Part shown: piece by piece, positions 1 through 64,000 of the stretch
How the letters are laid out: each line of letters starts with the position of its first letter
Position numbering within the stretch: position 1 is the stretch's first letter
Origin: Thermococcus cleftensis
GTDB lineage: Archaea; Methanobacteriota_B; Thermococci; Thermococcales; Thermococcaceae
NCBI RefSeq assembly: GCF_000265525.1
Contig: NC_018015.1
Span: forward strand, 718,322 to 782,321
DNA: 64,000 nucleotides
Direction: 5' to 3'
The notes under the pieces: generated by a model
Told to the model about the DNA's origin: nothing
What the model saw: only the letters and a program-made list of their open reading frames with translations
Database searches by the model: none
Program-made: the position numbers and the translations under genes

Positions 1-477
1 GCCCACAACTTTGACGCCCTTTCCGCCGGTGAGGCCGATTGGCTTCACCACGACCGGCTTCCCGAAGTCATCTATCCACGAGCGCATCTCGGTAACGTCT
101 GTGAAAACCCTGAAGGCCTTCCTTCCCGGAATCTCGTTGCGCTCCATGAAGGCCCTCGCGAAGGCCTTGTCGGTTTCGAGCCTCGCCGCCTCCCTGCTCG
201 GGCCGACCGCTGGAATCCCGTTCTCTTCGAGCATATCAACGATGCCCCTCTCAAGTGGTGCCTCCGGGCCGATGAAGGCCAGCTCGACGCCAAACTTTCC
301 AGCATAGGCGAGAACCCTCTCGACGTCCGTTTCCTTGGCTAAACCGTAGCCCTTCGCGAGCCTAGTGAGGCCGGGGTTCCTGTGCTTTGAAACCACGTAA
401 AGTTCCGCACCGTCCCTTACGAGGGCCTCACCTATGGCGTTTTCCCTACCGCCGCCTCCAACGAGCAGAACCTTCAT
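1..477 (-). CDS. purD: Phosphoribosylamine-glycine ligase PurD (N-terminal 159 aa, runs off the window)
   Basis: PurD makes glycinamide ribonucleotide (GAR) from phosphoribosylamine, glycine and ATP in purine synthesis. The reverse strand reads without a stop from an ATG at 477, starting [19 protein letters not shown], the nucleotide-binding N-terminus of Pur[12 protein letters not shown] and [14 protein letters not shown] follow, and the ATP-grasp start [18 protein letters not shown] lies at the window edge. The C-terminal part is outside the window. It is divergent from purE across 106 bp, so the two probably share control. Identification is secure; only the completeness of the gene is unknown. 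Confidence 0.95.
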
Positions 478-530
478 GAGCTTCACCATTTATCTGTCAA
501 AAATTACAACTTTTAAGCTTTGTTTTTACA

Positions 531-553
531 TTAAAATGGCAAAACTTATAAAG
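531..553 (+). promoter_or_regulatory. purE promoter with ATGGCAAA motif next to TATA box
   Basis: ATGGCAAA lies at 536-543, directly followed by a TATA-like CTTATAAAG at 545-553, about 31 bp before the purE ATG. The same octamer sits at the purM and purF promoters. It overlaps the BRE position, so it could be a BRE variant or an operator; I favour a purine operator. Confidence 0.55.
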
Positions 554-583
554 TGTCGCGGACAATTTCTTTCGGTGAAGCCC

Positions 584-1015
584 ATGAAGGTGCTCGTGGT
601 TATGGGAAGCAGGAGCGACTCCCATATAGCGGAGAAGGTTACGGCAGTTCTCGACGAGTTTGGCGTTGAGTACGACGTTGAGGTCGCCTCGGCCCACAGG
701 AATCCGAAGAAGGTTGAAGAGCTAGCTAAGAAGGACTACGACGTTTTCATAGCGATAGCGGGCCTGAGCGCAGCTTTGCCAGGAGTCATAGCGGCGCACA
801 CGGTCAAGCAGGTGATAGGCGTCCCGGTCTCGGCCAAACTGAACGGCCTCGACGCGCTACTCAGCATCGCCCAGCTGCCGCCGGGGGTTCCAGTAGCGAC
901 GGTCGGCATAGACAACGGCAAGAACGCCGCTTTGCTCGCGATAGAAATCCTTGCCCTGAAGGACGAAAACCTGGGGAAGAAGCTTGAAGAGTACAGGGAA
1001 AGGATGCGGGCGTAA
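584..1015 (+). CDS. purE: N5-carboxyaminoimidazole ribonucleotide mutase / AIR carboxylase PurE
   Basis: PurE forms 4-carboxy-5-aminoimidazole ribonucleotide. The 143-aa protein is single-domain and has the family's phosphate and substrate loops: GSRSD near residue 9, SAHRNP near 43, and the block [16 protein letters not shown] followed by [23 protein letters not shown] 584 is chosen over upstream starts because they precede the TATA box at 545-553 and because GGTGAAG precedes 584. No purK is present here; PurT, an ATP-grasp relative, is next door but has a different role. Whether this enzyme uses N5-CAIR or acts directly on AIR with CO2 cannot be settled from sequence by eye. Confidence 0.93.
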
Positions 1016-1038
1016 GCCCGCATCGAAACACGGGCTTA
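1013..1038 (+). terminator. Hairpin overlapping the purE stop codon
   Basis: TAAGCCCG (1013-1020) and CGGGCTTA (1031-1038) form a perfect 8-bp stem with a 10-nt loop, and the stem begins with the purE stop codon. It may end or stabilise the purE message. There is only a weak T-rich tail, so termination is an inference. Confidence 0.4.
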
Positions 1039-1152
1039 TTCCACCCGCAACCTTATTTGAGCCGAAGCTCAATACTATTTTAGCCTACAATGTGGAACAC
1101 TTCGGCCCTTTTAAATCTTTCCTTTTTCCATCGAACTGTAACAAAGTGTTAA

Positions 1153-2442
1153 TTATAGCAGGTGCTTTCTCCTTTCGTAATCCTGTTGATGCCAACCCGA
1201 ACTCCGGGTTCTAAGCTCCACAGCGTGGGCAACCATCTCGGCACGTCTCTTTGCCTCGGCAATGTCTTTGGCCCAAGCCAAGGCGACGCCGAGCCTCCTT
1301 CCAGGATAAGCTTCGGGCTTCCCGAAGAGCCTCACCGTCGCGTTCGGGACGCTGAGGGCCTTTGAAAGACCGCGGAAGCCCGGGGAGTAGCCTGAAACGT
1401 TGGCCTTGATTACGTGTGTAGCTGCTGGCGTCAGGAGCGGGAACAGGCGATAACCTTCAACCCACTCGCCGGGAATCGGGAGGCCGAGGACCGCCCTGAG
1501 GTGGAGTCCAAACTCCGAGAAGCCAGTCGGGTGGGAGGCGAGGGTTACCATGCCCGTGTCGTGGGGCCTCGGGGAGACCTCGTTCGCCCAGACCTTGTCG
1601 CCCTTAACGAACATCTCAACGCCGAACAGTCCGAGGCCGCCGAGAACGTCGGTGATGCGCTTGGCTATGCGGTAAACCTCTCGCTCGGCCTTCCCGCTTA
1701 TCTCGGCCGGCTGCCAGCTGGAATGATAGTCGCCGTCAATCTGGTAGTGGCCGACCGGCTTCGGGAAGGTGGTAACGATCTCACCGTTCTCGTCGTAGTG
1801 CCTGACGGCAAGCTCGGTTATCTCAACGTCGAAGTCTATGTGCTCCTCGACGATTATCTTCTCGGCGCTGCCGCGGGCCTTCTTCTTGGCCACCTCCCAG
1901 GCCTTTGGAACGTCCTCCGGTCCCTTCACGAAGTAGGAGCCCTTTCCAGAGGAGCTCATTATGGCCTTGGTGTGGCAGGGGTAGCCTATCTTCTCGCAGG
2001 CCTCGTAGAGCTCGTCGAGCGTAGTCGCATAGGCGTAGCGCGAGGTTGGAACTTTAGCTTCCTTCACGAGCGTCTCCCTAGTCCTCTCGCGGTGCATCGC
2101 TATCCAAGTTGCCTTTGCGTTCGGAACCACGAAGTAGCCGTCTTTCTCCAGCTCGAAGAGAGCGTCGAGGTTTATGGCCTCTATCTCAGGGATTATCGCG
2201 TCGGGCTTTTCCCTCTCGACGACCGAGAAGAGGAAGTCAGCCTTACGCATGTCACCGACGTAGGAGCGGTGTGCAACCTGCATGGCCGGAGCGTTGGCGT
2301 ATCTATCGAGGGCCACAACTTCAACGCCGAGCCTCTGGGCCTCGATGGCTATCTCCTTCCCGAGCTCACCGCTCCCGAGGAGGAGTATCTTTTGGGCCGA
2401 GTCGGTCATGGCCGTTCCGAGTTCATCGCGGAGCTTAATCAT
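1153..2442 (-). CDS. purT: Formate-dependent phosphoribosylglycinamide formyltransferase PurT
   Basis: PurT converts GAR to formyl-GAR using formate and ATP, replacing folate-dependent PurN. The 429-aa ATP-grasp protein starts MIKLRDELGTAMTDSAQ and carries GSGELGKE near residue 25, PEIEAINLDAL, the ATP-binding SSSGKGSY, and the metal-binding EVSPRPHDTGMVT. ATG 2442 is preceded by GGTGG; an upstream GTG would add three residues. It is divergent from purM. Formate use is notable because a formate dehydrogenase gene lies 7 kb away. Confidence 0.96.
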   Translation of the reverse strand: MIKLRDELGTAMTDSAQKILLLGSGELGKEIAIEAQRLGVEVVALDRYANAPAMQVAHRSYVGDMRKADFLFSVVEREKPDAIIPEIEAINLDALFELEKDGYFVVPNAKATWIAMHRERTRETLVKEAKVPTSRYAYATTLDELYEACEKIGYPCHTKAIMSSSGKGSYFVKGPEDVPKAWEVAKKKARGSAEKIIVEEHIDFDVEITELAVRHYDENGEIVTTFPKPVGHYQIDGDYHSSWQPAEISGKAEREVYRIAKRITDVLGGLGLFGVEMFVKGDKVWANEVSPRPHDTGMVTLASHPTGFSEFGLHLRAVLGLPIPGEWVEGYRLFPLLTPAATHVIKANVSGYSPGFRGLSKALSVPNATVRLFGKPEAYPGRRLGVALAWAKDIAEAKRRAEMVAHAVELRTRSSGWHQQDYERRKHLL

Positions 2443-2512
2443 GGGCACCACCTCAAGTTTTGACGTTAAGATGTTAAAAATTGCTTATATTTAAGTCTTT
2501 TTAAGCAGAAAG

Positions 2513-2530
2513 ATGGCAAACCTTTTAAGC
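2513..2530 (+). promoter_or_regulatory. purM promoter with ATGGCAAA motif
   Basis: ATGGCAAA (2513-2520) abuts a TATA-like CCTTTTAAGC (2521-2530), 30 bp before the purM ATG. The arrangement is the same as at purE. The intergenic region is shared with divergent purT. Confidence 0.55.
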
Positions 2531-2559
2531 ATGCCCGAGAACTATCGGCGGTGATGCTC

Positions 2560-3564
2560 ATGTTTACCTACGCCCAGGCGGGAGTTGATGACGAGAAAAC
2601 TGCGAGGGCCCTTAAAGGAATCATAGGGCTCGCAAAAGCGACCTTCGAGTTCAGGAGAGGAAAACCCGGTGAACCGGCCGAGAATCTGGGCCATTACGCA
2701 GCTTTACTTGACTTCCGTGACTTCTACCTTGCCATGACGACCGATGGAGTTGGAACCAAGGTGCTCGTTGCCGAGGCCGTTGGAAAGTTCGACACGATAG
2801 GGATAGACATGATAGCCATGAACGTGAACGACCTGCTCTGCGTTGGGGCGGAGCCGGTTGCCCTCGTCGATTACCTTGCCGTAAAGGAGCCGGACGAGAA
2901 GGTTTTTGGGGAAATAGGGAAGGGCCTCCACGAGGGGGCAAGACAGGCGGGAGTGGCGATAGTCGGCGGGGAAACGGCGGTTATGCCCGATTTGATAAAC
3001 GGCTTCGACTTGGCGGGAACCGCCATCGGCGTGGTGGATAGAGAGAAGGTCATCACGGGTGAGAAGATAAGGCCCGGCGATGCGGTTATTGGCATAGCGA
3101 GTTCGGGAATCCACTCCAACGGCCTGACCCTTGCAAGGAAGCTTCTAATCCCTAAATACGGCCTCGACTACGAGTACGAAGGCAGGAAGCTCTGGGAGTG
3201 GCTTTTGGAGCCAACGAGGATTTACGTGAAGGCGGTTCTTGAGCTGCTGGAAAGTGTCGAGGTTCACGGCCTGGCACACATAACCGGCGGCGGGCTGACC
3301 AACCTCAAGCGCCTCACGAACCACGGCTTCAGGCTGAAGATGCCACCCATTGATGGTATATTCAAGCTCGTCCACGAGAACGGCGTTCCGCTGGAGGAGA
3401 TGTTCCGCGTTTTCAACATGGGGGTCGGCTTCGTCGCGGTGGTCCCGCAGGGGGAGAAGGAGGCCGCTTTGGAAATCCTAAACAAACACTTCGAGAGCTT
3501 TGAGCTTGGAACCGTCACGGAAAGGCCAGGAATAACGATAGAGAACTACGGGGTAAGGCTTTAA
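2560..3564 (+). CDS. purM: Phosphoribosylformylglycinamidine cyclo-ligase PurM (AIR synthetase)
   Basis: PurM closes the imidazole ring to give aminoimidazole ribonucleotide using ATP. The 334-aa protein shows the PurM/SelD fold signatures: TTDGVGTK near residue 60, [19 protein letters not shown] near 80, GGETAVMPD near 138, [14 protein letters not shown] near 180, and THITGGG-like [14 protein letters not shown]. Start codons cluster at 2551 (GTG), 2554 and 2560 (ATG). I chose 2560 because GGTGATG then has normal spacing. It heads a short forward run with the small gene at 3595. Confidence 0.96.
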
Positions 3565-3594
3565 GCCCCTCTCCCAACTTTTTTCGGTGGTCCC

Positions 3595-3762
3595 ATGGAG
3601 CTAACCGTAAAGAAGAAGGCATTCCTTGAGAACCTTCCGGCTGTCGTTGAGGGGGCCGTGAAGGAATATGGGCCCCGATTGAGAAAGATTGTTATCGAAG
3701 AAGACGCGAAGGGCTGCTACACCGTCTGGATAACTCACGAGTCCGAACGGCAAGCGTTTTAA
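3595..3762 (+). CDS. Small conserved-looking protein of unknown function (55 aa)
   Basis: An ATG at 3595 follows GGTGGTCCC and opens 55 codons ending at TAA 3760-3762. The product is charged and mixed alpha/beta in look: MELTVKKKAFLENLP, then EGAVKEYGPRLRKIVIEED, then a beta-like CYTVWITHES. It begins 30 bp after purM, probably on the same transcript, and ends 22 bp before the phosphoesterase. I do not recognise the family. Good SD placement, codon use like its neighbours and a tight fit between genes support it as real. Confidence 0.65.
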   Translation: MELTVKKKAFLENLPAVVEGAVKEYGPRLRKIVIEEDAKGCYTVWITHESERQAF

Positions 3763-3784
3763 GCCCCAGCCCTTTCTAGGTACC

Positions 3785-4474
3785 ATGAGGCCGAGGCCCG
3801 TTCCTGAGAAAGCGGTCCTGCTGGGAAAAGATCTGGTAATAGCGGACCTCCACATAGGATTTGAGGAATCGATGGCCAGGGAGGGCAACTACGTCCCCAA
3901 CCTCCTCGACAGGCTTATCCAAGAGGTTCTGGCCGTTGTGAAAAAGGAAAGGCCGAAGAGGCTCATCATCGACGGCGACCTGAAGCACTCGTTCGTCCCG
4001 TTCAGGCGGGAACGGGAGGAGCTGGAGAGATTCTTCGACGCCCTTGAGGGCGAAGTCGATGAGATAATAGTGGTCAGGGGAAATCACGACCCGGGAATAC
4101 TGTGGCTGAGGGAGAGGGGAGTTGAAATCGTGGACAGGTTAGAAGTCGGAGGGTGGACCCTGGTCCATGGCCACAGGCTGGAGGAAGGAGAGAGGTTCAT
4201 AATCGGCCACGAACACCCCGCAATAAGGCTGAGGGACGAGGTGGGGGCAAGCGTGAAGGTACCGGCTTTTCTGTGGGGCGAGAGGCTTATCGTCCTGCCA
4301 GCCTTCAGTCCCTGGGCCTACGGTAACGATGTGACGAGGGAGAGAGTTTCGCCGTTCCTTCAGAAGTTCGGCACCTCAAAGTTGCGCGTGCTGGTGCCCG
4401 TCGAGGGAGAGCTCCTGGATTTTGGGGAGCTGGGAAGGCTTGCCAAAATCCTCAAGAGGCTCGGCCCAGTTTGA
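3785..4474 (+). CDS. Metallophosphoesterase, Lhr-associated (PdeM-like)
   Basis: This 229-aa calcineurin-like phosphoesterase has the binuclear-metal motifs in order: IADLHIG (D21, H23), IDGDLKHS near 63, VVRGNHDPG near 100, VHGHRLEEGE, and GHEHP near 142. It probably hydrolyses phosphodiesters. Archaeal and bacterial relatives often sit beside Lhr-type helicases, and in bacteria the partner is called PdeM; here the Lhr gene starts 47 bp downstream. A TATA-like GCGTTTTAAG lies about 25 bp before the ATG, so the transcript may be nearly leaderless. The substrate is unknown. Confidence 0.85.
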   Translation: MRPRPVPEKAVLLGKDLVIADLHIGFEESMAREGNYVPNLLDRLIQEVLAVVKKERPKRLIIDGDLKHSFVPFRREREELERFFDALEGEVDEIIVVRGNHDPGILWLRERGVEIVDRLEVGGWTLVHGHRLEEGERFIIGHEHPAIRLRDEVGASVKVPAFLWGERLIVLPAFSPWAYGNDVTRERVSPFLQKFGTSKLRVLVPVEGELLDFGELGRLAKILKRLGPV

Positions 4475-4521
4475 ATTTAGGAAGCAAAAAGTTTTTAATC
4501 AAACCCGAAAGAGTTCCAATC

Positions 4522-7125
4522 ATGATACGATGGGCCGAGAGGGAATACAGCGACGAAGAGATATTCTCGATCCTGAGCGAACCGGTTAGGGAGTGGTTTA
4601 AGCGGAAGTTCGGGACTTTTACACCGCCCCAGCGCTACGCGGTCATGGAAATTCATAAAGGTGAGAACGTTCTCATCTCCTCGCCAACGGGCTCCGGAAA
4701 AACGCTCTCCGCTTTTCTCTCGGCGATAAATGAGCTCATCCTCCTCGGCAAGGAGGGTAAGCTCGAGGACAAAATCTACGTGCTCTACGTTTCCCCTTTG
4801 AGGGCTTTGAACAACGACATAAAGCGCAACCTGGAGGGGCCTTTAGCCGAGATAAAGGAAGTGGCGAGGGAGCTCGGCTACGAAATCCCGGAGATAATGG
4901 TCGGCATAAGGACGAGCGACACTTCAAGCTACGAGAAGAGCAAGATGGTGAGGAAGCCGCCACACATACTCATAACCACTCCCGAGAGCCTTGCCATTGC
5001 TTTAAACGCCCCAAAGTTCCGCGAGAGGCTGAGAACTGTAAAGTACCTCATCATAGACGAGGTTCACGCGCTGGCTGAGAACAAGCGCGGTTCCCACCTC
5101 GCGCTCAGCGTCGAGAGGCTTCAGGAGATGGCCGAGGGGAGGTTCGTGAGGATAGGCCTGAGCGCCACCATACACCCTCTCGAGGAGGTGGCCAAGTTCG
5201 TCTTCGGCTTTGAAAACGGGAAGCCGAGGCCCGGGCTTATCGTTGATGTGAGCTTCGCCAAGCAGACGGAAATAAAAGTCGAGAGCGTTGTTGAGGATTT
5301 GATTTACACCCCCGCTGGAGCGCTGAGCGATGCCCTCTACAACAGGCTTGCCGAGCTGATAAAAGCTCATAGGACGACGTTAATTTTCACCAACACGAGG
5401 AGCGGCGCCGAGAGGGTCGCCTTCAACCTTAAAAAGCGCTTCCCGGAGTTCGAGGGCCTGATTGAAGCCCACCACTCCTCGCTGTCCAGGGAGGTTCGCC
5501 TGGACGTCGAGGAGAGGCTGAAGAGGGGCGAATTACGCTGTGTAATTAGCAGCACATCACTGGAGCTCGGCATAGACATCGGAACGATCGATCTGGTCGT
5601 CCTTATCGGTTCTCCAAAGAGCGTGAACCGTGCGTTGCAGAGAATCGGCAGGGCAGGCCACAGGCTCCACGAGGTCAGCAAGGGCGTTATTCTGGCTCTC
5701 GACAGGGACGATTTGGTCGAGGTTACGGTTTTAGCGCACAACGCGAGGAACAGACGGCTCGACCGCGTGAAAATCCCAAGGAACCCGCTCGATGTTCTCG
5801 TCCAGCACCTGCTCGGAATGGCCCTCAACAGGGTCTGGGAGGTGGAGGAGGCATACAACCTCGTGAGGCGCGCTTATCCCTTTAAAGACCTGCCCTTCGA
5901 GGACTTCATGGGCGTTTTGAGGTATCTGGCGGGGGAATACGCAGGTTTGGAGGAGAGGAAGGTCTACGCCAAGATATGGCTCGAGGACGGGCGCTTTGGA
6001 CGGCGCGGGAAGATGACGAGGACGATTTACTACATGAACGTCGGCACGATACCGGATGAGGCCAAGATCCGGGTTTACACTATGGACAAGCAGATGATCG
6101 GAACTGTGGAGGAGGAGTTTGCGGAGCGCCTAATGCCCGGCGACATCTTCGTCCTGGCCGGAAGAACATACGAGTTCGTCAAGAGCAGGGGTAACAAGAT
6201 CTACGTCATTCCCCGCGAGGGAGCGAAGCCAACTATTCCGGCCTGGTTCTCGGAGATGCTCCCTCTCAGCTTTGACCTGGCCCTCGACATTCAGAGGTTC
6301 AGGCGTGAAGTTAAGGGGCTTCTTCACCGGAGGGACGCGGTTAGGAGGCTCGTGCGGAAGTACGGGATAGACGAGAAGGCCGCGAGGGCTGTAATAGCTT
6401 ACTTCCGCGAGCAGGCGAGGTATTCGGTAGTTCCTGACGATGAAACGGTTTTGGTCGAGTTCGTTCCGGGAAAGAGGAACCGCTACTTCTTCCACACCCT
6501 CATCGGGAGGCGCGCGAACGACGCGCTGAGCAGGGCCTTCGCCTACCTCGTGAGCAAGAGAAAAAACTGCAACGTCGGGGTGGCGATAAACGACAACGGC
6601 TTCGCCCTGCTCCTCCCGCCGGAGGTAGAGCTGAGCGAGGAGGAGGTAAGGGAGCTTTTCGAGGTCGAGGACCTGAGGGAGACGCTAAAGCTGGCCCTGG
6701 ACAACACAGAGCTACTGAAGAGGCGCTTCAGGCACGTGGCCAATCGAGGATTGCTTATCCTCAGGCGCTACGTCGGGAGGAGCAAGAGGCTGGGGAGACA
6801 GCAGGTGATGGCGGTTTCCCTCCTCAAGGTCCTCAAGGAGAACCACCCCGACTTCCCGCTCCTGAAGGAGGTCTACCGCGAGATTATGGAGGACAAGATG
6901 GACGTCGAGGGCGCTGAGCAGTTCCTGGACTGGGTCAGGGAGGGCAGAATAAAGGTGGAGTTCAGGAGGCAGGACGTTCCAAGCCCCTTCGCCTTCAACC
7001 TCGAGGCTATAGGCTCGAGCGACGTTGTCCTGATGGAGGACAGGAGGGAGCTGATCAAACAGCTCCACAGAAAGATAATGGCAATGATAGGGGAAGCTCA
7101 GGAAGTTCCAGTTAAGCGCTCATAA
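4522..7125 (+). CDS. lhr: Lhr-family DEAD/DEAH-box superfamily 2 helicase
   Basis: Lhr proteins are ATP-dependent DNA/RNA helicases linked to DNA repair. The 867-aa protein has the Q-like FTPPQRYAV, Walker A SSPTGSGKT near 55, IIDEVHAL, SATI, SSTSLELGIDIG, and QRIGRAGHR of motif VI, followed by the long Lhr C-terminal core. ATG 4522 is preferred: the in-frame extension from 4471 would translate across a TATA-like AAAGTTTTTAATC. Its gene end overlaps the convergent purC by 28 bp. The neighbouring phosphoesterase suggests a two-protein nucleic-acid processing unit. Confidence 0.93.
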   Translation: MIRWAEREYSDEEIFSILSEPVREWFKRKFGTFTPPQRYAVMEIHKGENVLISSPTGSGKTLSAFLSAINELILLGKEGKLEDKIYVLYVSPLRALNNDIKRNLEGPLAEIKEVARELGYEIPEIMVGIRTSDTSSYEKSKMVRKPPHILITTPESLAIALNAPKFRERLRTVKYLIIDEVHALAENKRGSHLALSVERLQEMAEGRFVRIGLSATIHPLEEVAKFVFGFENGKPRPGLIVDVSFAKQTEIKVESVVEDLIYTPAGALSDALYNRLAELIKAHRTTLIFTNTRSGAERVAFNLKKRFPEFEGLIEAHHSSLSREVRLDVEERLKRGELRCVISSTSLELGIDIGTIDLVVLIGSPKSVNRALQRIGRAGHRLHEVSKGVILALDRDDLVEVTVLAHNARNRRLDRVKIPRNPLDVLVQHLLGMALNRVWEVEEAYNLVRRAYPFKDLPFEDFMGVLRYLAGEYAGLEERKVYAKIWLEDGRFGRRGKMTRTIYYMNVGTIPDEAKIRVYTMDKQMIGTVEEEFAERLMPGDIFVLAGRTYEFVKSRGNKIYVIPREGAKPTIPAWFSEMLPLSFDLALDIQRFRREVKGLLHRRDAVRRLVRKYGIDEKAARAVIAYFREQARYSVVPDDETVLVEFVPGKRNRYFFHTLIGRRANDALSRAFAYLVSKRKNCNVGVAINDNGFALLLPPEVELSEEEVRELFEVEDLRETLKLALDNTELLKRRFRHVANRGLLILRRYVGRSKRLGRQQVMAVSLLKVLKENHPDFPLLKEVYREIMEDKMDVEGAEQFLDWVREGRIKVEFRRQDVPSPFAFNLEAIGSSDVVLMEDRRELIKQLHRKIMAMIGEAQEVPVKRS

Positions 7126-7793
7126 AGCCTTTCATAGGCGTTTATCAGGTCGCCCCTGTCGAAGCGGAAGACGTCCTTGTCGAGGCTCTCCCTGGTTTCG
7201 GCGTCCCAGAAGCGGCAGGTGTCCGGGCTTATCTCGTCGCCGAGCACTATCTCGCCCCTCCCGTTCTTCCCGAACTCGAGCTTGAAGTCGACCAGTATGA
7301 TTCCCCGCTCGGCAAAGTACTCCCTCAGGACATCGTTAACCTTAAGGGCAATGCGCTCCATCTCCCTGATTTCCTCCTCGCTCACGCCAAGGATCTTTGC
7401 GTGGTGGTGGTTTATCATCGGGTCACCGAGGCTGTCGTCCTTGTAATAGAGCTCGACTATCGGCTCCGGCAGCTCGGTTCCTTCTTCCAGCGGAAGGCGC
7501 TTCTTCAGGCTTCCGGCGACGACGTTCCTGACGACAACTTCAAGCGGGTACATTTCAAGCCTCTCAACGATGAGCCTGTTCTCACCGGCGACGCCTATGA
7601 AGTGGGTCTTGATCCCCTTCTCCTCGAGGACCTTGAAGAGAACCGCGCTGATCTGGGCGTTGAGCCAGCCCTTCCCCTTGAACTGGGCCTTCTTCTTGCC
7701 GTCGAAGGCCGTAGCATCGTCCTTGAACTCCATTATGGCCTTTCCATCATCGAGCGGGATAATTTTTTTCGCCTTACCTTCATAGACCTCCAT
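7098..7793 (-). CDS. purC: Phosphoribosylaminoimidazole-succinocarboxamide synthase PurC (SAICAR synthetase)
   Basis: PurC joins aspartate to CAIR using ATP. The 231-aa protein begins MEVYEGKAKKI, with FKDDATAFDGKKK, then VVVRNVVAGSLKKRLPL, ELYYKDDSLGDPMIN, and VDFKLEFG followed by LGDEISPDTCRFWD, all standard PurC blocks. ATG 7793 is chosen because GGTGAAG precedes it; the longer frame would run through the divergent promoter. Its 3' end overlaps lhr. It is divergent from purF, with the ATGGCAAA motif between them. Confidence 0.96.
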   Translation of the reverse strand: MEVYEGKAKKIIPLDDGKAIMEFKDDATAFDGKKKAQFKGKGWLNAQISAVLFKVLEEKGIKTHFIGVAGENRLIVERLEMYPLEVVVRNVVAGSLKKRLPLEEGTELPEPIVELYYKDDSLGDPMINHHHAKILGVSEEEIREMERIALKVNDVLREYFAERGIILVDFKLEFGKNGRGEIVLGDEISPDTCRFWDAETRESLDKDVFRFDRGDLINAYERLYERLTGTS

Positions 7794-7851
7794 GGACTTC
7801 ACCATATTTGTGTAAAATTTTAGGCTATTTAAGGGTTGTTTTATCATAAAA

Positions 7852-7879
7852 ATGGCAAACAATGGGCAAAGCTTTTAAA
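7852..7879 (+). promoter_or_regulatory. purF promoter with ATGGCAAA and a degenerate copy
   Basis: ATGGCAAA (7852-7859) is followed by a near copy ATGGGCAAA (7862-7870), one base, and then TATA-like CTTTTAAA (7872-7879), about 77 bp before purF. The region is shared with divergent purC. The double copy supports a bound regulator over a simple BRE. Confidence 0.5.
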
Positions 7880-7955
7880 CACGGGGAGCTAAAATACTGC
7901 CGTCAGATTCCAGTTTAATTAACATGTTTAAGTTAATTGCACGGCGGGATTCATC

Positions 7956-9290
7956 ATGAGGGAGAAGTGCGGGGTCTTCGCAGCAAAAACCGAAAACGCA
8001 GCAAGGAAGGCCTACTACGCGCTGATAGCACTGCAGCACAGGGGACAGGAGAGCGCCGGGATAAGCGTGTGGAAGCACCGCATACGGACGGTGACGGGGA
8101 GAGGACTCGTCTCGGAGGTTTTCAGGAACGGCGAGCTGGCAAAGCTCAAATCCAGCACGGCGATAGCCCACGTCCGCTACTCCACTTCCGGCTCGCTTAA
8201 CGAAACCCAGCCCCTAGAAACGGAGTGCTGCGGTATGAAAATAGCGGTGGCCCACAACGGAACCCTGACCAACTTCAGGCTCCTTCGCGAGAGGTACGAA
8301 AGCCATGGCGTTAAGTTCCGCCACACGGTTGACTCCGAGCTGCTGGGGATTTCCTTCCTGTGGCACTTTAACGAGACCGGGGACGAGTTCGAGGCTATGC
8401 GGGAAGTGTTTAACGAAGTCAAAGGCGCTTACTCCGTTGCGTTCCTCTTCGATGGGAAGATAATCGTCGCAAGGGACCCCGTGGGATTTCGCCCGCTGAG
8501 CTACGGCTTTGGAGACGGCCACTACTTTGCCTCAGAGGACTCAGCGCTAAGGCTCTTCGTTGAGGATGTGAGGGACGTGAAGCCCGGGGAGGTCTTTCTG
8601 GTCTCGGAAGACGGGGTTGAGAGCAAGGTTTTGGCCAGAGAGAGCCACCATCACTGCGTTTTTGAATACATATACTTCGCCCGCCCGGACAGCACCATAG
8701 ACGGGGTCAACGTGTACAGCGCCAGGGTCAGGATGGGGCGGGAGTTGGCAAAGGAGAGCCCGGCAGATGGGGACGTCGTTATAGCCGTTCCTGACTCCGG
8801 GAGGGCAGCTGCTATGGGCTTCTCCCAGGTCAGCGGGATTCCCTACTCCGAGGGGCTGATAAAGAACCGCTACATAGGGCGGACGTTCATAACCCCCGGC
8901 CAGTTCTACCGTGAGCTGAAAGTCAAGCTCAAGCTCTCCCCGGTGAGGGAAGTCGTTGAGGGGAAGAGCGTCGTGCTGGTCGATGATTCAATCGTCAGGG
9001 GGACGACCATGAAGCGCATCGTCGCCATGCTGAGGGGGGCGGGCGCGGGAGAGGTGCACGTCAGAATAGCATCACCGCCCATAAGGTACCCGTGCTACAT
9101 GGGGGTGGATATTCCGACGAGACACGAGCTCATAGCGGCCTTTGGAAGTGTCGAGAATGTGAGAAAAACCATAGGTGCCGACAGTTTGGCTTACCTCAGC
9201 GTCGATGGGCTGAAAAAAGCCGTTGGGAGGAGAGACCTCTGCCTGGCGTGCCTCACCGGCGAGTATCCGGAGTGGGCCTTCCGCTTCTGA
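7956..9290 (+). CDS. purF: Amidophosphoribosyltransferase PurF
   Basis: PurF starts the purine pathway by making phosphoribosylamine from PRPP and glutamine. The 444-aa protein has an N-terminal nucleophile domain with catalytic Cys5 after a four-residue leader (MREKCGVFA), [11 protein letters not shown], and the PRPP-binding [14 protein letters not shown] near 325. Cysteines at HHHC, YPCYMG and LCLAC match the four ligands of the Fe-S cluster in the B. subtilis-type enzyme, so a cluster and removal of the leader are expected. The 3' end overlaps the convergent formate dehydrogenase by 38 bp. Confidence 0.97.
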
Positions 9291-11265
9291 GCTTTCTCAA
9301 TTTAGCGGCGGAGAACTTGAACTCCGGCGTTCCTGCCTTGTTCAGCGCCTCGCTCGTCAGCCTGTTCGCCTTGAAGTGGAAGGGAACCGCCACAAGCCCC
9401 TCCGGGACACCGCCGAGCTTCGCGCGCATTCTAATCTTCCCGCGCCTCGTCTCGATCTCGACCCAGTCTCCGTCGTGAATTCCAAGCCTCTCCGCGTCGC
9501 TCCTGTTTATCAGCACCCTGGGTTCGCCCATCAGCCTGAGGAGGGAGGGGCTTCTCAGCGTCATCTCACCCGTGTTGTAGTGGCTGATCAGCCGAACGGT
9601 CGTCAGGACAAAGGGGAACTCCCCATCTGGCTCTTCCCAGGGAGAAATCCTCTCCACAGCGATCAGTCTTGCCCTCCCGTCAGGGGTTGCGAACTCCCAA
9701 GTGTGGAGCCTCTTCCTCGGCAGGAAGATTCCCTCCCCCGTCTTCAGCTCCTCGACGCTCCTGTCCTCCAGCTCCGGAAAGAGCTTGAAGTACTCGGCGG
9801 TAATCTCCTCCACCGAGCGGTAGTCAAAGCCGGGCAATCCAAGAGCCCTGCCAAGGGCCGTCAGAATCTCCCAGTCGGGCTTTGAATCTCCAAGGGGCTG
9901 GCAGACCCTGTGGCTCCACTGGATTCTCCTCTCGCTGTTCATGTAGCTACCGCTCTTCTCGCAGAAGGCTGAAGCCGGCAGAACGTAGTGGGCATAGCGG
10001 GCAGTTCTCGTCATGAAAATATCCTGAACGACGAGCAGGTCGAGCTTTCTCAGCGCCTCCCTAACGCGGGCAAAGTTAGCCTCGCTGACGGCGGGGTTCT
10101 CACCGACGATGTAGAGCGCCCTGACGTCGCCGTTCTCGATGGCCTCCCACAGCTCGGTGAGGTAGAGCCCGCGCTCCGTTGGAAGGTCTTCCACGCCCCA
10201 GAGCGACGCAACGCGCTTCCTGAACCTCTCATCGGTCAGCGGAACGTAGCCGGGCAGGAACTCACTGAGGGCACCCATGTATGCGGCACCCTGGACGTTG
10301 TTCTGGCCACGCATTGGGTAGAGGCCACCTTTCTCGCCGATGTAGCCGAGGAGCAAAGCGAGGTTTATTACCGCCAGGACGTTCTCCACTCCGGAAACGT
10401 GCTGTGTCAGGCCCATGCCCCACATTATCGCACCGCTTCCCGCGAGGGCAAACTCCCGTGCAACCTCCCGAATGGTTTCAGCTGGGACTCCGGTTACCTT
10501 CTCCGCGTACTCGGGTGTGTACTTCATAACCCCCATCTTCACCTCCGAGAAGCCAGAGGTTCTCGTTTTAACGAACTCCTCGTCGTACAGTTCCTCCCTA
10601 ATTATAACGTTCGCCATCGCGTTTGCGAGGACTATGTCGGTTCCGGGCTTTAAAATCAGTCTGTGGTCGGCGAAGGCCATCGTTCTGGTTTCCCTGACGT
10701 CAACGACGATTATCTTAGCACCTTTCCTCTTTGCCCGCAGGAGATAGTCCATCACAACCGGGTGCGTTTCGGCAGGATTGTAGCCCCATATTAGTACGAC
10801 CCCAAACCTCTCCAGATCCTCGTAAGGGTTGGTCTGGGCCCCGGTTCCCACGGCAAGCTTTAGAGCGTGGACGCTCGCCTCGTGACACAGCCTCGCGCAG
10901 TTGTCTATGTTGTTCGTGCCGAAGAGGCGCGCGATTTTCTGTAGGAGGTAGTTCTCCTCGTTGCTGATTTTGGACGATGCTATGAAGGCGACCGCATCAG
11001 GACCGTAGAGCTCGCGAATCTCGAGGAGCCGGTTTGCTATCTCCTCGAGTGCAACGCCCCAGCTTATCGGAACCATCGCCGAGCCGACCCGCTTGAGCGG
11101 TCTCTTGAGCCTGTCCTTCGAGAAGACGAACTCGAGGGCGTAGAGTCCCTTCGGGCAGAGCTTCCCACGGTTGGGTTCGCCGGGGTAAGGCTTCACCCTT
11201 CTCCTCTCCTCGCCAATGAGGAGCTTGCAGCCGAAACCGCAGTAGGGGCACACCACCGTCTTCAC
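9253..11265 (-). CDS. Formate dehydrogenase catalytic subunit (Mo/W-bis-MGD, Cys form)
   Basis: This 670-aa molybdopterin oxidoreductase interconverts formate and CO2. The [4Fe-4S] site is CPYCGFGC (C6, C9, C13) plus C37, and C127 in [10 protein letters not shown] sits where E. coli FdhF has selenocysteine. [15 protein letters not shown] and the C-terminal molydopterin dinucleotide-binding domain complete the fold. It starts at a GTG with GGTGG upstream. No electron-transfer subunit, hydrogenase or transporter is nearby, unlike Thermococcus formate-hydrogen lyase clusters. A role in making formate for PurT-type enzymes is an inference from context. Related assimilatory oxidoreductases are possible but the Cys context fits formate dehydrogenase. 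Confidence 0.85.
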
Positions 11266-11339
11266 GCTACCACCATTAGACAGGAAAAGCTAAAAAATAT
11301 AAATCTTTTTGGAGATAATCGACGAAAATTTGTAAAGAT

Positions 11340-11933
11340 TCAGAGGGCCTTCCCTAGGAAGTACTCGTGAACCCTCGTGTCGTCGGTCAGCTCGGGGTGG
11401 AACTCGAGGCCGATTAGGTTGTCCTCCTCGACGCCGACAACCCTGTCTCCGAGCCACGCTATCGGCCTCACCCTGTCGCTGAGGAGTTCTACTATCCTCG
11501 GAGCGCGAATGAAGACCCCTGAGAAGGGTTCTTTGCTGAAAGCTAGCTTTATCGGCGCCTCAAAGCTGTCCACCTGCCTGCCGTAGGCGTTTCTATTAAC
11601 GCGGACGTCGAGGAGCTCGAGGAACCTCTGCTCCGGAGTAGCGCCGATTACCTCCTTCGAGAGCATTATCAAACCTGCGCAGGTTCCCATTATCGGAAGT
11701 CCTTCCTCACCGAGCTTCCTGACTGGCTCGAGGAGGCCGTTCTTCACCATGAGCCTCGAGATGGTCGTGCTCTCGCCACCGGGGATTATGATCGCGGAGA
11801 TTCCTTCGAGCTGTTCCGGCTTCCTGAGCCAGATGACCTCACCGGAAACCCCGAGGTTCTCCAAAGCCCTTTTGCTCGCCTCTATGTGCTCGCTGACGTC
11901 GCCCTGGAGGCCTATGACACCCACCTTGACCAT
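11340..11933 (-). CDS. pdxT: Pyridoxal 5'-phosphate synthase glutaminase subunit PdxT
   Basis: PdxT releases ammonia from glutamine and passes it to PdxS for vitamin B6 synthesis. The 197-aa class I amidotransferase starts MVKVGVIGLQGDVSEH and has IIPGGESTTI, the nucleophile Cys in GTCAGLI, and the catalytic His-Glu in EFHPELTDD near the C-terminus. The ATG at 11933 has GGAGGGGTTGAA upstream. It follows pdxS by 30 bp, so the two are an operon and their products form the 12:12 synthase complex. Confidence 0.97.
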   Translation of the reverse strand: MVKVGVIGLQGDVSEHIEASKRALENLGVSGEVIWLRKPEQLEGISAIIIPGGESTTISRLMVKNGLLEPVRKLGEEGLPIMGTCAGLIMLSKEVIGATPEQRFLELLDVRVNRNAYGRQVDSFEAPIKLAFSKEPFSGVFIRAPRIVELLSDRVRPIAWLGDRVVGVEEDNLIGLEFHPELTDDTRVHEYFLGKAL

Positions 11934-11963
11934 TTCAACCCCTCCAAAAGAGTTGGAAAGGGC

Positions 11964-12971
11964 TCAGACGCCCCTCTCCTCAAGGCGGACTTCGAGCTCT
12001 TCGATGTCCTGACCCTTCATCGGCTCGCCGATCTCTTTGCTTATCTCGACGAGAACATCCGGCTCGTCCCAGTGGTTGACGGCCTCGACTATGGCCCTGG
12101 CCATCTTGGGCGGGTTGGAGCTCTTGAAGATTCCCGAGCCTACAAAGACGCCGTCCATGCCCATCTGCATCATCAAAGCTGCATCTGCCGGCGTTGCAAC
12201 TCCTCCGGCCGCGAAGTTCACAACCGGAAGGCGGCCGAGCTTCTTTATTTCGAGGAGAACCCTGTAGAGGCCATCGACAATCTCGCGGTAGGTGTAGTGG
12301 CCGTAAATCGGCTCGTTCTCAAGGACCCTCGTTGGGAGGCCAGCTATCTCCTTGACGTTGAGGGCAAGCCTCAGGTATGGCTCTGCGAACTTCTCCGCAA
12401 CCCCGTAGACCTGCTCGTCGGTCATGGCCTGAATCTGCCTTATCCCCTCGGCGACTAGGCGGACGTGCCTGACCGCCTCGACGATGTTGCCGGTCCCGGC
12501 CTCGCCCTTGGTTCTGATCATGGCCGAGCCTTCCCATATCCTCCTGACGGCCTCGCCGAGATTTCTGGCCCCGCAGACGAAGGGGACGGTGAATTCCCTC
12601 TTGTCTATGTGGAAGAACGGGTCGGAAGGCGTGAGAACCTCGCTCTCGTCGATCATATCGACGCCGAGGGCCTCGAGTATTTTGGCCTCCGCCACGTGGC
12701 CTATCCTGACCTTGGCCATCACGGGAATCGTAACCGCGTCCATTATCTCCTGAATCTTCTCTATCGGGGCCATTCTGGCAACGCCACCTGCCTTCCTGAT
12801 ATCGGCTGGAACGCGGTGGAGGGCCATGACCGAGACGGCACCCGCTTCCTCCGCAATCCTCGCCTGCTCGGCGTTGGTGACGTCCATTATGACGCCGCCC
12901 TTCACCATCTTTGCAAAGCCCCTCTTGAGCCTCTCGGTACCCTTAGCCTCGATAACATCGAGCCTTCCCAT
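11964..12971 (-). CDS. pdxS: Pyridoxal 5'-phosphate synthase subunit PdxS
   Basis: PdxS builds PLP from ribose 5-phosphate, glyceraldehyde 3-phosphate and ammonia. The 335-aa TIM barrel is highly conserved: [53 protein letters not shown] with the imine-forming Lys, [27 protein letters not shown], and [22 protein letters not shown] 12971 follows GGTGAGG; the upstream in-frame extension is low-complexity and crosses the promoter. A TATA-like TTTATATTC lies on the reverse strand near 13025-13033. Confidence 0.97.
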
Positions 12972-13055
12972 CTCCCTCACCTTTTCAAGTTTTGGCTTGC
13001 AATTAAATTCAAGGAAAAACTTGAATATAAACCCTGCCCCGGAAAGTTCACTGAG

Positions 13056-13098
13056 AAATAAAAAAACTCCTCGAAAAAACCAGAAAAAGACGAAAAAT
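13056..13098 (-). terminator. Run of oligo-T stretches after nadC
   Basis: Immediately after the nadC stop, the reverse strand has four T-runs (5-8 T) spaced by a few bases, the usual form of a Thermococcales intrinsic terminator. It separates the nad genes from the pdx promoter. Confidence 0.5.
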
Positions 13099-13104
13099 CC
13101 CCGT

Positions 13105-13938
13105 TCATATCTTTCCAATTATCTCAAGGCTGACGTCGAAGTTCTTAACGGAGTGTGTCAAATAACCGAGGCTTATCACGTCGATGTCGAGCCCCGCGTA
13201 TTCGGCTATGTTCTCGGGCGTTATTCCACCGCTGACTTCAATTTTAACCCTCTCCCTGAGCCCTTCCCGCTTGAGAACAGTTAAAACCTCGGCTATCTCG
13301 GCCGGACTCATGTTGTCGAGCATCACGACGTCGGCCCCTGCCCTGGCGGCTTTTAGTGCGTCCTCAAGGCTCTCGACCTCAACCTCGACGACCTTGTAGG
13401 CAGAGAAGGCCCTGGCCCTCTTTATCGCCTCCTCCAGCGGAACCAAAGCGAGGTGGTTATCCTTTATGAGTATCGCGTCGCTCAGCGAGAAGCGGTGGGG
13501 TTCACCGCCACCTATGAGTATCGCCCTCTTGTCTATAGGCTTGAGCAGGGTTTTTCTCGTCCCAGCAACCCGAACCTTCGGGTTTACGGCCTTAACCCTC
13601 TCGACCAGCTTCCTGACTTCGGTCGCTATGCCGCTCATTCTGCCCATGACGTTTAGGGCGGTTCTCTCGACGAGGAGTATCGCCCTCGCGTCCCCCTCAA
13701 GCTCGAGGATAACGTCGCCCCTCTTCACTTCTTCGCCGTCCATCTTCCTGACCTCAACTTTAACCCCGAAGTGCCCGAAGAGGGCCCTGGCTTCCTCGAC
13801 TCCCGCTATTACTCCTTCCCCCTTCGCGATGATCACGGCCTTGGCCCTCGTTCCTTCAGGTATGACCGCCTCGCTCGTGACGTCTCCAAAGGGGGCGTCC
13901 TCTTCTATAAATTGCAGGAGATAACTAAGATTTATCAT
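13105..13938 (-). CDS. nadC: Nicotinate-nucleotide pyrophosphorylase (quinolinate phosphoribosyltransferase) NadC
   Basis: NadC makes nicotinate mononucleotide from quinolinate and PRPP. The 277-aa protein has [16 protein letters not shown] at the N-terminus, [25 protein letters not shown], a [12 protein letters not shown] substrate loop, [16 protein letters not shown], and [16 protein letters not shown] 13938 has a GGTGAGGG SD, and the start overlaps the end of the upstream ATPase gene by 14 bp, so they are co-transcribed. With nadA and nadB just upstream this completes de novo NAD synthesis from aspartate. Confidence 0.95.
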
Positions 13939-15235
13939 CACCCTCACCTCCAAGCAGGAACTTCCAGAGAGGGACGAGCCTGACCTTTTTTCCCCTGACC
14001 TCAATGATGTCATCTCTGTCCCAGTTTATTATCGTTAGGTTTTCGCAGTCGAGTTTCTCCGAGGCACTCAGCAGTGCCGAGACCTCCCGTTCGAACGTTT
14101 CAGGGCTTTCAAGTGAATAACTGACCTGTATGAGCTCCAGGATATCCTTTCCGTCCTTCACGAGGAAATCAACCTCTCTTCCACGCTCGTCCTTGAAGTA
14201 GTAGAGCTCCCTCTCGCGCCTTCTGAGTTCAAGGAAAACGGCGTTCTCAATGAGCCTGCCGATGGTCTCCCCAAAGCGAAGCGAGTAGGCGTTTATCAGG
14301 CCGGTATCAACGATGTAAACCTTTGGAAGGCTCTTCTCAACCTCCTTTAGGTTGTAGGAAAACTTCTTGAGCGGGAAGACCACGTAAGCTTCTTCAAAGT
14401 AGTCGAAGTAGCTGTAGAGGGTGTTCTTGCTGACGTCCACGCCAATGCCCTTCATGTACCTGGCCGTTCGGTTCACCGAGAACTCCTTGGCAAAGGAGGT
14501 TATGAGGAGCTTCAGGAACAGCCTGACCGCCTTTAGATTCTTTATCCCATGCCTTTCAACAACGTCGCGGTAGAGCATCACATCCACGTACTCGGAAAGC
14601 GTTTTCCGCTTCAGGTACCTGTCCTCGAGAAGAACGACCTCTGGAAAGCCGCCGAACTCCAGATACTCCCTCAGAAGGGTCTTGACAACCGCCTCTTCTC
14701 TCGTCGAGAGATACCTGCCCACCTCAATCCCCTTGGCCCTAAGGAACTCCCGGAAGCTGAAGGGCATCATCTCAAATGTCAGCGTCCTTCCGCGAAGGGC
14801 TGTCGCTATCTCCCTGCTGAGGAGCTTTGAGGAGGAGCCGGTCAAGTAGACCCTGAACCCATCACGCTCCAGGACACGCTTAACGAAAAGCTCCCAGTTG
14901 GGGACGTTCTGAATCTCGTCGAGAAAAAGGTACTTCTCGTCGGCATCTGGGAAGAGCTCGTAGAACACCCTCACGAGGGTTGAAAGGTCATCGGGCGTTG
15001 GAGGGAATATTCTGTCATCGTCGAGGGGGAAGAAGACGGCCGCTTTACCGGCATTCCTCAGTTTGGAAAACTTTTGAAGGATGTAAAATGTCTTTCCGGC
15101 CCTTCTTGGGCCGATTATTGTTATTGCCTTGTTTATCCGGATGTCCTCTGGAACGCTCAGCTCCCGCTCGACACCCTCAACGCTGAGATTGAGGTAGTCC
15201 ATCACAATTTGGGCTATCGTTTCCTCGCGGCTCAT
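13925..15235 (-). CDS. AAA-family ATPase with DUF4143 C-terminal domain
   Basis: A 436-aa protein with Walker A IIGPRRAGKT near residue 40, Walker B YLFLDEIQNVPNWELFV, a sensor-type YLTGSSSKLLSREIAT, and a C-terminal DUF4143 part (VYIVDTGLINAYS, then YYFKDERGREVDFLVK). Such ATPases are numerous in Thermococcales, of unknown function, and often mobile. ATG 15235 is chosen because a TATA-like CTTTTTAAGG lies about 25-35 bp upstream. It sits between nadA and nadC, overlapping nadC, so it interrupts the nad operon yet probably helps transcribe nadC. Confidence 0.85.
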   Translation of the reverse strand: MSREETIAQIVMDYLNLSVEGVERELSVPEDIRINKAITIIGPRRAGKTFYILQKFSKLRNAGKAAVFFPLDDDRIFPPTPDDLSTLVRVFYELFPDADEKYLFLDEIQNVPNWELFVKRVLERDGFRVYLTGSSSKLLSREIATALRGRTLTFEMMPFSFREFLRAKGIEVGRYLSTREEAVVKTLLREYLEFGGFPEVVLLEDRYLKRKTLSEYVDVMLYRDVVERHGIKNLKAVRLFLKLLITSFAKEFSVNRTARYMKGIGVDVSKNTLYSYFDYFEEAYVVFPLKKFSYNLKEVEKSLPKVYIVDTGLINAYSLRFGETIGRLIENAVFLELRRRERELYYFKDERGREVDFLVKDGKDILELIQVSYSLESPETFEREVSALLSASEKLDCENLTIINWDRDDIIEVRGKKVRLVPLWKFLLGGEGDDKS

Positions 15236-15312
15236 GTTAAATGAAGAGGTAAAAATCCTTAAAAAGTTTCCCTCCCTACTTAACAAAAATGGCGGAATCT
15301 TTCCCTCCAGAC

Positions 15313-16221
15313 TTAACTCATCTCCAGCATCTTCTCGATGGCCCTCTTAGCTTTCTCGGCTATCTCTCTGGGCACTTCAACCTCGTACTTCATGTCCCTG
15401 AGGGACTCGTAGATGTGGTTGAGCGTTATCGCCTTCATGCCGACGCAGATTGCGTCTTCCCTCGCCGGGTGGAACCTAATATCCGGGTAGAGCTTCTGAA
15501 GGCGGTAAACCATCTCCCTCTCCGTGAAGACGACCCACTGGTTCCACTCCGGGGCGCGCCTTATCATTCCGCCCGTGGAGACTATGATATCTGCCCTCTC
15601 CTGAACCTCGGGCTCGCACTCCGGGTGAACCATCAGCTTGGCGTTGGGGTGGAGCTTCCTTGCGCGCTCCACGTCTGCCAGCGTGAACTTCCTGTGGACG
15701 TAGCAGTGGCCGTGCTCGGGGACGGGGACGACCTTCTTTCCGGTGACCCTGGCGACGTAGCTCGCAAGGTTCTTGTCGGGACCGAAGATTATGACATCGG
15801 AATCGAGCTTTTCAACTATTTTGACGGCGTTGGCGGAGGTAACCGTAACGTCGGCGTAGGCCTTGGCCTCGGCGGTGGTGTTCACGTAGAGAACCACCGG
15901 AGCATCAGGATACTGCTCCTTGGCCCTGAGGATGTGCTCGACCTTCAGCATGTTGGCCATCGCGCAGGTCGCCCTCCTCGCCGGCAGCAGGACGGTCTTC
16001 TCCGGATTGAGGATTTTGGCGGTTTCGGCCATGAAGTCGACGCCGGCGAAGACTATGACGTCGGCATCAACGTTCACAGCTTTCCTCGCGAGCTCCAGGC
16101 TGTCGCCGAGGAAGTCCGCTATGTCCTGAACCTCGGGGAGCTGGTAGTTGTGGGCCATTATTATGGCGTTCCTCTCTTCCTTGAGACGTTCAATCTCGGC
16201 TATGAGCGTCTCCTTCTCCAT
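15313..16221 (-). CDS. nadA: Quinolinate synthase NadA
   Basis: NadA condenses iminoaspartate with dihydroxyacetone phosphate to quinolinate, using an oxygen-sensitive [4Fe-4S] cluster. The 302-aa protein has the threefold repeat fold with [23 protein letters not shown], and the three cluster cysteines in [14 protein letters not shown] and [11 protein letters not shown] 16221 follows GGTGAGAGT; the longer frame adds an unconserved tail. It starts 63 bp after nadB, consistent with an operon and with channelling of unstable iminoaspartate. Confidence 0.96.
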
Positions 16222-16284
16222 ACTCTCACCTCGCTTGAATTGTGGTAGAAGAGGGGGATTAAAAGGGTTTTTGGACACCTTTGG

Positions 16285-17682
16285 TTAGAGCCTGCACTCC
16301 CCATCGAAGAAGCTCGGCCTCTCGAACTCCTTCCTCATAACGGGGAAGTCCTCGCGGTAGTGGGCGCCCCTGCTTTCCTCCCTCACCAGGGCGCACTCGA
16401 GGACTCCCCTCGCGAGCAGCTTAAGCCTCGGGTCGGCCTCGATCTCGCCAAGCTTTTCCAGGCCGGCCCTCAAGTTGCTGGCAGTCCTCACAATGCCAGC
16501 GTGCTCCCACAGTATTTCCCTGAGGGCTTCAACGTCCCCAAGGGAGTCGAAGGTGTAGGGAACCTCTGGAACCCCGCCAAGTCTCGGCCTGTCCCGCGCT
16601 ATCGTCCTCGCGACCTCAAGTCCGCTCACGATGCACTCGAGGAGCGAGTTGCTGGCGAGTCTGTTCGCACCGTGGAAGCCGTTGCTCATGGCCTCTCCGA
16701 CGGCGTAGAGGTTTTTAATCCTCGTTCTGTACCAGATGTCTACGGAGATTCCCCCGATGGTGTAGTGAGCTATTGGGGAGACGGGAATTGGGTCCCTGGA
16801 GGGGTCGAGGCCGTCCTTCCGCAGGAAGGCGTATATCTGGGGGAAACGCCTCTTGAAGTCCTCTATGCCAGTCGCGTCGAGGAAGACCCTCTTACCGGCC
16901 CTCATCTGGTTGTATATGGCCCTTGCCACGATGTCCCTCGTGGAGAGCTCGTTCACGAAGCGCTCGCCGTCTTCGGTGATTAGCTTTGCCCCGGCACCGC
17001 GGACGGCTTCGCTGATCAAAAAAACAACGCTCTTTCCGATGTAGCCCGTTGGGTGAAACTGGACGAACTCCAGATCCCTCGCCGGGGCGCCTTTCATAAC
17101 GGCATCGCCGATGAGGGTGCCGAGGTTGAGGGGGGAACCGGCCGTGTACTTGAAGAGCGAAGCGAAGCCACCGGTTGCTATGATAGTAGCGTCAAACCCA
17201 AGGAGCTCGCCATCAAGAAAGACCCCGTAGGCCTTTCCTTCCCTCGCGACCAGCTCCTCGGCAAGGCCATCGACGAAGTGGACGCCCGCCTCCCTCGCCG
17301 CCAGGTGGAGGAGCTTCATTAGGTGCTTCCCGGTCTCGTTCTTAATCGTGAAAATCCTGGGAAAGGAGTGCCCGCCCTCGGTCTCGTTGGTCTCAAACTC
17401 AAGGCCTATTGAAAGAAGGAACTCGTAGGCCTCGCTTGCCTTAGAGACCACGCTCCACACGACCTCCTCATCGTTGAGGTACTTGCCAGCCCTGATCGTG
17501 TCGAGAACGTGAGTCCTGGGAGAATCACCGTCCAGAATGGGAAAGGCTATTCCAGCCTGGGCGAGGTAGGAGTTGCTCTCCCGTATCCCCTCACCGATGA
17601 CCATCACGTCAAAGCCCCGCCTCGCCAGGGCTATGGCTGCCGTCAATCCCGCGGCACCGCTTCCGATGATTCCAACCCTCAT
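16285..17682 (-). CDS. nadB: L-aspartate oxidase NadB
   Basis: NadB oxidises aspartate to iminoaspartate with FAD. The 465-aa flavoprotein starts with the dinucleotide fold VGIIGSGAAGLTAAIALARR. It has the family's SNSYLAQAGIAF, RDLEFVQFHPTG, the substrate-capping region, SPIAHYTIGGI, and FHGANRLASNSLLE. In an anaerobe the electron acceptor is probably fumarate or another carrier. ATG 17682 follows GGTGGTGAG, and a TATA-like GCGTTTAAG lies about 36-42 bp upstream, so nadB heads the nadBA operon. Confidence 0.96.
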   Translation of the reverse strand: MRVGIIGSGAAGLTAAIALARRGFDVMVIGEGIRESNSYLAQAGIAFPILDGDSPRTHVLDTIRAGKYLNDEEVVWSVVSKASEAYEFLLSIGLEFETNETEGGHSFPRIFTIKNETGKHLMKLLHLAAREAGVHFVDGLAEELVAREGKAYGVFLDGELLGFDATIIATGGFASLFKYTAGSPLNLGTLIGDAVMKGAPARDLEFVQFHPTGYIGKSVVFLISEAVRGAGAKLITEDGERFVNELSTRDIVARAIYNQMRAGKRVFLDATGIEDFKRRFPQIYAFLRKDGLDPSRDPIPVSPIAHYTIGGISVDIWYRTRIKNLYAVGEAMSNGFHGANRLASNSLLECIVSGLEVARTIARDRPRLGGVPEVPYTFDSLGDVEALREILWEHAGIVRTASNLRAGLEKLGEIEADPRLKLLARGVLECALVREESRGAHYREDFPVMRKEFERPSFFDGECRL

Positions 17683-17725
17683 CTCACCACCGGAGAAAAG
17701 ATAGAGGTAGGACTTAAACGCTTTT

Positions 17726-19117
17726 CTACCAACGTCTCATCAGCAGTGCCGCCGTCACAGCCAGAACCACCACCGTGGTTGAAGAGCCAAAGAAAGGTAC
17801 CGCCACTGTACTGGCAGGCACGATGCCAACGTCCCCAACGAGGGTGCTGAAGTAGCAGTTGCTCCCACAGTCAAAGGTCTCCACGACGCTCCCTACTCCC
17901 GCCTTCTCCGTCACGTTGTCTATGTAGAGGTCGTACTGCGATGTTTTGTCCCACGACCCGGCACCCACACGGAGAACCTCCACCGCCCCACCCGTGGCGA
18001 CGTTTCTGACTTCAAGCCCATCGACGTAGAACTTAACCGACGCCGAATCAACCGCTATGGCCAACCTGTGCCAGGAGGAGGTGACGTTGAAATCAGTGTC
18101 GGTACAGCTTGTCCAGCCGTAGCAGGCGTAGAGAGCGGTTCCGTTTCCGTAGTAAGCCCAATCGAAGTGAACCTCGACGGTGCTCCCACCCTGGTCAAGA
18201 ACCAGGTACATCAACTGCACTCCCGCACCGGAGGAATCCCAGTTCCTCAAGAGAACGTCCCAGCTGACGTTGTATGTACCCCCCGAGACGTCGTAGCTGG
18301 GGTAGCGCTCAATCACGGAATACCCCGTTGTGTTGTGGGAGCTAACCCTAAGGACGTAGTTCACCTTGGGGACCCCCGCCAGAACGGCCGCCTCGTCCGC
18401 CACATAGCTTGAGAGGCTGTCCCACGGATTGTCGTCTCCATCATCGGTCACGTACACGTAGTACGCCTTAGATGCAAGATCCTTGAAGGCCGTCTCATCG
18501 AAGGAGGACACTCCGTATACCATAGCACCCAGCTTCGAGGGGTCGGTGCCACTTGGCCAGGAGGGGGGATAGTCTGGACTGTCGTATATCACTAGGACGT
18601 CGAAGATCGCGGTGTAATCCGCTAGGGTGGAGGGGTCATAGGCGCCGGGGTTTCCGACCACGAGGTACGACTGTGACTTGCCCTTCACGTAGTTCACGAG
18701 ACTGGAGTAGTACCCCTCAGTACCGGCCGAGACGTTCACACCGTCGAAGAATATCCCGCTGACGTTGTACCAGGAGACCCAACTGTCTATCTCGTCCTCG
18801 ACTATTGAGGAGTCGCGTTTCCCGTAGTTGGTCCACACGTAGCCGAGAACCGATATCCCCGCGTCACGCATCTTCTGTATGTACTCGGCGTAAACGGAGT
18901 CCTTTTGGTACCCCGGGCCGTTGGCAGGGTTGGCTATAATCACAATGTTAACAGAGTACTGGGCTTTAAGGCCAATGACAGAATCCCAAGAACAGCCCGG
19001 ATAAACGTATAATGGGATGAGAAGGGACTGAGTTCCGGCTCCAGAGACCACCGGGGGTGCGAACATCAAACCAAGACCAACAACCATCGCGAGTATTATG
19101 GGCCCCGATGATTTCAT
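17726..19117 (-). CDS. Secreted protein with spherulation-specific family 4 (GH114-like) domain and VPFFG C-terminal anchor
   Basis: The 463-aa protein has an N-terminal signal peptide (about 1-27). A Spherulin-4-type TIM barrel follows at about 30-230: NIVIIANPANGPG, AGISVLGYVWTNYG, VSGIFFDGVN and LVVGNPGAYD. A concanavalin-like (LamG) domain follows at about 250-420: SSWHRLAIAVDSASVKFYVDG. It ends VAVPFFGSST, a hydrophobic helix and RRW, a sorting-signal layout shared with the next gene. The barrel family is linked to exopolysaccharide hydrolysis, so a surface glycan hydrolase is possible. ATG 19117 follows GGTGG. There are several N-glycosylation sequons. Confidence 0.75.
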   Translation of the reverse strand: MKSSGPIILAMVVGLGLMFAPPVVSGAGTQSLLIPLYVYPGCSWDSVIGLKAQYSVNIVIIANPANGPGYQKDSVYAEYIQKMRDAGISVLGYVWTNYGKRDSSIVEDEIDSWVSWYNVSGIFFDGVNVSAGTEGYYSSLVNYVKGKSQSYLVVGNPGAYDPSTLADYTAIFDVLVIYDSPDYPPSWPSGTDPSKLGAMVYGVSSFDETAFKDLASKAYYVYVTDDGDDNPWDSLSSYVADEAAVLAGVPKVNYVLRVSSHNTTGYSVIERYPSYDVSGGTYNVSWDVLLRNWDSSGAGVQLMYLVLDQGGSTVEVHFDWAYYGNGTALYACYGWTSCTDTDFNVTSSWHRLAIAVDSASVKFYVDGLEVRNVATGGAVEVLRVGAGSWDKTSQYDLYIDNVTEKAGVGSVVETFDCGSNCYFSTLVGDVGIVPASTVAVPFFGSSTTVVVLAVTAALLMRRW

Positions 19118-19222
19118 CTTCTCCACCTACTTTAGTTTGGCCGCCTAATTTTAAAAAAGTGTTGAAATCCAGTGAGTTACGTCATGAGCAACAAACGTAC
19201 CAAAAAAAGGAAGGCAGAAAAT

Positions 19223-20455
19223 TCATCTCCTGGCCACAAACCAGGCGATCACCACGAGAGCAACGGCCACGGCGGGGGTACCAAAGAACGGCACTTGGTT
19301 GACCTCACTGACCGCCGTGAGGTCCGACTTGTACTCCGAGCTTAGGGCGCGGCCGTTATCAGCTTCAAGCCACCCAATTGCGTAGGCCTCGACTGGAGTT
19401 ACAGAAGATACCGCGAGAGATGGATACCTGAAGTTGCCGGAAGAAGGTATTATGGAGAGGGCCCCCAGGATGTCCCCGTTCAAGCCTATCTTAACCAGCT
19501 TGATCACGTACACCAAGTCAGAAGTCTGGTTCTCATAGGCAAAGACCAAGTATGGGGAGGTCTCGTTGGGCACGAGATCCAGATCTCCCCTGACAGAGCT
19601 CCGGGCCCTAGAAAGCTCGACCACCCGACTGTAAGTTCCGGGTGATTGAGGATCGGGTATTTCGATCACCACCCAGGAATAGGGGGAGTAGTACTCCCTG
19701 TACGCCACGAAGAACCCGCCCATTCCCGGAGCGACGCTTACCGCGGATACACGAACAGGAAAGCTTGCGCGGTGAACGCTCGACAGGTTAATGGCACCAC
19801 CCGGGAGAAGTTTAAAGTCGATAAAGGTTAGATTGTAGCTGGATCCGTCGTTCCAGCTCTCTCTGAACGCAACTCCGAAGTATCCGCTCTCCCGGTCGTA
19901 CGCTATTACACTGTAGTGAATCGCACCCTTCCCGGTGTAGAGAAGTCCCCTATCAACGATGTCCCCCGATGCATCAAGAACCGAGTAGTAAAGCTCGTTG
20001 CTGTTGTACTTCTCGTATACCACGACGAAGTATCCTCCTCCATTGGACACGCTAATATAATCGGGCTTTATTACGTCCAGTCGAGTGGTTCTGGTGACTG
20101 TATCACCGTTTGAATCAATGACGCTGTAGTAGATGTAACTGTCGTTCTTGGCCTTCCACACCACAACGTACCTCACAAAGCTATCTTCGACCAAGGAATC
20201 AACGTCCAGCACCACGTTAGAGTTGAGGACGTAAACCCCAGCTACAGAGTCCACGGTAACATTTTTTACCGGATTGTCATCGAGCACTCTGACGAGGGTG
20301 GCGTTCACAAAGGAGCCGTCTCCGCGAACTACTATGTAGTAATCCCCTCCTGGGGCAACCGCTACCGTCTCGGCAGGGCCGATAACGTTATACTCCTCAG
20401 CCGCCACCAGGGGAGAAATGATAAAGATGAGCAACAACAGTGACGCCCATCTCAT
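19223..20455 (-). CDS. Secreted beta-propeller-like protein with VPFFG C-terminal anchor, function unknown
   Basis: A 410-aa protein with a signal peptide (MRWASLLLLIFIISPLVAAE). Its body has repeated beta units, for example YIYYSVIDSNGDTV and ELYYSVLDASGDIV, each followed by a segment of the GGYFVVVYE type, suggesting a propeller. The C-terminus is VNQVPFFGTPAV, a hydrophobic stretch and RR, nearly the same anchor as the preceding protein. It has a TATA-like ATTTTAAGTGG about 30 bp before the ATG and a GGTGGGATATA SD. I do not recognise a named family. It is likely cell-surface and N-glycosylated. Confidence 0.7.
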   Translation of the reverse strand: MRWASLLLLIFIISPLVAAEEYNVIGPAETVAVAPGGDYYIVVRGDGSFVNATLVRVLDDNPVKNVTVDSVAGVYVLNSNVVLDVDSLVEDSFVRYVVVWKAKNDSYIYYSVIDSNGDTVTRTTRLDVIKPDYISVSNGGGYFVVVYEKYNSNELYYSVLDASGDIVDRGLLYTGKGAIHYSVIAYDRESGYFGVAFRESWNDGSSYNLTFIDFKLLPGGAINLSSVHRASFPVRVSAVSVAPGMGGFFVAYREYYSPYSWVVIEIPDPQSPGTYSRVVELSRARSSVRGDLDLVPNETSPYLVFAYENQTSDLVYVIKLVKIGLNGDILGALSIIPSSGNFRYPSLAVSSVTPVEAYAIGWLEADNGRALSSEYKSDLTAVSEVNQVPFFGTPAVAVALVVIAWFVARR

Positions 20456-20515
20456 TATATCCCACCAAATGGGATATTAAGTACCACTTAAAATAATTTC
20501 GTTGGGACAACCTGC

Positions 20516-21997
<1,482 letters not shown>

Positions 21998-22136
21998 TTA
22001 ACGTGAACCTGTCAAGGGTTTTTAAGGGTTTCCTCGGCGATGCCGGCGAGGTATTCGAACGTTTTCAAACCCACAAGCCAGTTTACAAACGTAAATTTTT
22101 TAAGCAGATGCCCATGTCCGTGCACGGTGGTTCGAG

Positions 22137-22214
22137 GTGAAGAGGCTCGTCATAGCACTCTCCTACGCGGCGCCGCTGCTGCTCACCGTCGGCGTCATAG
22201 CCCTGATGATATGA
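22137..22214 (+). CDS. Probable 25-aa single-helix membrane micro-protein
   Basis: A GTG at 22137 opens 25 codons: two basic residues (KR) and then an almost wholly hydrophobic helix, LVIALSYAAPLLLTVGVIAL, ending MI and TGA. A strong TATA-like AATTTTTTAAG lies at about 22094-22104, predicting a transcript start near 22125-22128, and GGTGG at 22127-22131 gives a correctly spaced SD. Promoter, SD and amphipathic start all line up, so I think it is real although it is very short. Function is unknown. Confidence 0.5.
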   Translation: MKRLVIALSYAAPLLLTVGVIALMI

Positions 22215-22319
22215 CAAAATTCGGGGCAGAATCAGGCAGTCCGTTCAACCTTTTACCATTTTTCCGCGTCATTTAGTCACACGTTCAAGGGAAGCACCGG
22301 AAGACTAAAATATCCATCG

Positions 22320-22682
22320 ATGACCACATTTTTCGGTGAACTGCCATGGAAGCCGAAGCGAAGATTATCAACAGGGGGGAGGGCCAAACCCTCCGCTGAG
22401 GTCAGGTCTGGTTTTGAGGAGCTTTTAGGCGAGGTGCTGAAGGAAGGTCTCTTCTGGGCCGCTCTCGGCCGGCCGTCGGAAGTGATGCCGTTTCTCAGGG
22501 GCAAGCTCCTGAGCAACGGCTTCAGCGACAACGCCAGAAGACAGCTGGAGTGGCTCCTGGACGAGCTTGAGCGGTTCTACGAGAGGGTCGCCTGCTGTGG
22601 AAGGGTGGAAGAGAGGCATGTCAGGGCAATCAAGTCCTTCCACAGGGACATAGTCTCGGTGATTTCCTCGGAGAGGGCTTAG
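22320..22682 (+). CDS. Hypothetical protein (120 aa), possible frameshift near the start
   Basis: The open frame 22320-22682 encodes a helical, charged protein (EVRSGFEELLGEVLKEGLF, then RRQLEWLLDELERFYERV) with CC at mid-length. I do not recognise it. The only well-placed SD (GGTGAACTGCC) points to an ATG at 22346, which is one frame off and stops after 17 codons. Losing one G from the G6 run at 22374-22379 would join that start to the long frame as MEAEAKIINRGRAKPSAEV. It is therefore either a leaderless ORF from 22320 or a gene with a one-base shift. Confidence 0.5.
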   Translation: MTTFFGELPWKPKRRLSTGGRAKPSAEVRSGFEELLGEVLKEGLFWAALGRPSEVMPFLRGKLLSNGFSDNARRQLEWLLDELERFYERVACCGRVEERHVRAIKSFHRDIVSVISSERA

Positions 22683-23134
22683 CTTTTTAACCCTTCTTCC
22701 CCACTCCTTTCGGGATGATGAGGGAAGTTTCGTCCGAGCGGTGAGGACACTCGCATGGGCTGACCATAAAGGCCGAAAACCCGTTTAAGGCCTTCTTTGA
22801 CTTCCTGGATTTTTTCTTCTCTGAGAACGCCAATCCGTTTCCTGATTAGGGATTTCTCAAGGGTGAAAACAACGTACGGTTTTATCAGACTGGGCCTCAA
22901 CGGCCTCGTCCCGGCGTAGCGTATAACGTCCCTGTCGGTGATTCCAACGTTGTATTCAGCGAAGCCACTGTTAAGGTTAGACGTTATCTGGAGAACTACG
23001 ATGGCATTCGAAATCCGGTTGAGTTCTTTATTTGACGCAACGAGCGCGGGGCGAAGCTTTCGGCTCGTCAAATCAACAAAAGGAAAATCCACGAGAACTA
23101 TCTCCCACTGAGAAAGCTCACCCTTTGGGTTCAT
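22679..23134 (-). CDS. MazF/PemK-family toxin (endoribonuclease)
   Basis: A 151-aa protein with the MazF/PemK start WEIVLVDFPFVDLTSRKLRPALVAS and a beta-rich body (ITDRDVIRYAGT, LIKPYVVFTLEKSLI). These toxins cleave RNA. ATG 23134 follows GGGGGA, and the start overlaps the upstream RHH antitoxin gene by 17 bp, the normal operon layout. The last 30 or so residues (from FGLYGQPMR) exceed the usual family length and are encoded opposite the C/D sRNA; the tail may be non-conserved read-through. Confidence 0.85.
   Translation of the reverse strand: MNPKGELSQWEIVLVDFPFVDLTSRKLRPALVASNKELNRISNAIVVLQITSNLNSGFAEYNVGITDRDVIRYAGTRPLRPSLIKPYVVFTLEKSLIRKRIGVLREEKIQEVKEGLKRVFGLYGQPMRVSSPLGRNFPHHPERSGEEGLKS
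22712..22766 (+). ncRNA. C/D box sRNA (2'-O-methylation guide)
   Basis: Box C ATGATGA (22715-22721), 12-nt guide, box D' CCGA (22734-22737), 3-nt spacer, box C' GTGAGGA (22741-22747), 12-nt guide, and box D CTGA (22760-22763), closed by GG/CC. The 12-3-12 spacing is the symmetrical layout of archaeal C/D sRNAs that bind L7Ae, Nop5 and fibrillarin. The D' guide GGGAAGTTTCGT predicts a target ACGAAACTTCCC (methylated at the fifth base, A). The D guide CACTCGCATGGG predicts CCCATGCGAGTG (methylated at T/U). The targets were not matched to rRNA or tRNA here. It lies antisense to the mazF 3' end. Confidence 0.75.
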
Positions 23135-23387
23135 AGGGAACTCCCCCAACATCGTCCCAGTATTCGTCGGCCTCGCTCTCCCAGTCCTCCCTGAGGATTT
23201 CCTCGACGGCCCTGAGGTACCCTTTAATTTCGGAATCTTCAACGGACCTTCTCCTGAGCAGAAAATCCCTGAGGGCCTCTTTTATTATCTCACTCCTGTT
23301 CGAGTAAAAGCCTTCCTCAATAAGCCTGTCCATTCTCTCGGCAAGTCCCTTGGGTATTCTCGCGGAGACCTTAACGGTTGTCGCCAT
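23118..23387 (-). CDS. Ribbon-helix-helix antitoxin (CopG/ParD-like)
   Basis: An 89-aa protein: an N-terminal RHH DNA-binding domain (TTVKVSARIPKGLAERMDRL, then SNRSEIIKEALRDFL) and an acidic C-terminal tail (WESEADEYWDDVGG) of the kind that wraps a toxin. ATG 23387 follows GGTGGACAAA. A reverse-strand TATA-like CCTTTTTATTG lies about 30-40 bp upstream, close to the promoter of the divergent helicase. It probably binds MazF and represses this operon. Confidence 0.87.
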   Translation of the reverse strand: MATTVKVSARIPKGLAERMDRLIEEGFYSNRSEIIKEALRDFLLRRRSVEDSEIKGYLRAVEEILREDWESEADEYWDDVGGVPYEPKG

Positions 23388-23477
23388 TTTGTCCACCTAT
23401 GCCTCCATTTGTCCGACACAATAAAAAGGTTTCCCAATCCTTTAAAAAGGAGGCTCCTAGCTCAGAAGGGGAAGAAG

Positions 23478-25460
23478 ATGACGGAAAACGAAACCCTCAC
23501 GAAGTTCATCTCTCACCTCAAGGTCCTCATCGAGATGGAGAGGAAGGCCGAGATAGAGGCGATGAGGGCTGAAATGAGGCGGCTTAGCGGGCGCGAGAGG
23601 GAGAAGGTGGGCAGGACGATCCTTGGCCTCAACGGCAAGGTCGTTGGCGAGGAGCTTGGCTACTTCCTCGTCAAATACGGACGCGACAGGGAGATAAAGA
23701 CCGAGATAAGCGTCGGTGACCTTGTGGTTGTGAGCAAGAGGGACCCCCTCAAGAGCGACCTGATCGGGACGGTCGTGGAGAAGGGGAAGCGCTTCATAAC
23801 CGTGGCTTTGGAAACGGTCCCGGAGTGGGCGCTGAAGGGTGTCCGTCTCGACCTCTACGCCAACGACATAACCTTTAAGAGATGGCTTGAGAACCTGGAC
23901 AGCCTGAGGGAGAGCGGGAGGAAAGCCTTGGAGCTCTACCTCGGTTTGAGAGAGCCTGAGGAGAGCGAGGAAATCGATTTTACCCCCTTTGACAGAAACC
24001 TGAACGCGAGCCAGAGGAAAGCTGTGGCGAGGGCTTTGGGTAGCGATGACTTCTTCCTGATTCACGGACCGTTCGGAACGGGAAAAACGAGGACGCTCGT
24101 CGAGCTGATACGGCAGGAAGTAGCGCGGGGGAACAAGGTCTTGGCGACCGCCGAGAGCAACGTGGCGGTGGACAACCTTGTTGAGCGCTTGGCCAATTCC
24201 GGGTTAAAGGTCGTGCGCATCGGCCACCCGAGCAGGGTCTCTAAGAATCTCCACGAGACGACCCTGGCTTACCTCATAACCCGGCACGAGCTGTACGGTG
24301 AGCTGAGGGAGCTTCGCGTCATCGGCCAGAACCTCGCTGAAAAGCGCGACACCTTCACGAAGCCATCTCCAAAGTACAGGCGGGGGCTGAGCGACAGGGA
24401 AATCCTCAGGCTGGCCTCTAAAGGAATCGGGACGAGGGGTGTTCCAGCCCGCCTGATCCGCGAGATGGCGGAGTGGATTAAAATCAACCGGCAGGTTCAG
24501 AAGACCTTCGATGATGCCAGAAAGCTCGAGGAGAGGATAGCGCGGGAGATCATAAGGGAAGCGGACGTCGTTCTGACGACGAACTCTTCAGCCGGCCTTG
24601 AGGTCGTTGACTACGGCTCCTACGATGTCGCGGTAATAGACGAGGCGACGCAGGCGACGATACCGAGCGTGCTCATTCCGATAAACCGCGCGAGGCGCTT
24701 CGTCCTGGCTGGAGACCACAAGCAGCTGCCACCAACGATACTCAGCGAGAAGGCGAAGGAGCTGGGTAAGACCCTCTTCGAGGGCCTGATCGAGCGCTAT
24801 CCTGAGAAAAGCGAGATGCTTACCGTCCAGTACAGAATGAACGAACGCTTGATGAGGTTTCCAAGCAGGGAGTTCTACGACGGCAGAATAGAGGCCGACG
24901 AGAGCGTGAGGAGCATAACACTGGTGGATTTGGGCGTGGAGTCGCCTGATGAGGGCGATGTCTGGGCCGAAGTCCTCAAGCCCGGGAACGTGCTGGTTTT
25001 CATAGACACAGCCAGGCGGGAGAACCGCTTCGAGAGGCAGCGCTATGGAAGTGAGAGCAGAGAGAACCCGCTTGAGGCCCGGCTCGTTAGGGAGGCGATT
25101 GAAAGGCTGTTGAAGCTCGGCGTTAGGTCCGAGTGGATAGGTGTGATTACCCCCTACGACGACCAGCGGGACCTCATAAGCTCGCTCCTGCCCGAGGAAG
25201 TCGAAGTTAAAACTGTTGACGGCTACCAGGGGCGCGAGAAGGAGGTAATCGTTCTCTCCTTCGTCCGCTCGAACAAGCGTGGGGAGCTCGGCTTCCTGAA
25301 GGACTTGAGGCGCTTGAACGTCTCGCTGACGAGGGCTAAGAGGAAGCTGATTTTGATAGGCGATTCCTCGACTCTAAGCGCACACGCGACCTACAAGAGG
25401 CTGGTGGAGTTCGTGAGAGAGCGGGAGACGGTGGTTGATACCAACGAGCTGGAGGTGTGA
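23478..25460 (+). CDS. Superfamily 1B (Upf1/SMUBP-2-like) helicase
   Basis: A 660-aa helicase with an N-terminal beta-barrel region ([14 protein letters not shown]), a Q-type [13 protein letters not shown], Walker [10 protein letters not shown] near 222, [11 protein letters not shown], Walker [40 protein letters not shown] and [12 protein letters not shown]. The family unwinds DNA or RNA 5'-3'. ATG 23478 follows GGGGAAGAAG and a TATA-like CCTTTAAAAAGG at about 23440; the longer frame from 23409 would cross it. It is followed after 3 bp by taw3, so the two are co-transcribed. Confidence 0.92.
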
Positions 25461-25463
25461 AGA

Positions 25464-26051
25464 ATGTTCCTCTATACGAAAAACTTCGACGAGCAGAAGG
25501 CTAAAGCAATGGAGGGCCTGAGGAAGGCTTTGGCCGAGAACAAGGTTGATGAGGACATAATACCCCTTCTGGAGAAGCTCAACGCCCTTGAGAACTACTT
25601 CACGACGAGCTCATGCTCGGGCAGGATTTCGGTCATGGAGATGCCCCACTTCGGCGACAAGGTCAATTCCGTCTGGCTCGGCAAGTGGCACCGCGAGGTT
25701 AACGTTGGGGAGGTTTTCGATGCCATAGAAAGGCACTCCAGCGGTCAGCTCTGGTTCCTCGTGAGGAGTCCGATTCTTCACGTCGGCGCGAGGACGATGG
25801 AGGACGCGGTTAGACTGCTCAACCTCGCGATAGGCCTCGGCTTCAAGTACAGCAACATAAAGAGCGTCAGCCACAGGAAGCTCCTCGTTGAGATTCGCTC
25901 GACGGAGAGGATGGACGTCCCGCTCGGCGAGGACGGCGAGTTATGGGTGAGCGAGGATTACATCGAGAGAATCGTGGCCATAGCGAACGACCAGCTGAGG
26001 CGCTTCAAGGGGAAGCTCAAGAGGCTGGAGGAAGAGATTGGGAAATTATAA
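25464..26051 (+). CDS. taw3: tRNA(Phe) wyosine-pathway N4-methyltransferase Taw3
   Basis: Taw3 (TYW3) methylates N4 of the tricyclic base during wyosine formation at position 37 of tRNA-Phe, using S-adenosylmethionine. The 195-aa protein has the signature TTSSCSGRISVMEMP near 47-61, LWFLVRSPILHVGARTMEDA, then IGLGFKYSNIKS and LLVEIRSTERMDVPLG. The SD is GGAGGTGTGAAG. The C-terminal helix is highly charged. Coupling with a helicase gene may be chance or may reflect shared RNA work. Confidence 0.92.
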   Translation: MFLYTKNFDEQKAKAMEGLRKALAENKVDEDIIPLLEKLNALENYFTTSSCSGRISVMEMPHFGDKVNSVWLGKWHREVNVGEVFDAIERHSSGQLWFLVRSPILHVGARTMEDAVRLLNLAIGLGFKYSNIKSVSHRKLLVEIRSTERMDVPLGEDGELWVSEDYIERIVAIANDQLRRFKGKLKRLEEEIGKL

Positions 26052-26068
26052 CAACGCCACTTTGCCAC

Positions 26069-26862
26069 CTAATGAGAATGAACCCATATGAGCGTCTTCA
26101 GCAGAGTGTAGGCGATGAGCAGGACAATGGGCGGTAGGAGTAAAAGGTCGAGCCTTCTCCTCCGGGGATAAACCAGCATTCCAAAGAGAGCATATAGAAC
26201 GTTCAAACCAGAGAGCAACAGGACGTACCGATACCCCCTCGGGTCTTCGCTGTAGAAATGCAGAATAGGGCGTATCGCCTCAACGCGAACATCAGAATAA
26301 TTTGCAACCAAACCCACCGCAACCAAGGAAATGAGTGCGACGAGAGAACCAAGGAGAATCTCCCTGGAACCCGGAGAGGAGTCCTTTCCAACGAAACGCG
26401 CGTAGAGAAAGACGGGGAAGTCTATAAACAGCACCGCTATTGCCAGAAACACAGGAACACAAATCATCACACATCACAACAAAGTTGATAACGTAAATAA
26501 CGCCCCTCTCAAATCCCATATCCACAAGGGCCGTGCTGAGGGAACCCCACATCAGGATTACGAAAGCGATATCCTTTGCTGAATCTTGTATAACCCCCAA
26601 TGTCCGTCTCATCAATAACCCGAAGAAGCTCCCTAAATCCAAACTTTGAATTACGCTCCCTCTCAAGACGCCTTTTGAATATGAAAAAGGCTATAGCAAG
26701 CGCGATGAAGAAGGAAACGACCGCCGTTATCAGTCCGGAGAGTGTAATAGTCATCTTCTGTGATGGAACACGCGGACGAAAATAGAACAGCCCCCACAGA
26801 GCCATCCAAATCACCAACGGAACCAGTATAGCTTCCAGCATCAACTTTCGCCCAGGCTTCAT
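26069..26862 (-). pseudogene. Frameshifted polytopic membrane protein (paralogue of 27630-28424)
   Basis: Three reading-frame pieces together match the intact 264-aa paralogue end to end. The first runs from ATG 26862 (GGGGGTGTTTAAG SD) to FRELLRVIDETDI. The second reads GVIQDSAKDIAFVILMWGS to INFVVMC. The third reads MMICVPVFLAIAVLFIDF to the end and has the shared PRRRR motif. The shifts are a G5 run (plus-strand C5 at 26594-26598) and a point near 26468-26478; each needs removal of one base. About eight membrane spans are expected if restored. Function is unknown, and the gene is last in the cluster headed by the Cys-rich precursor at 28482-29542. Confidence 0.75.
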
Positions 26863-26880
26863 CTTAAACACCCCCAACGT

Positions 26881-27596
26881 TCAACGTTTCAACAATGCCC
26901 AGACGACGAAGAGCATGGCCACTGCAAGTGAAAGCAGAACAATCGCAAGAATCCTCCTTCCAACTCTGCGCGAGAGATAAACCCCCAAAAGCCAAACAGG
27001 GTGTTTAGGATTGAGAGAATCAGGAACTTTTCGGCGTTCACAACCACGGCGGTGAATACTTCCAGAATTTCCTTCGGGTAGTTCTGGGTTGCAAAATAAC
27101 GGGAGACGACCCATATTGGAGGAATTGCGAGAGCTGAGGCAAGGGACGTTTTACCAATGCCCTCAAAGACGTACTCTGCTCTTTTACTCTTGAGAAAGTA
27201 CAACGGGAGAGCTACAATCCACACCACCATCGTGGCGAAGACCGGATACATCACTACCATAAGAAAAGCCAGGCCAACGAACGCCATTATGGCAAGGAAA
27301 ACATCGTGAAACCCCAGGAGAAACGTGCTGAAAATTCCCCAGAGAATGAGGTGATGGGCTATGCATTCCTGTACATCGTGCTTTAGGTACCCGATGTCAC
27401 TTTTCCCGTATCCATGCTTCTCTAGAATGCGGGCTAGGAAGAAGACCATTGAAGCTACCATGAGGACAAAAAGAAGGATCGTACTAAGAACCCATTCACG
27501 GGTTATGAGGCCGAGTTTCACCCAGGCGAAGCCAAACAGCACCGCGGAGAGCACCACAGGAAAAATGAAGATCTTAAAAATAATTTTTCTCCCCAT
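26881..27596 (-). pseudogene. Frameshifted polytopic membrane protein, second paralogue
   Basis: From ATG 27596 (GGTGGTCTCA SD) the frame encodes about eight membrane spans with LILWGIFSTFLL, comparable to LIWGAFSSGVL in the intact paralogue. After FLILSILNTLFGFWG the frame fails at a G5 run (plus-strand C5, 26982-26986). One extra G gives VYLSRRVGRRILAI and a normal end at 26881, matching the paralogue's ILPRRRRAGLL. It starts 33 bp after the intact paralogue and ends 18 bp before the third copy. It may be decayed, phase-variable or a sequencing error. Confidence 0.7.
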
Positions 27597-27629
27597 TGAG
27601 ACCACCGGGGCTTTTTTGATAAATCCGAA

Positions 27630-28424
27630 CTACAATGAGTGCAGTTGGATAAAAACCTTTATCAGTATGGGGACGAGGGCGAGGGCAATCAGCAGGAGCA
27701 TTAAAAGGCCAGCCCTTCTCCTTCTAGGCAGGATTAGAATTCCGACAAGGCCGTACAGGATATTCAAGGCTGACAGCAACTGGAGGTTTGCATATAAGTC
27801 CCTGTTTACGTAGAATTTTAAGAGAGAGCGGAATAGCCCAATTTCCGAGGCCCCAAGATGTGAGGCCATACAACTCAGGAGAACCAGAGAACCCCCAGAA
27901 ACCAGCGAAATCAGCAGGATTTCCTTGAAGATGGGCGAGAGCCGTTTTCCAGTTAAACTTTCATAGAGCATCAAAGGCACGTCCATGAGCAATACCACCA
28001 TAGAGATGATTAACAAGAGCCCGACAGTTATAAAAACCAGTGCAAAGTCAATAGCGAGTATTATCCCTTTCTTAGGACCATTAATCAGAACCCCTGAACT
28101 AAAAGCACCCCATATTAAAATAGCACGAAAAATTCCTGACGTCAAATCATTGATAATCTCCGGGTCAGCCTTCTCAAGAACTTGGGGGAGCTCTTTAAAT
28201 TTGAGGTCGGTATAACCCACTTTTCTCAGGCGCTTTTTGAGCACAAGGGCAATAAAAGCCAGCACAAGTAATAGGGAAACCACCGTTGTAATCAGCCAGG
28301 AAACGTTGAAATTCTCACGCTGAATACCAGATGTTGGGCGAATATAGAGAAACAACCATATAACTACCCACGCCACCAGTGGAACTATTACAGCCTCCAT
28401 TACCGACCTTTTTCCGAATTTCAT
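27630..28424 (-). CDS. Polytopic membrane protein, intact member of a three-gene paralogous set
   Basis: A 264-aa protein with about eight predicted membrane helices, a cytoplasmic basic loop (VLKKRLRKVGYTDLKFKEL) and a conserved LYGLVGILILPRRRRAG near the C-terminus. ATG 28424 follows GGGGGATTCAAAA. The two genes after it are frameshifted paralogues, and the gene before it is a Cys-rich secreted precursor 57 bp upstream. I do not recognise a Pfam family. Its place suggests an export or self-protection role for the Cys-rich product, which is inference only. Confidence 0.7.
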   Translation of the reverse strand: MKFGKRSVMEAVIVPLVAWVVIWLFLYIRPTSGIQRENFNVSWLITTVVSLLLVLAFIALVLKKRLRKVGYTDLKFKELPQVLEKADPEIINDLTSGIFRAILIWGAFSSGVLINGPKKGIILAIDFALVFITVGLLLIISMVVLLMDVPLMLYESLTGKRLSPIFKEILLISLVSGGSLVLLSCMASHLGASEIGLFRSLLKFYVNRDLYANLQLLSALNILYGLVGILILPRRRRAGLLMLLLIALALVPILIKVFIQLHSL

Positions 28425-28481
28425 TTTTGAATCCCCCACAATGCTCTGATTCTGGAGAATTAAAAAATGAGGGGCTCAAGA

Positions 28482-29542
28482 CTATGAGAATATAGTATCA
28501 CAAATCTGGGGACAAATCATTGGAGCAAAAACTGCTGCACAGGCATCCGCGCAAACGCTTCCCAATATTCCACATCTACTTGCACAAATTCTCTTTAGTA
28601 TCTCTGAACATCCAGCAGAGCAACTTCCTCCTTTTACAATGCTAGACCAGAAGTCCTCACCACACGTAGAGGCACAAAGACCCGAGCATATAAACCCCCC
28701 TGCAAAGCATATAATCGAGAGTACTCCTCCACTACTGCCTGCTGCAGCTATACAGACAAGGTAAAAAGTCCAGTGCATGACAAGTCGCAGAGATGAACGC
28801 ACGCTGAGTAGTCATCGATGACTATAGCATACCCTAAGTTTGCTTTTCCATTGTACTCAGGAAGCTTAAGCCTCACTAGGTGCGAAAGGTGCCTTAACTC
28901 GTAAGCACTCCTGCCCCAAATCCAGTTCGTCTCATCACCCCTGGGGAGCTTCATGAGAACCTTGTTCAGAGTCCAGTAGTAATCTGAAAGCGTGAGATTA
29001 CCAATTACCAGTACAGTATCCCCAACAGGAACTGCCCTGCTCTCATCATCAGGAGCGATGTTCATTCCAGTAACAAAAGCCCTGTACTCTCCAGTTTTAG
29101 GGTCAGTTAGGATTTCAGTGATTAGCGTAAAATTATACTGACTCCTCTCGGCTCTATAAACAAGGTTGTATATGGTGTAGTTAAAGGTGGCATTGTAAGC
29201 AGTAACCTTGATGAACAACAACTGTTCATGATTCCTTGTCATGTTGTACAGAGTGGTTATCGAAACATTAACGTGATCGCTCGTATTAAAAGCACCACAA
29301 GAACTGGCGTTCTGGCAAGCGCAGGGAGAATGCGTCAAATTAGTGAAGTTTAATGTTGCATTCACCCACGTGACGTTCATCTGAAGCTTACCATTCTCAT
29401 CGTACCAAGCAACCACCGCCCTCCTAAAGGTTATGCTGGCGTTGTTAGTGCTCATTGCCATGGCCTGTGGAGCGGCAATCAACTGCAGGCTCAGCACCAT
29501 AAAGACCAGAAACACGCCGAACGTCGCCTTTCTCCAGTTCAT
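28482..29542 (-). pseudogene. Frameshifted secreted precursor with C-terminal CX3C cysteine array
   Basis: From ATG 29542 (GGTGGTGGCC SD) the frame encodes a signal peptide (about 1-30) and a sequon-rich domain with FRRAVVAWYDENGKLQ, shared with the gene at 30669-31697. It then enters a Cys-rich tail and stops at 28748. Inserting one T in the T5 run (plus-strand A5, 28764-28768) joins it to the second frame, ending at 28482. The restored tail has 16 Cys with eight CX3C units (CVHLC, CDLSC, CSGLC, CASTC, CSAGC, CASRC, CADAC, CPQIC). Without the shift the tail keeps only three Cys. Confidence 0.75.
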
Positions 29543-29590
29543 GGCCACCACCTGGCCAGTTGATTCTAATTTTTACTAGTTGGATTAGTT

Positions 29591-29684
29591 AACGTTTTTT
29601 CGTGGGATTTTCAATTTCTAACCGTATCAAAACGACGAGAACAAATCAAAAAGAGTATGAGTAAGGGAACGGACAAAAGAACAC
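29591..29684. repeat. Duplicated upstream element, copy 1
   Basis: About 95 bp here align at roughly 75% with 31765-31860. The shared core on the plus strand is GGATTTTCAATTT, and ACAAAAGAACAC lies at the far end. It lies upstream of the precursor gene at 29542, just as copy 2 lies upstream of the precursor at 31697, so the genes were duplicated with their control region. Confidence 0.7.
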
Positions 29685-29703
29685 AAATGTCTATGTTTTT
29701 AGG

Positions 29704-30672
29704 TCATCCATTATGAACCTTCAGCCTCAACCACCCAAGAAACGTCCCGAAGGGAAGGAAAATCGTCGTAAATATGTACAGGAGCCTGAACACCGTTAAC
29801 AAAGATTCCCTGATAAACGAGGCACTGTAATCCCCAGTGACTATCATCAAAGCTACCATCGCCCCAAATCCATAAAAGATGCCGTAAAACAGGCGCCAGG
29901 CTCCGCTTTCGGCGTATTTCTTCCCCAGCAACCCTTCTGCCACAAGTTTCCTGGTTATCTTGTAGTCTTTTTCAGACACAACCGCGAAAAGTGCCCCAAT
30001 CAGGCCACTTAGGACTATGTTGTCAATTACGAACAGGTACAGCCCGGAAGTGACGGCCACAAAATTTACAACGATCCTGATTTTAAATATCCGCTCGGAT
30101 ATCACATACTTGTGAGCCATTATGGAATAGTACCAGCTGGCCAAAACAAAAACGTAAAGCGCCATCGAGAGGCTCTTTTCCAGACTCACCCCTGAGGAGT
30201 ATGCGATTGCAAACACTAAGAAGGACGTTGAAAGTTCCTTGAGGAAGTTTCGCCAAGAATAGACGACTTTTTCGGGTGTTTTCTTATCCCTCTCGTGTAT
30301 CATTGCCACGAGAAACAGCACAGACGTGCCGATTATGAACAAAACGCCGAGCACTTTGGCGAGAGGGATGAAAGAGGTGCCCGGTTTTGCAAACGCCGCG
30401 TGGATAAGCTCAAATAAAAGCACTCCAAACCCAAACGAAATCAGAAAAAAGAGTATAAGCCCAATACTTGGAGATTTTAAAAATTGAGACTCTCTCTGCT
30501 GTTTATCCTGTCTTTTCCAGAAAATATGCGCAGAGGTGTAGAGAAGTGACAAGATGACTGCAAATAAGAAGCTTTCCCCCAATGAAAGCGAAAGGGCGTA
30601 GTGGAACAGGATTGCCAGAAAAACTGCCCCGATAAAAAAGTTTAGAAGGAGAAAATGTTTCTTCCCGCTCAT
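29704..30672 (-). CDS. Polytopic membrane protein coupled to the Cys-rich precursor
   Basis: A 322-aa protein with about nine or ten predicted membrane spans and charged loops (KRQDKQQRESQ, HERDKKTPEK). ATG 30672 overlaps the TGA of the Cys-rich precursor (ATGA), with GAGGTGG upstream inside that gene, so translation is coupled. I do not recognise a family, and it is not clearly related to the three paralogues at 26-28.4 kb. Tight coupling to a secreted cysteine-rich product suggests transport, processing or immunity. Confidence 0.72.
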   Translation of the reverse strand: MSGKKHFLLLNFFIGAVFLAILFHYALSLSLGESFLFAVILSLLYTSAHIFWKRQDKQQRESQFLKSPSIGLILFFLISFGFGVLLFELIHAAFAKPGTSFIPLAKVLGVLFIIGTSVLFLVAMIHERDKKTPEKVVYSWRNFLKELSTSFLVFAIAYSSGVSLEKSLSMALYVFVLASWYYSIMAHKYVISERIFKIRIVVNFVAVTSGLYLFVIDNIVLSGLIGALFAVVSEKDYKITRKLVAEGLLGKKYAESGAWRLFYGIFYGFGAMVALMIVTGDYSASFIRESLLTVFRLLYIFTTIFLPFGTFLGWLRLKVHNG

Positions 30673-31697
30673 CCACATACCACCTCACAAGCTCCGGTAC
30701 AAGCTGGAGCGCACGCATATTCTTCACAGAAAAATGAAAATGGCCCCAGTTTTGTACATGCAGCTGAGCAAAGTCCTGCACAGAATCCACCACACCCTAC
30801 CGAACAGAGATCGGTAGTTCCTGTACAAGCAACACTACAGCCAAAACCACAGGCACCTCCCCACAAGATTGAGCAGGTTATGCCACACAGCGGATTTTCT
30901 GCAACGATTCCGCATAGTAGGAAACAGAAAGGGGTTGTAGACAATGAACATATGAGCCCACAACTTGATGTACATGTATCATCCATTATTATGACAGTGC
31001 CGTGTCCTACTATATTATAGTCTCCTAAACCCCTCTCAGTTTTCTTAGCTAGATCGTTAAGCTCAATCCTGACTTTATTCCAGATCCAGCTTGTGGTATC
31101 GTTCTTCCTGATTTCATTCAGCACTTTGCCAACAAATCTATAGTGGTCAGCAAGAGGGGTTTTGTTCGCGAAGAACACTATATCCGCTACAGGTTGGGCC
31201 TTACTATCCCTCGGTTCGATATTCACCATTGTTGTGAACAAGTTAGTGCCGTTTATGGGTATTATTCTTGTAATAACACTTAGATTATACTGACTCCTCT
31301 CAGCCTTGTAAACGAGGGCATATATGGTGTAGTTGAAAGTCTCGTTGTAAAGGGTTATCCCAAAGAACAACAACTGCTCGTGCTTCCTCGTCATGTTGTA
31401 AAGCGTAACCACTGAAACATTAAAGTTTGCAGTCAAGTTTGAGGCACTACAGAAGCTTGAGTTGTGGCATGCACAGGAGGCATTAGTCAAGTTCGCGAAG
31501 TCAATGGTCTTATTCACCCACGTGACGTTGAGCTGGAGCTTACCATTCTCATCGTACCAGGCAACTACAGTCCTCCGGAATGTTACGCTGGAATTGCTGG
31601 CAGTTAAAGCCTTGGTCTCCTGGACAGTCCCCAACTGGAGACTCAACAGCATAGCAAGCAAAAGCAGAGCACCAACCTTCCGGACCCAACCATCCAT
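30669..31697 (-). CDS. Secreted precursor with 20-Cys CX3C array (archaeocin-like candidate)
   Basis: A 342-aa protein with a signal peptide (about 1-30). An extracellular domain follows at about 35-240, with about 15 NxS/T sequons and FRRTVVAWYDENGKLQ. The final 101 residues carry 20 Cys, 13 of the intervals being exactly CX3C (for example CGFGC, CSVAC, CSVGC, CGGFC, CAGLC, CSAAC), rich in Gly and Ala. CX3C spacing puts cysteines on one helix face. The layout of a signal, an N-domain and a C-terminal Cys-rich peptide resembles the halocin C8 precursor, but I cannot show homology. ATG 31697 follows GGGGTG; a TATA-like AAATTTTAAGG lies upstream. Confidence 0.75.
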   Translation of the reverse strand: MDGWVRKVGALLLLAMLLSLQLGTVQETKALTASNSSVTFRRTVVAWYDENGKLQLNVTWVNKTIDFANLTNASCACHNSSFCSASNLTANFNVSVVTLYNMTRKHEQLLFFGITLYNETFNYTIYALVYKAERSQYNLSVITRIIPINGTNLFTTMVNIEPRDSKAQPVADIVFFANKTPLADHYRFVGKVLNEIRKNDTTSWIWNKVRIELNDLAKKTERGLGDYNIVGHGTVIIMDDTCTSSCGLICSLSTTPFCFLLCGIVAENPLCGITCSILWGGACGFGCSVACTGTTDLCSVGCGGFCAGLCSAACTKLGPFSFFCEEYACAPACTGACEVVCG

Positions 31698-31764
31698 AGA
31701 CACACCCCTATGTGTATGTTACATTAAAATCCTTAAAATTTTTCCAATTACAAGTTTGAATCAG

Positions 31765-31860
31765 TTCCGTTTTTTTCGTAGGATTTTCAATTTCCAACCA
31801 TAGCATCAAGAAGAGAACAAGACAAAAGAAGGGAGAGTAAAAGAGCGAACAAAAGAACAC
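31765..31860. repeat. Duplicated upstream element, copy 2
   Basis: Partner of 29591-29684. It is located 68 bp upstream of the start of the intact precursor, beyond its TATA-like element. Nothing else recognisable lies between 31698 and the thermosome stop at 31991. Confidence 0.7.
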
Positions 31861-31990
31861 GGCTGAGCAGGCCAAAATTGAATAACAACTAGACCAAACC
31901 TGTACTCTATTCCAGAAAGACTCCAAATCTTGAACTCCAACCAAAAGTCGGGAGAACAGAAAAAGGTAGGAGAGCCAAAGCTCAAAGCCT

Positions 31991-33628
31991 TCAGTCGAGG
32001 TCGCTGCCGAAGTCGTTGCCTCCGCCCTCGCCGCCCTTGTCCTTCTCGAGCTTGCTGGCGGCGATGACGTCGTCGATCCTGAGGATCATTATCGCAGCCT
32101 CGCTGGCGCTCTTGATGGCCTGCTTCGGAACCCTGACCGGGGCGATGACGCCGCGCTCGAACATGTCAGCCGGCTCGCCCTCGAAGACGTCAACGCCGAT
32201 GCTGGCGCCCTTCTCCTTGTGGGCGGCAATGACCTTAACGAGGGTCTCGACCGGGTCAAGGCCAGCGTTCTCCGCGAGGGTCCTCGGTATGACCTTGAGC
32301 GCCTCGGCGAAGGCCTCGATGGCGAGCTGCTCCTTGCCGCCAACCTCCTTGGCGTACTCGTCAAGCCTTATAGCCAGCTCGATCTCCGGAGCACCGCCAG
32401 CTGCCACGATCTTGCCGTCCTCGACGATGTCCTTGACGACCTTGACAGCATCTTCGAGCGCCCTCTCGACCTCGTCAACGACGTGCTCGGTACCGCCCCT
32501 GATGAGTATGGTTACCGCCTTCGGGTTCTTGCAGCCCTCGACGAAGATCATGTTCTCGCCGGCGACCTTCCTCTGCTCGACGAGCTCGGCCTCACCGAGG
32601 TCCTCCGGGGTGAGGTCGCGGACGTTGGTGACGATCTTGGCGCCAGTAGCTTTCGCGAGCTTCTCCATGTCGCTCTTCTTGACCCTGCGAACGGCCATTA
32701 TGCCGTACTTGGCGAGGTAGTGCTGGGCGAGGTCGTCGATGCCCTTCTGGACGAAGACGACGTTCGCTCCAACCTCCTTGATCTTCTCGACCATCTCGCG
32801 GAGCATCTTCTCCTCCTGCTCAAGGAAGGCCTGGAGCTGCTCCGGGCTGGTGATCCTTATCTCAGCGTCGGTCTCGGTCTCCTTGACCTCGAGGGCCTCG
32901 TTGATGAGGGCTATCTTCGCGCCCTCAACCCTCTTGGGCATGCCGGGGTGGACGACCTCCTTGTCGATGACGACGCCCTTGATGAGCTGGGTCTCGCGGA
33001 CGCTCGCGCCCTCCTTCTTCTCGAACTTGATGTTGTCGAGGTCCACCTTGTACCTGTCGCCGACCTTCTCGGCGACCTGCTTGACGGCCTCGACGGCTAT
33101 TTCGGCGAGGTACTCCCTCTCCTCCTCGGCGGCCTTACCGGTGATGGAGGTGACCGCGGCCTTCTTGAGTATCTCCTTGTCCTCGACATCAACGCTCTTG
33201 GCTATCTCGTCGAGTATCTCCTGGGCCTTCTCGGCAGCGAGAGCGTAACCCTTGATGACTATGCTCGGGTGAATGTTCTGGTCGAGGAGCTCCTCGGCCT
33301 TCCTGAGAAGCTCGCCAGCGATGACAACGGCGGTGGTGGTACCGTCACCAGCCTCCTTGTCCTGGGTCTTGGCGACTTCAACCATCATCTTGGCAGCGGG
33401 GTGCTGGATGTCCATCTCATCGAGTATGGTGGCACCGTCGTTGGTGATGACGATGTCACCGAGGCTGTCCACGAGCATCTTGTCCATACCCTTCGGACCG
33501 AGGGTGGTCCTTATGGTCTCGGCGACTATCCTAGCGGCCAGAATGTTGAGCCTCTGGGCGTCCCTTCCAACGTACCTCTGGGTTCCCTCGGGCAGAATAA
33601 CAACCGGCTGTCCAGCGAGCTGGGCCAT
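31991..33628 (-). CDS. Thermosome subunit (group II chaperonin)
   Basis: The thermosome is an ATP-driven double-ring protein-folding machine. The 545-aa subunit begins [20 protein letters not shown] and has [44 protein letters not shown], and [12 protein letters not shown]. It ends in a flexible [14 protein letters not shown] tail; this acidic Gly-rich end resembles the heat-inducible (CpkB/beta) type of Thermococcus chaperonins more than a GGM-repeat alpha type. The SD is GGTGAGGGGAG. A strong TATA box gives a leader of about 60 nt. Confidence 0.97.
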
Positions 33629-33715
33629 CTCCCCTCACCCCCTCCCGCTTTTGTTTTTGAGGAATGAGAGGTTTTAGTTACAATTGGTGCTTCCGCTTTA
33701 TCGTTCCTTTGGACT

Positions 33716-33725
33716 ATTTATAAAT
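33716..33725 (-). promoter_or_regulatory. Thermosome TATA box
   Basis: The reverse strand reads AATTTATAAATAGTCC, a near-consensus TATA element, about 90 bp before the start codon and directly after the nrdG stop. It predicts a roughly 60-nt leader. I could not confidently place a heat-shock repressor (Phr) site. Confidence 0.6.
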
Positions 33726-33732
33726 TTTTCGG

Positions 33733-34482
33733 TTACGTTGCCTCCATGGTGTTCGCTTGGTTCCATTGGGTTTTGAGGAAACCGCTGACGTAAACCCTCA
33801 GGCCAAGCTCCCCCAGTTTTTCTTTGAGTTCATGGACTTCTTTCCCGGGCCAGCAGTGAGCGGAGCACCAGTCCTCGTCGCGAGGATTTGTCAGCGGTTT
33901 TCCGACGAGCGGATTAAGGACGACGTAAAAGTCCGTTTTGATGTGTCCGAGCCCTTCCTCGACCCATGGCCATACGTCAAAGCCCCTCGGCACCGGGATT
34001 CTGAGTTCGAGCGGGATTTCGTAGTCCGAAACGACTTCAAGCCCCCTGAGGAAGAGGTTCCAGAGCCGTTCAGCAACTTCGGTAGGGAGACCGTACAGCT
34101 CGGGCGGTGCCTTGAGGTCAGTTGCTATGTGATCTACCAGCCCCGCCTTCAGGAGTTTTTCAAGCGGTCCGACGAGGGTGAGGTTGGTGTTCAAACTCAC
34201 CGGCACGTCGAGAAGCTTAACTTTGGAGAAGAGCGAGCTCAGCTCCCACCATTGCATCAGCGGTTCTCCCCCTGTGACGTGAAGGTAATCAACGAGGAAC
34301 GAGCTGGATTCGAGCTCCTCCAAGAGAAGTTTCCTATCCAGGGGGAAGCAGTCGAGGCCTTCAGCTATGCGCCAGTTGTGGCAGAAGGGGCATTTCAAGT
34401 TGCAACCGCAGAGCCACAGCGTGAATGTTACCTTTCCGCGGACGTCAACCATGCTGACGCTCTTCCAGCCACCTGTGAGCAT
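33733..34482 (-). CDS. nrdG: Anaerobic ribonucleotide reductase activating protein NrdG (radical SAM)
   Basis: NrdG uses S-adenosylmethionine and a [4Fe-4S] cluster to put a glycyl radical on NrdD. The 249-aa protein has the radical-SAM cysteines C27, C31 and C34 in CGCNLKCPFCHNW and the SAM-binding VTGGEPLMQ near 70. The ATG at 34482 has a GGGGGTGATT SD. It follows nrdD by 28 bp, so they are an operon. A C-terminal CSAHCWPGKEV may be a second metal site. Confidence 0.9.
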   Translation of the reverse strand: MLTGGWKSVSMVDVRGKVTFTLWLCGCNLKCPFCHNWRIAEGLDCFPLDRKLLLEELESSSFLVDYLHVTGGEPLMQWWELSSLFSKVKLLDVPVSLNTNLTLVGPLEKLLKAGLVDHIATDLKAPPELYGLPTEVAERLWNLFLRGLEVVSDYEIPLELRIPVPRGFDVWPWVEEGLGHIKTDFYVVLNPLVGKPLTNPRDEDWCSAHCWPGKEVHELKEKLGELGLRVYVSGFLKTQWNQANTMEAT

Positions 34483-34510
34483 CGAATCACCCCCAGGAGA
34501 AAAGAAAACG

Positions 34511-36355
34511 TCAGGAGGAGTAGTGCCTCCTCGTCCAGAACTCCTTCTTCCTGAAGGGGTTCCAGTTTTTGAGCGGGCGGTAGTAGCCGATAATCCTGCT
34601 CCATATCTCGACGTTCTCGCTTCCGCAGCGCGGGCAGTGAGTGTGAAGGCCGGTTGTCGAGTAGTTACAGTCGTTGCAGACGGTCAGGGCCGGCGTGTAG
34701 CTCCAGTAAACCAGCTCGGTCCTCATGAGCCTCTTGGTGAGCTTCGCCAGTGCCTCCGGATCAGGCTCCTCCCCGAGGAAGATGTGCATCATAACTCCGC
34801 CGGTGAAGCTCCTCTGGACCTTTTCCTCGACTCTTATCCGGTCGGCCAGCTCGAGGGAGCCGTAGTAGGGCGCTATGCTGGTTGAATAAATCGGGTTCTC
34901 GGCGTCGCTGAGGTACTCCTCAAGCTCCGGGAAGTCGCGGAGGTCTTTGAGGGCGAGCTTCGCCGCGGCACTCTCACCGGGAACCTCCTCGACGTTCCAG
35001 GGCGTTCCGGTTTCTCTCATCCACTCCCTCGCTTTGGCTGTGGCGAACTCGACCATCTCCTTCATGAGTTCAGCGGCTTTGAGCCAGTCCCTTCTGCTCC
35101 CTTCCTCCCAGAGCTTCGGTTCGTTGAGGTAAATCGCTGCCGCCTCAGGAAGGCCGAGGATTCCGATAGTGTTGAAGTGACTGCTCGGGAACTCCTCGAG
35201 GTAGAGGTGAATCATGCTGTACATGTGCCTGTAATTCGTTATCAGCCTCACGTAGCGCTCCCTGAACCAATCGGTGGTGTCCCGGACGACCTGGAGAACG
35301 CGCTCGTACTCTTCCCAGAACCTATCGTCGTCGCCTCTAGCTTTGAGTGCAAGCCTCGGAAGGTTGACTGTCGTGACGTTCACGGAGCCTGTGATGTCTG
35401 GCATCGCCCAGAGCCCACCGAAGCGCTGGCGTTCAAGCTTTTCTAGGGTCTCTTCTTCGACGCTCTTCCCGGAGATGCCGAAGGCGAAGGCCATCTCGGT
35501 TTTGTCAATGGCTATGCGGCAACACATCGCGTAGCTCGCATCGGGGTCAACTACGTTCGTGTTGAGCCAGTAGAAGCTCCCGCGCTTTGAGGCTGTTGTA
35601 AAGACGGCCTCGAAGACCTCCGGATCGTCCCAGAGCATTTTAGCCGTGACCATCAGCGTCGGAATCGGGAACGTGAAAGGCTGGCCCAGGGCATCTCCCT
35701 CGCGGAGGACCTCCGTTAGGGCTATAAAGAACTCCTTCGCTTCCCTCTCGTATTCACCGAGGGGTTCGGCCTTCCTTCCGGCGTAGATGGCGTGGTCGCC
35801 CTCGAGCATCTTCTTCGGCGCGTCCAGCGTCACGGTGAAGTTGGTAAAAGGGGTCTGCATGCCCACCCTGCTTGGATAGTTGAGATTGTAAACCAATCGC
35901 TGGATGTTCTGCCGTATCTTCCTCCTGTCGAGGCCCTCCTTCCTCACGAACGGTCCCGCGTACCACTCGACCGAGCTTAGAGCCTGCGCCCCGCTGAAGT
36001 AGTGCTGCATGGTTATGAGGTAGTTGGCTATGTGGTCGACGTAGGTGTCGAAGTGCCTGGCCGGCCTCGAGACGATCGTCGGGGTTTTGAGACCCTTCTC
36101 AAGGAGCCTCGCCGTGCTGTGGCCCGTGCAGTAGGGTATGTAGAGGCTGTAGGGAAGCTTGTGGATGTAGATGTCCCCGGAAAAATGGGCCTTCCTTCCC
36201 CCCTCAGGAATGAGCGAGAGGCTCTCCTTTAGCGCTTCTTCCATCACGTAGGCGAAGAAGCCAGTCGGGCCGGGATAGCGGTTCGCGTTCTCCAGAACGT
36301 CGAGACTGCTCCAGCCGGCGTACTCCTGGATCACATCTTTCTTCAAGGTCTCCAT
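34511..36355 (-). CDS. nrdD: Anaerobic (class III) ribonucleoside-triphosphate reductase NrdD
   Basis: NrdD reduces ribonucleotides to deoxyribonucleotides in oxygen-free cells. The 614-aa protein has YAMCCRIAID with an active-site Cys, a C-terminal zinc site CNDCNYSTTGLHTHCPRCG, and the glycyl-radical segment SRIIGYYRPLKNWNPF with Gly near 590. No N-terminal ATP-cone is seen, so allosteric control by dATP through a cone is unlikely. No intein interrupts it, although some Thermococcales nrd genes carry them. ATG 36355 follows GGTGATCCTC. Two palindromes lie upstream. Confidence 0.93.
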   Translation of the reverse strand: METLKKDVIQEYAGWSSLDVLENANRYPGPTGFFAYVMEEALKESLSLIPEGGRKAHFSGDIYIHKLPYSLYIPYCTGHSTARLLEKGLKTPTIVSRPARHFDTYVDHIANYLITMQHYFSGAQALSSVEWYAGPFVRKEGLDRRKIRQNIQRLVYNLNYPSRVGMQTPFTNFTVTLDAPKKMLEGDHAIYAGRKAEPLGEYEREAKEFFIALTEVLREGDALGQPFTFPIPTLMVTAKMLWDDPEVFEAVFTTASKRGSFYWLNTNVVDPDASYAMCCRIAIDKTEMAFAFGISGKSVEEETLEKLERQRFGGLWAMPDITGSVNVTTVNLPRLALKARGDDDRFWEEYERVLQVVRDTTDWFRERYVRLITNYRHMYSMIHLYLEEFPSSHFNTIGILGLPEAAAIYLNEPKLWEEGSRRDWLKAAELMKEMVEFATAKAREWMRETGTPWNVEEVPGESAAAKLALKDLRDFPELEEYLSDAENPIYSTSIAPYYGSLELADRIRVEEKVQRSFTGGVMMHIFLGEEPDPEALAKLTKRLMRTELVYWSYTPALTVCNDCNYSTTGLHTHCPRCGSENVEIWSRIIGYYRPLKNWNPFRKKEFWTRRHYSS

Positions 36356-36366
36356 GAGGATCACCT

Positions 36367-36381
36367 GGATAAATTATCCAA
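36367..36381. promoter_or_regulatory. Candidate nrdD operator 1 (15-bp palindrome)
   Basis: TGGATAAATTATCCA is a 7-bp inverted repeat with a one-base centre, 11 bp upstream of the nrdD ATG. It overlaps the transcript start predicted from a TATA-like GTTATATC near 36405. It matches the second palindrome at 13 of 15 positions. A repressor could block initiation here. Confidence 0.55.
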
Positions 36382-36475
36382 TGATTGGAGGGGTAAACGC
36401 CCGATATAACGCTTCCCCTTGAACCCGCGGTCGTTTTTCCAAGACTGCCCCACGAGATTACGCCAAACGACAATA

Positions 36476-36490
36476 TGGACAAAATATCCA
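36476..36490. promoter_or_regulatory. Candidate nrdD operator 2 (15-bp palindrome)
   Basis: TGGACAAAATATCCA, extended by TA on each side (TATGGA...TCCATA), repeats operator 1 about 109 bp away. Paired sites suggest cooperative or looping binding. The 36382-36658 gap holds no other gene; it carries the forward TATA-like GCTTTTTAACC at about 36617 for the TPR gene. Confidence 0.5.
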
Positions 36491-36658
36491 TAACTTTAAG
36501 ACAATCAAACTGACAACGTACACCACCCAAAGAATAAATATCGACAAATAGTCGTCATTAATGCAAAATGATGGGGCAATATTTGACGATAAGATGCCCC
36601 CCTCCGGGCAGCCATAGCTTTTTAACCCGTTCGGCCAACCGAAGGACGGTGATGTAAA

Positions 36659-37684
36659 GTGGCCGATGTCAAGGCTGAATGGGAGAAGGCTTTAAGCGAG
36701 AAGGACTGCGAGAGGCTTTTGGAGCTCTTTGACGATTACATCGACTCCATCGAGAAGGAAGAAGAGCTGAGGGAAGAGCTTGGAAGGCTCGGGGAAATCG
36801 CGGTCGAGTGCGAGGACCCCTACGACCTGCTCCACGAGATTGGCCACGTCTATGCTCATCTTGATGACGTTGAGAGCGCGGTAGAGCTATACAGGAAGGT
36901 CGTTGAGAGAAAGAAGGACGACCCCGAGGAGTACGCGACCGCGCTCTACTACCTGGCCGACGCCTACGAGCACTTCGGAATGCCAGAGAAGGCCATAGAA
37001 ACCTATGAGAAGCTCCTCGAGCACGAGGAAAACGTTCTGAAGAACGACAAGGAGATAGCCCTTACCCTGGCGAACCTCGCGGTGAACCACGACGAACTCG
37101 GAGAGACAGAGAAGGCGATAGAGCTGATGGAGCGCGCGAGGGAGATATTCGAGCGCATAAACGACGAGAAGAACCACCTGATAAGCCTCCTCGATCTGGC
37201 CCACTTCCACTACGAGCTCGGGAATTACGATGCCGCAGAGGCCCTAATAAACGAGGTCCTCAGGAACCCGAGGGACGACGAGATTGAGATAAACGCCAAG
37301 CTGGTGGAGGCGGAGATACACGCGGGTAGAGAGGACTACGATAAGGCCTTCAGGGCGATAAGAGATGCACTCGTCAAGGCCATCAACGTGAGCGACGACG
37401 TCTTTGGCCTCGTCTTCGACACTCTGGTGGATTTCATCGAGGGCCTCTTCAACGAAAACGCCTACGAAACGGTCGCGGAGAACATGGAGGCCTTTGCCGA
37501 GCTCTTCGAGGACGATACGGCACACTTCTTCAGGGCCATAGCGGAGCTGGCCCGCTGGAAGGCCGGGGACGATGAGGCCAAGAAGCGCTTCGATGAGCTT
37601 TACGCCAGGGTGGAGAACGAGGAGCTTCGCTCGATACTCGACGAGTGGAAGAGGCCAAAGTTGAGTTTAAGTTTGGGGCTTTAA
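36659..37684 (+). CDS. Tetratricopeptide-repeat (TPR) protein
   Basis: A 341-aa, very acidic protein built of helical TPR units, for example ATALYYLADAYEHFGMPEKA and ALTLANLAVNHDELGETEKA, then LISLLDLAHFHYELGNYDAA, spanning about residues 50-240. The remainder is helical. TPR arrays bind partner proteins; the partner is unknown. It begins with GTG at 36659, after GGTGATG and a TATA-like GCTTTTTAACC. No signal peptide, so cytoplasmic. Confidence 0.88.
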   Translation: MADVKAEWEKALSEKDCERLLELFDDYIDSIEKEEELREELGRLGEIAVECEDPYDLLHEIGHVYAHLDDVESAVELYRKVVERKKDDPEEYATALYYLADAYEHFGMPEKAIETYEKLLEHEENVLKNDKEIALTLANLAVNHDELGETEKAIELMERAREIFERINDEKNHLISLLDLAHFHYELGNYDAAEALINEVLRNPRDDEIEINAKLVEAEIHAGREDYDKAFRAIRDALVKAINVSDDVFGLVFDTLVDFIEGLFNENAYETVAENMEAFAELFEDDTAHFFRAIAELARWKAGDDEAKKRFDELYARVENEELRSILDEWKRPKLSLSLGL

Positions 37685-37721
37685 GCCTTTATTCCCTCCT
37701 TCAGCCCTTTTATATAGCGCT

Positions 37722-37904
37722 CTATCTCCAGAAGCTCTTTCTGATAACGTTTTCGCCGGCGTTCCATATTTCAATCCCAACGACGTTCCCGTTCTCGTCA
37801 TACTCGAACCACACATCGTCGTCAACCTCGTCAGTGTCTGCCACAGGGCCCTCCCGAATGAGGATGTAGAGGATGTCGGCCTTTGGGTCATACCTAACTT
37901 TCAT
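37722..37904 (-). CDS. DUF2283 family small protein (possible antitoxin)
   Basis: A 60-aa protein with the DUF2283 pattern: MKVRYDPKADILYILIREGP, then WFEYDENGNVVGIEIWNAGE. Its ATG overlaps the TGA of the upstream DUF4258 frame. DUF4258/DUF2283 pairs recur in archaea and bacteria and are predicted toxin-antitoxin modules, with DUF2283 as the likely antitoxin. Here the partner is frameshifted. Confidence 0.82.
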   Translation of the reverse strand: MKVRYDPKADILYILIREGPVADTDEVDDDVWFEYDENGNVVGIEIWNAGENVIRKSFWR

Positions 37905-38193
37905 ACCTCAACCCCCCTCCGGGATGATAATCTTCGCTCAATGATTTTGCCGAGGCTTTTGCTGGTGTCTATGACGGTTATCACTTCAATGGTATCGTCT
38001 CTTTTATCGTAGGCTACTATCAGCCAGTGGTTGGGGACGTTTCTCGGGCCAATCGCAACAAAATGACCCGAGCGCAGGTCATAAACTGCCTCCCCGGTAA
38101 ATTTACGGTGGTCTCCACTTCTTCAATGCCAATCTCCCGTTCTCTAAGTCTTTCCTTTGCATGGTCAGTTAAGACGATTCCCATCAAACACAT
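37901..38193 (-). pseudogene. DUF4258 family protein, frameshifted (possible toxin)
   Basis: The first frame reads MGIVLTDHAKERLREREIGI and EEVETTVNLPG. The second resumes KFTGEAVYDLRSGHFVAIG and WLIVAYDKRDDTIEVITVID and ends in a TGA overlapping the DUF2283 start. The shift lies at about 38095-38115. Together they give a normal-length DUF4258 protein. Start at ATG 38193 (or 38184); a TATA-like AATATTTTTAG about 20-28 bp upstream suggests a nearly leaderless message. It is inactive as read, unless slippage occurs. Confidence 0.7.
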
Positions 38194-38284
38194 TTCGGCT
38201 GAAAAACTAAAAATATTGTGTTTTGCGTTTCTTCTGAAAACTGCATTCAAGAGTGATAACAGTATAGAGAAAAGATGTGAGGAT

Positions 38285-38560
38285 TCAAATCCTCGAAACG
38301 GTCTCGACCTGGGCGCTCTCGACGTTCTCAACCTTCTCGAAGAGCTCGGCGACCTCGTCGTAGGAGTAGCCCTCCTCGTCCTTTCCAAGGACGTAGAACT
38401 TGAGGGCGACGAGACCAAAAGCTATAGGCTCGCGCTCGACCTTGGCGAGGCCGAACCTCTCGGGGATAACGGCCTTCAGCTTCTCCTCGAGCTCGTCGAG
38501 GTTCACATCGGGGTCGGTCGGCATGACCTTTATAACGCCAACAAGGTTGAAGTCGCTCAT
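38285..38560 (-). CDS. ef1b: Translation elongation factor 1-beta (aEF1B)
   Basis: aEF1B is the guanine-nucleotide exchange factor for aEF1A. The 91-aa protein is the archaeal short form: VGVIKVMPTDPDVNLDELEE, IPERFGLAKVEREPIAFGLVAL, then EEVENVESAQVETVSRI-like ending VESAQVETVSRI. The SD is AGGAGGTGAAAAGGA. It follows the zinc-ribbon gene by 18 bp, a pairing seen in many archaea, which points to a translation-linked role for the partner. Confidence 0.94.
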   Translation of the reverse strand: MSDFNLVGVIKVMPTDPDVNLDELEEKLKAVIPERFGLAKVEREPIAFGLVALKFYVLGKDEEGYSYDEVAELFEKVENVESAQVETVSRI

Positions 38561-38578
38561 TCCTTTTCACCTCCTAAT

Positions 38579-38758
38579 TCACGGCCCCTCCCAGCCGCAC
38601 TTGGGGCACTTGTAGGGGACGCTTAACACCCTGCAGCTTTCGCAGCGCCAGATTATCTCCTCGCCGCAGTTCGGGCAGACGAAGTGAGTGGCGTGCTCCC
38701 TAGGGGTTATCTCCTTTCCGCATGATGTGCATACGGGTATCTCGAACTTGGCTTCCAC
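38579..38758 (-). CDS. Small zinc-ribbon protein (HVO_2753-like)
   Basis: A 59-aa protein with four CxxC knuckles: CTSC, CPNC, CESC and CPKC, forming two zinc-binding ribbons. It is predicted to bind RNA. I chose the GTG at 38758 because GGAGGTG is correctly spaced; an upstream GTG at 38767 would overlap that SD. It is co-directional with aEF1B. A TATA-like CTTATAAGCC lies near 38813-38822 on the reverse strand. Confidence 0.88.
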
Positions 38759-39233
38759 TGCGAACACCTCCGAGAAAGGTGGTTTTTAATCACTGGTGGG
38801 CATTGCGGGGGTTGGCTTATAAGCTTTTCCCCGAGGGAGATGGCTTTAATCGGGATAAATTCGCTGACTCATGTCTATATACCAAGTCATCAAACAGTAA
38901 TTTTTCCGCACTTCCTTACCAGACAGGTCAGTATCCTGGAAGGATTTTCAGCAAATGCAGACCATCTTGAAACCGTGTGAAGATGCGGGGTTCCACCCCG
39001 CACCCCTCTTTTTTCAATCTATTGGGGGGCTCCGCCCCCTCGCCCCCCGAGGTTTAACTTATCTCCCCCTGTTCTTTAGGGAGACACCTCACGTAATGAG
39101 TGCTCCGGAGAAATGAGAGGTCCCCCATTATGGGGAACGTCCAAAATAGTACATTAAGAGTTGCGGGGGTTAACCAAACCTTAACAGCACCGGCTCCTCT
39201 CATACGGACAGGATAAAGGGAACTGCGAAAAGC
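38759..39233. other. Gene-poor region between the zinc-ribbon gene and an ATPase remnant
   Basis: No protein gene is convincing here. It holds a two-way TATA-like GGCTTATAAGC (38813-38823), a strong hairpin with a T-run at 38984-39013, a second GC hairpin (GGGGGCTCCGCCCCC, about 39025-39040), and a small CCCCCATTATGGGG palindrome near 39122-39135. A forward non-coding transcript from about 38845 to 39013 is possible. Confidence 0.4.
38984..39013 (+). terminator. GC hairpin followed by T-run
   Basis: TGCGGGGT (38984-38991), loop TCC, ACCCCGCA (38995-39002): a perfect 8-bp stem followed by CCCCTCTTTTTTC. It is shaped like a factor-independent terminator for forward transcription, yet no forward gene ends nearby. 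Confidence 0.5.
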
Positions 39234-39464
39234 TCAAAGCATCAGGAGAAACAGTTCACGGGGGACAAACCACACGCCATTTCTGTTTTCAAGCTTTCCG
39301 TTATGGACGACCACACCACAGTCCAGGCCGGTCTTTTTCATCGTTCTTAGAACCTGCTTAGTTCCTTTCTTCCCCCATCCAACTTCAACGACAATGCCCA
39401 TTTTCCCCCACTTAAGATGAAGTCGGCCCCTCCCTTCTGGGCATCGTAGTGAAGGCGAAACTTC
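39234..39464 (-). pseudogene. C-terminal remnant of a DUF4143-type ATPase
   Basis: The reverse strand encodes HYDAQKGGADFI, then after one missing base WGKMGIVVEVGWGKKGTKQV, LRTMKKTGLDCGVVVH and VWFVPRELFLLML with a stop at 39234. This is the usual end of archaeal DUF4143 ATPases. The Walker A and B parts are gone. It is a decayed copy beside an intact, different ATPase, typical of an integration or turnover spot. Confidence 0.65.
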
Positions 39465-39777
39465 TACCTTCTAGTCTGTCCAAACAGAACAAAATCCCTA
39501 TGTTTTAGTCGACTTAAGCAGACTAGAGCCTAAATTTGTTGGTGGATATTAACCTGGAGTTTCTGTCTTATAATCTCTGAAGGACAGTGTCCTTAGAACC
39601 ACGCGCAAACCTTCCGCCAGCACTGAAAATGTTGCCGGGCAAGGTTGCTCATCAAGCTCGAAAAGAACATCCCTTCAGTTCCCAGGCTCATCGAATGGCA
39701 TATGTACTCAGATCGGCGACAAACATGTTCATTAATGGATAAGTCTCCACATGGTCAGTAACTGACTATGTGGAAAA
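39465..39777. other. Non-coding or decayed stretch
   Basis: No intact gene. One reverse-strand frame gives a short protein-like stretch (ELDEQPCPATFSVLAEGL, about 39560-39670) with no start or recognisable family, possibly another remnant. Nothing else is recognised. Confidence 0.3.
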
Positions 39778-40893
39778 TTATACATCACCAAACACATTTG
39801 CCACAATGGGGTCAAAGATTGTATACCTATCATGTCCCACTTGTTCGATGTACCCATAATCATCGAGCTTGATGAGCAACCTTCTCAATAAGGAATCGTC
39901 CAACTTTGTGTAGCTCCTTACCTCTCCGAACTTCGCATATCCCCTCTCATGAACTTTCTTCGCGATAATCCTCATGACCTTTTCGTAGTTTGATTCTTTT
40001 TTCTTGTCTTTTCTCAGTTGCTTGAACTCGCTTATCACATTCTTTTTAGCCTTCTCAATCATATTTTTGAGCGCTTTTCTGTGAGTGTAGCCTTCAAGGC
40101 GGTCATTTGCATAATCAATGAGCCAGCCCGGCGTGCCACCTACCCCATCATACGCAAGTATGAGTTCATCGAAATCATAATCATCAAACTCGTTTTGCTC
40201 AAAGCCCTCCTCAAGGAAGCGTATTGTTTCGTTGGGGCTGAAACGGTTGAGGTGGATACGTTTTTCAAAGCGTCCATAGAGCGGGGAATCGCCATCATCA
40301 ACCGCAAGCCATTTTTCGAGTATGCCAACTTGTGAACCGGTGAAGATAAGTTTTATGTTTTGTAACTCTGGTGAATCAAGTACCGATGCAAAAAGTTCTC
40401 TGAGGTCATTCTGTCCATATCTCAGTTCCTGCGCTTCATCAAAGGCTATTACGAAAGTGTGGTCTGTTTCTCCTAGAGCGTCGAATATCTCGGCGAGGGA
40501 AAGCTCTTCCTTATTTTCCCACGCCGCCTCGATGAACGGGAGTTTCACGGTTATTTTCGCAAAAGGAAATATTTCTTTGAAACGCTTTTTTCCCGATAAG
40601 AGTCCAGTCATTTTTTGAGCTATGAGGTTTTCTGGATAGTTTTTGTTCATTGAGATTACTTTCCTCACATCGATTACAATGGTCTGGTAGTTTTTTGATT
40701 CGTGTAACTCGTTGAGTGTAGAGTAGAGAAAGCTTGTTTTACCAACTCTTCGGGGACCGGTAATTATGAAGAATCTCCTGTTTGGGTTCAGCATCCATTT
40801 TTCGAACTTATATACATGATAGTCCCTTCCGAAAAGATCACATATGCGGGTTTTTGGTGCCGTGCTGAAATAGTTCGGCTTTTGACATCCCAT
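39778..40893 (-). CDS. Archaeal AAA-type ATPase (ATPase_2 family) with winged-helix end
   Basis: A 371-aa STAND/ATPase_2-like protein: Walker A ITGPRRVGKTSF near 46, Walker B TFVIAFDEAQEL near 160, sensor IFTGSQVG, LNRFSPNETIRFLEEGF, and YDGVGGTPGWLIDY. A C-terminal winged helix ends in YIEQVGHDRYTIFDPIVANVF. These ATPases are abundant in Thermococcales, sometimes on integrated elements, and of unknown role. AT-richer than neighbouring housekeeping genes. ATG 40893 follows GGTGGAAGCT. Confidence 0.82.
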   Translation of the reverse strand: MGCQKPNYFSTAPKTRICDLFGRDYHVYKFEKWMLNPNRRFFIITGPRRVGKTSFLYSTLNELHESKNYQTIVIDVRKVISMNKNYPENLIAQKMTGLLSGKKRFKEIFPFAKITVKLPFIEAAWENKEELSLAEIFDALGETDHTFVIAFDEAQELRYGQNDLRELFASVLDSPELQNIKLIFTGSQVGILEKWLAVDDGDSPLYGRFEKRIHLNRFSPNETIRFLEEGFEQNEFDDYDFDELILAYDGVGGTPGWLIDYANDRLEGYTHRKALKNMIEKAKKNVISEFKQLRKDKKKESNYEKVMRIIAKKVHERGYAKFGEVRSYTKLDDSLLRRLLIKLDDYGYIEQVGHDRYTIFDPIVANVFGDV

Positions 40894-41299
40894 AGCTTCC
40901 ACCACATAAGGTTTCAGGGAGATATAGATAAAAATTTAATGTAATTCTCGCACAGAAATTTTCAGAACAGGCAACTACCCCCACCAGCGCCGAAGCTTTT
41001 GGAAAATGTTCAACCAAAAGGTAGTAGCTCTTCGCAAAGAACGCCCATGTGGGTAAGAGATTTTATGCTTCAAGTGCACAGTTTTCAAGTGGAGAACACT
41101 TTAAAGAGAATCCATTGAAAGGGGTTTACTTTCTCCCGACGCCCTTCAGGTGTCTATCTTAGAGTTAAACCCCTACACAAAGAACAATTTAACAAGTTCT
41201 CACACTCAAAACGGCCATTGGTGAGAAATCACCCAAGGATTTAGTTTTCCAAAAGGAGCTACAAACTTTGATGAAACTTTTCGCCAGAAAAGTTTCTTA
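40894..41299. other. Intergenic stretch with two inverted repeats
   Basis: No gene is supported. It contains AGGGGTTTA (41120-41128) paired with TAAACCCCT (41166-41174) across 37 nt, and a 10-bp perfect hairpin at 41273-41296. A structured RNA or the edge of a lost element is possible. Confidence 0.35.
41273..41296. repeat. 10-bp perfect inverted repeat beside tRNA-Ile
   Basis: GAAACTTTTC (41273-41282), loop GCCA, GAAAAGTTTC (41287-41296), 3 bp beyond the encoded CCA of tRNA-Ile. It could fold in the tRNA 3' trailer and help termination or processing, or be an element boundary. Confidence 0.5.
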
Positions 41300-41377
41300 T
41301 GGTGGGCCCGCGGGGCTTCGAACCCCGGACCTCCCGCTTATCAGGCGGGCGCTCTGACCAGGCTGAGCCACGGGCCC
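41300..41377 (-). tRNA. tRNA-Ile (GAT)
   Basis: The reverse strand folds as a 75-nt cloverleaf plus encoded CCA. The acceptor is GGGCCCG/CGGGCCC, the D arm GGCTCAGCCTGGTCAGAGC, the anticodon loop CTGATAA with anticodon GAT, and the T arm GGTTCGAAGCC. It decodes AUC and AUU. The CCA is at 41300-41302. It follows tRNA-Glu by 13 bp and is probably co-transcribed with it. Confidence 0.95.
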
Positions 41378-41390
41378 AGGAGAAGGATTC

Positions 41391-41468
41391 TGGTGCCCCG
41401 GCCGGGATTTGAACCCGGGTCGCGGGATCGAGAGTCCCGCATGATTGACCGGGCTACACCACCGGGGC
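41391..41468 (-). tRNA. tRNA-Glu (CTC)
   Basis: The reverse strand folds as a cloverleaf with acceptor GCCCCGG/CCGGGGC, D arm GGTGTAGCCCGGTCAATCA, stem CGGGA/TCCCG with loop CTCTCGA (anticodon CTC), T loop GGTTCAAATCC, and an encoded CCA at 41391-41393. The D arm is typical of archaeal tRNA-Glu/Asp; the anticodon makes it Glu. A TATA-like CTTTTTAAACC lies upstream (about 41490-41501). Confidence 0.93.
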
Positions 41469-41957
41469 GTGTCCGAGATTAGGGAGGAGGGAGGGTTTAA
41501 AAAGTTTTCGGTCGGCTGCCATTGCAACCCATCTCCTACTAAAAACATCTCCGCAGAATAGGAGGGCAAAGAAACGAGAACGATTGACATATTACTGTCA
41601 AAAATCACCCGCCCAGCCAGGTTTAAAGGACACGGCGCTAACAAATGTCCCGAGGAACACGGTGAAGATTCATATCTAGCACCTGAACAGGGCGATTTTC
41701 TTACAAGTAACGTTCAGGTTGCAGACTTCAGTATTCACGGTGGTTAGAAAAGCTTAAAAGACAGGAGGCAACAAATCAATACCCGATTCAAATATGACTC
41801 ATGTTTTGAGCAATGAATGTTATTCGAATCAGAATGGAAAATCTGAACGTATCCCAACGATGCCACCGGTGGGGCCCATGCACGACGAAACCCTTGTGGT
41901 TGTCCCCGGTTACAACAAGAAGATTCAAAAACAAAACAAAATGGAGGGTGCGTTGCT
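41469..41957. other. Intergenic region with probable long leader of the glycan operon
   Basis: Reverse TATA for the tRNAs near 41490-41501. A forward TATA-like AAGCTTAAAAG near 41749-41760 would give a leader of about 170 nt before the first glycan gene at 41958; it contains a GC-rich palindromic CCACCGGTGGGG near 41862. Short ORFs in the leader look like chance. Nothing else recognised. Confidence 0.35.
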
Positions 41958-42560
41958 ATGGCAAACTTTTTTGTTCACCCCTTAGCGGTTGTTGAAGAAG
42001 GGGTCAAAATCGGTGAAGGGACCCGTATCTGGCACTTTGCTCATGTGCGGAAGGGTGCCAAAATAGGAAAGAACTGCAACATTGGAAAGGACGTCTACAT
42101 CGACGTTGATGTCGAGATTGGCAACAACGTGAAAATACAGAACGGAGTGAGCGTTTATCACGGCGTCAAGGTTGAAGACGATGTTTTTCTCGGTCCGCAC
42201 ATGACCTTCACCAACGACCTCTATCCCAGGGCCTTCAACCAGGACTGGGAAGTAGTTCCAACGCTCGTGAAGAAGGGTGCGAGCATAGGCGCCCATGCCA
42301 CCATCGTTTGCGGTGTCACAATAGGAGAGTATGCAATGGTAGGAGCCGGAGCCGTTGTCACCAAGGACGTTCCACCTTTTGGACTGGTTTATGGTAATCC
42401 TGCCCGTCTGAAGGGGTTCGTCTGCTACTGTGGGAGAAAACTAAAGGAAAAAATTGGAGAAGACGAAGAGCACGTCATCTTCAAGTGCTCCCACTGCGGG
42501 CGAGATGTTAAAATAAGGAAAGAAGATTATGAGCGCTACCTTAAGGAGAAAGACCTGTGA
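41958..42560 (+). CDS. wbpD: UDP-sugar N-acetyltransferase, left-handed beta-helix (WbpD-like)
   Basis: The 200-aa protein has hexapeptide repeats (for example [20 protein letters not shown], then [14 protein letters not shown]), [17 protein letters not shown], and [20 protein letters not shown]. WbpD/WlbB acetylates the 3-amino group of UDP-2-acetamido-3-amino-2,3-dideoxyglucuronate. A C-terminal tail carries four Cys (CYCGRK and CSHCGR), a likely zinc knuckle. The SD is GGAGGGTG. It is first of a five-enzyme set for diacetamido-hexuronic acid and is followed at once by the aminotransferase. Confidence 0.9.
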
Positions 42561-42570
42561 GGCGATGAAA

Positions 42571-43674
42571 ATGAGACGCATACCAATCGCCAAGCCCATG
42601 ATCGGAGAGGAGGAGATAAACGCCGTTGTCGAAGTCTTGAAGAGCGGAATGCTGGCCCATGGAAAGGAAGTGGAAGCCTTCGAGAGGGAATTCGCCGATT
42701 ATTTGGGTGCCAAACACGGTGTTGCCGTCGCCAACGGCACAGCGGCCCTTGACGTTGCCCTCAAGGCCCTCGGGATAGGGCCGGGGGACGAGGTCATCAC
42801 GACTCCGTTCACGTTCATCGCATCGGCCACTTCAATCCTCTTCCAGAATGCAAAGCCGGTTTTTGCTGACATCGATCCGAAAACTTACAACCTCGATCCA
42901 GACGAGGTTCTCGAGAAGATAACGGACAAGACAAAGGCAATTCTCGTCGTTCACCTTTATGGTCAGCCAGCCAATATGAAAATCCTCACAGAAATTGCCG
43001 AAGATTACAATCTATATCTCATCGAGGACTGCGCTCAAGCACATGGGGCAATGTTTGAAGGGCGAAAGGCAGGAACTTTTGGACACATAGCAGCGTTCAG
43101 CTTCTACCCGACGAAGAACATGACCACTGGCGAGGGTGGAATGGTTGTAACTAACGACGACGAGCTCGCGAGGAGGGCCAAACTTATCAGGAGCCATGGG
43201 CAGGCTGAAAAGTACCTTCACGTGGAACTCGGCTACAACCTCAGAACCACCAATATAGCTGGTGCCATCGGTCGCGTTCAGCTAAGAAAACTGGACGAGT
43301 GGAACAGGATAAGAAATGAAAACGCAGAGAGATTGAGCGAAGGTATCAGAAAGATTCATGGACTCGTTCCCCCGTACGTTGATCCTAGAGTTTACCACGT
43401 CTTCCACCAGTACGTGATCAGTGTTGAGGAGGACTTCCCAATGAGCAGAGATGAATTGATGACAAAGCTCCTCGAGAGGGGAATCGGCACGGCCGTCCAC
43501 TACCCAATGCCTGTGCACCATCAACCCCTCTTCCAGAAGCTCGGCTATGAAAAGGACTGCTGTCCAAACGCAATAGAGGCGAGCAGAAAAGTCCTGAGCC
43601 TGCCGGTTCATCCAGCGGTGAGCGATGAAGACATCGCGTACATACTGGAAACTCTCAACGAGCTCGCCTCTTAA
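42571..43674 (+). CDS. wbpE: DegT/DnrJ/EryC1 sugar aminotransferase (WbpE-like)
   Basis: A 367-aa PLP enzyme that aminates the 3-keto UDP-sugar from WbpB using glutamate. Motifs: SGMLAHGKEVEAFE, VANGTAALDVALKALGIGPG, IEDCAQAHGA, and the Schiff-base Lys in FSFYPTKNMTTGEGG; LGYNLRTTNIAGAIGRVQL near 225. ATG 42571 is preferred because GAGGCGAT is then spaced normally; ATG 42565 would lie inside that SD. WbpB and WbpE usually work as a coupled pair recycling NAD. Confidence 0.9.
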   Translation: MRRIPIAKPMIGEEEINAVVEVLKSGMLAHGKEVEAFEREFADYLGAKHGVAVANGTAALDVALKALGIGPGDEVITTPFTFIASATSILFQNAKPVFADIDPKTYNLDPDEVLEKITDKTKAILVVHLYGQPANMKILTEIAEDYNLYLIEDCAQAHGAMFEGRKAGTFGHIAAFSFYPTKNMTTGEGGMVVTNDDELARRAKLIRSHGQAEKYLHVELGYNLRTTNIAGAIGRVQLRKLDEWNRIRNENAERLSEGIRKIHGLVPPYVDPRVYHVFHQYVISVEEDFPMSRDELMTKLLERGIGTAVHYPMPVHHQPLFQKLGYEKDCCPNAIEASRKVLSLPVHPAVSDEDIAYILETLNELAS

Positions 43675-43697
43675 CTCCCTTTATTTCGGTGATGAAA

Positions 43698-44645
43698 ATG
43701 CTCAGGGTTGGAGTCGTTGGTGTCGGGAACATGGGGTACCACCACGCGAGAGTTTACTCCGAACTGGCAAGAGATGGGAAAGTGGAGCTCGTCGGTGTTG
43801 CTGATGCAAACTTTGAGAGAGCTAAAGAGGTTGCTAAAAAATTCAATACAATCCCCTACGCCAATTACAAAGAGCTGGCAAGGGAAAGGCTGGACGCGGT
43901 AACAATAGCAGTTCCCACCTCGTTCCACAAAGACGTCGCTGTGGAGTTTATTGAAGCTGGGACAAGCGTTCTTGTTGAAAAGCCGATAGCGGACACGATA
44001 GAAAACGCCAAAGCAATCATCACAGCCGCCGAGGAGGTCGGGGTCACCCTGATGGTAGGGCACATTGAGAGGTTCAACCCCGCGGTTCTAAAGCTCAAAG
44101 AAAAAATAGACGAGGGTCTTCTCGGTAAAATCGTCACGATAAGCGCCAAGCGCGTAGGCCCCATGGCCGCAAGAATACGGGATGTCGGAATAATCATAGA
44201 CCTAGGCGTTCATGACATTGATGTCATCAGTTACTTGTTTGGAGAACCTGTTAGGACGGTCTACGCCCGAGCCGGAAACGTTGTTCATCCAGCGGGAGTT
44301 GAGGACCACGCACTAATAACCCTGGGCTTTGATGACGGAAGCGGAATCGTGGAGACTAACTGGCTCACCCCACATAAGACGAGAACCCTAACGGTAGTTG
44401 GCACCGCAGGCATAGCGTACGTTGATTATATTGATCAAACCCTAAAGATATACAACCACGAATGGATTCGCGAAGCCAAAATCGAGAAGAGAGAACCCCT
44501 CAGGAATGAGATTGAGCACTTCATCGAATGTGTGGAACATAAAAAAGAACCAATAACCGACGGGAAAGCTGGTCTTCACGCACTTAAAGTAGCAATTAAG
44601 GCCCTGGAGAGTGCAAAGAACGGCCGGGTCGTGGAGGTGGAATAA
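43698..44645 (+). CDS. wbpB: Gfo/Idh/MocA UDP-sugar 3-dehydrogenase (WbpB-like)
   Basis: A 315-aa NAD-dependent dehydrogenase: Rossmann start VGVVGVGNMGYHHARVYSEL, conserved EKPIADTIENA with the active Lys, and LGVHDIDVISYLFGEP near 170. It oxidises C3 of UDP-N-acetylglucosaminuronate. Starts cluster at 43689 (GTG), 43692 and 43698; the last is best placed after GGTGAT. Its TAA overlaps the next ATG (TAATG), so expression is coupled to wbpA. Confidence 0.9.
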   Translation: MLRVGVVGVGNMGYHHARVYSELARDGKVELVGVADANFERAKEVAKKFNTIPYANYKELARERLDAVTIAVPTSFHKDVAVEFIEAGTSVLVEKPIADTIENAKAIITAAEEVGVTLMVGHIERFNPAVLKLKEKIDEGLLGKIVTISAKRVGPMAARIRDVGIIIDLGVHDIDVISYLFGEPVRTVYARAGNVVHPAGVEDHALITLGFDDGSGIVETNWLTPHKTRTLTVVGTAGIAYVDYIDQTLKIYNHEWIREAKIEKREPLRNEIEHFIECVEHKKEPITDGKAGLHALKVAIKALESAKNGRVVEVE

Positions 44646-45994
44646 TGAAGCTCATCGGGTTGAACAGGGAGGAGGTTAAAACCGCCATCAAGAGCGGTGA
44701 GGTTACAATAGCCGTCTACGGCATGGGGAAAATGGGCCTTCCCTTGGCGGCGGTCTTCGCGGACCACGGTGCCAGGGTCATAGGGGTTGACATCAACGAG
44801 AAGGTCGTCGAGATGATCAACAGAGGAGAGAACCACGTGAAGGAAGAGCCAGGTCTCGATGAACTCGTCAGGAGGAATGTCGAAGCCGGAAGGTTAGAGG
44901 CAACTACTGACGGAGTATGGGCGGCCAAAAAGGCTGATGTCATGATAATCCTCGTCCCAACCCTCACGGATGAGAGGGGCAACCTCAAGCTCGGCCCGGT
45001 CTACGATGTAGCTGAAAAGATATCCCAGGGACTGGAAAGGGGGGACATAGTCATTACGGAGGCCACCATGCCCCCGGGGACTACTGAGAGCTTGATTCCA
45101 ATTCTGGAGAAGTCAGGACTCAAGCTCGGAGAGTTTGGCCTTGCCCACGCTCCCGAGAGAACCATGACGGGAACAGCTATCAGGGACATAACCGGCCAGT
45201 ACCCCAAGATAGTCGGAGCGAGCGACGAGAAGATCCTTGAAGCCGTCATTGGCATCTATGAAACCATAAACAGGAAGGGAGTCATTCCAATGAGCTCCAT
45301 TAAAGCGGCAGAGGCGGTAAAGGTCTTTGAGGGCGTTTACAGGGACGTTAACATTGCCCTCGCCAACGAGCTCGCCATGTGGTGCGAGGAGCACGGGCTG
45401 GACGCTCTCGAAGTCTTTCAGGCGGCGAATACACAGCCCTACTGCCACCTGCACATGCCAGGGGCTGGAGTTGGCGGTCACTGCATTCCAGTTTACCCCT
45501 GGTTCGTGATAAACCTCGCGAAAAAGACCAACCCCCGCCTGATCAAAACGGCCAGGGAAATCAACGACTCGATGCCTCACCACGTTGTCGAACTCACCGT
45601 AAAAGCCCTGAACCAGGTTGGAAAACCGCTGAAGGGAAGCAACGTCCTAGTGCTAGGATTGACCTTCCGGGGCGGCGTCAGGGAGTTCATGAAGGCCGCG
45701 GCAAAGCCCATAATTCAGGAGCTCAGAGAGTGGGGCGCCAACGTTTACGCCTACGACCCGCTGTGCACGCGGGAGGACGCGGAGCGTTTTGGTGCCGAGT
45801 GGAAGGAGGACTTCAAGGACATAGACGCGATAGTCATAACAGCCGATCACAGGGAGTTCAAGGAGCTCGACCTTGAGAAGCTGGCGGGGGAGATGCGCAC
45901 CAAAGTGATAGTGGACGGGAGGAACGTCCTCGACCCTGAAAAGGCTAAAAAATTGGGATTCAAATATTATAGAGTGGGCTACACTCCCCAGTAA
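44645..45994 (+). CDS. wbpA: Nucleotide-sugar 6-dehydrogenase (WbpA/WecC-like)
   Basis: The 449-aa enzyme oxidises the C6 alcohol of a UDP-N-acetylhexosamine to the uronic acid with two NAD. Seen: NAD fold VYGMGKMGLPLAAVFADHGA, ILVPTLTDERGNLKLG, central SIKAAEAVKVFEGVYRDVNI, the catalytic Cys in GVGGHCIPVYPW, and NVLVLGLTFRGGVREF of the C-terminal UDP domain. Neighbours wbpB, E and D indicate UDP-GlcNAc as substrate; with the 2-epimerase at 48003, ManNAc-type sugars are the likely end. Confidence 0.92.
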   Translation: MKLIGLNREEVKTAIKSGEVTIAVYGMGKMGLPLAAVFADHGARVIGVDINEKVVEMINRGENHVKEEPGLDELVRRNVEAGRLEATTDGVWAAKKADVMIILVPTLTDERGNLKLGPVYDVAEKISQGLERGDIVITEATMPPGTTESLIPILEKSGLKLGEFGLAHAPERTMTGTAIRDITGQYPKIVGASDEKILEAVIGIYETINRKGVIPMSSIKAAEAVKVFEGVYRDVNIALANELAMWCEEHGLDALEVFQAANTQPYCHLHMPGAGVGGHCIPVYPWFVINLAKKTNPRLIKTAREINDSMPHHVVELTVKALNQVGKPLKGSNVLVLGLTFRGGVREFMKAAAKPIIQELREWGANVYAYDPLCTREDAERFGAEWKEDFKDIDAIVITADHREFKELDLEKLAGEMRTKVIVDGRNVLDPEKAKKLGFKYYRVGYTPQ

Positions 45995-46006
45995 CGGTGT
46001 CAACCT

Positions 46007-46900
46007 ATGTATAGGGGTAAAAAGATTGGGGTCTCAGTTCCCGCTTACAATGAGGAAAAATTGATAGGGAGAACCATAGATGAGATGCCCGACTTTGTGG
46101 ACAGGATATATGTAGTTGATGATGCTTCCACCGACAGAACCTCGGACGTGGTCAGAGAGATAATGAAAAAGGATGGAAGAGTTGAGCTGATACGGCACGA
46201 AAAAAATCAGGGCGTAGGCGGTGCCATTGTGTCAGGCTGGAAGAGGGGATTGGAGGAAGGTATGGACGTTCTTGCCGTTATGGCCGGGGATAACCAGATG
46301 GATCCCAAATACCTACCAAAACTTCTTGACCCGATAGTAGAAGGGAGGGCAGAGATAGCCAAGGGCACTAGATTTCACGGGGGATACTGGAAAGAGATGC
46401 CGTGGATACGCCTCTTTGGGACGTTTTTGCTGAACGTTTTGAACAAGATTGCCTCCGGGTACTGGAACGTTAACGATCCCCAAAATGGATACGTTGCCAT
46501 TTCCGCAGAAGCCCTCAAAAAACTTGACTTGGATTCCCTCCACAGGGGGTACGCATTTGAAAACGACGTCCTTATAAAAGCAAACGTGGCAGGGCTCAGG
46601 GTCATTAATGTGCCCGTGAGAATACGATACCGGGTTGGGGAGGTGTCCAAGCTTAAAATATTAAGATTCGCATCTTCAACGAGCAAGTTCCTCTTAAAAT
46701 CGTTTCTGTGGAGGGTATGGGTAAAGTATCTCCGCAGGGGGCATCCCCTTGGTGTACTGTACTATGCTGGGACTATTCTCATTATCTCTTCGCTAGGATT
46801 TGTTGTGATCTCCATCGACACAGCACTCAAGATATTTGGACTGGGAACACTCAGCTTTGGTTCAGCGTGTCTCATAGAGGCATGGAGGTACAACAAATGA
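46007..46900 (+). CDS. Family 2 glycosyltransferase with C-terminal membrane helices
   Basis: The 297-aa protein has a GT-A fold: VSVPAYNEEKLIGRTIDEMP, IYVVDDASTDRTSDVV, GVGGAIVSGWKRGLEEG, VMAGDNQMDPKYL as the DxD-like metal site, and NDPQNGYVAISAEAL. Two membrane helices end the chain. It resembles dolichyl-phosphate sugar synthases and could charge the lipid carrier or extend the glycan on the inner face. The SD is GGTGTC. Confidence 0.87.
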   Translation: MYRGKKIGVSVPAYNEEKLIGRTIDEMPDFVDRIYVVDDASTDRTSDVVREIMKKDGRVELIRHEKNQGVGGAIVSGWKRGLEEGMDVLAVMAGDNQMDPKYLPKLLDPIVEGRAEIAKGTRFHGGYWKEMPWIRLFGTFLLNVLNKIASGYWNVNDPQNGYVAISAEALKKLDLDSLHRGYAFENDVLIKANVAGLRVINVPVRIRYRVGEVSKLKILRFASSTSKFLLKSFLWRVWVKYLRRGHPLGVLYYAGTILIISSLGFVVISIDTALKIFGLGTLSFGSACLIEAWRYNK

Positions 46901-47997
46901 AGACTGGAATCTTCATCAACACTCCGGCACAGTTTCACTTTTACCGTAACATCGCCAGGGAGCTCAAGGAGAGGGGAAACGAAGTAAAACTGCTGTTTAG
47001 AAAGTACGGCGAGATAGGAGACCTGCTCAGGGAGCTGGGGTACAACGCCACGATCTTCTCATACAGGGCCAACTCAAAATACGGGAAGATACTCGCCCTG
47101 CCCTTTGACGTTATAAGGGCGTACAAATATCTAAAAGATTTTAAGCCAGACGTGGTGACAGGGTTTGGGGTGTATGATGCCTACACCTCCCTGTTGCTGA
47201 AGAGCGGTTGCGTTGTCTTCAATGATTCCGAACCCAGGGTAAACCCGTTGTCGTATTCAGTCCAGTTCAAACTGTTCATGCCCTTCGTTGATGTCCTCCT
47301 AACCCCAGAGTCATTCAGAGATGACCTCGGTAGGAAGCACCTCAAAATAGCCAGCTACAAAGAGATGGCATACCTACACCCAAACTACTATTCCCCACGC
47401 GATGACATCCTCGATGAACTCGGAGTGTCCAAAGGAGAAGACTACGTTCTGCTGAGGTTTAACGCCTTTGACGCCGTCCACGACGCTGGCATCAGGGGGT
47501 TTACACGGGAGGACAAGGTAAGGCTTGTAAAAGAACTCGAAAAACACGCCACAGTTTTCATATCCGCAGAGGGCAAGGTGCCGAGGGAAATCGAGGGCAA
47601 CGTCCTTAAAGTTCCCAAGAGCAGGATACACGATGTCATCTACTACGCAAAGCTCCTCGTCACGGATACACAGACAATGGCAACTGAGGGAGCGTTACTG
47701 GGAACACCAACGATCAGGAGCAACAAGTTCGTTGGTCCAAACGATATGGGAAACTTCATTGAGCTTGAGGAGCGCTTTGGGCTGATGTTCAACATCCGTA
47801 ATCCAGAGAAAGCCATCCAAAAAGCCCTCGAGCTGGTGCAGGTGGAGAACCTCAAGAAGGAATGGCAGAAGAAGAGGAAGAAACTCCTTGAGGAGAAGAT
47901 AGATATAACGTCGTTCATGGTCTGGTTCCTTGAGAACTACCCCGAGAGCATGGAGAAGTTCAGAGAGAATCCGGACATCCAATACCGCTTCAGGTGA
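46897..47997 (+). CDS. DUF354 family protein (GT-B-like)
   Basis: A 366-aa protein: FINTPAQFHFYRNIARELKE at the start, VVTGFGVYDAYTSLLLKSG, VVFNDSEPRVNPLSYSVQF, LHPNYYSPRDDILDELGVSK, and TDTQTMATEGALLGTPTIRS. DUF354 proteins resemble UDP-GlcNAc 2-epimerases and GT-B transferases and sit in archaeal surface-glycan loci; the reaction is not known. ATG 46897 overlaps the previous stop and has GGAGGTACAA upstream. Confidence 0.85.
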   Translation: MKTGIFINTPAQFHFYRNIARELKERGNEVKLLFRKYGEIGDLLRELGYNATIFSYRANSKYGKILALPFDVIRAYKYLKDFKPDVVTGFGVYDAYTSLLLKSGCVVFNDSEPRVNPLSYSVQFKLFMPFVDVLLTPESFRDDLGRKHLKIASYKEMAYLHPNYYSPRDDILDELGVSKGEDYVLLRFNAFDAVHDAGIRGFTREDKVRLVKELEKHATVFISAEGKVPREIEGNVLKVPKSRIHDVIYYAKLLVTDTQTMATEGALLGTPTIRSNKFVGPNDMGNFIELEERFGLMFNIRNPEKAIQKALELVQVENLKKEWQKKRKKLLEEKIDITSFMVWFLENYPESMEKFRENPDIQYRFR

Positions 47998-48002
47998 TGG
48001 GA

Positions 48003-49079
48003 ATGAAAATAGCAACCGTGGTCGGAGCGAGACCCCAGTTCATCAAGATGGCCCCAGTTTCGAGGGAGCTGAGGAAGTACTTTGACGAGATTGTAATCCA
48101 CACCGGTCAGCATTACGATTACGAGATGAACAGGATATTCTTTGAACAGCTGAGTATTCCAGAGCCGGACTACTACCTCGGCGTCGGCTCTGGAAGCCAC
48201 GGCTACCAGACCGGGGAGATGCTGAAGAGGATTGAGGAAGTTCTAATGAAGGAGAAATCTGATTTAGTTCTGGTCTACGGGGATACAAACTCGACACTCG
48301 CCGGCGCTCTCGCCGCCGTTAAGCTTCACATAAAGGTGGCCCACGTTGAGGCAGGCCTAAGGAGCTTCGACAGGAAAATGCCCGAGGAGGTGAACAGGGT
48401 TCTGACAGATCACATCAGCGACTACCTCTTTGCCCCCACCGAAACCGCGGTAAAAAACCTTCAAAAGGAGGGAATCACGGAGGGAGTTTACCTAACCGGG
48501 GACGTAATGTATGATGCCCTCCTTTATAACATTGAAATTGCAAGGAAAAACTCAAACATTCTGGAAGAATTGGGTCTAAAGCCTAAGGAGTACCTGCTGG
48601 CCACCGTCCACAGGGCGGAGAACACTGACAACCGGGAGAACCTGGAGAACATCATTGATGCATTCATCGAGAGTAAGGAGTTGATAGTCTTTCCAGCCCA
48701 TCCAAGGACCCAGAAGTACCTGAAGGCCTACGGGCTGATGGAAAAGATTGAAAAAGCCCCAAACATTGTTCTAACACAACCAGTGGGCTATTTAGACATG
48801 CTCGTCCTTGAGGAGAACGCCAAGAAGATTTTGACGGACTCCGGCGGGGTTCAGAAGGAGGCGTACTTCCTCAAGGTCCCCTGCATAACACTAAGAACGA
48901 GGACGGAATGGGTTGAGACGGTAGAGGACGGGTGGAACGTGCTCGTTGGAGCCGACAAGGGCAGCATCCTGAACGCAATAAGGAGCTTTGAGCCAAGGGG
49001 TGAGACGTACTCGTACAGGTTCGGGGACGGGAAGGCGAGTGAGAAGATCGTGGGGATATTCACCGGACGGAGGGATTAA
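48003..49079 (+). CDS. wbpI: UDP-N-acetylglucosamine 2-epimerase family (WbpI/WecB-like)
   Basis: A 358-aa non-hydrolysing epimerase: VVGARPQFIKMAPVSRELRK, TGQHYDYEMNRIFFEQL, HVEAGLRSFDRKMPEEVNR, TVHRAENTDN, and LTDSGGVQKEAYFLKVPCIT. It would turn UDP-GlcNAc into UDP-ManNAc or, given wbpA, B, E and D upstream, UDP-GlcNAc3NAcA into UDP-ManNAc3NAcA. ATG 48003 is best spaced after GGTGATG. The next gene begins right at its stop, where base composition drops. Confidence 0.9.
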   Translation: MKIATVVGARPQFIKMAPVSRELRKYFDEIVIHTGQHYDYEMNRIFFEQLSIPEPDYYLGVGSGSHGYQTGEMLKRIEEVLMKEKSDLVLVYGDTNSTLAGALAAVKLHIKVAHVEAGLRSFDRKMPEEVNRVLTDHISDYLFAPTETAVKNLQKEGITEGVYLTGDVMYDALLYNIEIARKNSNILEELGLKPKEYLLATVHRAENTDNRENLENIIDAFIESKELIVFPAHPRTQKYLKAYGLMEKIEKAPNIVLTQPVGYLDMLVLEENAKKILTDSGGVQKEAYFLKVPCITLRTRTEWVETVEDGWNVLVGADKGSILNAIRSFEPRGETYSYRFGDGKASEKIVGIFTGRRD

Positions 49080-50297
49080 ATGGAAACCTTAATCTGGAAT
49101 TCATTGTTGTCCCTGTATTCATGGGTAAAAAAGGAGAGATATAGGGGGTGGGATCCTTATGATTGGCTTTCATCCCCGATAGCAAAAAAACTGAAGAGTA
49201 AACCTGTTAATTTCATCCTCCTGCAAGCCAATCTATATTCTCCAATAAATCTCCGCCCAAAGCTCAGGATTAAAAAAGGGATCAGCAACAAAGCGGTGGC
49301 CTTATTTGCTCAATCTTACCTAACTCTCAGTAGCATAACAGGACGACCAGAATTCAAGGCAGAAGCTAAACGTGCACTTTCATTATTGGATGAATATAAA
49401 ATAGAAACTTCCACAGGCATTGGATGGCCCAGCCACTATTTTAGCTTTTTTGGGCCAAAACATTTGCTAACTCCCGAGGTGCCTGACATTGTAGGAACCT
49501 GCGAAGCCATAAAGGCATTCTCGATGGGATACAAAGAGTACAAACTAAAAAAATACAAACGCATTGCTTCTAAAGCTGTAAATCATATTTTAAACGAACA
49601 CCTCAGTCAAAAGGGTGATGTGGCGTATTTTAAATACACTCCTCACGAAGAGGGAAAAATTGTATTCAACGTATCTGCACTAACACTAGAATCCCTGAGC
49701 TACTACCTTCGGCTTGTTGAATATGATGAAAAATTAGTAAAAATTGGATCAAGGACTATAAAGTTCCTACTTCAATACCAAACACCAAATGGAGCCTGGC
49801 CGTATTCGTATTATCTTGACTCAAAAAAGTTCTACTTCCAACTTGATTATCATCAGGGGTTTATCATTGATGGTTTGCTTGAGTTTCTGCCCTATATCAT
49901 GGATCAGCATCTAGCAAGAAAAACTATGGACTCTATACTAAAAGCCACTAAGTTTTACATGGACGTCCAGTTTAACCACCAAGGAGTTTCATATTATCGC
50001 TATCCAATAAAGTATCCCATTGATGTTCATAATCAGGCCCAGGGAATAATAACTTTTTCAAAGCTTTACAACACATTCAATGAACCGAAATACTTGAATT
50101 TCGCTGAAAGAATAGCAGAGTGGACTATTAAGAACATGCAGGACCCAAGTGGGTATTTTTACTCTCACAAATGGCCAGGTTTTGCTAACAAAATACCCTA
50201 CATGAGATGGGGTCAAGCCTGGATGATGATGGCGTTAGCCACACTCCTAAAGACATACACAAACAACCAGAGGGGTGCTATATGGAAACCAGGGTGA
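49080..50297 (+). CDS. Alpha/alpha-toroid protein of the glycan locus, function unknown
   Basis: A 405-aa protein with repeated helix pairs and a terpenoid-cyclase/glycosidase-like toroid look: VGTCEAIKAFSMGYKEYKL, then FLLQYQTPNGAWPYSYYLD, and YHQGFIIDGLLEFLPYI. No signal peptide. Aromatic- and His-rich clefts (DYHQGFIIDG, DVHNQAQGIITFSKL) suggest sugar binding, as in uronate hydrolases or epimerases. It is the first gene of the AT-rich cassette. It overlaps the next gene by 16 bp. Confidence 0.72.
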   Translation: METLIWNSLLSLYSWVKKERYRGWDPYDWLSSPIAKKLKSKPVNFILLQANLYSPINLRPKLRIKKGISNKAVALFAQSYLTLSSITGRPEFKAEAKRALSLLDEYKIETSTGIGWPSHYFSFFGPKHLLTPEVPDIVGTCEAIKAFSMGYKEYKLKKYKRIASKAVNHILNEHLSQKGDVAYFKYTPHEEGKIVFNVSALTLESLSYYLRLVEYDEKLVKIGSRTIKFLLQYQTPNGAWPYSYYLDSKKFYFQLDYHQGFIIDGLLEFLPYIMDQHLARKTMDSILKATKFYMDVQFNHQGVSYYRYPIKYPIDVHNQAQGIITFSKLYNTFNEPKYLNFAERIAEWTIKNMQDPSGYFYSHKWPGFANKIPYMRWGQAWMMMALATLLKTYTNNQRGAIWKPG

Positions 50298-51235
50298 AGC
50301 TTCGTCATCCGATTTTTATAGTAAGCATCTTCCGGACCGGTTCAACTTTACTCACGAATATTCTAAATGCAAATTCATTTATTGCTATGATTCCGGAGGA
50401 AATCCACCTATGGAATCCATATCCGTGGGCATTTGACGTTATGACACTATGCAAAACACACAAGATTTCGAACGAAAGAGACATTGAAATGCTTATAGAT
50501 AAATTATTTTCGGAGCGAGTACTTTACGGCGGATTCTGGAAGAAACTTAACAAATTTGAACTAAAGAAAGAGCGAGTTACTAAAAATGCAATTAAAATCT
50601 ACCAAGAATTTGGAGAAATCTCTTGTATAGATATAGTTAACCTAGTTTTTTTAGAGTTTTTGTCCAATACGGATAAAATTAGAATCGGTGGAAAAAATCC
50701 GGTTTACGGTCGAAATGTTGAGTTACTGAACACTCTTTATCCAGATAGCAAAATTATCTGTCTTGTTAGAGACCCCAGGGCCATATACTTATCAAAGACC
50801 AATGACGAGTTTTCAAGAGAGGTGAAATCCAAGTTGCGCTGGAAGTGTCTTGTGACACTCTTTGACTTTGCGACATTAGTCAGGATTATACTAGAATATA
50901 CGTGGCTGTTTAGGACATGCAAGAGTCACAAGAATGATGAAAATGTTATTCTTACTAGATACGAAGACATCGTAACTTCTCCCCGAGAAAATCTCAAAAA
51001 GTTATGCCAGTTCTTGGATGTTCCCTTTGAGAAAGATATGCTTTATGTAACTGGCAAACCATCAAGCATAGACAACAAAACGACCCGCAGAAGTATTGAT
51101 CCGAAAAGTGCATACAAATGGAGAAAAAAAATAAAACCCTGGCAATATTGGATATTAACAGAAATATTACATAAAAGCATCGAATGGTTTGGATACCCGG
51201 TGAAGGCCTATGATTCATATAATAATGACGATTGA
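50282..51235 (+). CDS. PAPS-dependent sulfotransferase family protein
   Basis: The 317-aa protein has the 5'-phosphosulfate loop FRTGSTLLTNIL near residue 16 and the 3'-phosphate motif LVRDPRAIYLSK near 158, then YEDIVTSPRENLKKLCQFLD, standard for the sulfotransferase fold. It would move sulfate from PAPS to a sugar hydroxyl. ATG 50282 follows GGGGTG and overlaps the previous gene. AT-rich codons suggest recent transfer. Sulfated glycans are known in haloarchaeal S-layers; whether this cell sulfates glycans is inference. Confidence 0.83.
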   Translation: METRVKLRHPIFIVSIFRTGSTLLTNILNANSFIAMIPEEIHLWNPYPWAFDVMTLCKTHKISNERDIEMLIDKLFSERVLYGGFWKKLNKFELKKERVTKNAIKIYQEFGEISCIDIVNLVFLEFLSNTDKIRIGGKNPVYGRNVELLNTLYPDSKIICLVRDPRAIYLSKTNDEFSREVKSKLRWKCLVTLFDFATLVRIILEYTWLFRTCKSHKNDENVILTRYEDIVTSPRENLKKLCQFLDVPFEKDMLYVTGKPSSIDNKTTRRSIDPKSAYKWRKKIKPWQYWILTEILHKSIEWFGYPVKAYDSYNNDD

Positions 51236-52193
51236 TTACGAGATATTTGGAAATGGACGGGGAGATGTAAAACGTCATATGATTGAGCCGATGAACAGGC
51301 TCTTAGGTATCACTAACAGGTACAATGTGCCGCTAACAATAATGTTCGAAGTTTATGAGTATATTTACTTTAAAAAATACGACGACCGGCTTCGGAGGGA
51401 TTTTGGATATAGCCCCGCAGAAATAATTCAAGATCAGATAAACACAGCATATGAGCATGGGCATGACATTCAGCTCCATATTCACCCACAGTTCGTCAAA
51501 ATGAGATATATCCACAAAAGATTCATTCCAGAGATTCCGGAGTTATCCGTCTTTGATATGAATGAGCAAGAGGTGTACAATCTAATCCGTAGAGGGAAAG
51601 AGACCTTAGAGTCCATGATAAGTGCCAATGATTATCAATGCAATGCATTGAGATTGAGTAATATGGGGTGGGTTCCTGCTCCAGTACACGTGGCAAGGGC
51701 TATGGAACGGCTTGGTATTGTCGTTCATTCGTTGGCAAGTATGTGTGCACCCATCAGAACTACGGGCTACCAGAGAATCGGTGACACCCGTGTCTATGAG
51801 ATACCAATCTATACAGTACCCACCAAAGGATACGAGTATTTAAAGCCAAGATATCTCTCAACACTCGCCTATGTGTGGTTACACAGCCCCCCCAGGATTT
51901 TCAAAAAATCCGATAAAAAACTCACAAGCCATAAAGATCATCAAAACTGCAGAGGAATAAAATGGGACCTCTCAAAGCTGTCATACAAGGACATGATAAA
52001 AATGCTTGACTATGCAATAGAGCACTATGACTATGAAAACTACGAAATCCCTCTGGTTATGATTGGGCACACAAAAGATTTCTTCAACGACAAAAATCTT
52101 GAAAAGTTCATTAAAACTGTCCTCGATGAATATAAGAGTACCGTTAGATTCAGTACATTTAGTAAATTTATAACTGAAAACTTACAACGGTGA
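51210..52193 (+). CDS. Polysaccharide deacetylase-like protein
   Basis: A 327-aa protein with a CE4/WalW-like layout: IIMTIDYEIFGNGRGD at the start with the Asp of the metal site, HDIQLHIHPQFVKM as the His-x-His motif near 85-95, and IPLVMIGHTKDFFND near the end. It may remove an acetyl group from the glycan or act on a related amide. It overlaps the sulfotransferase by 26 bp. The SD is GGTGAAGG. Confidence 0.75.
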   Translation: MIHIIMTIDYEIFGNGRGDVKRHMIEPMNRLLGITNRYNVPLTIMFEVYEYIYFKKYDDRLRRDFGYSPAEIIQDQINTAYEHGHDIQLHIHPQFVKMRYIHKRFIPEIPELSVFDMNEQEVYNLIRRGKETLESMISANDYQCNALRLSNMGWVPAPVHVARAMERLGIVVHSLASMCAPIRTTGYQRIGDTRVYEIPIYTVPTKGYEYLKPRYLSTLAYVWLHSPPRIFKKSDKKLTSHKDHQNCRGIKWDLSKLSYKDMIKMLDYAIEHYDYENYEIPLVMIGHTKDFFNDKNLEKFIKTVLDEYKSTVRFSTFSKFITENLQR

Positions 52194-52197
52194 TACC

Positions 52198-53298
52198 ATG
52201 CGCGTTTTAATGGTCGGAACCGTTAAAACCAGAGGAGCCGGTGGCATGGCAACCCACACGGAAGAACTAATAACCCACCTACGCAAATTGGGAATTACCG
52301 TTGAGCATTACAAGACTGCCCCTGCCAAAGAATATCCTAAAGTAATAGACAAACTACTCCGAGCGTACACTCGGACAATAGGACTGTCCATTAAATTATT
52401 AAAGGATTCCAAAAACTTTGACATTGTGCATATCCAAGCTTCTGGACCATTAGGGGGACTTCTTCCAGCTATTATTGGTGCGGTCTGGAGAAAATTACTG
52501 AGATTTAATCTAATAGTAACATTCCATTATAGGCCTGACAAAGAGTTCTTAAAAAAACACAAACGAATCTTTGACTTGATTTTTTCTCAGGCCGAGGTAT
52601 TCTTCGTTGTTTCTCAGAAACAGAGGGAAAACATTACGGAGATATTTGGGGACAAAGCAGCACAAAAAACCATGCTGACATACAATGGGTTTGATTCAAA
52701 TATATTTCACCCAATGGATAAGAGATTATGTAGAGAAAAGCTTGGACTGCCCGTTCAGAAAAAAATTATATTAAATGTTGCTAATATGTATCCCGTTAAA
52801 GGACATAAATATTTGATAGAATCGATGAAATATATAATTAATCATCGACGAGATATTCTCCTTGTTATCGTGGGGGATGGCCCAAGTAGGGATGAGTTAG
52901 AAGAACAGGTAAAACAACTACAACTAGATGAGTGTGTTAAGCTTATTGGCCCACGGCCTCATTCTGAGATTCCGCTGTGGATGAATGCTGCTGATTTGTT
53001 CGTGTTATCGAGCTTGAGTGAAGGCAACCCCACTGTAATGTTTGAAGCATTAGGGGTTGGACTTCCCTTTGTAGGAACCGCAGTTGGAGGCATTCCTGAG
53101 ATAATAATCTCCAAGGACTATGGTTTACTGTGTCCCCCAAAAGACCCAGAATGCCTAGCGGAAAAAATTTTAATAGCCCTGAACAAAGAGTGGGACAGAG
53201 AGAAGATAAGAAAGTACGCGGAGCAGTTCACGTGGGATAATATCGCAAAGAGAACTCTGGAAGTATACAGAACTGTCACAACTAAATTGAACGAATAG
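52198..53298 (+). CDS. Family 4 glycosyltransferase
   Basis: A 366-aa GT-B enzyme: MVGTVKTRGAGGMATHTEEL at the start, IVHIQASGPLGGLLPAI, a linker LNVANMYPVKGHKYLIESMK, VGDGPSRDELEEQVKQL, and the GT4 signature SLSEGNPTVMFEALGVGLPF with E-x7-E. It adds one sugar to the growing lipid-linked glycan; donor and linkage are unknown. Confidence 0.9.
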   Translation: MRVLMVGTVKTRGAGGMATHTEELITHLRKLGITVEHYKTAPAKEYPKVIDKLLRAYTRTIGLSIKLLKDSKNFDIVHIQASGPLGGLLPAIIGAVWRKLLRFNLIVTFHYRPDKEFLKKHKRIFDLIFSQAEVFFVVSQKQRENITEIFGDKAAQKTMLTYNGFDSNIFHPMDKRLCREKLGLPVQKKIILNVANMYPVKGHKYLIESMKYIINHRRDILLVIVGDGPSRDELEEQVKQLQLDECVKLIGPRPHSEIPLWMNAADLFVLSSLSEGNPTVMFEALGVGLPFVGTAVGGIPEIIISKDYGLLCPPKDPECLAEKILIALNKEWDREKIRKYAEQFTWDNIAKRTLEVYRTVTTKLNE

Positions 53299-53307
53299 GT
53301 GAGTGGA

Positions 53308-55080
53308 GTGATACTGCATATTTTTAAGAATCCCAAGAGAAATGCAATTCTCTTCCTTATATCATCATACGTGCTTTACATGAGTGGTATAGTATATTTA
53401 TGGCAACATCCAGAAACTACATATGTCCTTTTTATATTCACTCAAAGCAGTAAGGCAATTTTCATACTAACCATGTCCGCCATGTCTGTTATGGCAGCAT
53501 TCATTTTAATCAGTATAAAACGAACGTCAAAAAATAACACACTCCTTTGGATATCCGGGACATTATTATTAACGCTGATAGTGCTCTCATCGATATTTCT
53601 ATGGAGGATTCTGGGTTATTATTTCATTGTTGGCATGGACATATACAACTACATAGGGATGGCAAAAGATATCATACATTTTTCACATGTCCCCCAAACT
53701 CCATATTATCCAAGCTTTTATCCTGCCCAGCCATTACTATATGCAATATTGCATCTTGTTTCTAGCATTAGTGTTTTTAACGCCTTTGTTTATGCTCCCG
53801 CTTTGTATTATTTAATGAGTGTACTCATTCTATATCTAACGTCTAAATATCTGATAAACCAAACCAAGAACCTCAGAAACATTGTAACAGGAGGATTAGT
53901 GTCCATTTTAGTCCTTCCCAATTTTTTCAATGAATTCATCTACCCATATAACCAGACATTCTCGATAATAATCTTCGGAGTGGTTATATACATATACTTA
54001 AAATACCAAACAAAAAAAGAGCTTAAGTATCAAGCGTTGCTACTGCCTGTGCTAATAGTACTCCCCTTTACACATCCGATTCCAGCATATATAATGGGCC
54101 TTATACTATTAGGAGAGCTTATTATTAACAGAAACCGGTACTCAACATCATTATTCGGGATATACACCATCACATTTATTGCATGGATACTCATCGTGAG
54201 TACTGGTGGCTTAATGGGATTTGCCCTCAGAAATCACATGAAATCTATTCTTCAATACACAACCGCCGAAAAAACCGAGCAACTAATTGGCACAACTATG
54301 GCTGCAGGGAAAAGCATCACAAGCTTGATAGCATATACACTCGCCGAGATTCACCCAATTCTGTTGTATTCATTGATAGCATTTGTCATATTTTTAAAGT
54401 CCTTCTCTAAACATATAATGGCCAGCACAAGGTCACATTATCCCATGGCCGTTACTAAAATAATAAAAATATTATGGTTGCCGATTCTGGGCTATACCCT
54501 TCCCTCCACACTAACTTTTCTGCATAATCCCACCCGATTAGCACTAGATAATCCATTTATATACTTCATCGTTCCCGTAGCCATATACGGGATTATTATC
54601 CATCTTTCTAACGGATCAAAGCTCCGTAAGCCAGTCACCATACCGCTAGTGACCTTAGCAATAGTTATTATTTTGACAAGCTCAATTCTACTGCCAGCAA
54701 TAGAATACAAAATAGCATTTTATCCCTCAAAAACAAAAACTTGGCAAGAGCCCATTTCTGTTAGATTCTACGAAACTTACAACAATCCCAGAGGGAAAAT
54801 TTATGCAGCAGGATCTCAAACGCAAATTGGCTCTTACATCTCAAAAGACCTTGGAAAGGTTTACCATCCTCGGCAGCATCTCCTAGAAACACTAGAAATC
54901 AATGATTTTGCATATATTTTCATACTAAGAAAGACCATACTGACATACACAGAACTATACCCCGGCTACAAATATACAAGGGAATTTTTTACTCAAACGT
55001 ATATTGAGTTTGAACTGATTTACAGCAACGATGAGGTCAAAATTTTCATGAATAAAGAAAAACAGGAGGGTTGGAGCTGA
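53308..55080 (+). CDS. Large polytopic membrane protein, GT-C-like
   Basis: A 590-aa protein with about 12 membrane spans and a roughly 120-residue C-terminal soluble part. The first large outer loop has GMDIYNYIGMAKD, resembling the acidic catalytic loop of GT-C transferases, followed by PYYPSFYPAQPLLYAILHLV. It may use a lipid-phosphate sugar outside the membrane, or polymerise repeat units. GTG 53308 fits GGTGAG better than GTG 53299. Very AT-rich. Confidence 0.7.
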   Translation: MILHIFKNPKRNAILFLISSYVLYMSGIVYLWQHPETTYVLFIFTQSSKAIFILTMSAMSVMAAFILISIKRTSKNNTLLWISGTLLLTLIVLSSIFLWRILGYYFIVGMDIYNYIGMAKDIIHFSHVPQTPYYPSFYPAQPLLYAILHLVSSISVFNAFVYAPALYYLMSVLILYLTSKYLINQTKNLRNIVTGGLVSILVLPNFFNEFIYPYNQTFSIIIFGVVIYIYLKYQTKKELKYQALLLPVLIVLPFTHPIPAYIMGLILLGELIINRNRYSTSLFGIYTITFIAWILIVSTGGLMGFALRNHMKSILQYTTAEKTEQLIGTTMAAGKSITSLIAYTLAEIHPILLYSLIAFVIFLKSFSKHIMASTRSHYPMAVTKIIKILWLPILGYTLPSTLTFLHNPTRLALDNPFIYFIVPVAIYGIIIHLSNGSKLRKPVTIPLVTLAIVIILTSSILLPAIEYKIAFYPSKTKTWQEPISVRFYETYNNPRGKIYAAGSQTQIGSYISKDLGKVYHPRQHLLETLEINDFAYIFILRKTILTYTELYPGYKYTREFFTQTYIEFELIYSNDEVKIFMNKEKQEGWS

Positions 55081-56207
55081 TGCTTGGGAGTAGCAATCTT
55101 AAGTTAGACCTTGTACACTCTCCAGCAAAATTCACGACAGTAATCCCGTTGAGTAACTATAGCCCTGCAACTTCTCACTTATTAGCGGATGTTTCTAGAT
55201 TTTCACTTGAGTTAGGTTTTAATGTTGTCAAGATACCTCGTATATACATAAAGAACACGAAATTCCCAAAAGTCTGGCGGGAATTCCATGGATTGCCAAA
55301 GTACATTTCAGCTATAAAAAAATCAGACATATTATTGATACCATATCCAGCATTGTTTACTCCGGTATATCCCTCAACAATTTTAAGTTACCATGACTTA
55401 AAAAATATACACTACATTCTAGAGAAAAAGAGATATATTGTCTTTGTGTTTGACCTGCCTATTGAGCGCGAACGAACCAAAGGAAGGGTAGGATATTCCA
55501 TTGATATCGAAAAAAAACTCTTTAAAGATTCATCTGCAATCCTAACATTCAATCCCCAAATGGACAAAGTACTAAGGGAACGCTATGGGTTAGAGGATAA
55601 GGTATTTGTCCACTTTGAGATTTTGGATTATTACACTGAATTCATCCCCCCTGAACACAAGAGTCTAGAGTATCCAAGAAAAGCAGTTCTAGCTGGCAAT
55701 CTTTCAAAGCAATACATTGGAGAAAGCCTAATTAAATATCTAGAGAATTATAGCAGAGATGATATTGTGTTCACCTTAATTGGAAGGAATCAATCTTGGA
55801 TTAAATCTTTACCCCCAAACATCAAGTACAAAGGTTTCATAAATAACAGAATGAAGTTACACAAAGAAATCTCAAAGCAAGATTTTGGCATTATTAGTTA
55901 TTCATCCTCATTAATACCTTATTTAAGATTTGGTTCAACGTCGAAATTTTCAACATATATTGCTTCAGGGATTCCGGTGATAGTACCAGTAAAAGCAACA
56001 TATTTAACAAAGATCGTTAAGAAGTACAACGTGGGAGTTACATATAAAAATGAGAATGGGATAGAAAAAACTATACTTAGAATTACTTCACACAAATATT
56101 TGAAACTTAGGAAAAACGTCCTTGAATTGGCTAACAAGATCAGGGAGGGATACTTCTTTAAACGCGCCCTACTCCAAGCATTGGAATCCATAGACCCTAA
56201 AAGATGA
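55080..56207 (+). CDS. Glycosyltransferase, GT-B-like (Gtf3/galactofuranosyltransferase-like)
   Basis: A 375-aa protein: YISAIKKSDILLIPYPALFT, FVFDLPIERERTK, AVLAGNLSKQYIGESLIKYL, and FGIISYSSSLIPYLRFGSTS followed by YIASGIPVIVP. The last part matches the acceptor-side pattern of Gtf3-type enzymes. The ATG overlaps the previous TGA (TGATG). The assignment to a transferase is good; donor unknown. Confidence 0.75.
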   Translation: MLGSSNLKLDLVHSPAKFTTVIPLSNYSPATSHLLADVSRFSLELGFNVVKIPRIYIKNTKFPKVWREFHGLPKYISAIKKSDILLIPYPALFTPVYPSTILSYHDLKNIHYILEKKRYIVFVFDLPIERERTKGRVGYSIDIEKKLFKDSSAILTFNPQMDKVLRERYGLEDKVFVHFEILDYYTEFIPPEHKSLEYPRKAVLAGNLSKQYIGESLIKYLENYSRDDIVFTLIGRNQSWIKSLPPNIKYKGFINNRMKLHKEISKQDFGIISYSSSLIPYLRFGSTSKFSTYIASGIPVIVPVKATYLTKIVKKYNVGVTYKNENGIEKTILRITSHKYLKLRKNVLELANKIREGYFFKRALLQALESIDPKR

Positions 56208-56240
56208 ATTACCATTCATCAAATTGGGAGAGGGATCAAA

Positions 56241-57587
56241 ATGATAGACAAACCAAACATTATCTTAATAATCCTCGACACCCTCCGCAAAGATTACGGG
56301 GAGAAATACTTGGGCCCAATGCTCCAGGAGCTCGGATTCGTCTACTACCCAAATGCAATTGCCCCCTCACCGTGGACGTTGCCCACCCACGCCTCTATTT
56401 TTACGGGCAGGTATCCCGCATTTCACGGGGCCCATGAGACCAATGTCATAAAAATACCCAAGGTCAGGCTTAAAAGATACCGCGAATACCTGCCAGCATA
56501 CCTTTCAAATATCGGGTACCATACAAGTCTCATAAGCGCAAATGTGTTGGTTCAGCCTGCCTTTGGTTTCAATGGGTTTCATGAAAGTTACGATATTTTC
56601 TGGGCTCCTCCTCAAAAAATAACCCGCTCAGATTTAGAAAAAATCAAAAGATACTCTCCCAAAAAAGCAAATTATATCATGATTGCTCTGAAGTTACTTC
56701 GTCATGGTGAGATATCAACCATCTGGCATGCAACTTTTGACATTTTGTGGAACCGGGGAATCCTTCCGCGTCTAAAAAGGTATCCTCTTGAGAAAGGAGC
56801 GACCCAGGCAATCTCTATTTTAAAGAAAAAAGTAAGGTCTAAGGGCAAGAACTTTATCTTTGTAAACCTTATAGAAGTCCATGAGCCATATAGTATGCGG
56901 TACCCATCTCAAGGGGGGATAGTGCTCACACTTACCGGGAAAGTCACAGAGGACATTTTAAAGGATTGGCAAAAAGGGTATATAAAAGAGACGATATACT
57001 TGAGAGAGAAGTTAAGAGACTTACTGAACACCTTGCAGGAAAGGATAGACTTCGACAATTCTCTGATTATTGTTACAAGCGATCATGGACAGCTTCTAGG
57101 AGAGGACAATCGCATTGGGCATGGGGCATTTTTAGACGACGAACTCATTAGGGTACCTTTATGGATAAAATATCCTGAATCATGGAGAGAAAAACCAAAA
57201 GAGGAGTCTCATCGTACTGGTTACATTTCACTAACTAATCTCTATCACTTTGTACTCAGTAGTCTAACTAAACCAGAGATATCCACAGATACCCTATTCT
57301 CACATGTGGCATTCTCTGAAAGTTATGGAAGCCCGAACTACATCCCAGAACTGGAAATATCAAAAGAACACAGGGAACTATTGAACAAAGTTGAAAAATA
57401 CCGCATCGCCATCTACTACAAGAACTTCAAGGGCATCTTCAACGTCACGGACTGGAAGTTCGAGGAAATCAGATCCTACGATCCCAACGTGGAAGTTACG
57501 GAAGACGTTGTAAAGCACATGAAAAAGGAAGTCATAAAGTTCCTCAAGACCGCCACCGTTGCCAAAGTCCCAAAGATAAAAATCTAA
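56241..57587 (+). CDS. Sulfatase-fold / alkaline-phosphatase superfamily enzyme with Thr nucleophile
   Basis: A 448-aa enzyme: IILIILDTLRKDYG with the first metal Asp, SPWTLPTHASIFTGRYPAFH, VNLIEVHEPY, and VTSDHGQLLGE near 275 with IGHG. In true sulfatases the TGR-containing motif is CxPSR; here Thr takes the Cys place, so formylglycine cannot form. Thr nucleophiles occur in phosphoethanolamine and phosphoglycerol transferases. It may add or remove a phospho-group on the glycan or lipid. Its two ends are GC-rich and its middle AT-rich. Confidence 0.8.
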   Translation: MIDKPNIILIILDTLRKDYGEKYLGPMLQELGFVYYPNAIAPSPWTLPTHASIFTGRYPAFHGAHETNVIKIPKVRLKRYREYLPAYLSNIGYHTSLISANVLVQPAFGFNGFHESYDIFWAPPQKITRSDLEKIKRYSPKKANYIMIALKLLRHGEISTIWHATFDILWNRGILPRLKRYPLEKGATQAISILKKKVRSKGKNFIFVNLIEVHEPYSMRYPSQGGIVLTLTGKVTEDILKDWQKGYIKETIYLREKLRDLLNTLQERIDFDNSLIIVTSDHGQLLGEDNRIGHGAFLDDELIRVPLWIKYPESWREKPKEESHRTGYISLTNLYHFVLSSLTKPEISTDTLFSHVAFSESYGSPNYIPELEISKEHRELLNKVEKYRIAIYYKNFKGIFNVTDWKFEEIRSYDPNVEVTEDVVKHMKKEVIKFLKTATVAKVPKIKI

Positions 57588-59113
57588 ACAAACCTTTTCA
57601 GCACTTTCTTTATTATCCCCAGATCAACCCCAAGCCTCTTCTCTATAGCCAGGATTAGCTCAACATCCTCCTTATCGACACTCCCGCTGAGGAGCACCAG
57701 AGGGACATAAACCCCAAAAAAGGCCGCCAGAACCAAAATTGCCCACCATATATTTGATACCTGCAAAGGACTCACCATCACCAACCCCAGAAGAAGGAAT
57801 CCAATGACCAGCGGCTTCACGTAGCTCCAGCCGAAGGGATGAATCCCCGTCCGCTGGTAGAGCCAGAACGACCTGAACACGTTGGCAACGAAATAGGAAA
57901 CAGCCGTGGCCACCGCCGCACCGGTCATTCCATACTCCGGGATCAGGAGAAGGTTCAGGACAACGTTGGAAATCACCGCAAACGTGTCCCCGATCATGTT
58001 GAGCTTGGGCTGCCCGATGACGAGCAGTGAAAGTCCGTTGAGCCCCAGGAGGGTGTGGAACATAAAGCCGACACTCAGTATCCTCAGAGCCTGGGCGGCC
58101 GCCAGGTACTTCTGTCCGAAGAAGAAGGAGATGGCAACCTCCGGGAACAGAAACAGGAGGGCGAAGAGCGGTAAGGTAAGGAAGAATATCCACTTGGTGA
58201 GTATCCGGTACACCCTCCCCATCTCCTCAATCTTCCCCCGCGCGTACAGCGGCGTGACTATTGGAGCGTATAGTATGCCAGCGGAACCAAGGAACACCGG
58301 TATCAGCCGGGCCAGGGGAGAGGCGGCGTTGTACAGGCCAACGACCTCCGAGCCCTTGTAATGCCCCAGCATGAGCGTGTCCGTCCAGGTCATCAGAAAG
58401 TTTAGTATTCCCACGAGCATGAGGGGAACTGAAAAGAGCACCAGCTCTTTGGCTACCTCACGCCGGACAGAAAGGCTGAAAGTGATCAGCCCAATCCTGC
58501 GGATTTCAAGGAGGAGCACCGCAAACGTGAGGAACTGGGCAATCACATAGCCCCAGAAGACGGCAGTGAACGGAAGCCGGAGTAGGGCAATGGCAAGAAC
58601 AAGGGCCAGCCATATCAGGGGGTAAAGGACGTTCTGAATGTAGACCTTCTCCCGGACCCGCCCAAAACCGCGGGAAATGGCGATTATTACCCCCGTGAGG
58701 GCCCAAAACGGCAGGGCAAAAACCACCACCCTGAGCGCATAAATCAACCTGTCATCATTGAAAAGCCCGGCCAGTTCGTCGGCCCCAAGTAGGAGTACCC
58801 CCACCCAGAACAGACTGTTCAGGGCGACTATTATTAAAGCGGTGGAAGTCAGGTCAGCGACTTTTTGGGGTTCTTTTTCCCTGTAAAATGCAACCTCCCT
58901 GGGCAGGGAATTTGAAAATCCAAGCATAACAATAACTAAGGCCACGTTGAGGACGGTCAATGCCAGGTTGAACACACCGTACTCTCCAGTGGAAAAGTAC
59001 CTCGCAATAACCGCCCTGCTCAAAAACCCGAAGAACATTGAAATGACAGTCCCGGCAAAAACAATCCCCGTCCCTCTGGCAATCTTCTGCAGTGCCTGGC
59101 TTGCCTCGCTCAT
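57584..59113 (-). CDS. Oligosaccharide flippase (Wzx/MATE-like, MOP superfamily)
   Basis: A 509-aa protein with about 14 membrane helices. The N-terminus is GTGIVFAGTVISMFFGFLSR, then AVIARYFSTGEYGVFNLALT, the usual polysaccharide-biosynthesis entry; FSVPLMLVGILNFLMTWTDT follows near 225. It would move lipid-linked glycan across the membrane before AglB acts. It starts with a GGTGAAATCC SD and converges on the previous gene with a 4-bp overlap. A 15-bp palindrome lies in its leader. Confidence 0.92.
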   Translation of the reverse strand: MSEASQALQKIARGTGIVFAGTVISMFFGFLSRAVIARYFSTGEYGVFNLALTVLNVALVIVMLGFSNSLPREVAFYREKEPQKVADLTSTALIIVALNSLFWVGVLLLGADELAGLFNDDRLIYALRVVVFALPFWALTGVIIAISRGFGRVREKVYIQNVLYPLIWLALVLAIALLRLPFTAVFWGYVIAQFLTFAVLLLEIRRIGLITFSLSVRREVAKELVLFSVPLMLVGILNFLMTWTDTLMLGHYKGSEVVGLYNAASPLARLIPVFLGSAGILYAPIVTPLYARGKIEEMGRVYRILTKWIFFLTLPLFALLFLFPEVAISFFFGQKYLAAAQALRILSVGFMFHTLLGLNGLSLLVIGQPKLNMIGDTFAVISNVVLNLLLIPEYGMTGAAVATAVSYFVANVFRSFWLYQRTGIHPFGWSYVKPLVIGFLLLGLVMVSPLQVSNIWWAILVLAAFFGVYVPLVLLSGSVDKEDVELILAIEKRLGVDLGIIKKVLKRFV

Positions 59114-59148
59114 GGGATTTCACCTTTTGACTCATTTAACTCGTGATT

Positions 59149-59163
59149 GACTCACGGTGAGTC
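59149..59163. promoter_or_regulatory. Perfect palindrome upstream of the flippase
   Basis: GACTCACGGTGAGTC has 7-bp arms and a one-base centre, 36 bp before the flippase start. A further GACTCA half-site lies at about 59129-59134. A TATA-like CTTTAAAAT at about 59205-59213 puts it in the leader, so it is an operator or an RNA hairpin. Confidence 0.45.
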
Positions 59164-59262
59164 TTTAGCTTGTACTTTCCTACAGATGATCAAAGCGTCT
59201 CATACATTTTAAAGCGGTACATCCTCCCAACATCCTGACGAGTTTATCGACCGGCTCCCAGT

Positions 59263-61632
59263 TTAGCCGCGAGCTGGGACAACGTCTTCCACCCTAAAAA
59301 CTCCCCTATCCAGCACTGTCTTCCCTTGGACGTAGGTGTAGCGAATGACGACGCTCCCGTTGATGTCAGCTGGGAGCACGAACGCATCCTTTCCACCAAC
59401 GCTATACCACTTCCTGAACACGAGCGTTCCGTTATCCAGGAAGCCATAAATTCCTAAGGCCGTTCCGGTAGTATTGGTGAACCTGAGAACAATGGAGCCG
59501 TTTTCTGTCCTTACAACGACGTTAGGATGCTTGAACTGGAAAATCTTCACGTAGCCGCCGTCGGAGTACAGGAGGAAGTAATCCTCTGGGTGCTCGTCCG
59601 TGAACATCAGCCTGGCGAGGGTCGTGTTGAACGCTTTTCCGTTCATCAGCACGGCGTAGCCGTAGTTGAGGTTGATGTAAACGTAGGCGTCGGCTGTGGG
59701 ACGGCCGGAGGTCGTCACCTCATTAACCTCTGCACCGCTCTCAACGAAGACCCTTGAAGGCAGCAGGAAGCGCCCGTTGATGTTCACCTTGACGTCCCAC
59801 TCCTTCCCCGGGACGGCCATTATGGAGTATGGCCCGTTGGAAAAAACGAGGACCGCACCACTGGAGGGCACCCTGTGGAGCACCACGAGGCCATACCCGT
59901 CCGGATCCACCCCAGCAGTCTCCATAACCGCCCCAAACTTCATCAGAGTATCGTAGGAGACGATGACGTAATCGACGCCGAGCTTCATCAGGTCGTTTTC
60001 CCCATTGAGACCGAGGTAGTACCGGGCCACCCATCCGCTGGGCCCGCCCTGAGCAACAGGGGCCCTCCTCGCGAAGTACGTTACCCAGTGCCCCTGATCC
60101 CACCAGGTCAGGACGACGTCGTTTATGTTTGAGTGCTCCCCCAGATACATCAAAGCATTATCCCATCCCTCATTTACAATGGGATGAACTCCCCATGTTG
60201 CGCTGAAGCCATAGTATGCAGAAAAGAGCGAGACGCCGAGCAAGAGGGCCGAGGTGAGCAGGGATAACCACCTGCGCCCGCTTCCGGCACATTTTTTATT
60301 CCAGGAGAGCAGGGTATCGTGGAAAGCCACCAGACCGATGCCCGACATTATCGCAACGGCGAGGGAAGCTATAAACAGGAACCTCGTCCAGATGACCGCC
60401 ATTGGTAACATAACCACCACTGTCCCAAGAAGCAGGAAGTCACCTACCCCCGGTCTTTTCAGGAAGCGGAAGAAAAACAGGGGGATAAACAACCCGGTTA
60501 TGCCATACGCCTTCCACCAGTCGCCGAAAGAAGTCCTCTGTGTTTCAGCTATTGGACTTTCTGGGAAGATACGAAGGAGAGCATCGTTTACGATGCCATA
60601 GTACCTGAAAACCAGCCAGAACGCGGCGACAACCCCAATCGCGACCATCAGTACCCTCAACTTCTCATCGCGAACGAGCCTGGAAAGGACAGCTAAGGCA
60701 CCGACAGTCGCCATCGAGAGAGGAATGGTGTACTTGAGGTACAGGAGAAGGAACAGGTCCTTGATGAAGCCGAACTGAACCCCGAGCTCCTCGGCCAGCT
60801 TTCTCCCGAGCCAGTGGGTGGCGCCCACCATGCCGTACCCGAGGTGGAGGCCTATTGAGTTGGCCAGGATGGCACCAAATGCCAGGGAGGTCAGGATGGC
60901 CAGGGAATCGACGATGTACCTGTCCCTCCTGAGGAGGAACGCACCCACGGCGAGGAAGAGGGCGTTGGCGGTAACAAAGGCGAATATGGGGTAGTAAGCC
61001 TGCCAGAAGGCCGCGGAAAGGCCGGCGAAAACTCCGGGAAGGAGGTAGAAGACCAACCGCTTGTACCTCCACGAGGGGGATTTCCTGGAGAGCGCCAGGG
61101 CCATGCTGAGGAGGGCAAAGCCGTACCAGAAGAGCATGTAGTTGTCGCCCCTGTAGTAGCCGGCCATCGAGCGGAAGACGTGGCCGAAGCTCACCGCCAG
61201 AAGAAACGCCGAGAGAAAGGCTTCCCTTTTGCCGTAGAGCTTTAGAACGGCCAGGTAAGTAAACAGTACGGTGAGGACGCCGAATACCACAGGTGTTATT
61301 CTGAACGCATTATAAAGGGAAACGCCCAGCGGGGAGAGGAGCTTATAGAAGTATGCGGGCGTCATCCAGAGACCGAGGGGATGGAAACGGCTTATCTGGT
61401 AGCCCCACGGGCCGGTGGCGTAGGGAAAGAAGTTCACCCATTCCCCTTTCTCCAGCGCGTAGCGAATATACGCGAGATGAAAATATGGATCGTAACCGAG
61501 GAGGTACTTGAAGCGCATTGGAAGGAGCCTAATCACGGAGGCCAGGAAGACTAGCGCCAGAATAGCGCACCTCGGCCTGAGAAGTAAGCGGTATGCCCCC
61601 TCCAATTTTTCCCGGATCCCAGCAGGCTCCAT
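59263..61632 (-). CDS. aglB: Dolichyl-phosphooligosaccharide-protein glycotransferase AglB (STT3)
   Basis: AglB moves the finished glycan from its lipid carrier to Asn in NxS/T of secreted proteins. The 789-aa protein has about 13 membrane spans with LGYDPYFHLAYIRYA (first acidic motif, Asp48) and YYRGDNYMLFW (second, near 160). SPIAETQRTSFGDW resembles the TIXE loop, and the acceptor-binding WWDQG lies near 495 (WWDYG is usual). A beta-rich outer domain follows. It is shorter than the long Pyrococcus AglB. The SD is GGAGGTAA. It lies 10 bp after the nucleotidyltransferase gene, so probably co-transcribed. Confidence 0.95.
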   Translation of the reverse strand: MEPAGIREKLEGAYRLLLRPRCAILALVFLASVIRLLPMRFKYLLGYDPYFHLAYIRYALEKGEWVNFFPYATGPWGYQISRFHPLGLWMTPAYFYKLLSPLGVSLYNAFRITPVVFGVLTVLFTYLAVLKLYGKREAFLSAFLLAVSFGHVFRSMAGYYRGDNYMLFWYGFALLSMALALSRKSPSWRYKRLVFYLLPGVFAGLSAAFWQAYYPIFAFVTANALFLAVGAFLLRRDRYIVDSLAILTSLAFGAILANSIGLHLGYGMVGATHWLGRKLAEELGVQFGFIKDLFLLLYLKYTIPLSMATVGALAVLSRLVRDEKLRVLMVAIGVVAAFWLVFRYYGIVNDALLRIFPESPIAETQRTSFGDWWKAYGITGLFIPLFFFRFLKRPGVGDFLLLGTVVVMLPMAVIWTRFLFIASLAVAIMSGIGLVAFHDTLLSWNKKCAGSGRRWLSLLTSALLLGVSLFSAYYGFSATWGVHPIVNEGWDNALMYLGEHSNINDVVLTWWDQGHWVTYFARRAPVAQGGPSGWVARYYLGLNGENDLMKLGVDYVIVSYDTLMKFGAVMETAGVDPDGYGLVVLHRVPSSGAVLVFSNGPYSIMAVPGKEWDVKVNINGRFLLPSRVFVESGAEVNEVTTSGRPTADAYVYINLNYGYAVLMNGKAFNTTLARLMFTDEHPEDYFLLYSDGGYVKIFQFKHPNVVVRTENGSIVLRFTNTTGTALGIYGFLDNGTLVFRKWYSVGGKDAFVLPADINGSVVIRYTYVQGKTVLDRGVFRVEDVVPARG

Positions 61633-61641
61633 TTACCTCCC

Positions 61642-62637
61642 TCACTCTCCCCTCTGTATCTTCGCGTGCCCGCCGACGAGGCTCTTCCTCAGCTCGAGGT
61701 TCCTTATCTCGCACCTCTCGTCTATTATAGAGCGCCAGATGGTGGAGTTTTTGATAACGGTGTTCCTGAAGATTATGGAGTCGCTAACGTCGGAGTTCTC
61801 AATGACGCAGTTCTCGCCTATGTATGCGTAGGGACCAATTATGGAACGGCCGAGTATTTTCGCACCGCGCTTTATGACGACCGGCGGGATTATCTTGGCG
61901 TAGGGGCTTATCTGGATCTCCTCGACGTGGCTCTCGCGTAGCAGGGTCTTGAGGGCCTCCAGGTAGCTGTCGGCTGAACCTATGTCATACCAGTACTCGG
62001 AGAAGCGGTATGCCTTTATCGGCTCGCCCCTCTCCAAGAGCCACTGAAGGAAGTAGCCGGGGGAATCGCGGTTGCCGTTGGAGAGGTACTCGTCGATGCG
62101 CTCCATAACAGCCTTCGGGAACACGTAGACGCCGGTGCTTATGAGAGTCGAGCGCGGCTGGGCCGGCTTCTCTTCAAAGGAGATTACCCTGTCCCCCTCC
62201 AGGACCACCACGCCGTAGCGCTTGGCCAGGTTGAGGTCACCGACGTCGTAGACCGCTATCAGCGTCCTGCCATCGTAGGCCCTGAGAAAGTCCTCCAGGG
62301 AGAAGGAGAAGAGGTTGTCACCGGCGATGACGAGGTAGTCGTCAAGGCCCAGCTCATCGACGGCCTTCTTCATGGCCCCGATCGTGCCGAGCTTCTCCTC
62401 CTCGTGGAGGGTGTCCTCGACGATGAGCTCAACCCCCCGCTCCTCCGCGTAGGGGCGGAAGTGAGCCTCGAAGAAGCGGTTCGTGGAGATGTAGGTCTCG
62501 AGTCCAAGCTCCTCCACCTTCTCCAGTATGTAGTCCAGTATGACCCTGTTACCGACGGGCAGGAGGGCCTTGGGGTTGTCCTTGGTTATGGGCCAGAGTC
62601 TGGTGGCGTAGCCGCCCGCCATTATGAGGATCTTCAT
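61642..62637 (-). CDS. Sugar-1-phosphate nucleotidyltransferase with beta-helix tail
   Basis: A 331-aa enzyme: LIMAGGYATRLWPITKDNPK, then ALLPVGNRVILDYIL (nucleotide loop and Lys), LVIAGDNLFSFSLEDF, GVVVLEGDRVISFEEKP, YWYDIGSADSYLEAL, and hexapeptide repeats from about 245. It activates a sugar-1-phosphate with UTP, dTTP or GTP; the base cannot be told by eye. ATG 62637 is in a GGTGGTGTCA context. It is first in the aglB operon and divergent from the epimerase. Confidence 0.88.
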   Translation of the reverse strand: MKILIMAGGYATRLWPITKDNPKALLPVGNRVILDYILEKVEELGLETYISTNRFFEAHFRPYAEERGVELIVEDTLHEEEKLGTIGAMKKAVDELGLDDYLVIAGDNLFSFSLEDFLRAYDGRTLIAVYDVGDLNLAKRYGVVVLEGDRVISFEEKPAQPRSTLISTGVYVFPKAVMERIDEYLSNGNRDSPGYFLQWLLERGEPIKAYRFSEYWYDIGSADSYLEALKTLLRESHVEEIQISPYAKIIPPVVIKRGAKILGRSIIGPYAYIGENCVIENSDVSDSIIFRNTVIKNSTIWRSIIDERCEIRNLELRKSLVGGHAKIQRGE

Positions 62638-62727
62638 TGACACCACCACTGCAAGGTCATCAAAGCCGTCACAGATTGAGTCCAAACGTATTTAAATAAT
62701 TTTGTCTCATCATCGGCGGTGGTACGA

Positions 62728-63687
62728 ATGAAAGTCCTGGTAACGGGAGGTGCCGGGTTCATAGGCTCTCACCTGGTGGACAGGCTGATGGAGCTTGGCT
62801 GGGAGGTCAGGGTTCTCGACGACCTCAGCGCGGGAAGCCTGGACAACGTAAGGCGCTGGCTGGGCAAAGAACGCTTCGAGTTCATCGAGGGGGACATGAG
62901 GGACCCGAAGATCGTTGAGGAGACGGTTGAAGGCGTCGATGCCATCTTCCACCTCGCCGCCAACCCCGAGGTTAGAATAGGCTCCCAGAGCCCGGAGCTC
63001 CTCTACGAGACCAACGTGCTCATAACATACAACCTGCTCAACGCGATGAGGGACTCAAAGGCCGAATACCTCGTCTTCACGAGCTCATCGACGGTCTACG
63101 GCGACGCGCCCGTGATTCCAACGCCCGAGGACTACGCCCCTCTCGAGCCGATAAGCGTCTACGGCGGTGCCAAGCTGGCGTCAGAAGCTTTAATCAGCGG
63201 GTACGCCCATACCTTCGGGTTCAAAGCTCTGATATTCCGCCTGGCTAACATCATAGGCGAGCGCTCCAACCACGGGGTAATCTACGACTTCATAAACAAG
63301 CTCAGGAAGAACCCGGAGGAGCTGGAAATACTCGGCGACGGGACGCAGAGGAAGAGCTACCTCCACGTGAGCGATACGGTTGATGGAATGCTCAAGATCT
63401 TTGAGCACTTCAGGAAAGGAACCCAAAGGGTGGACTTCTACAACCTCGGCAACGACGACTGGATAACGGTGACGGAGATAGCCAAGATAGTGAGCGAGGA
63501 GATGAACCTTAATCCGAGGTTCCGCTTCACCGGCGGCGTCGACGGCGGCCGCGGCTGGAAGGGCGACGTCAAGTTCATGCGCCTGAGCATAGAGAAGGCA
63601 AAGAAAACAGGCTGGAGGCCAAAGCTTGACAGCTACTGGGCCGTGAGGAGGACCGTGAGGGAGCTTCTCGCCTCACTCCCAGGCTGA
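62728..63687 (+). CDS. NAD-dependent UDP-sugar epimerase (GalE-like)
   Basis: A 319-aa extended short-chain dehydrogenase: VTGGAGFIGSHLVDRLMELG at the start, HLAANPEVRIG, FTSSSTVYGDAPVIPTPE, the catalytic Tyr/Lys in SVYGGAKLASE, then FRLANIIGERSNHGVIYDFI. It most likely interconverts UDP-glucose and UDP-galactose, or their N-acetyl forms, for the glycan. ATG 62728 is placed after GGTGGTACGA, and TATA-like ATTTAAATA lies on this short divergent region. Confidence 0.9.
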   Translation: MKVLVTGGAGFIGSHLVDRLMELGWEVRVLDDLSAGSLDNVRRWLGKERFEFIEGDMRDPKIVEETVEGVDAIFHLAANPEVRIGSQSPELLYETNVLITYNLLNAMRDSKAEYLVFTSSSTVYGDAPVIPTPEDYAPLEPISVYGGAKLASEALISGYAHTFGFKALIFRLANIIGERSNHGVIYDFINKLRKNPEELEILGDGTQRKSYLHVSDTVDGMLKIFEHFRKGTQRVDFYNLGNDDWITVTEIAKIVSEEMNLNPRFRFTGGVDGGRGWKGDVKFMRLSIEKAKKTGWRPKLDSYWAVRRTVRELLASLPG

Positions 63688-63690
63688 ATT

Positions 63691-63930
63691 TCACTTTATG
63701 ACCTCGTACACCTTTCTCGCCACGATGAAGGCGAAAGCTAGAAGGAGCAGGTAAGCGGAGAACTTCAGCGAGTCCTTGACGTCCCTCGGCAGGTAGAACG
63801 CGCCTATCTCAAGGGTTATCAGAATGCCGATGAGGGCAACGGTGAGGAATATCTCAGTCGAAGGGCTGAGGAGGGCCGAGAGGACTATCCAGACAGCGAG
63901 GAACAGGAGGACGTTCTCCCTCATAGCCAT
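63691..63930 (-). CDS. Small membrane protein of unknown function (79 aa)
   Basis: A 79-aa protein with three predicted membrane helices (VLLFLAVWIVLSALL, IFLTVALIGILITLEIGAFY, FSAYLLLLAFAFIVARKVYE). The start is ATG 63930, or ATG 63924, which overlaps the upstream TGA as ATGA. It ends 3 bp from the epimerase stop, converging. I do not recognise a family. Confidence 0.72.
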   Translation of the reverse strand: MAMRENVLLFLAVWIVLSALLSPSTEIFLTVALIGILITLEIGAFYLPRDVKDSLKFSAYLLLLAFAFIVARKVYEVIK

Positions 63931-64000
63931 TTTTCTATCCCACCGAGGCGCTCTAGGGTTACCTTCACGTGCTCGTTCTTTCTCTCAACCGAGCGGATCC
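63921..64000 (-). CDS. C-terminal end of an unidentified protein (partial)
   Basis: The reverse strand is open from the window edge to a TGA at 63921-63923 and encodes RSVERKNEHVKVTLERLGGI then EKWL. It overlaps the start of the small membrane protein, so the two are an operon. Too short to identify. Confidence 0.6.
   Translation of the reverse strand, partial: IRSVERKNEHVKVTLERLGGIEKWL

Follow-up and report, generated by a model that had tools for sequence, protein, structure and literature searches.

A predicted modular archaeocin system of the Thermococcales with exchangeable cysteine-rich tails on a common leader

The archaeocins named in a 2023 paper are only the sulfolobicins and the halocins (PMC10105419). 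In haloarchaea, the active C-terminal fragments of halocins H4 and C8 are released by cleavage; the protease is the extracellular serine protease HlyR4 in the case of H4 and is unidentified in the case of C8 (PMC12893001). No antimicrobial peptide system of the Thermococcales was found in the open-access literature searched; partial anticipation is possible.

Two putative secreted precursors are encoded at positions 28482-31697 of the window (the whole stretch of 64,000 nucleotides of Thermococcus cleftensis that was analysed), both where the initial annotation had placed them. That annotation suggested an archaeocin-like system, and the comparison with related genomes supports it. We think it likely that this is a polymorphic, that is, modular archaeocin system of swapped disulfide-rich effectors with cognate membrane immunity. 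With less assurance, we lean towards a broader description: recombination-driven archaeocins of hyperthermophiles, in which one folded carrier bears at least nine unrelated disulfide-rich effector families (two of them in the window) that public profile libraries mostly lack, every family is paired with a membrane immunity protein of its own, and the population holds a stock of orphan immunity genes.

Among the closest described systems is halocin C8, represented by the curated model TIGR04449. As in halocin C8, a Cys-rich hydrophobic C-terminal part, the predicted effector, is attached to a larger secreted precursor, and some tails found on this leader match the model; unlike halocin C8, the tails of the window do not, and the Thermococcales leader serves many tail families. 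Halocin C8 immunity comes from the precursor N-terminus (2005 work cited in PMC12893001). That one Thermococcales leader serves nine or more unrelated tail families, which have tail-specific downstream genes, argues against the leader as the specific immunity factor.

The layout is also that of polymorphic toxin systems (Zhang et al. 2012, PMC3482391), with a conserved N-terminal trafficking part, exchangeable unrelated C-terminal effectors, an effector-specific gene directly downstream (whose protective role is here a prediction), leftover cassettes and orphan immunity genes. The differences are that the putative effectors, about 59-130 residues long, are Cys-rich peptides and no recognisable enzymes, that the immunity proteins are predicted membrane proteins, and that the precursors have only about 300-380 aa. 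Another hypervariable recombining locus of the Thermococcales, VARTIG, similarly has a variable C-terminus in a secreted protein and variable membrane genes downstream, but is centred on large immunoglobulin-domain proteins, and the text of the paper describing it has no mention of halocin (PMC8416519). In the proteins scanned here, no Ig-domain match exceeds the curated cut-off (Big_4 has 11.3 bits vs 22.1). Class II bacteriocins combine a small secreted peptide with a small cognate membrane protein. Where these have a short double-glycine leader, the Thermococcales precursors have a signal peptide and a long, presumably folded leader; Pfam and NCBIfam showed no sequence relation to class II bacteriocins.

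The two precursors of the window

The gene of precursor A (30669..31697, minus strand) is intact and encodes a signal peptide, the leader domain, a G-x5-D junction and a Cys-rich tail. The open frame has 344 codons (30669-31703, minus strand), as a GTG lies 6 bases upstream of the ATG at 31697. In the numbering from the GTG at 31703, the leader ends at about residue 229; the match of precursor A to the leader profile has the E-value 4.3e-109. The type-A tail, a candidate effector (30672..30983, minus strand), has about 104 residues. Recounting confirms the numbers of the initial annotation, 20 Cys with 13 exact CX3C steps; when the same letters were shuffled 20,000 times, the mean was 2.0 steps and the highest count was 9. 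The protein sequence of tail A is 99% identical to that of L035, with dN/dS = 0.016 over 103 codons, whereas the leaders of the same pair are only 54% identical. This one pair indicates strong purifying selection on tail A, and suggests that the tail is a selected, functional unit.

The next gene, immA (29704..30678, minus strand), encodes a 324-aa polytopic membrane protein, the predicted cognate immunity protein, and overlaps the end of precursor A. The ATGA coupling noted in the initial annotation exists for the second Met of ImmA; the first in-frame ATG, however, is situated 6 bases upstream, within the tail codons, and this 6-base offset recurs in L035, L036 and L119. In L036 (G025), about 60 residues are missing from within the Cys tail of the type-A precursor (7020-7866, plus strand), and ImmA is intact. 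The fold search with precursor A yielded no match; with just two to three sequences per alignment, confidence was low (mean pLDDT 44-46) in the structures predicted for precursor A and ImmA.

Precursor B is broken. Its 5' part (28748..29551, minus strand) encodes the signal peptide, the leader and the start of the type-B tail, within which the frame is lost. The remainder of the tail is found in another, overlapping frame (28482..28802, minus strand) and matches intact tails, e.g. those of L039 and L101. The latter have 16 Cys with eight CX3C steps, exactly as initially counted in the restored tail. The leader domains, for which the initial annotation considered glycosylation, are sequon-rich, as annotated, with 15 sequons in precursor A and 13 in the open part of precursor B.

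The three paralogous membrane genes annotated after precursor B are indeed present, although not all in good order. ImmB1 (27630..28439, minus strand; 269 aa), the predicted cognate immunity protein for type-B tails, is 78-81% identical to its counterpart behind intact type-B precursors. ImmB2 (26889..27605, minus strand; 238 aa), a paralogue of ImmB1 with 23% identity, aligns with intact relatives over its first 208-212 residues only. The third paralogue, ImmB3 (26069..26877, minus strand), is broken up over two frames, 26509-26877 and 26069-26470; in L039 and in L042, a single gene of 267 aa is matched by the two in succession. With ImmB3 split and ImmB2 matched in part, the B cassette, as read in the assembled sequence, looks as if it is decaying, and precursor A with its partner looks intact.

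The leader and its tail families

The leader profile was built from 18 relatives. Their alignment has 62 invariant columns, and the FRR(A/T)VVAWYDENGKLQ block, noted earlier as common to the N-terminal domains of both precursors, is real. The profile search identified the leader in 29 of 94 Thermococcaceae genomes, which belong to three of the six genera; the 21 genomes from elsewhere in the phylum have none. A third leader copy is situated in the same genome, about 87 kb from the window. Profile scans assigned no Pfam, NCBIfam or PHROGs family to the leader or to the other window proteins, and no relative of the leader profile was found among PDB sequences. The plasmid, phage and viral-contig collections contain no relative of the family either, so carriage by mobile elements is not supported by these collections.

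Every readable member has a Cys-rich tail (6-20 Cys), and no intact leader lacking such a tail, which the initial annotation had named as evidence against its reading, was found. The tails behind the same leader have 20, 16, 12, 10, 8 or 6 Cys (one has 7), with quite different spacings. Of 44 tails, 43 have an even number of Cys, as expected for disulfides, in a count that takes related loci as independent. By profile-profile comparison, at least nine unrelated tail families, A, B, C8, D, E, F, G, H and I, occur on one leader. In the control with column-shuffled profiles the best probability was 49, and two joins, D-D2 (about 60) and G-H (51), are barely above it. An early BLAST clustering placed tails A and B in one family; this was rejected, as the A-B2 profile probability is 33 vs the control maximum of 49.

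The C8 tails match TIGR04449, the NCBI halocin C8 domain, with up to 44-48 bits vs the cut-off of 24. Among them is the tail of the third copy in the T. cleftensis genome (C1:836174-836395, E 2.8e-11). The control genome matched by TIGR04449 is that of Haloferax volcanii. Tails A and B have no TIGR04449 match at the 24-bit cut-off and no match in Pfam, NCBIfam or PHROGs. By the curated model, then, type-A and type-B tails are not members of the halocin C8 family, and the link to halocin C8 drawn in the initial annotation holds via the other tails on the same leader and not for the two tails that it described.

A second, unrelated secreted leader family (L142-L153) is present in 12 Thermococcaceae genomes. 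It carries four further TIGR04449-like tails, two of them above the cut-off, one narrowly, as well as other Cys-rich tails, and usually has a small, mostly membrane-type ORF downstream. The same layout on a different leader suggests that the modular design is not confined to one carrier.

The tails might be surface proteins having no role in antagonism, for instance metal-binding or envelope-stabilising Cys-rich domains, and their high Cys content could indeed bind metal. However, the Cys spacing is wholly different between tail types while the Cys number is even, the tails are swapped along with specific downstream genes, the distribution is patchy (29 of 94 genomes), and there is the halocin C8 match. 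Hence we consider surface proteins of this kind highly improbable.

Downstream membrane genes

A membrane ORF, as defined by hydropathy, is directly downstream of 44 of 45 precursors, at a spacing of -37 to +86 nt; the distance from the broken B frame to the next membrane ORF is 311 nt. The downstream partners form 15 families, split by tail type. Outside types A and B they are mostly 62-170 aa long, with one to five predicted membrane spans. Two loci that have a partner family in common also agree in tail type in all 100 such pairs, compared with the mean of 17 and the maximum of 45 in 5000 permutations; as the loci are related and were counted as independent, this result is not to be read as a probability. 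Together with the leader tree (see below), the association indicates that the tail and its partner travel as a unit. The initial annotation proposed surveying the Thermococcales for the CX3C tail adjacent to such membrane genes, and the ImmA family is indeed found behind the other three type-A tails too.

The immunity-family genes are often present on their own. On 51 loci we identified 127 such genes, of which 64 have no cognate precursor on the locus, and eight loci have immunity-family genes and no precursor; most of the precursor-free loci were picked by the ImmA search, and thus the orphan proportion is not an unbiased estimate. The ImmA family itself occurs in 25 of 94 genomes, mostly as an orphan. 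The locus of G080 (L135, 7966-10165, plus strand) has no precursor of this family but a run of immunity-type genes with three or more specificities, with an ImmA 92% identical to that of the window next to the others. A weak match of ImmA to a holin (E 0.003 over 37 residues) was disregarded.

The initial annotation considered the membrane proteins as either exporters or immunity factors. They could serve specifically to export or process the tails, given the tight coupling, with the type-A gene even overlapping its precursor, and the large polytopic ImmA. Yet one shared leader should use a shared exporter, and the 15 families are split by tail type; moreover, a signal peptide is already present in the precursors, half of the membrane genes lack a cognate cargo, and no transporter family scores above the cut-off. 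Lone membrane genes are the pattern expected of immunity and not of exporters or processing enzymes. Dedicated export or processing is thus very unlikely, and immunity is the function favoured by the gene comparison, since the partners are tail-specific, mostly small and often without a cognate precursor.

It is also conceivable that the tails are ligands in signalling or kin recognition and the downstream membrane proteins their receptors, so that the variability would mark self vs non-self and not serve killing. One-to-one pairing of peptides and membrane proteins, as well as lone membrane genes, would look the same in this case, and VARTIG provides an example of a hypervariable Thermococcales module of uncertain function, possibly in self/non-self recognition (PMC8416519). 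On the other hand, halocin C8 domains, named for an antimicrobial archaeocin, are present on the same leader, the partners are mostly small apart from those of types A and B, and none of three partner proteins scanned matched a signalling domain. The broken precursor with retained membrane genes (B in the window) and the membrane-only loci such as G080 fit immunity better. We therefore regard ligand-receptor recognition as unlikely, and describe the partners below as predicted immunity proteins.

Tail exchange and the predicted processing site

The distribution of tail families on the leader tree requires at least 19 switches, the minimum possible number being 8. Precursor A is itself a mosaic: its first 120 or so residues show 86-100% DNA identity, with most blocks at 90% or higher, to L037 (G013), which has an unrelated tail, while L036 (G025) is the close match, mostly at 93-100% DNA identity, for the later part of the leader, the remaining tail and ImmA.

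With the pattern applied, 45 of 46 members have G-x(4-6)-D ahead of the tail; in the exception, L036, the G is slightly earlier. In the full-length alignment of 18 rows, no columns past the leader are invariant except G232 and D238. Asp is the first residue of mature halocin C8. The mature peptide of precursor A is predicted to start at, or next to, D241/D242.

For the Thermococcales precursors we infer the following route of secretion, cleavage, disulfide formation, killing and immunity. The conserved leader would carry the precursor to the exterior and probably holds the effector in a folded, inactive state. Cleavage at the conserved G-x(4-6)-D junction, probably by a protease that is extracellular or located at the surface, would release a compact, hydrophobic, disulfide-stabilised peptide, which for precursor A would be about 10 kDa with up to ten disulfides. 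With a cut at D241 or D242, the calculated mass of the fully oxidised type-A peptide is about 10.15-10.26 kDa, and reduction would shift it by about 20 Da. The peptide would inhibit related archaea, most likely at the membrane; it is from the halocin C8 match in some of the tails that we infer toxicity. The membrane protein encoded by the next gene downstream would guard the producer against that peptide type only. The leaders seem to recombine with new tail-plus-immunity cassettes, and the immunity genes may be kept after loss of the effector.

A system of this kind would tie halocin C8 to several unrelated peptide families by a common carrier, and its disulfide-rich peptides would need to function at high temperature. 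The matched peptide-immunity pairs can be tested in genetically tractable Thermococcus, and the arrays of orphan immunity genes predict which strains resist which peptide.

Some loci have further features. L050, L102 and L113 contain cassettes of a 5'-truncated leader and a tail. The precursors of L040, L045, L047, L097, L099, L102, L110, L111 and L113 are just upstream of apparent ribosomal protein genes (MTDNFRHIVRVAG, MGDPKRQRKKYE); that many precursor loci adjoin ribosomal-like genes suggests a preferred insertion site. Finally, in L004 a secreted serpin-like protein, apparently broken (3191-4446, minus strand), is encoded close to a type-A locus.
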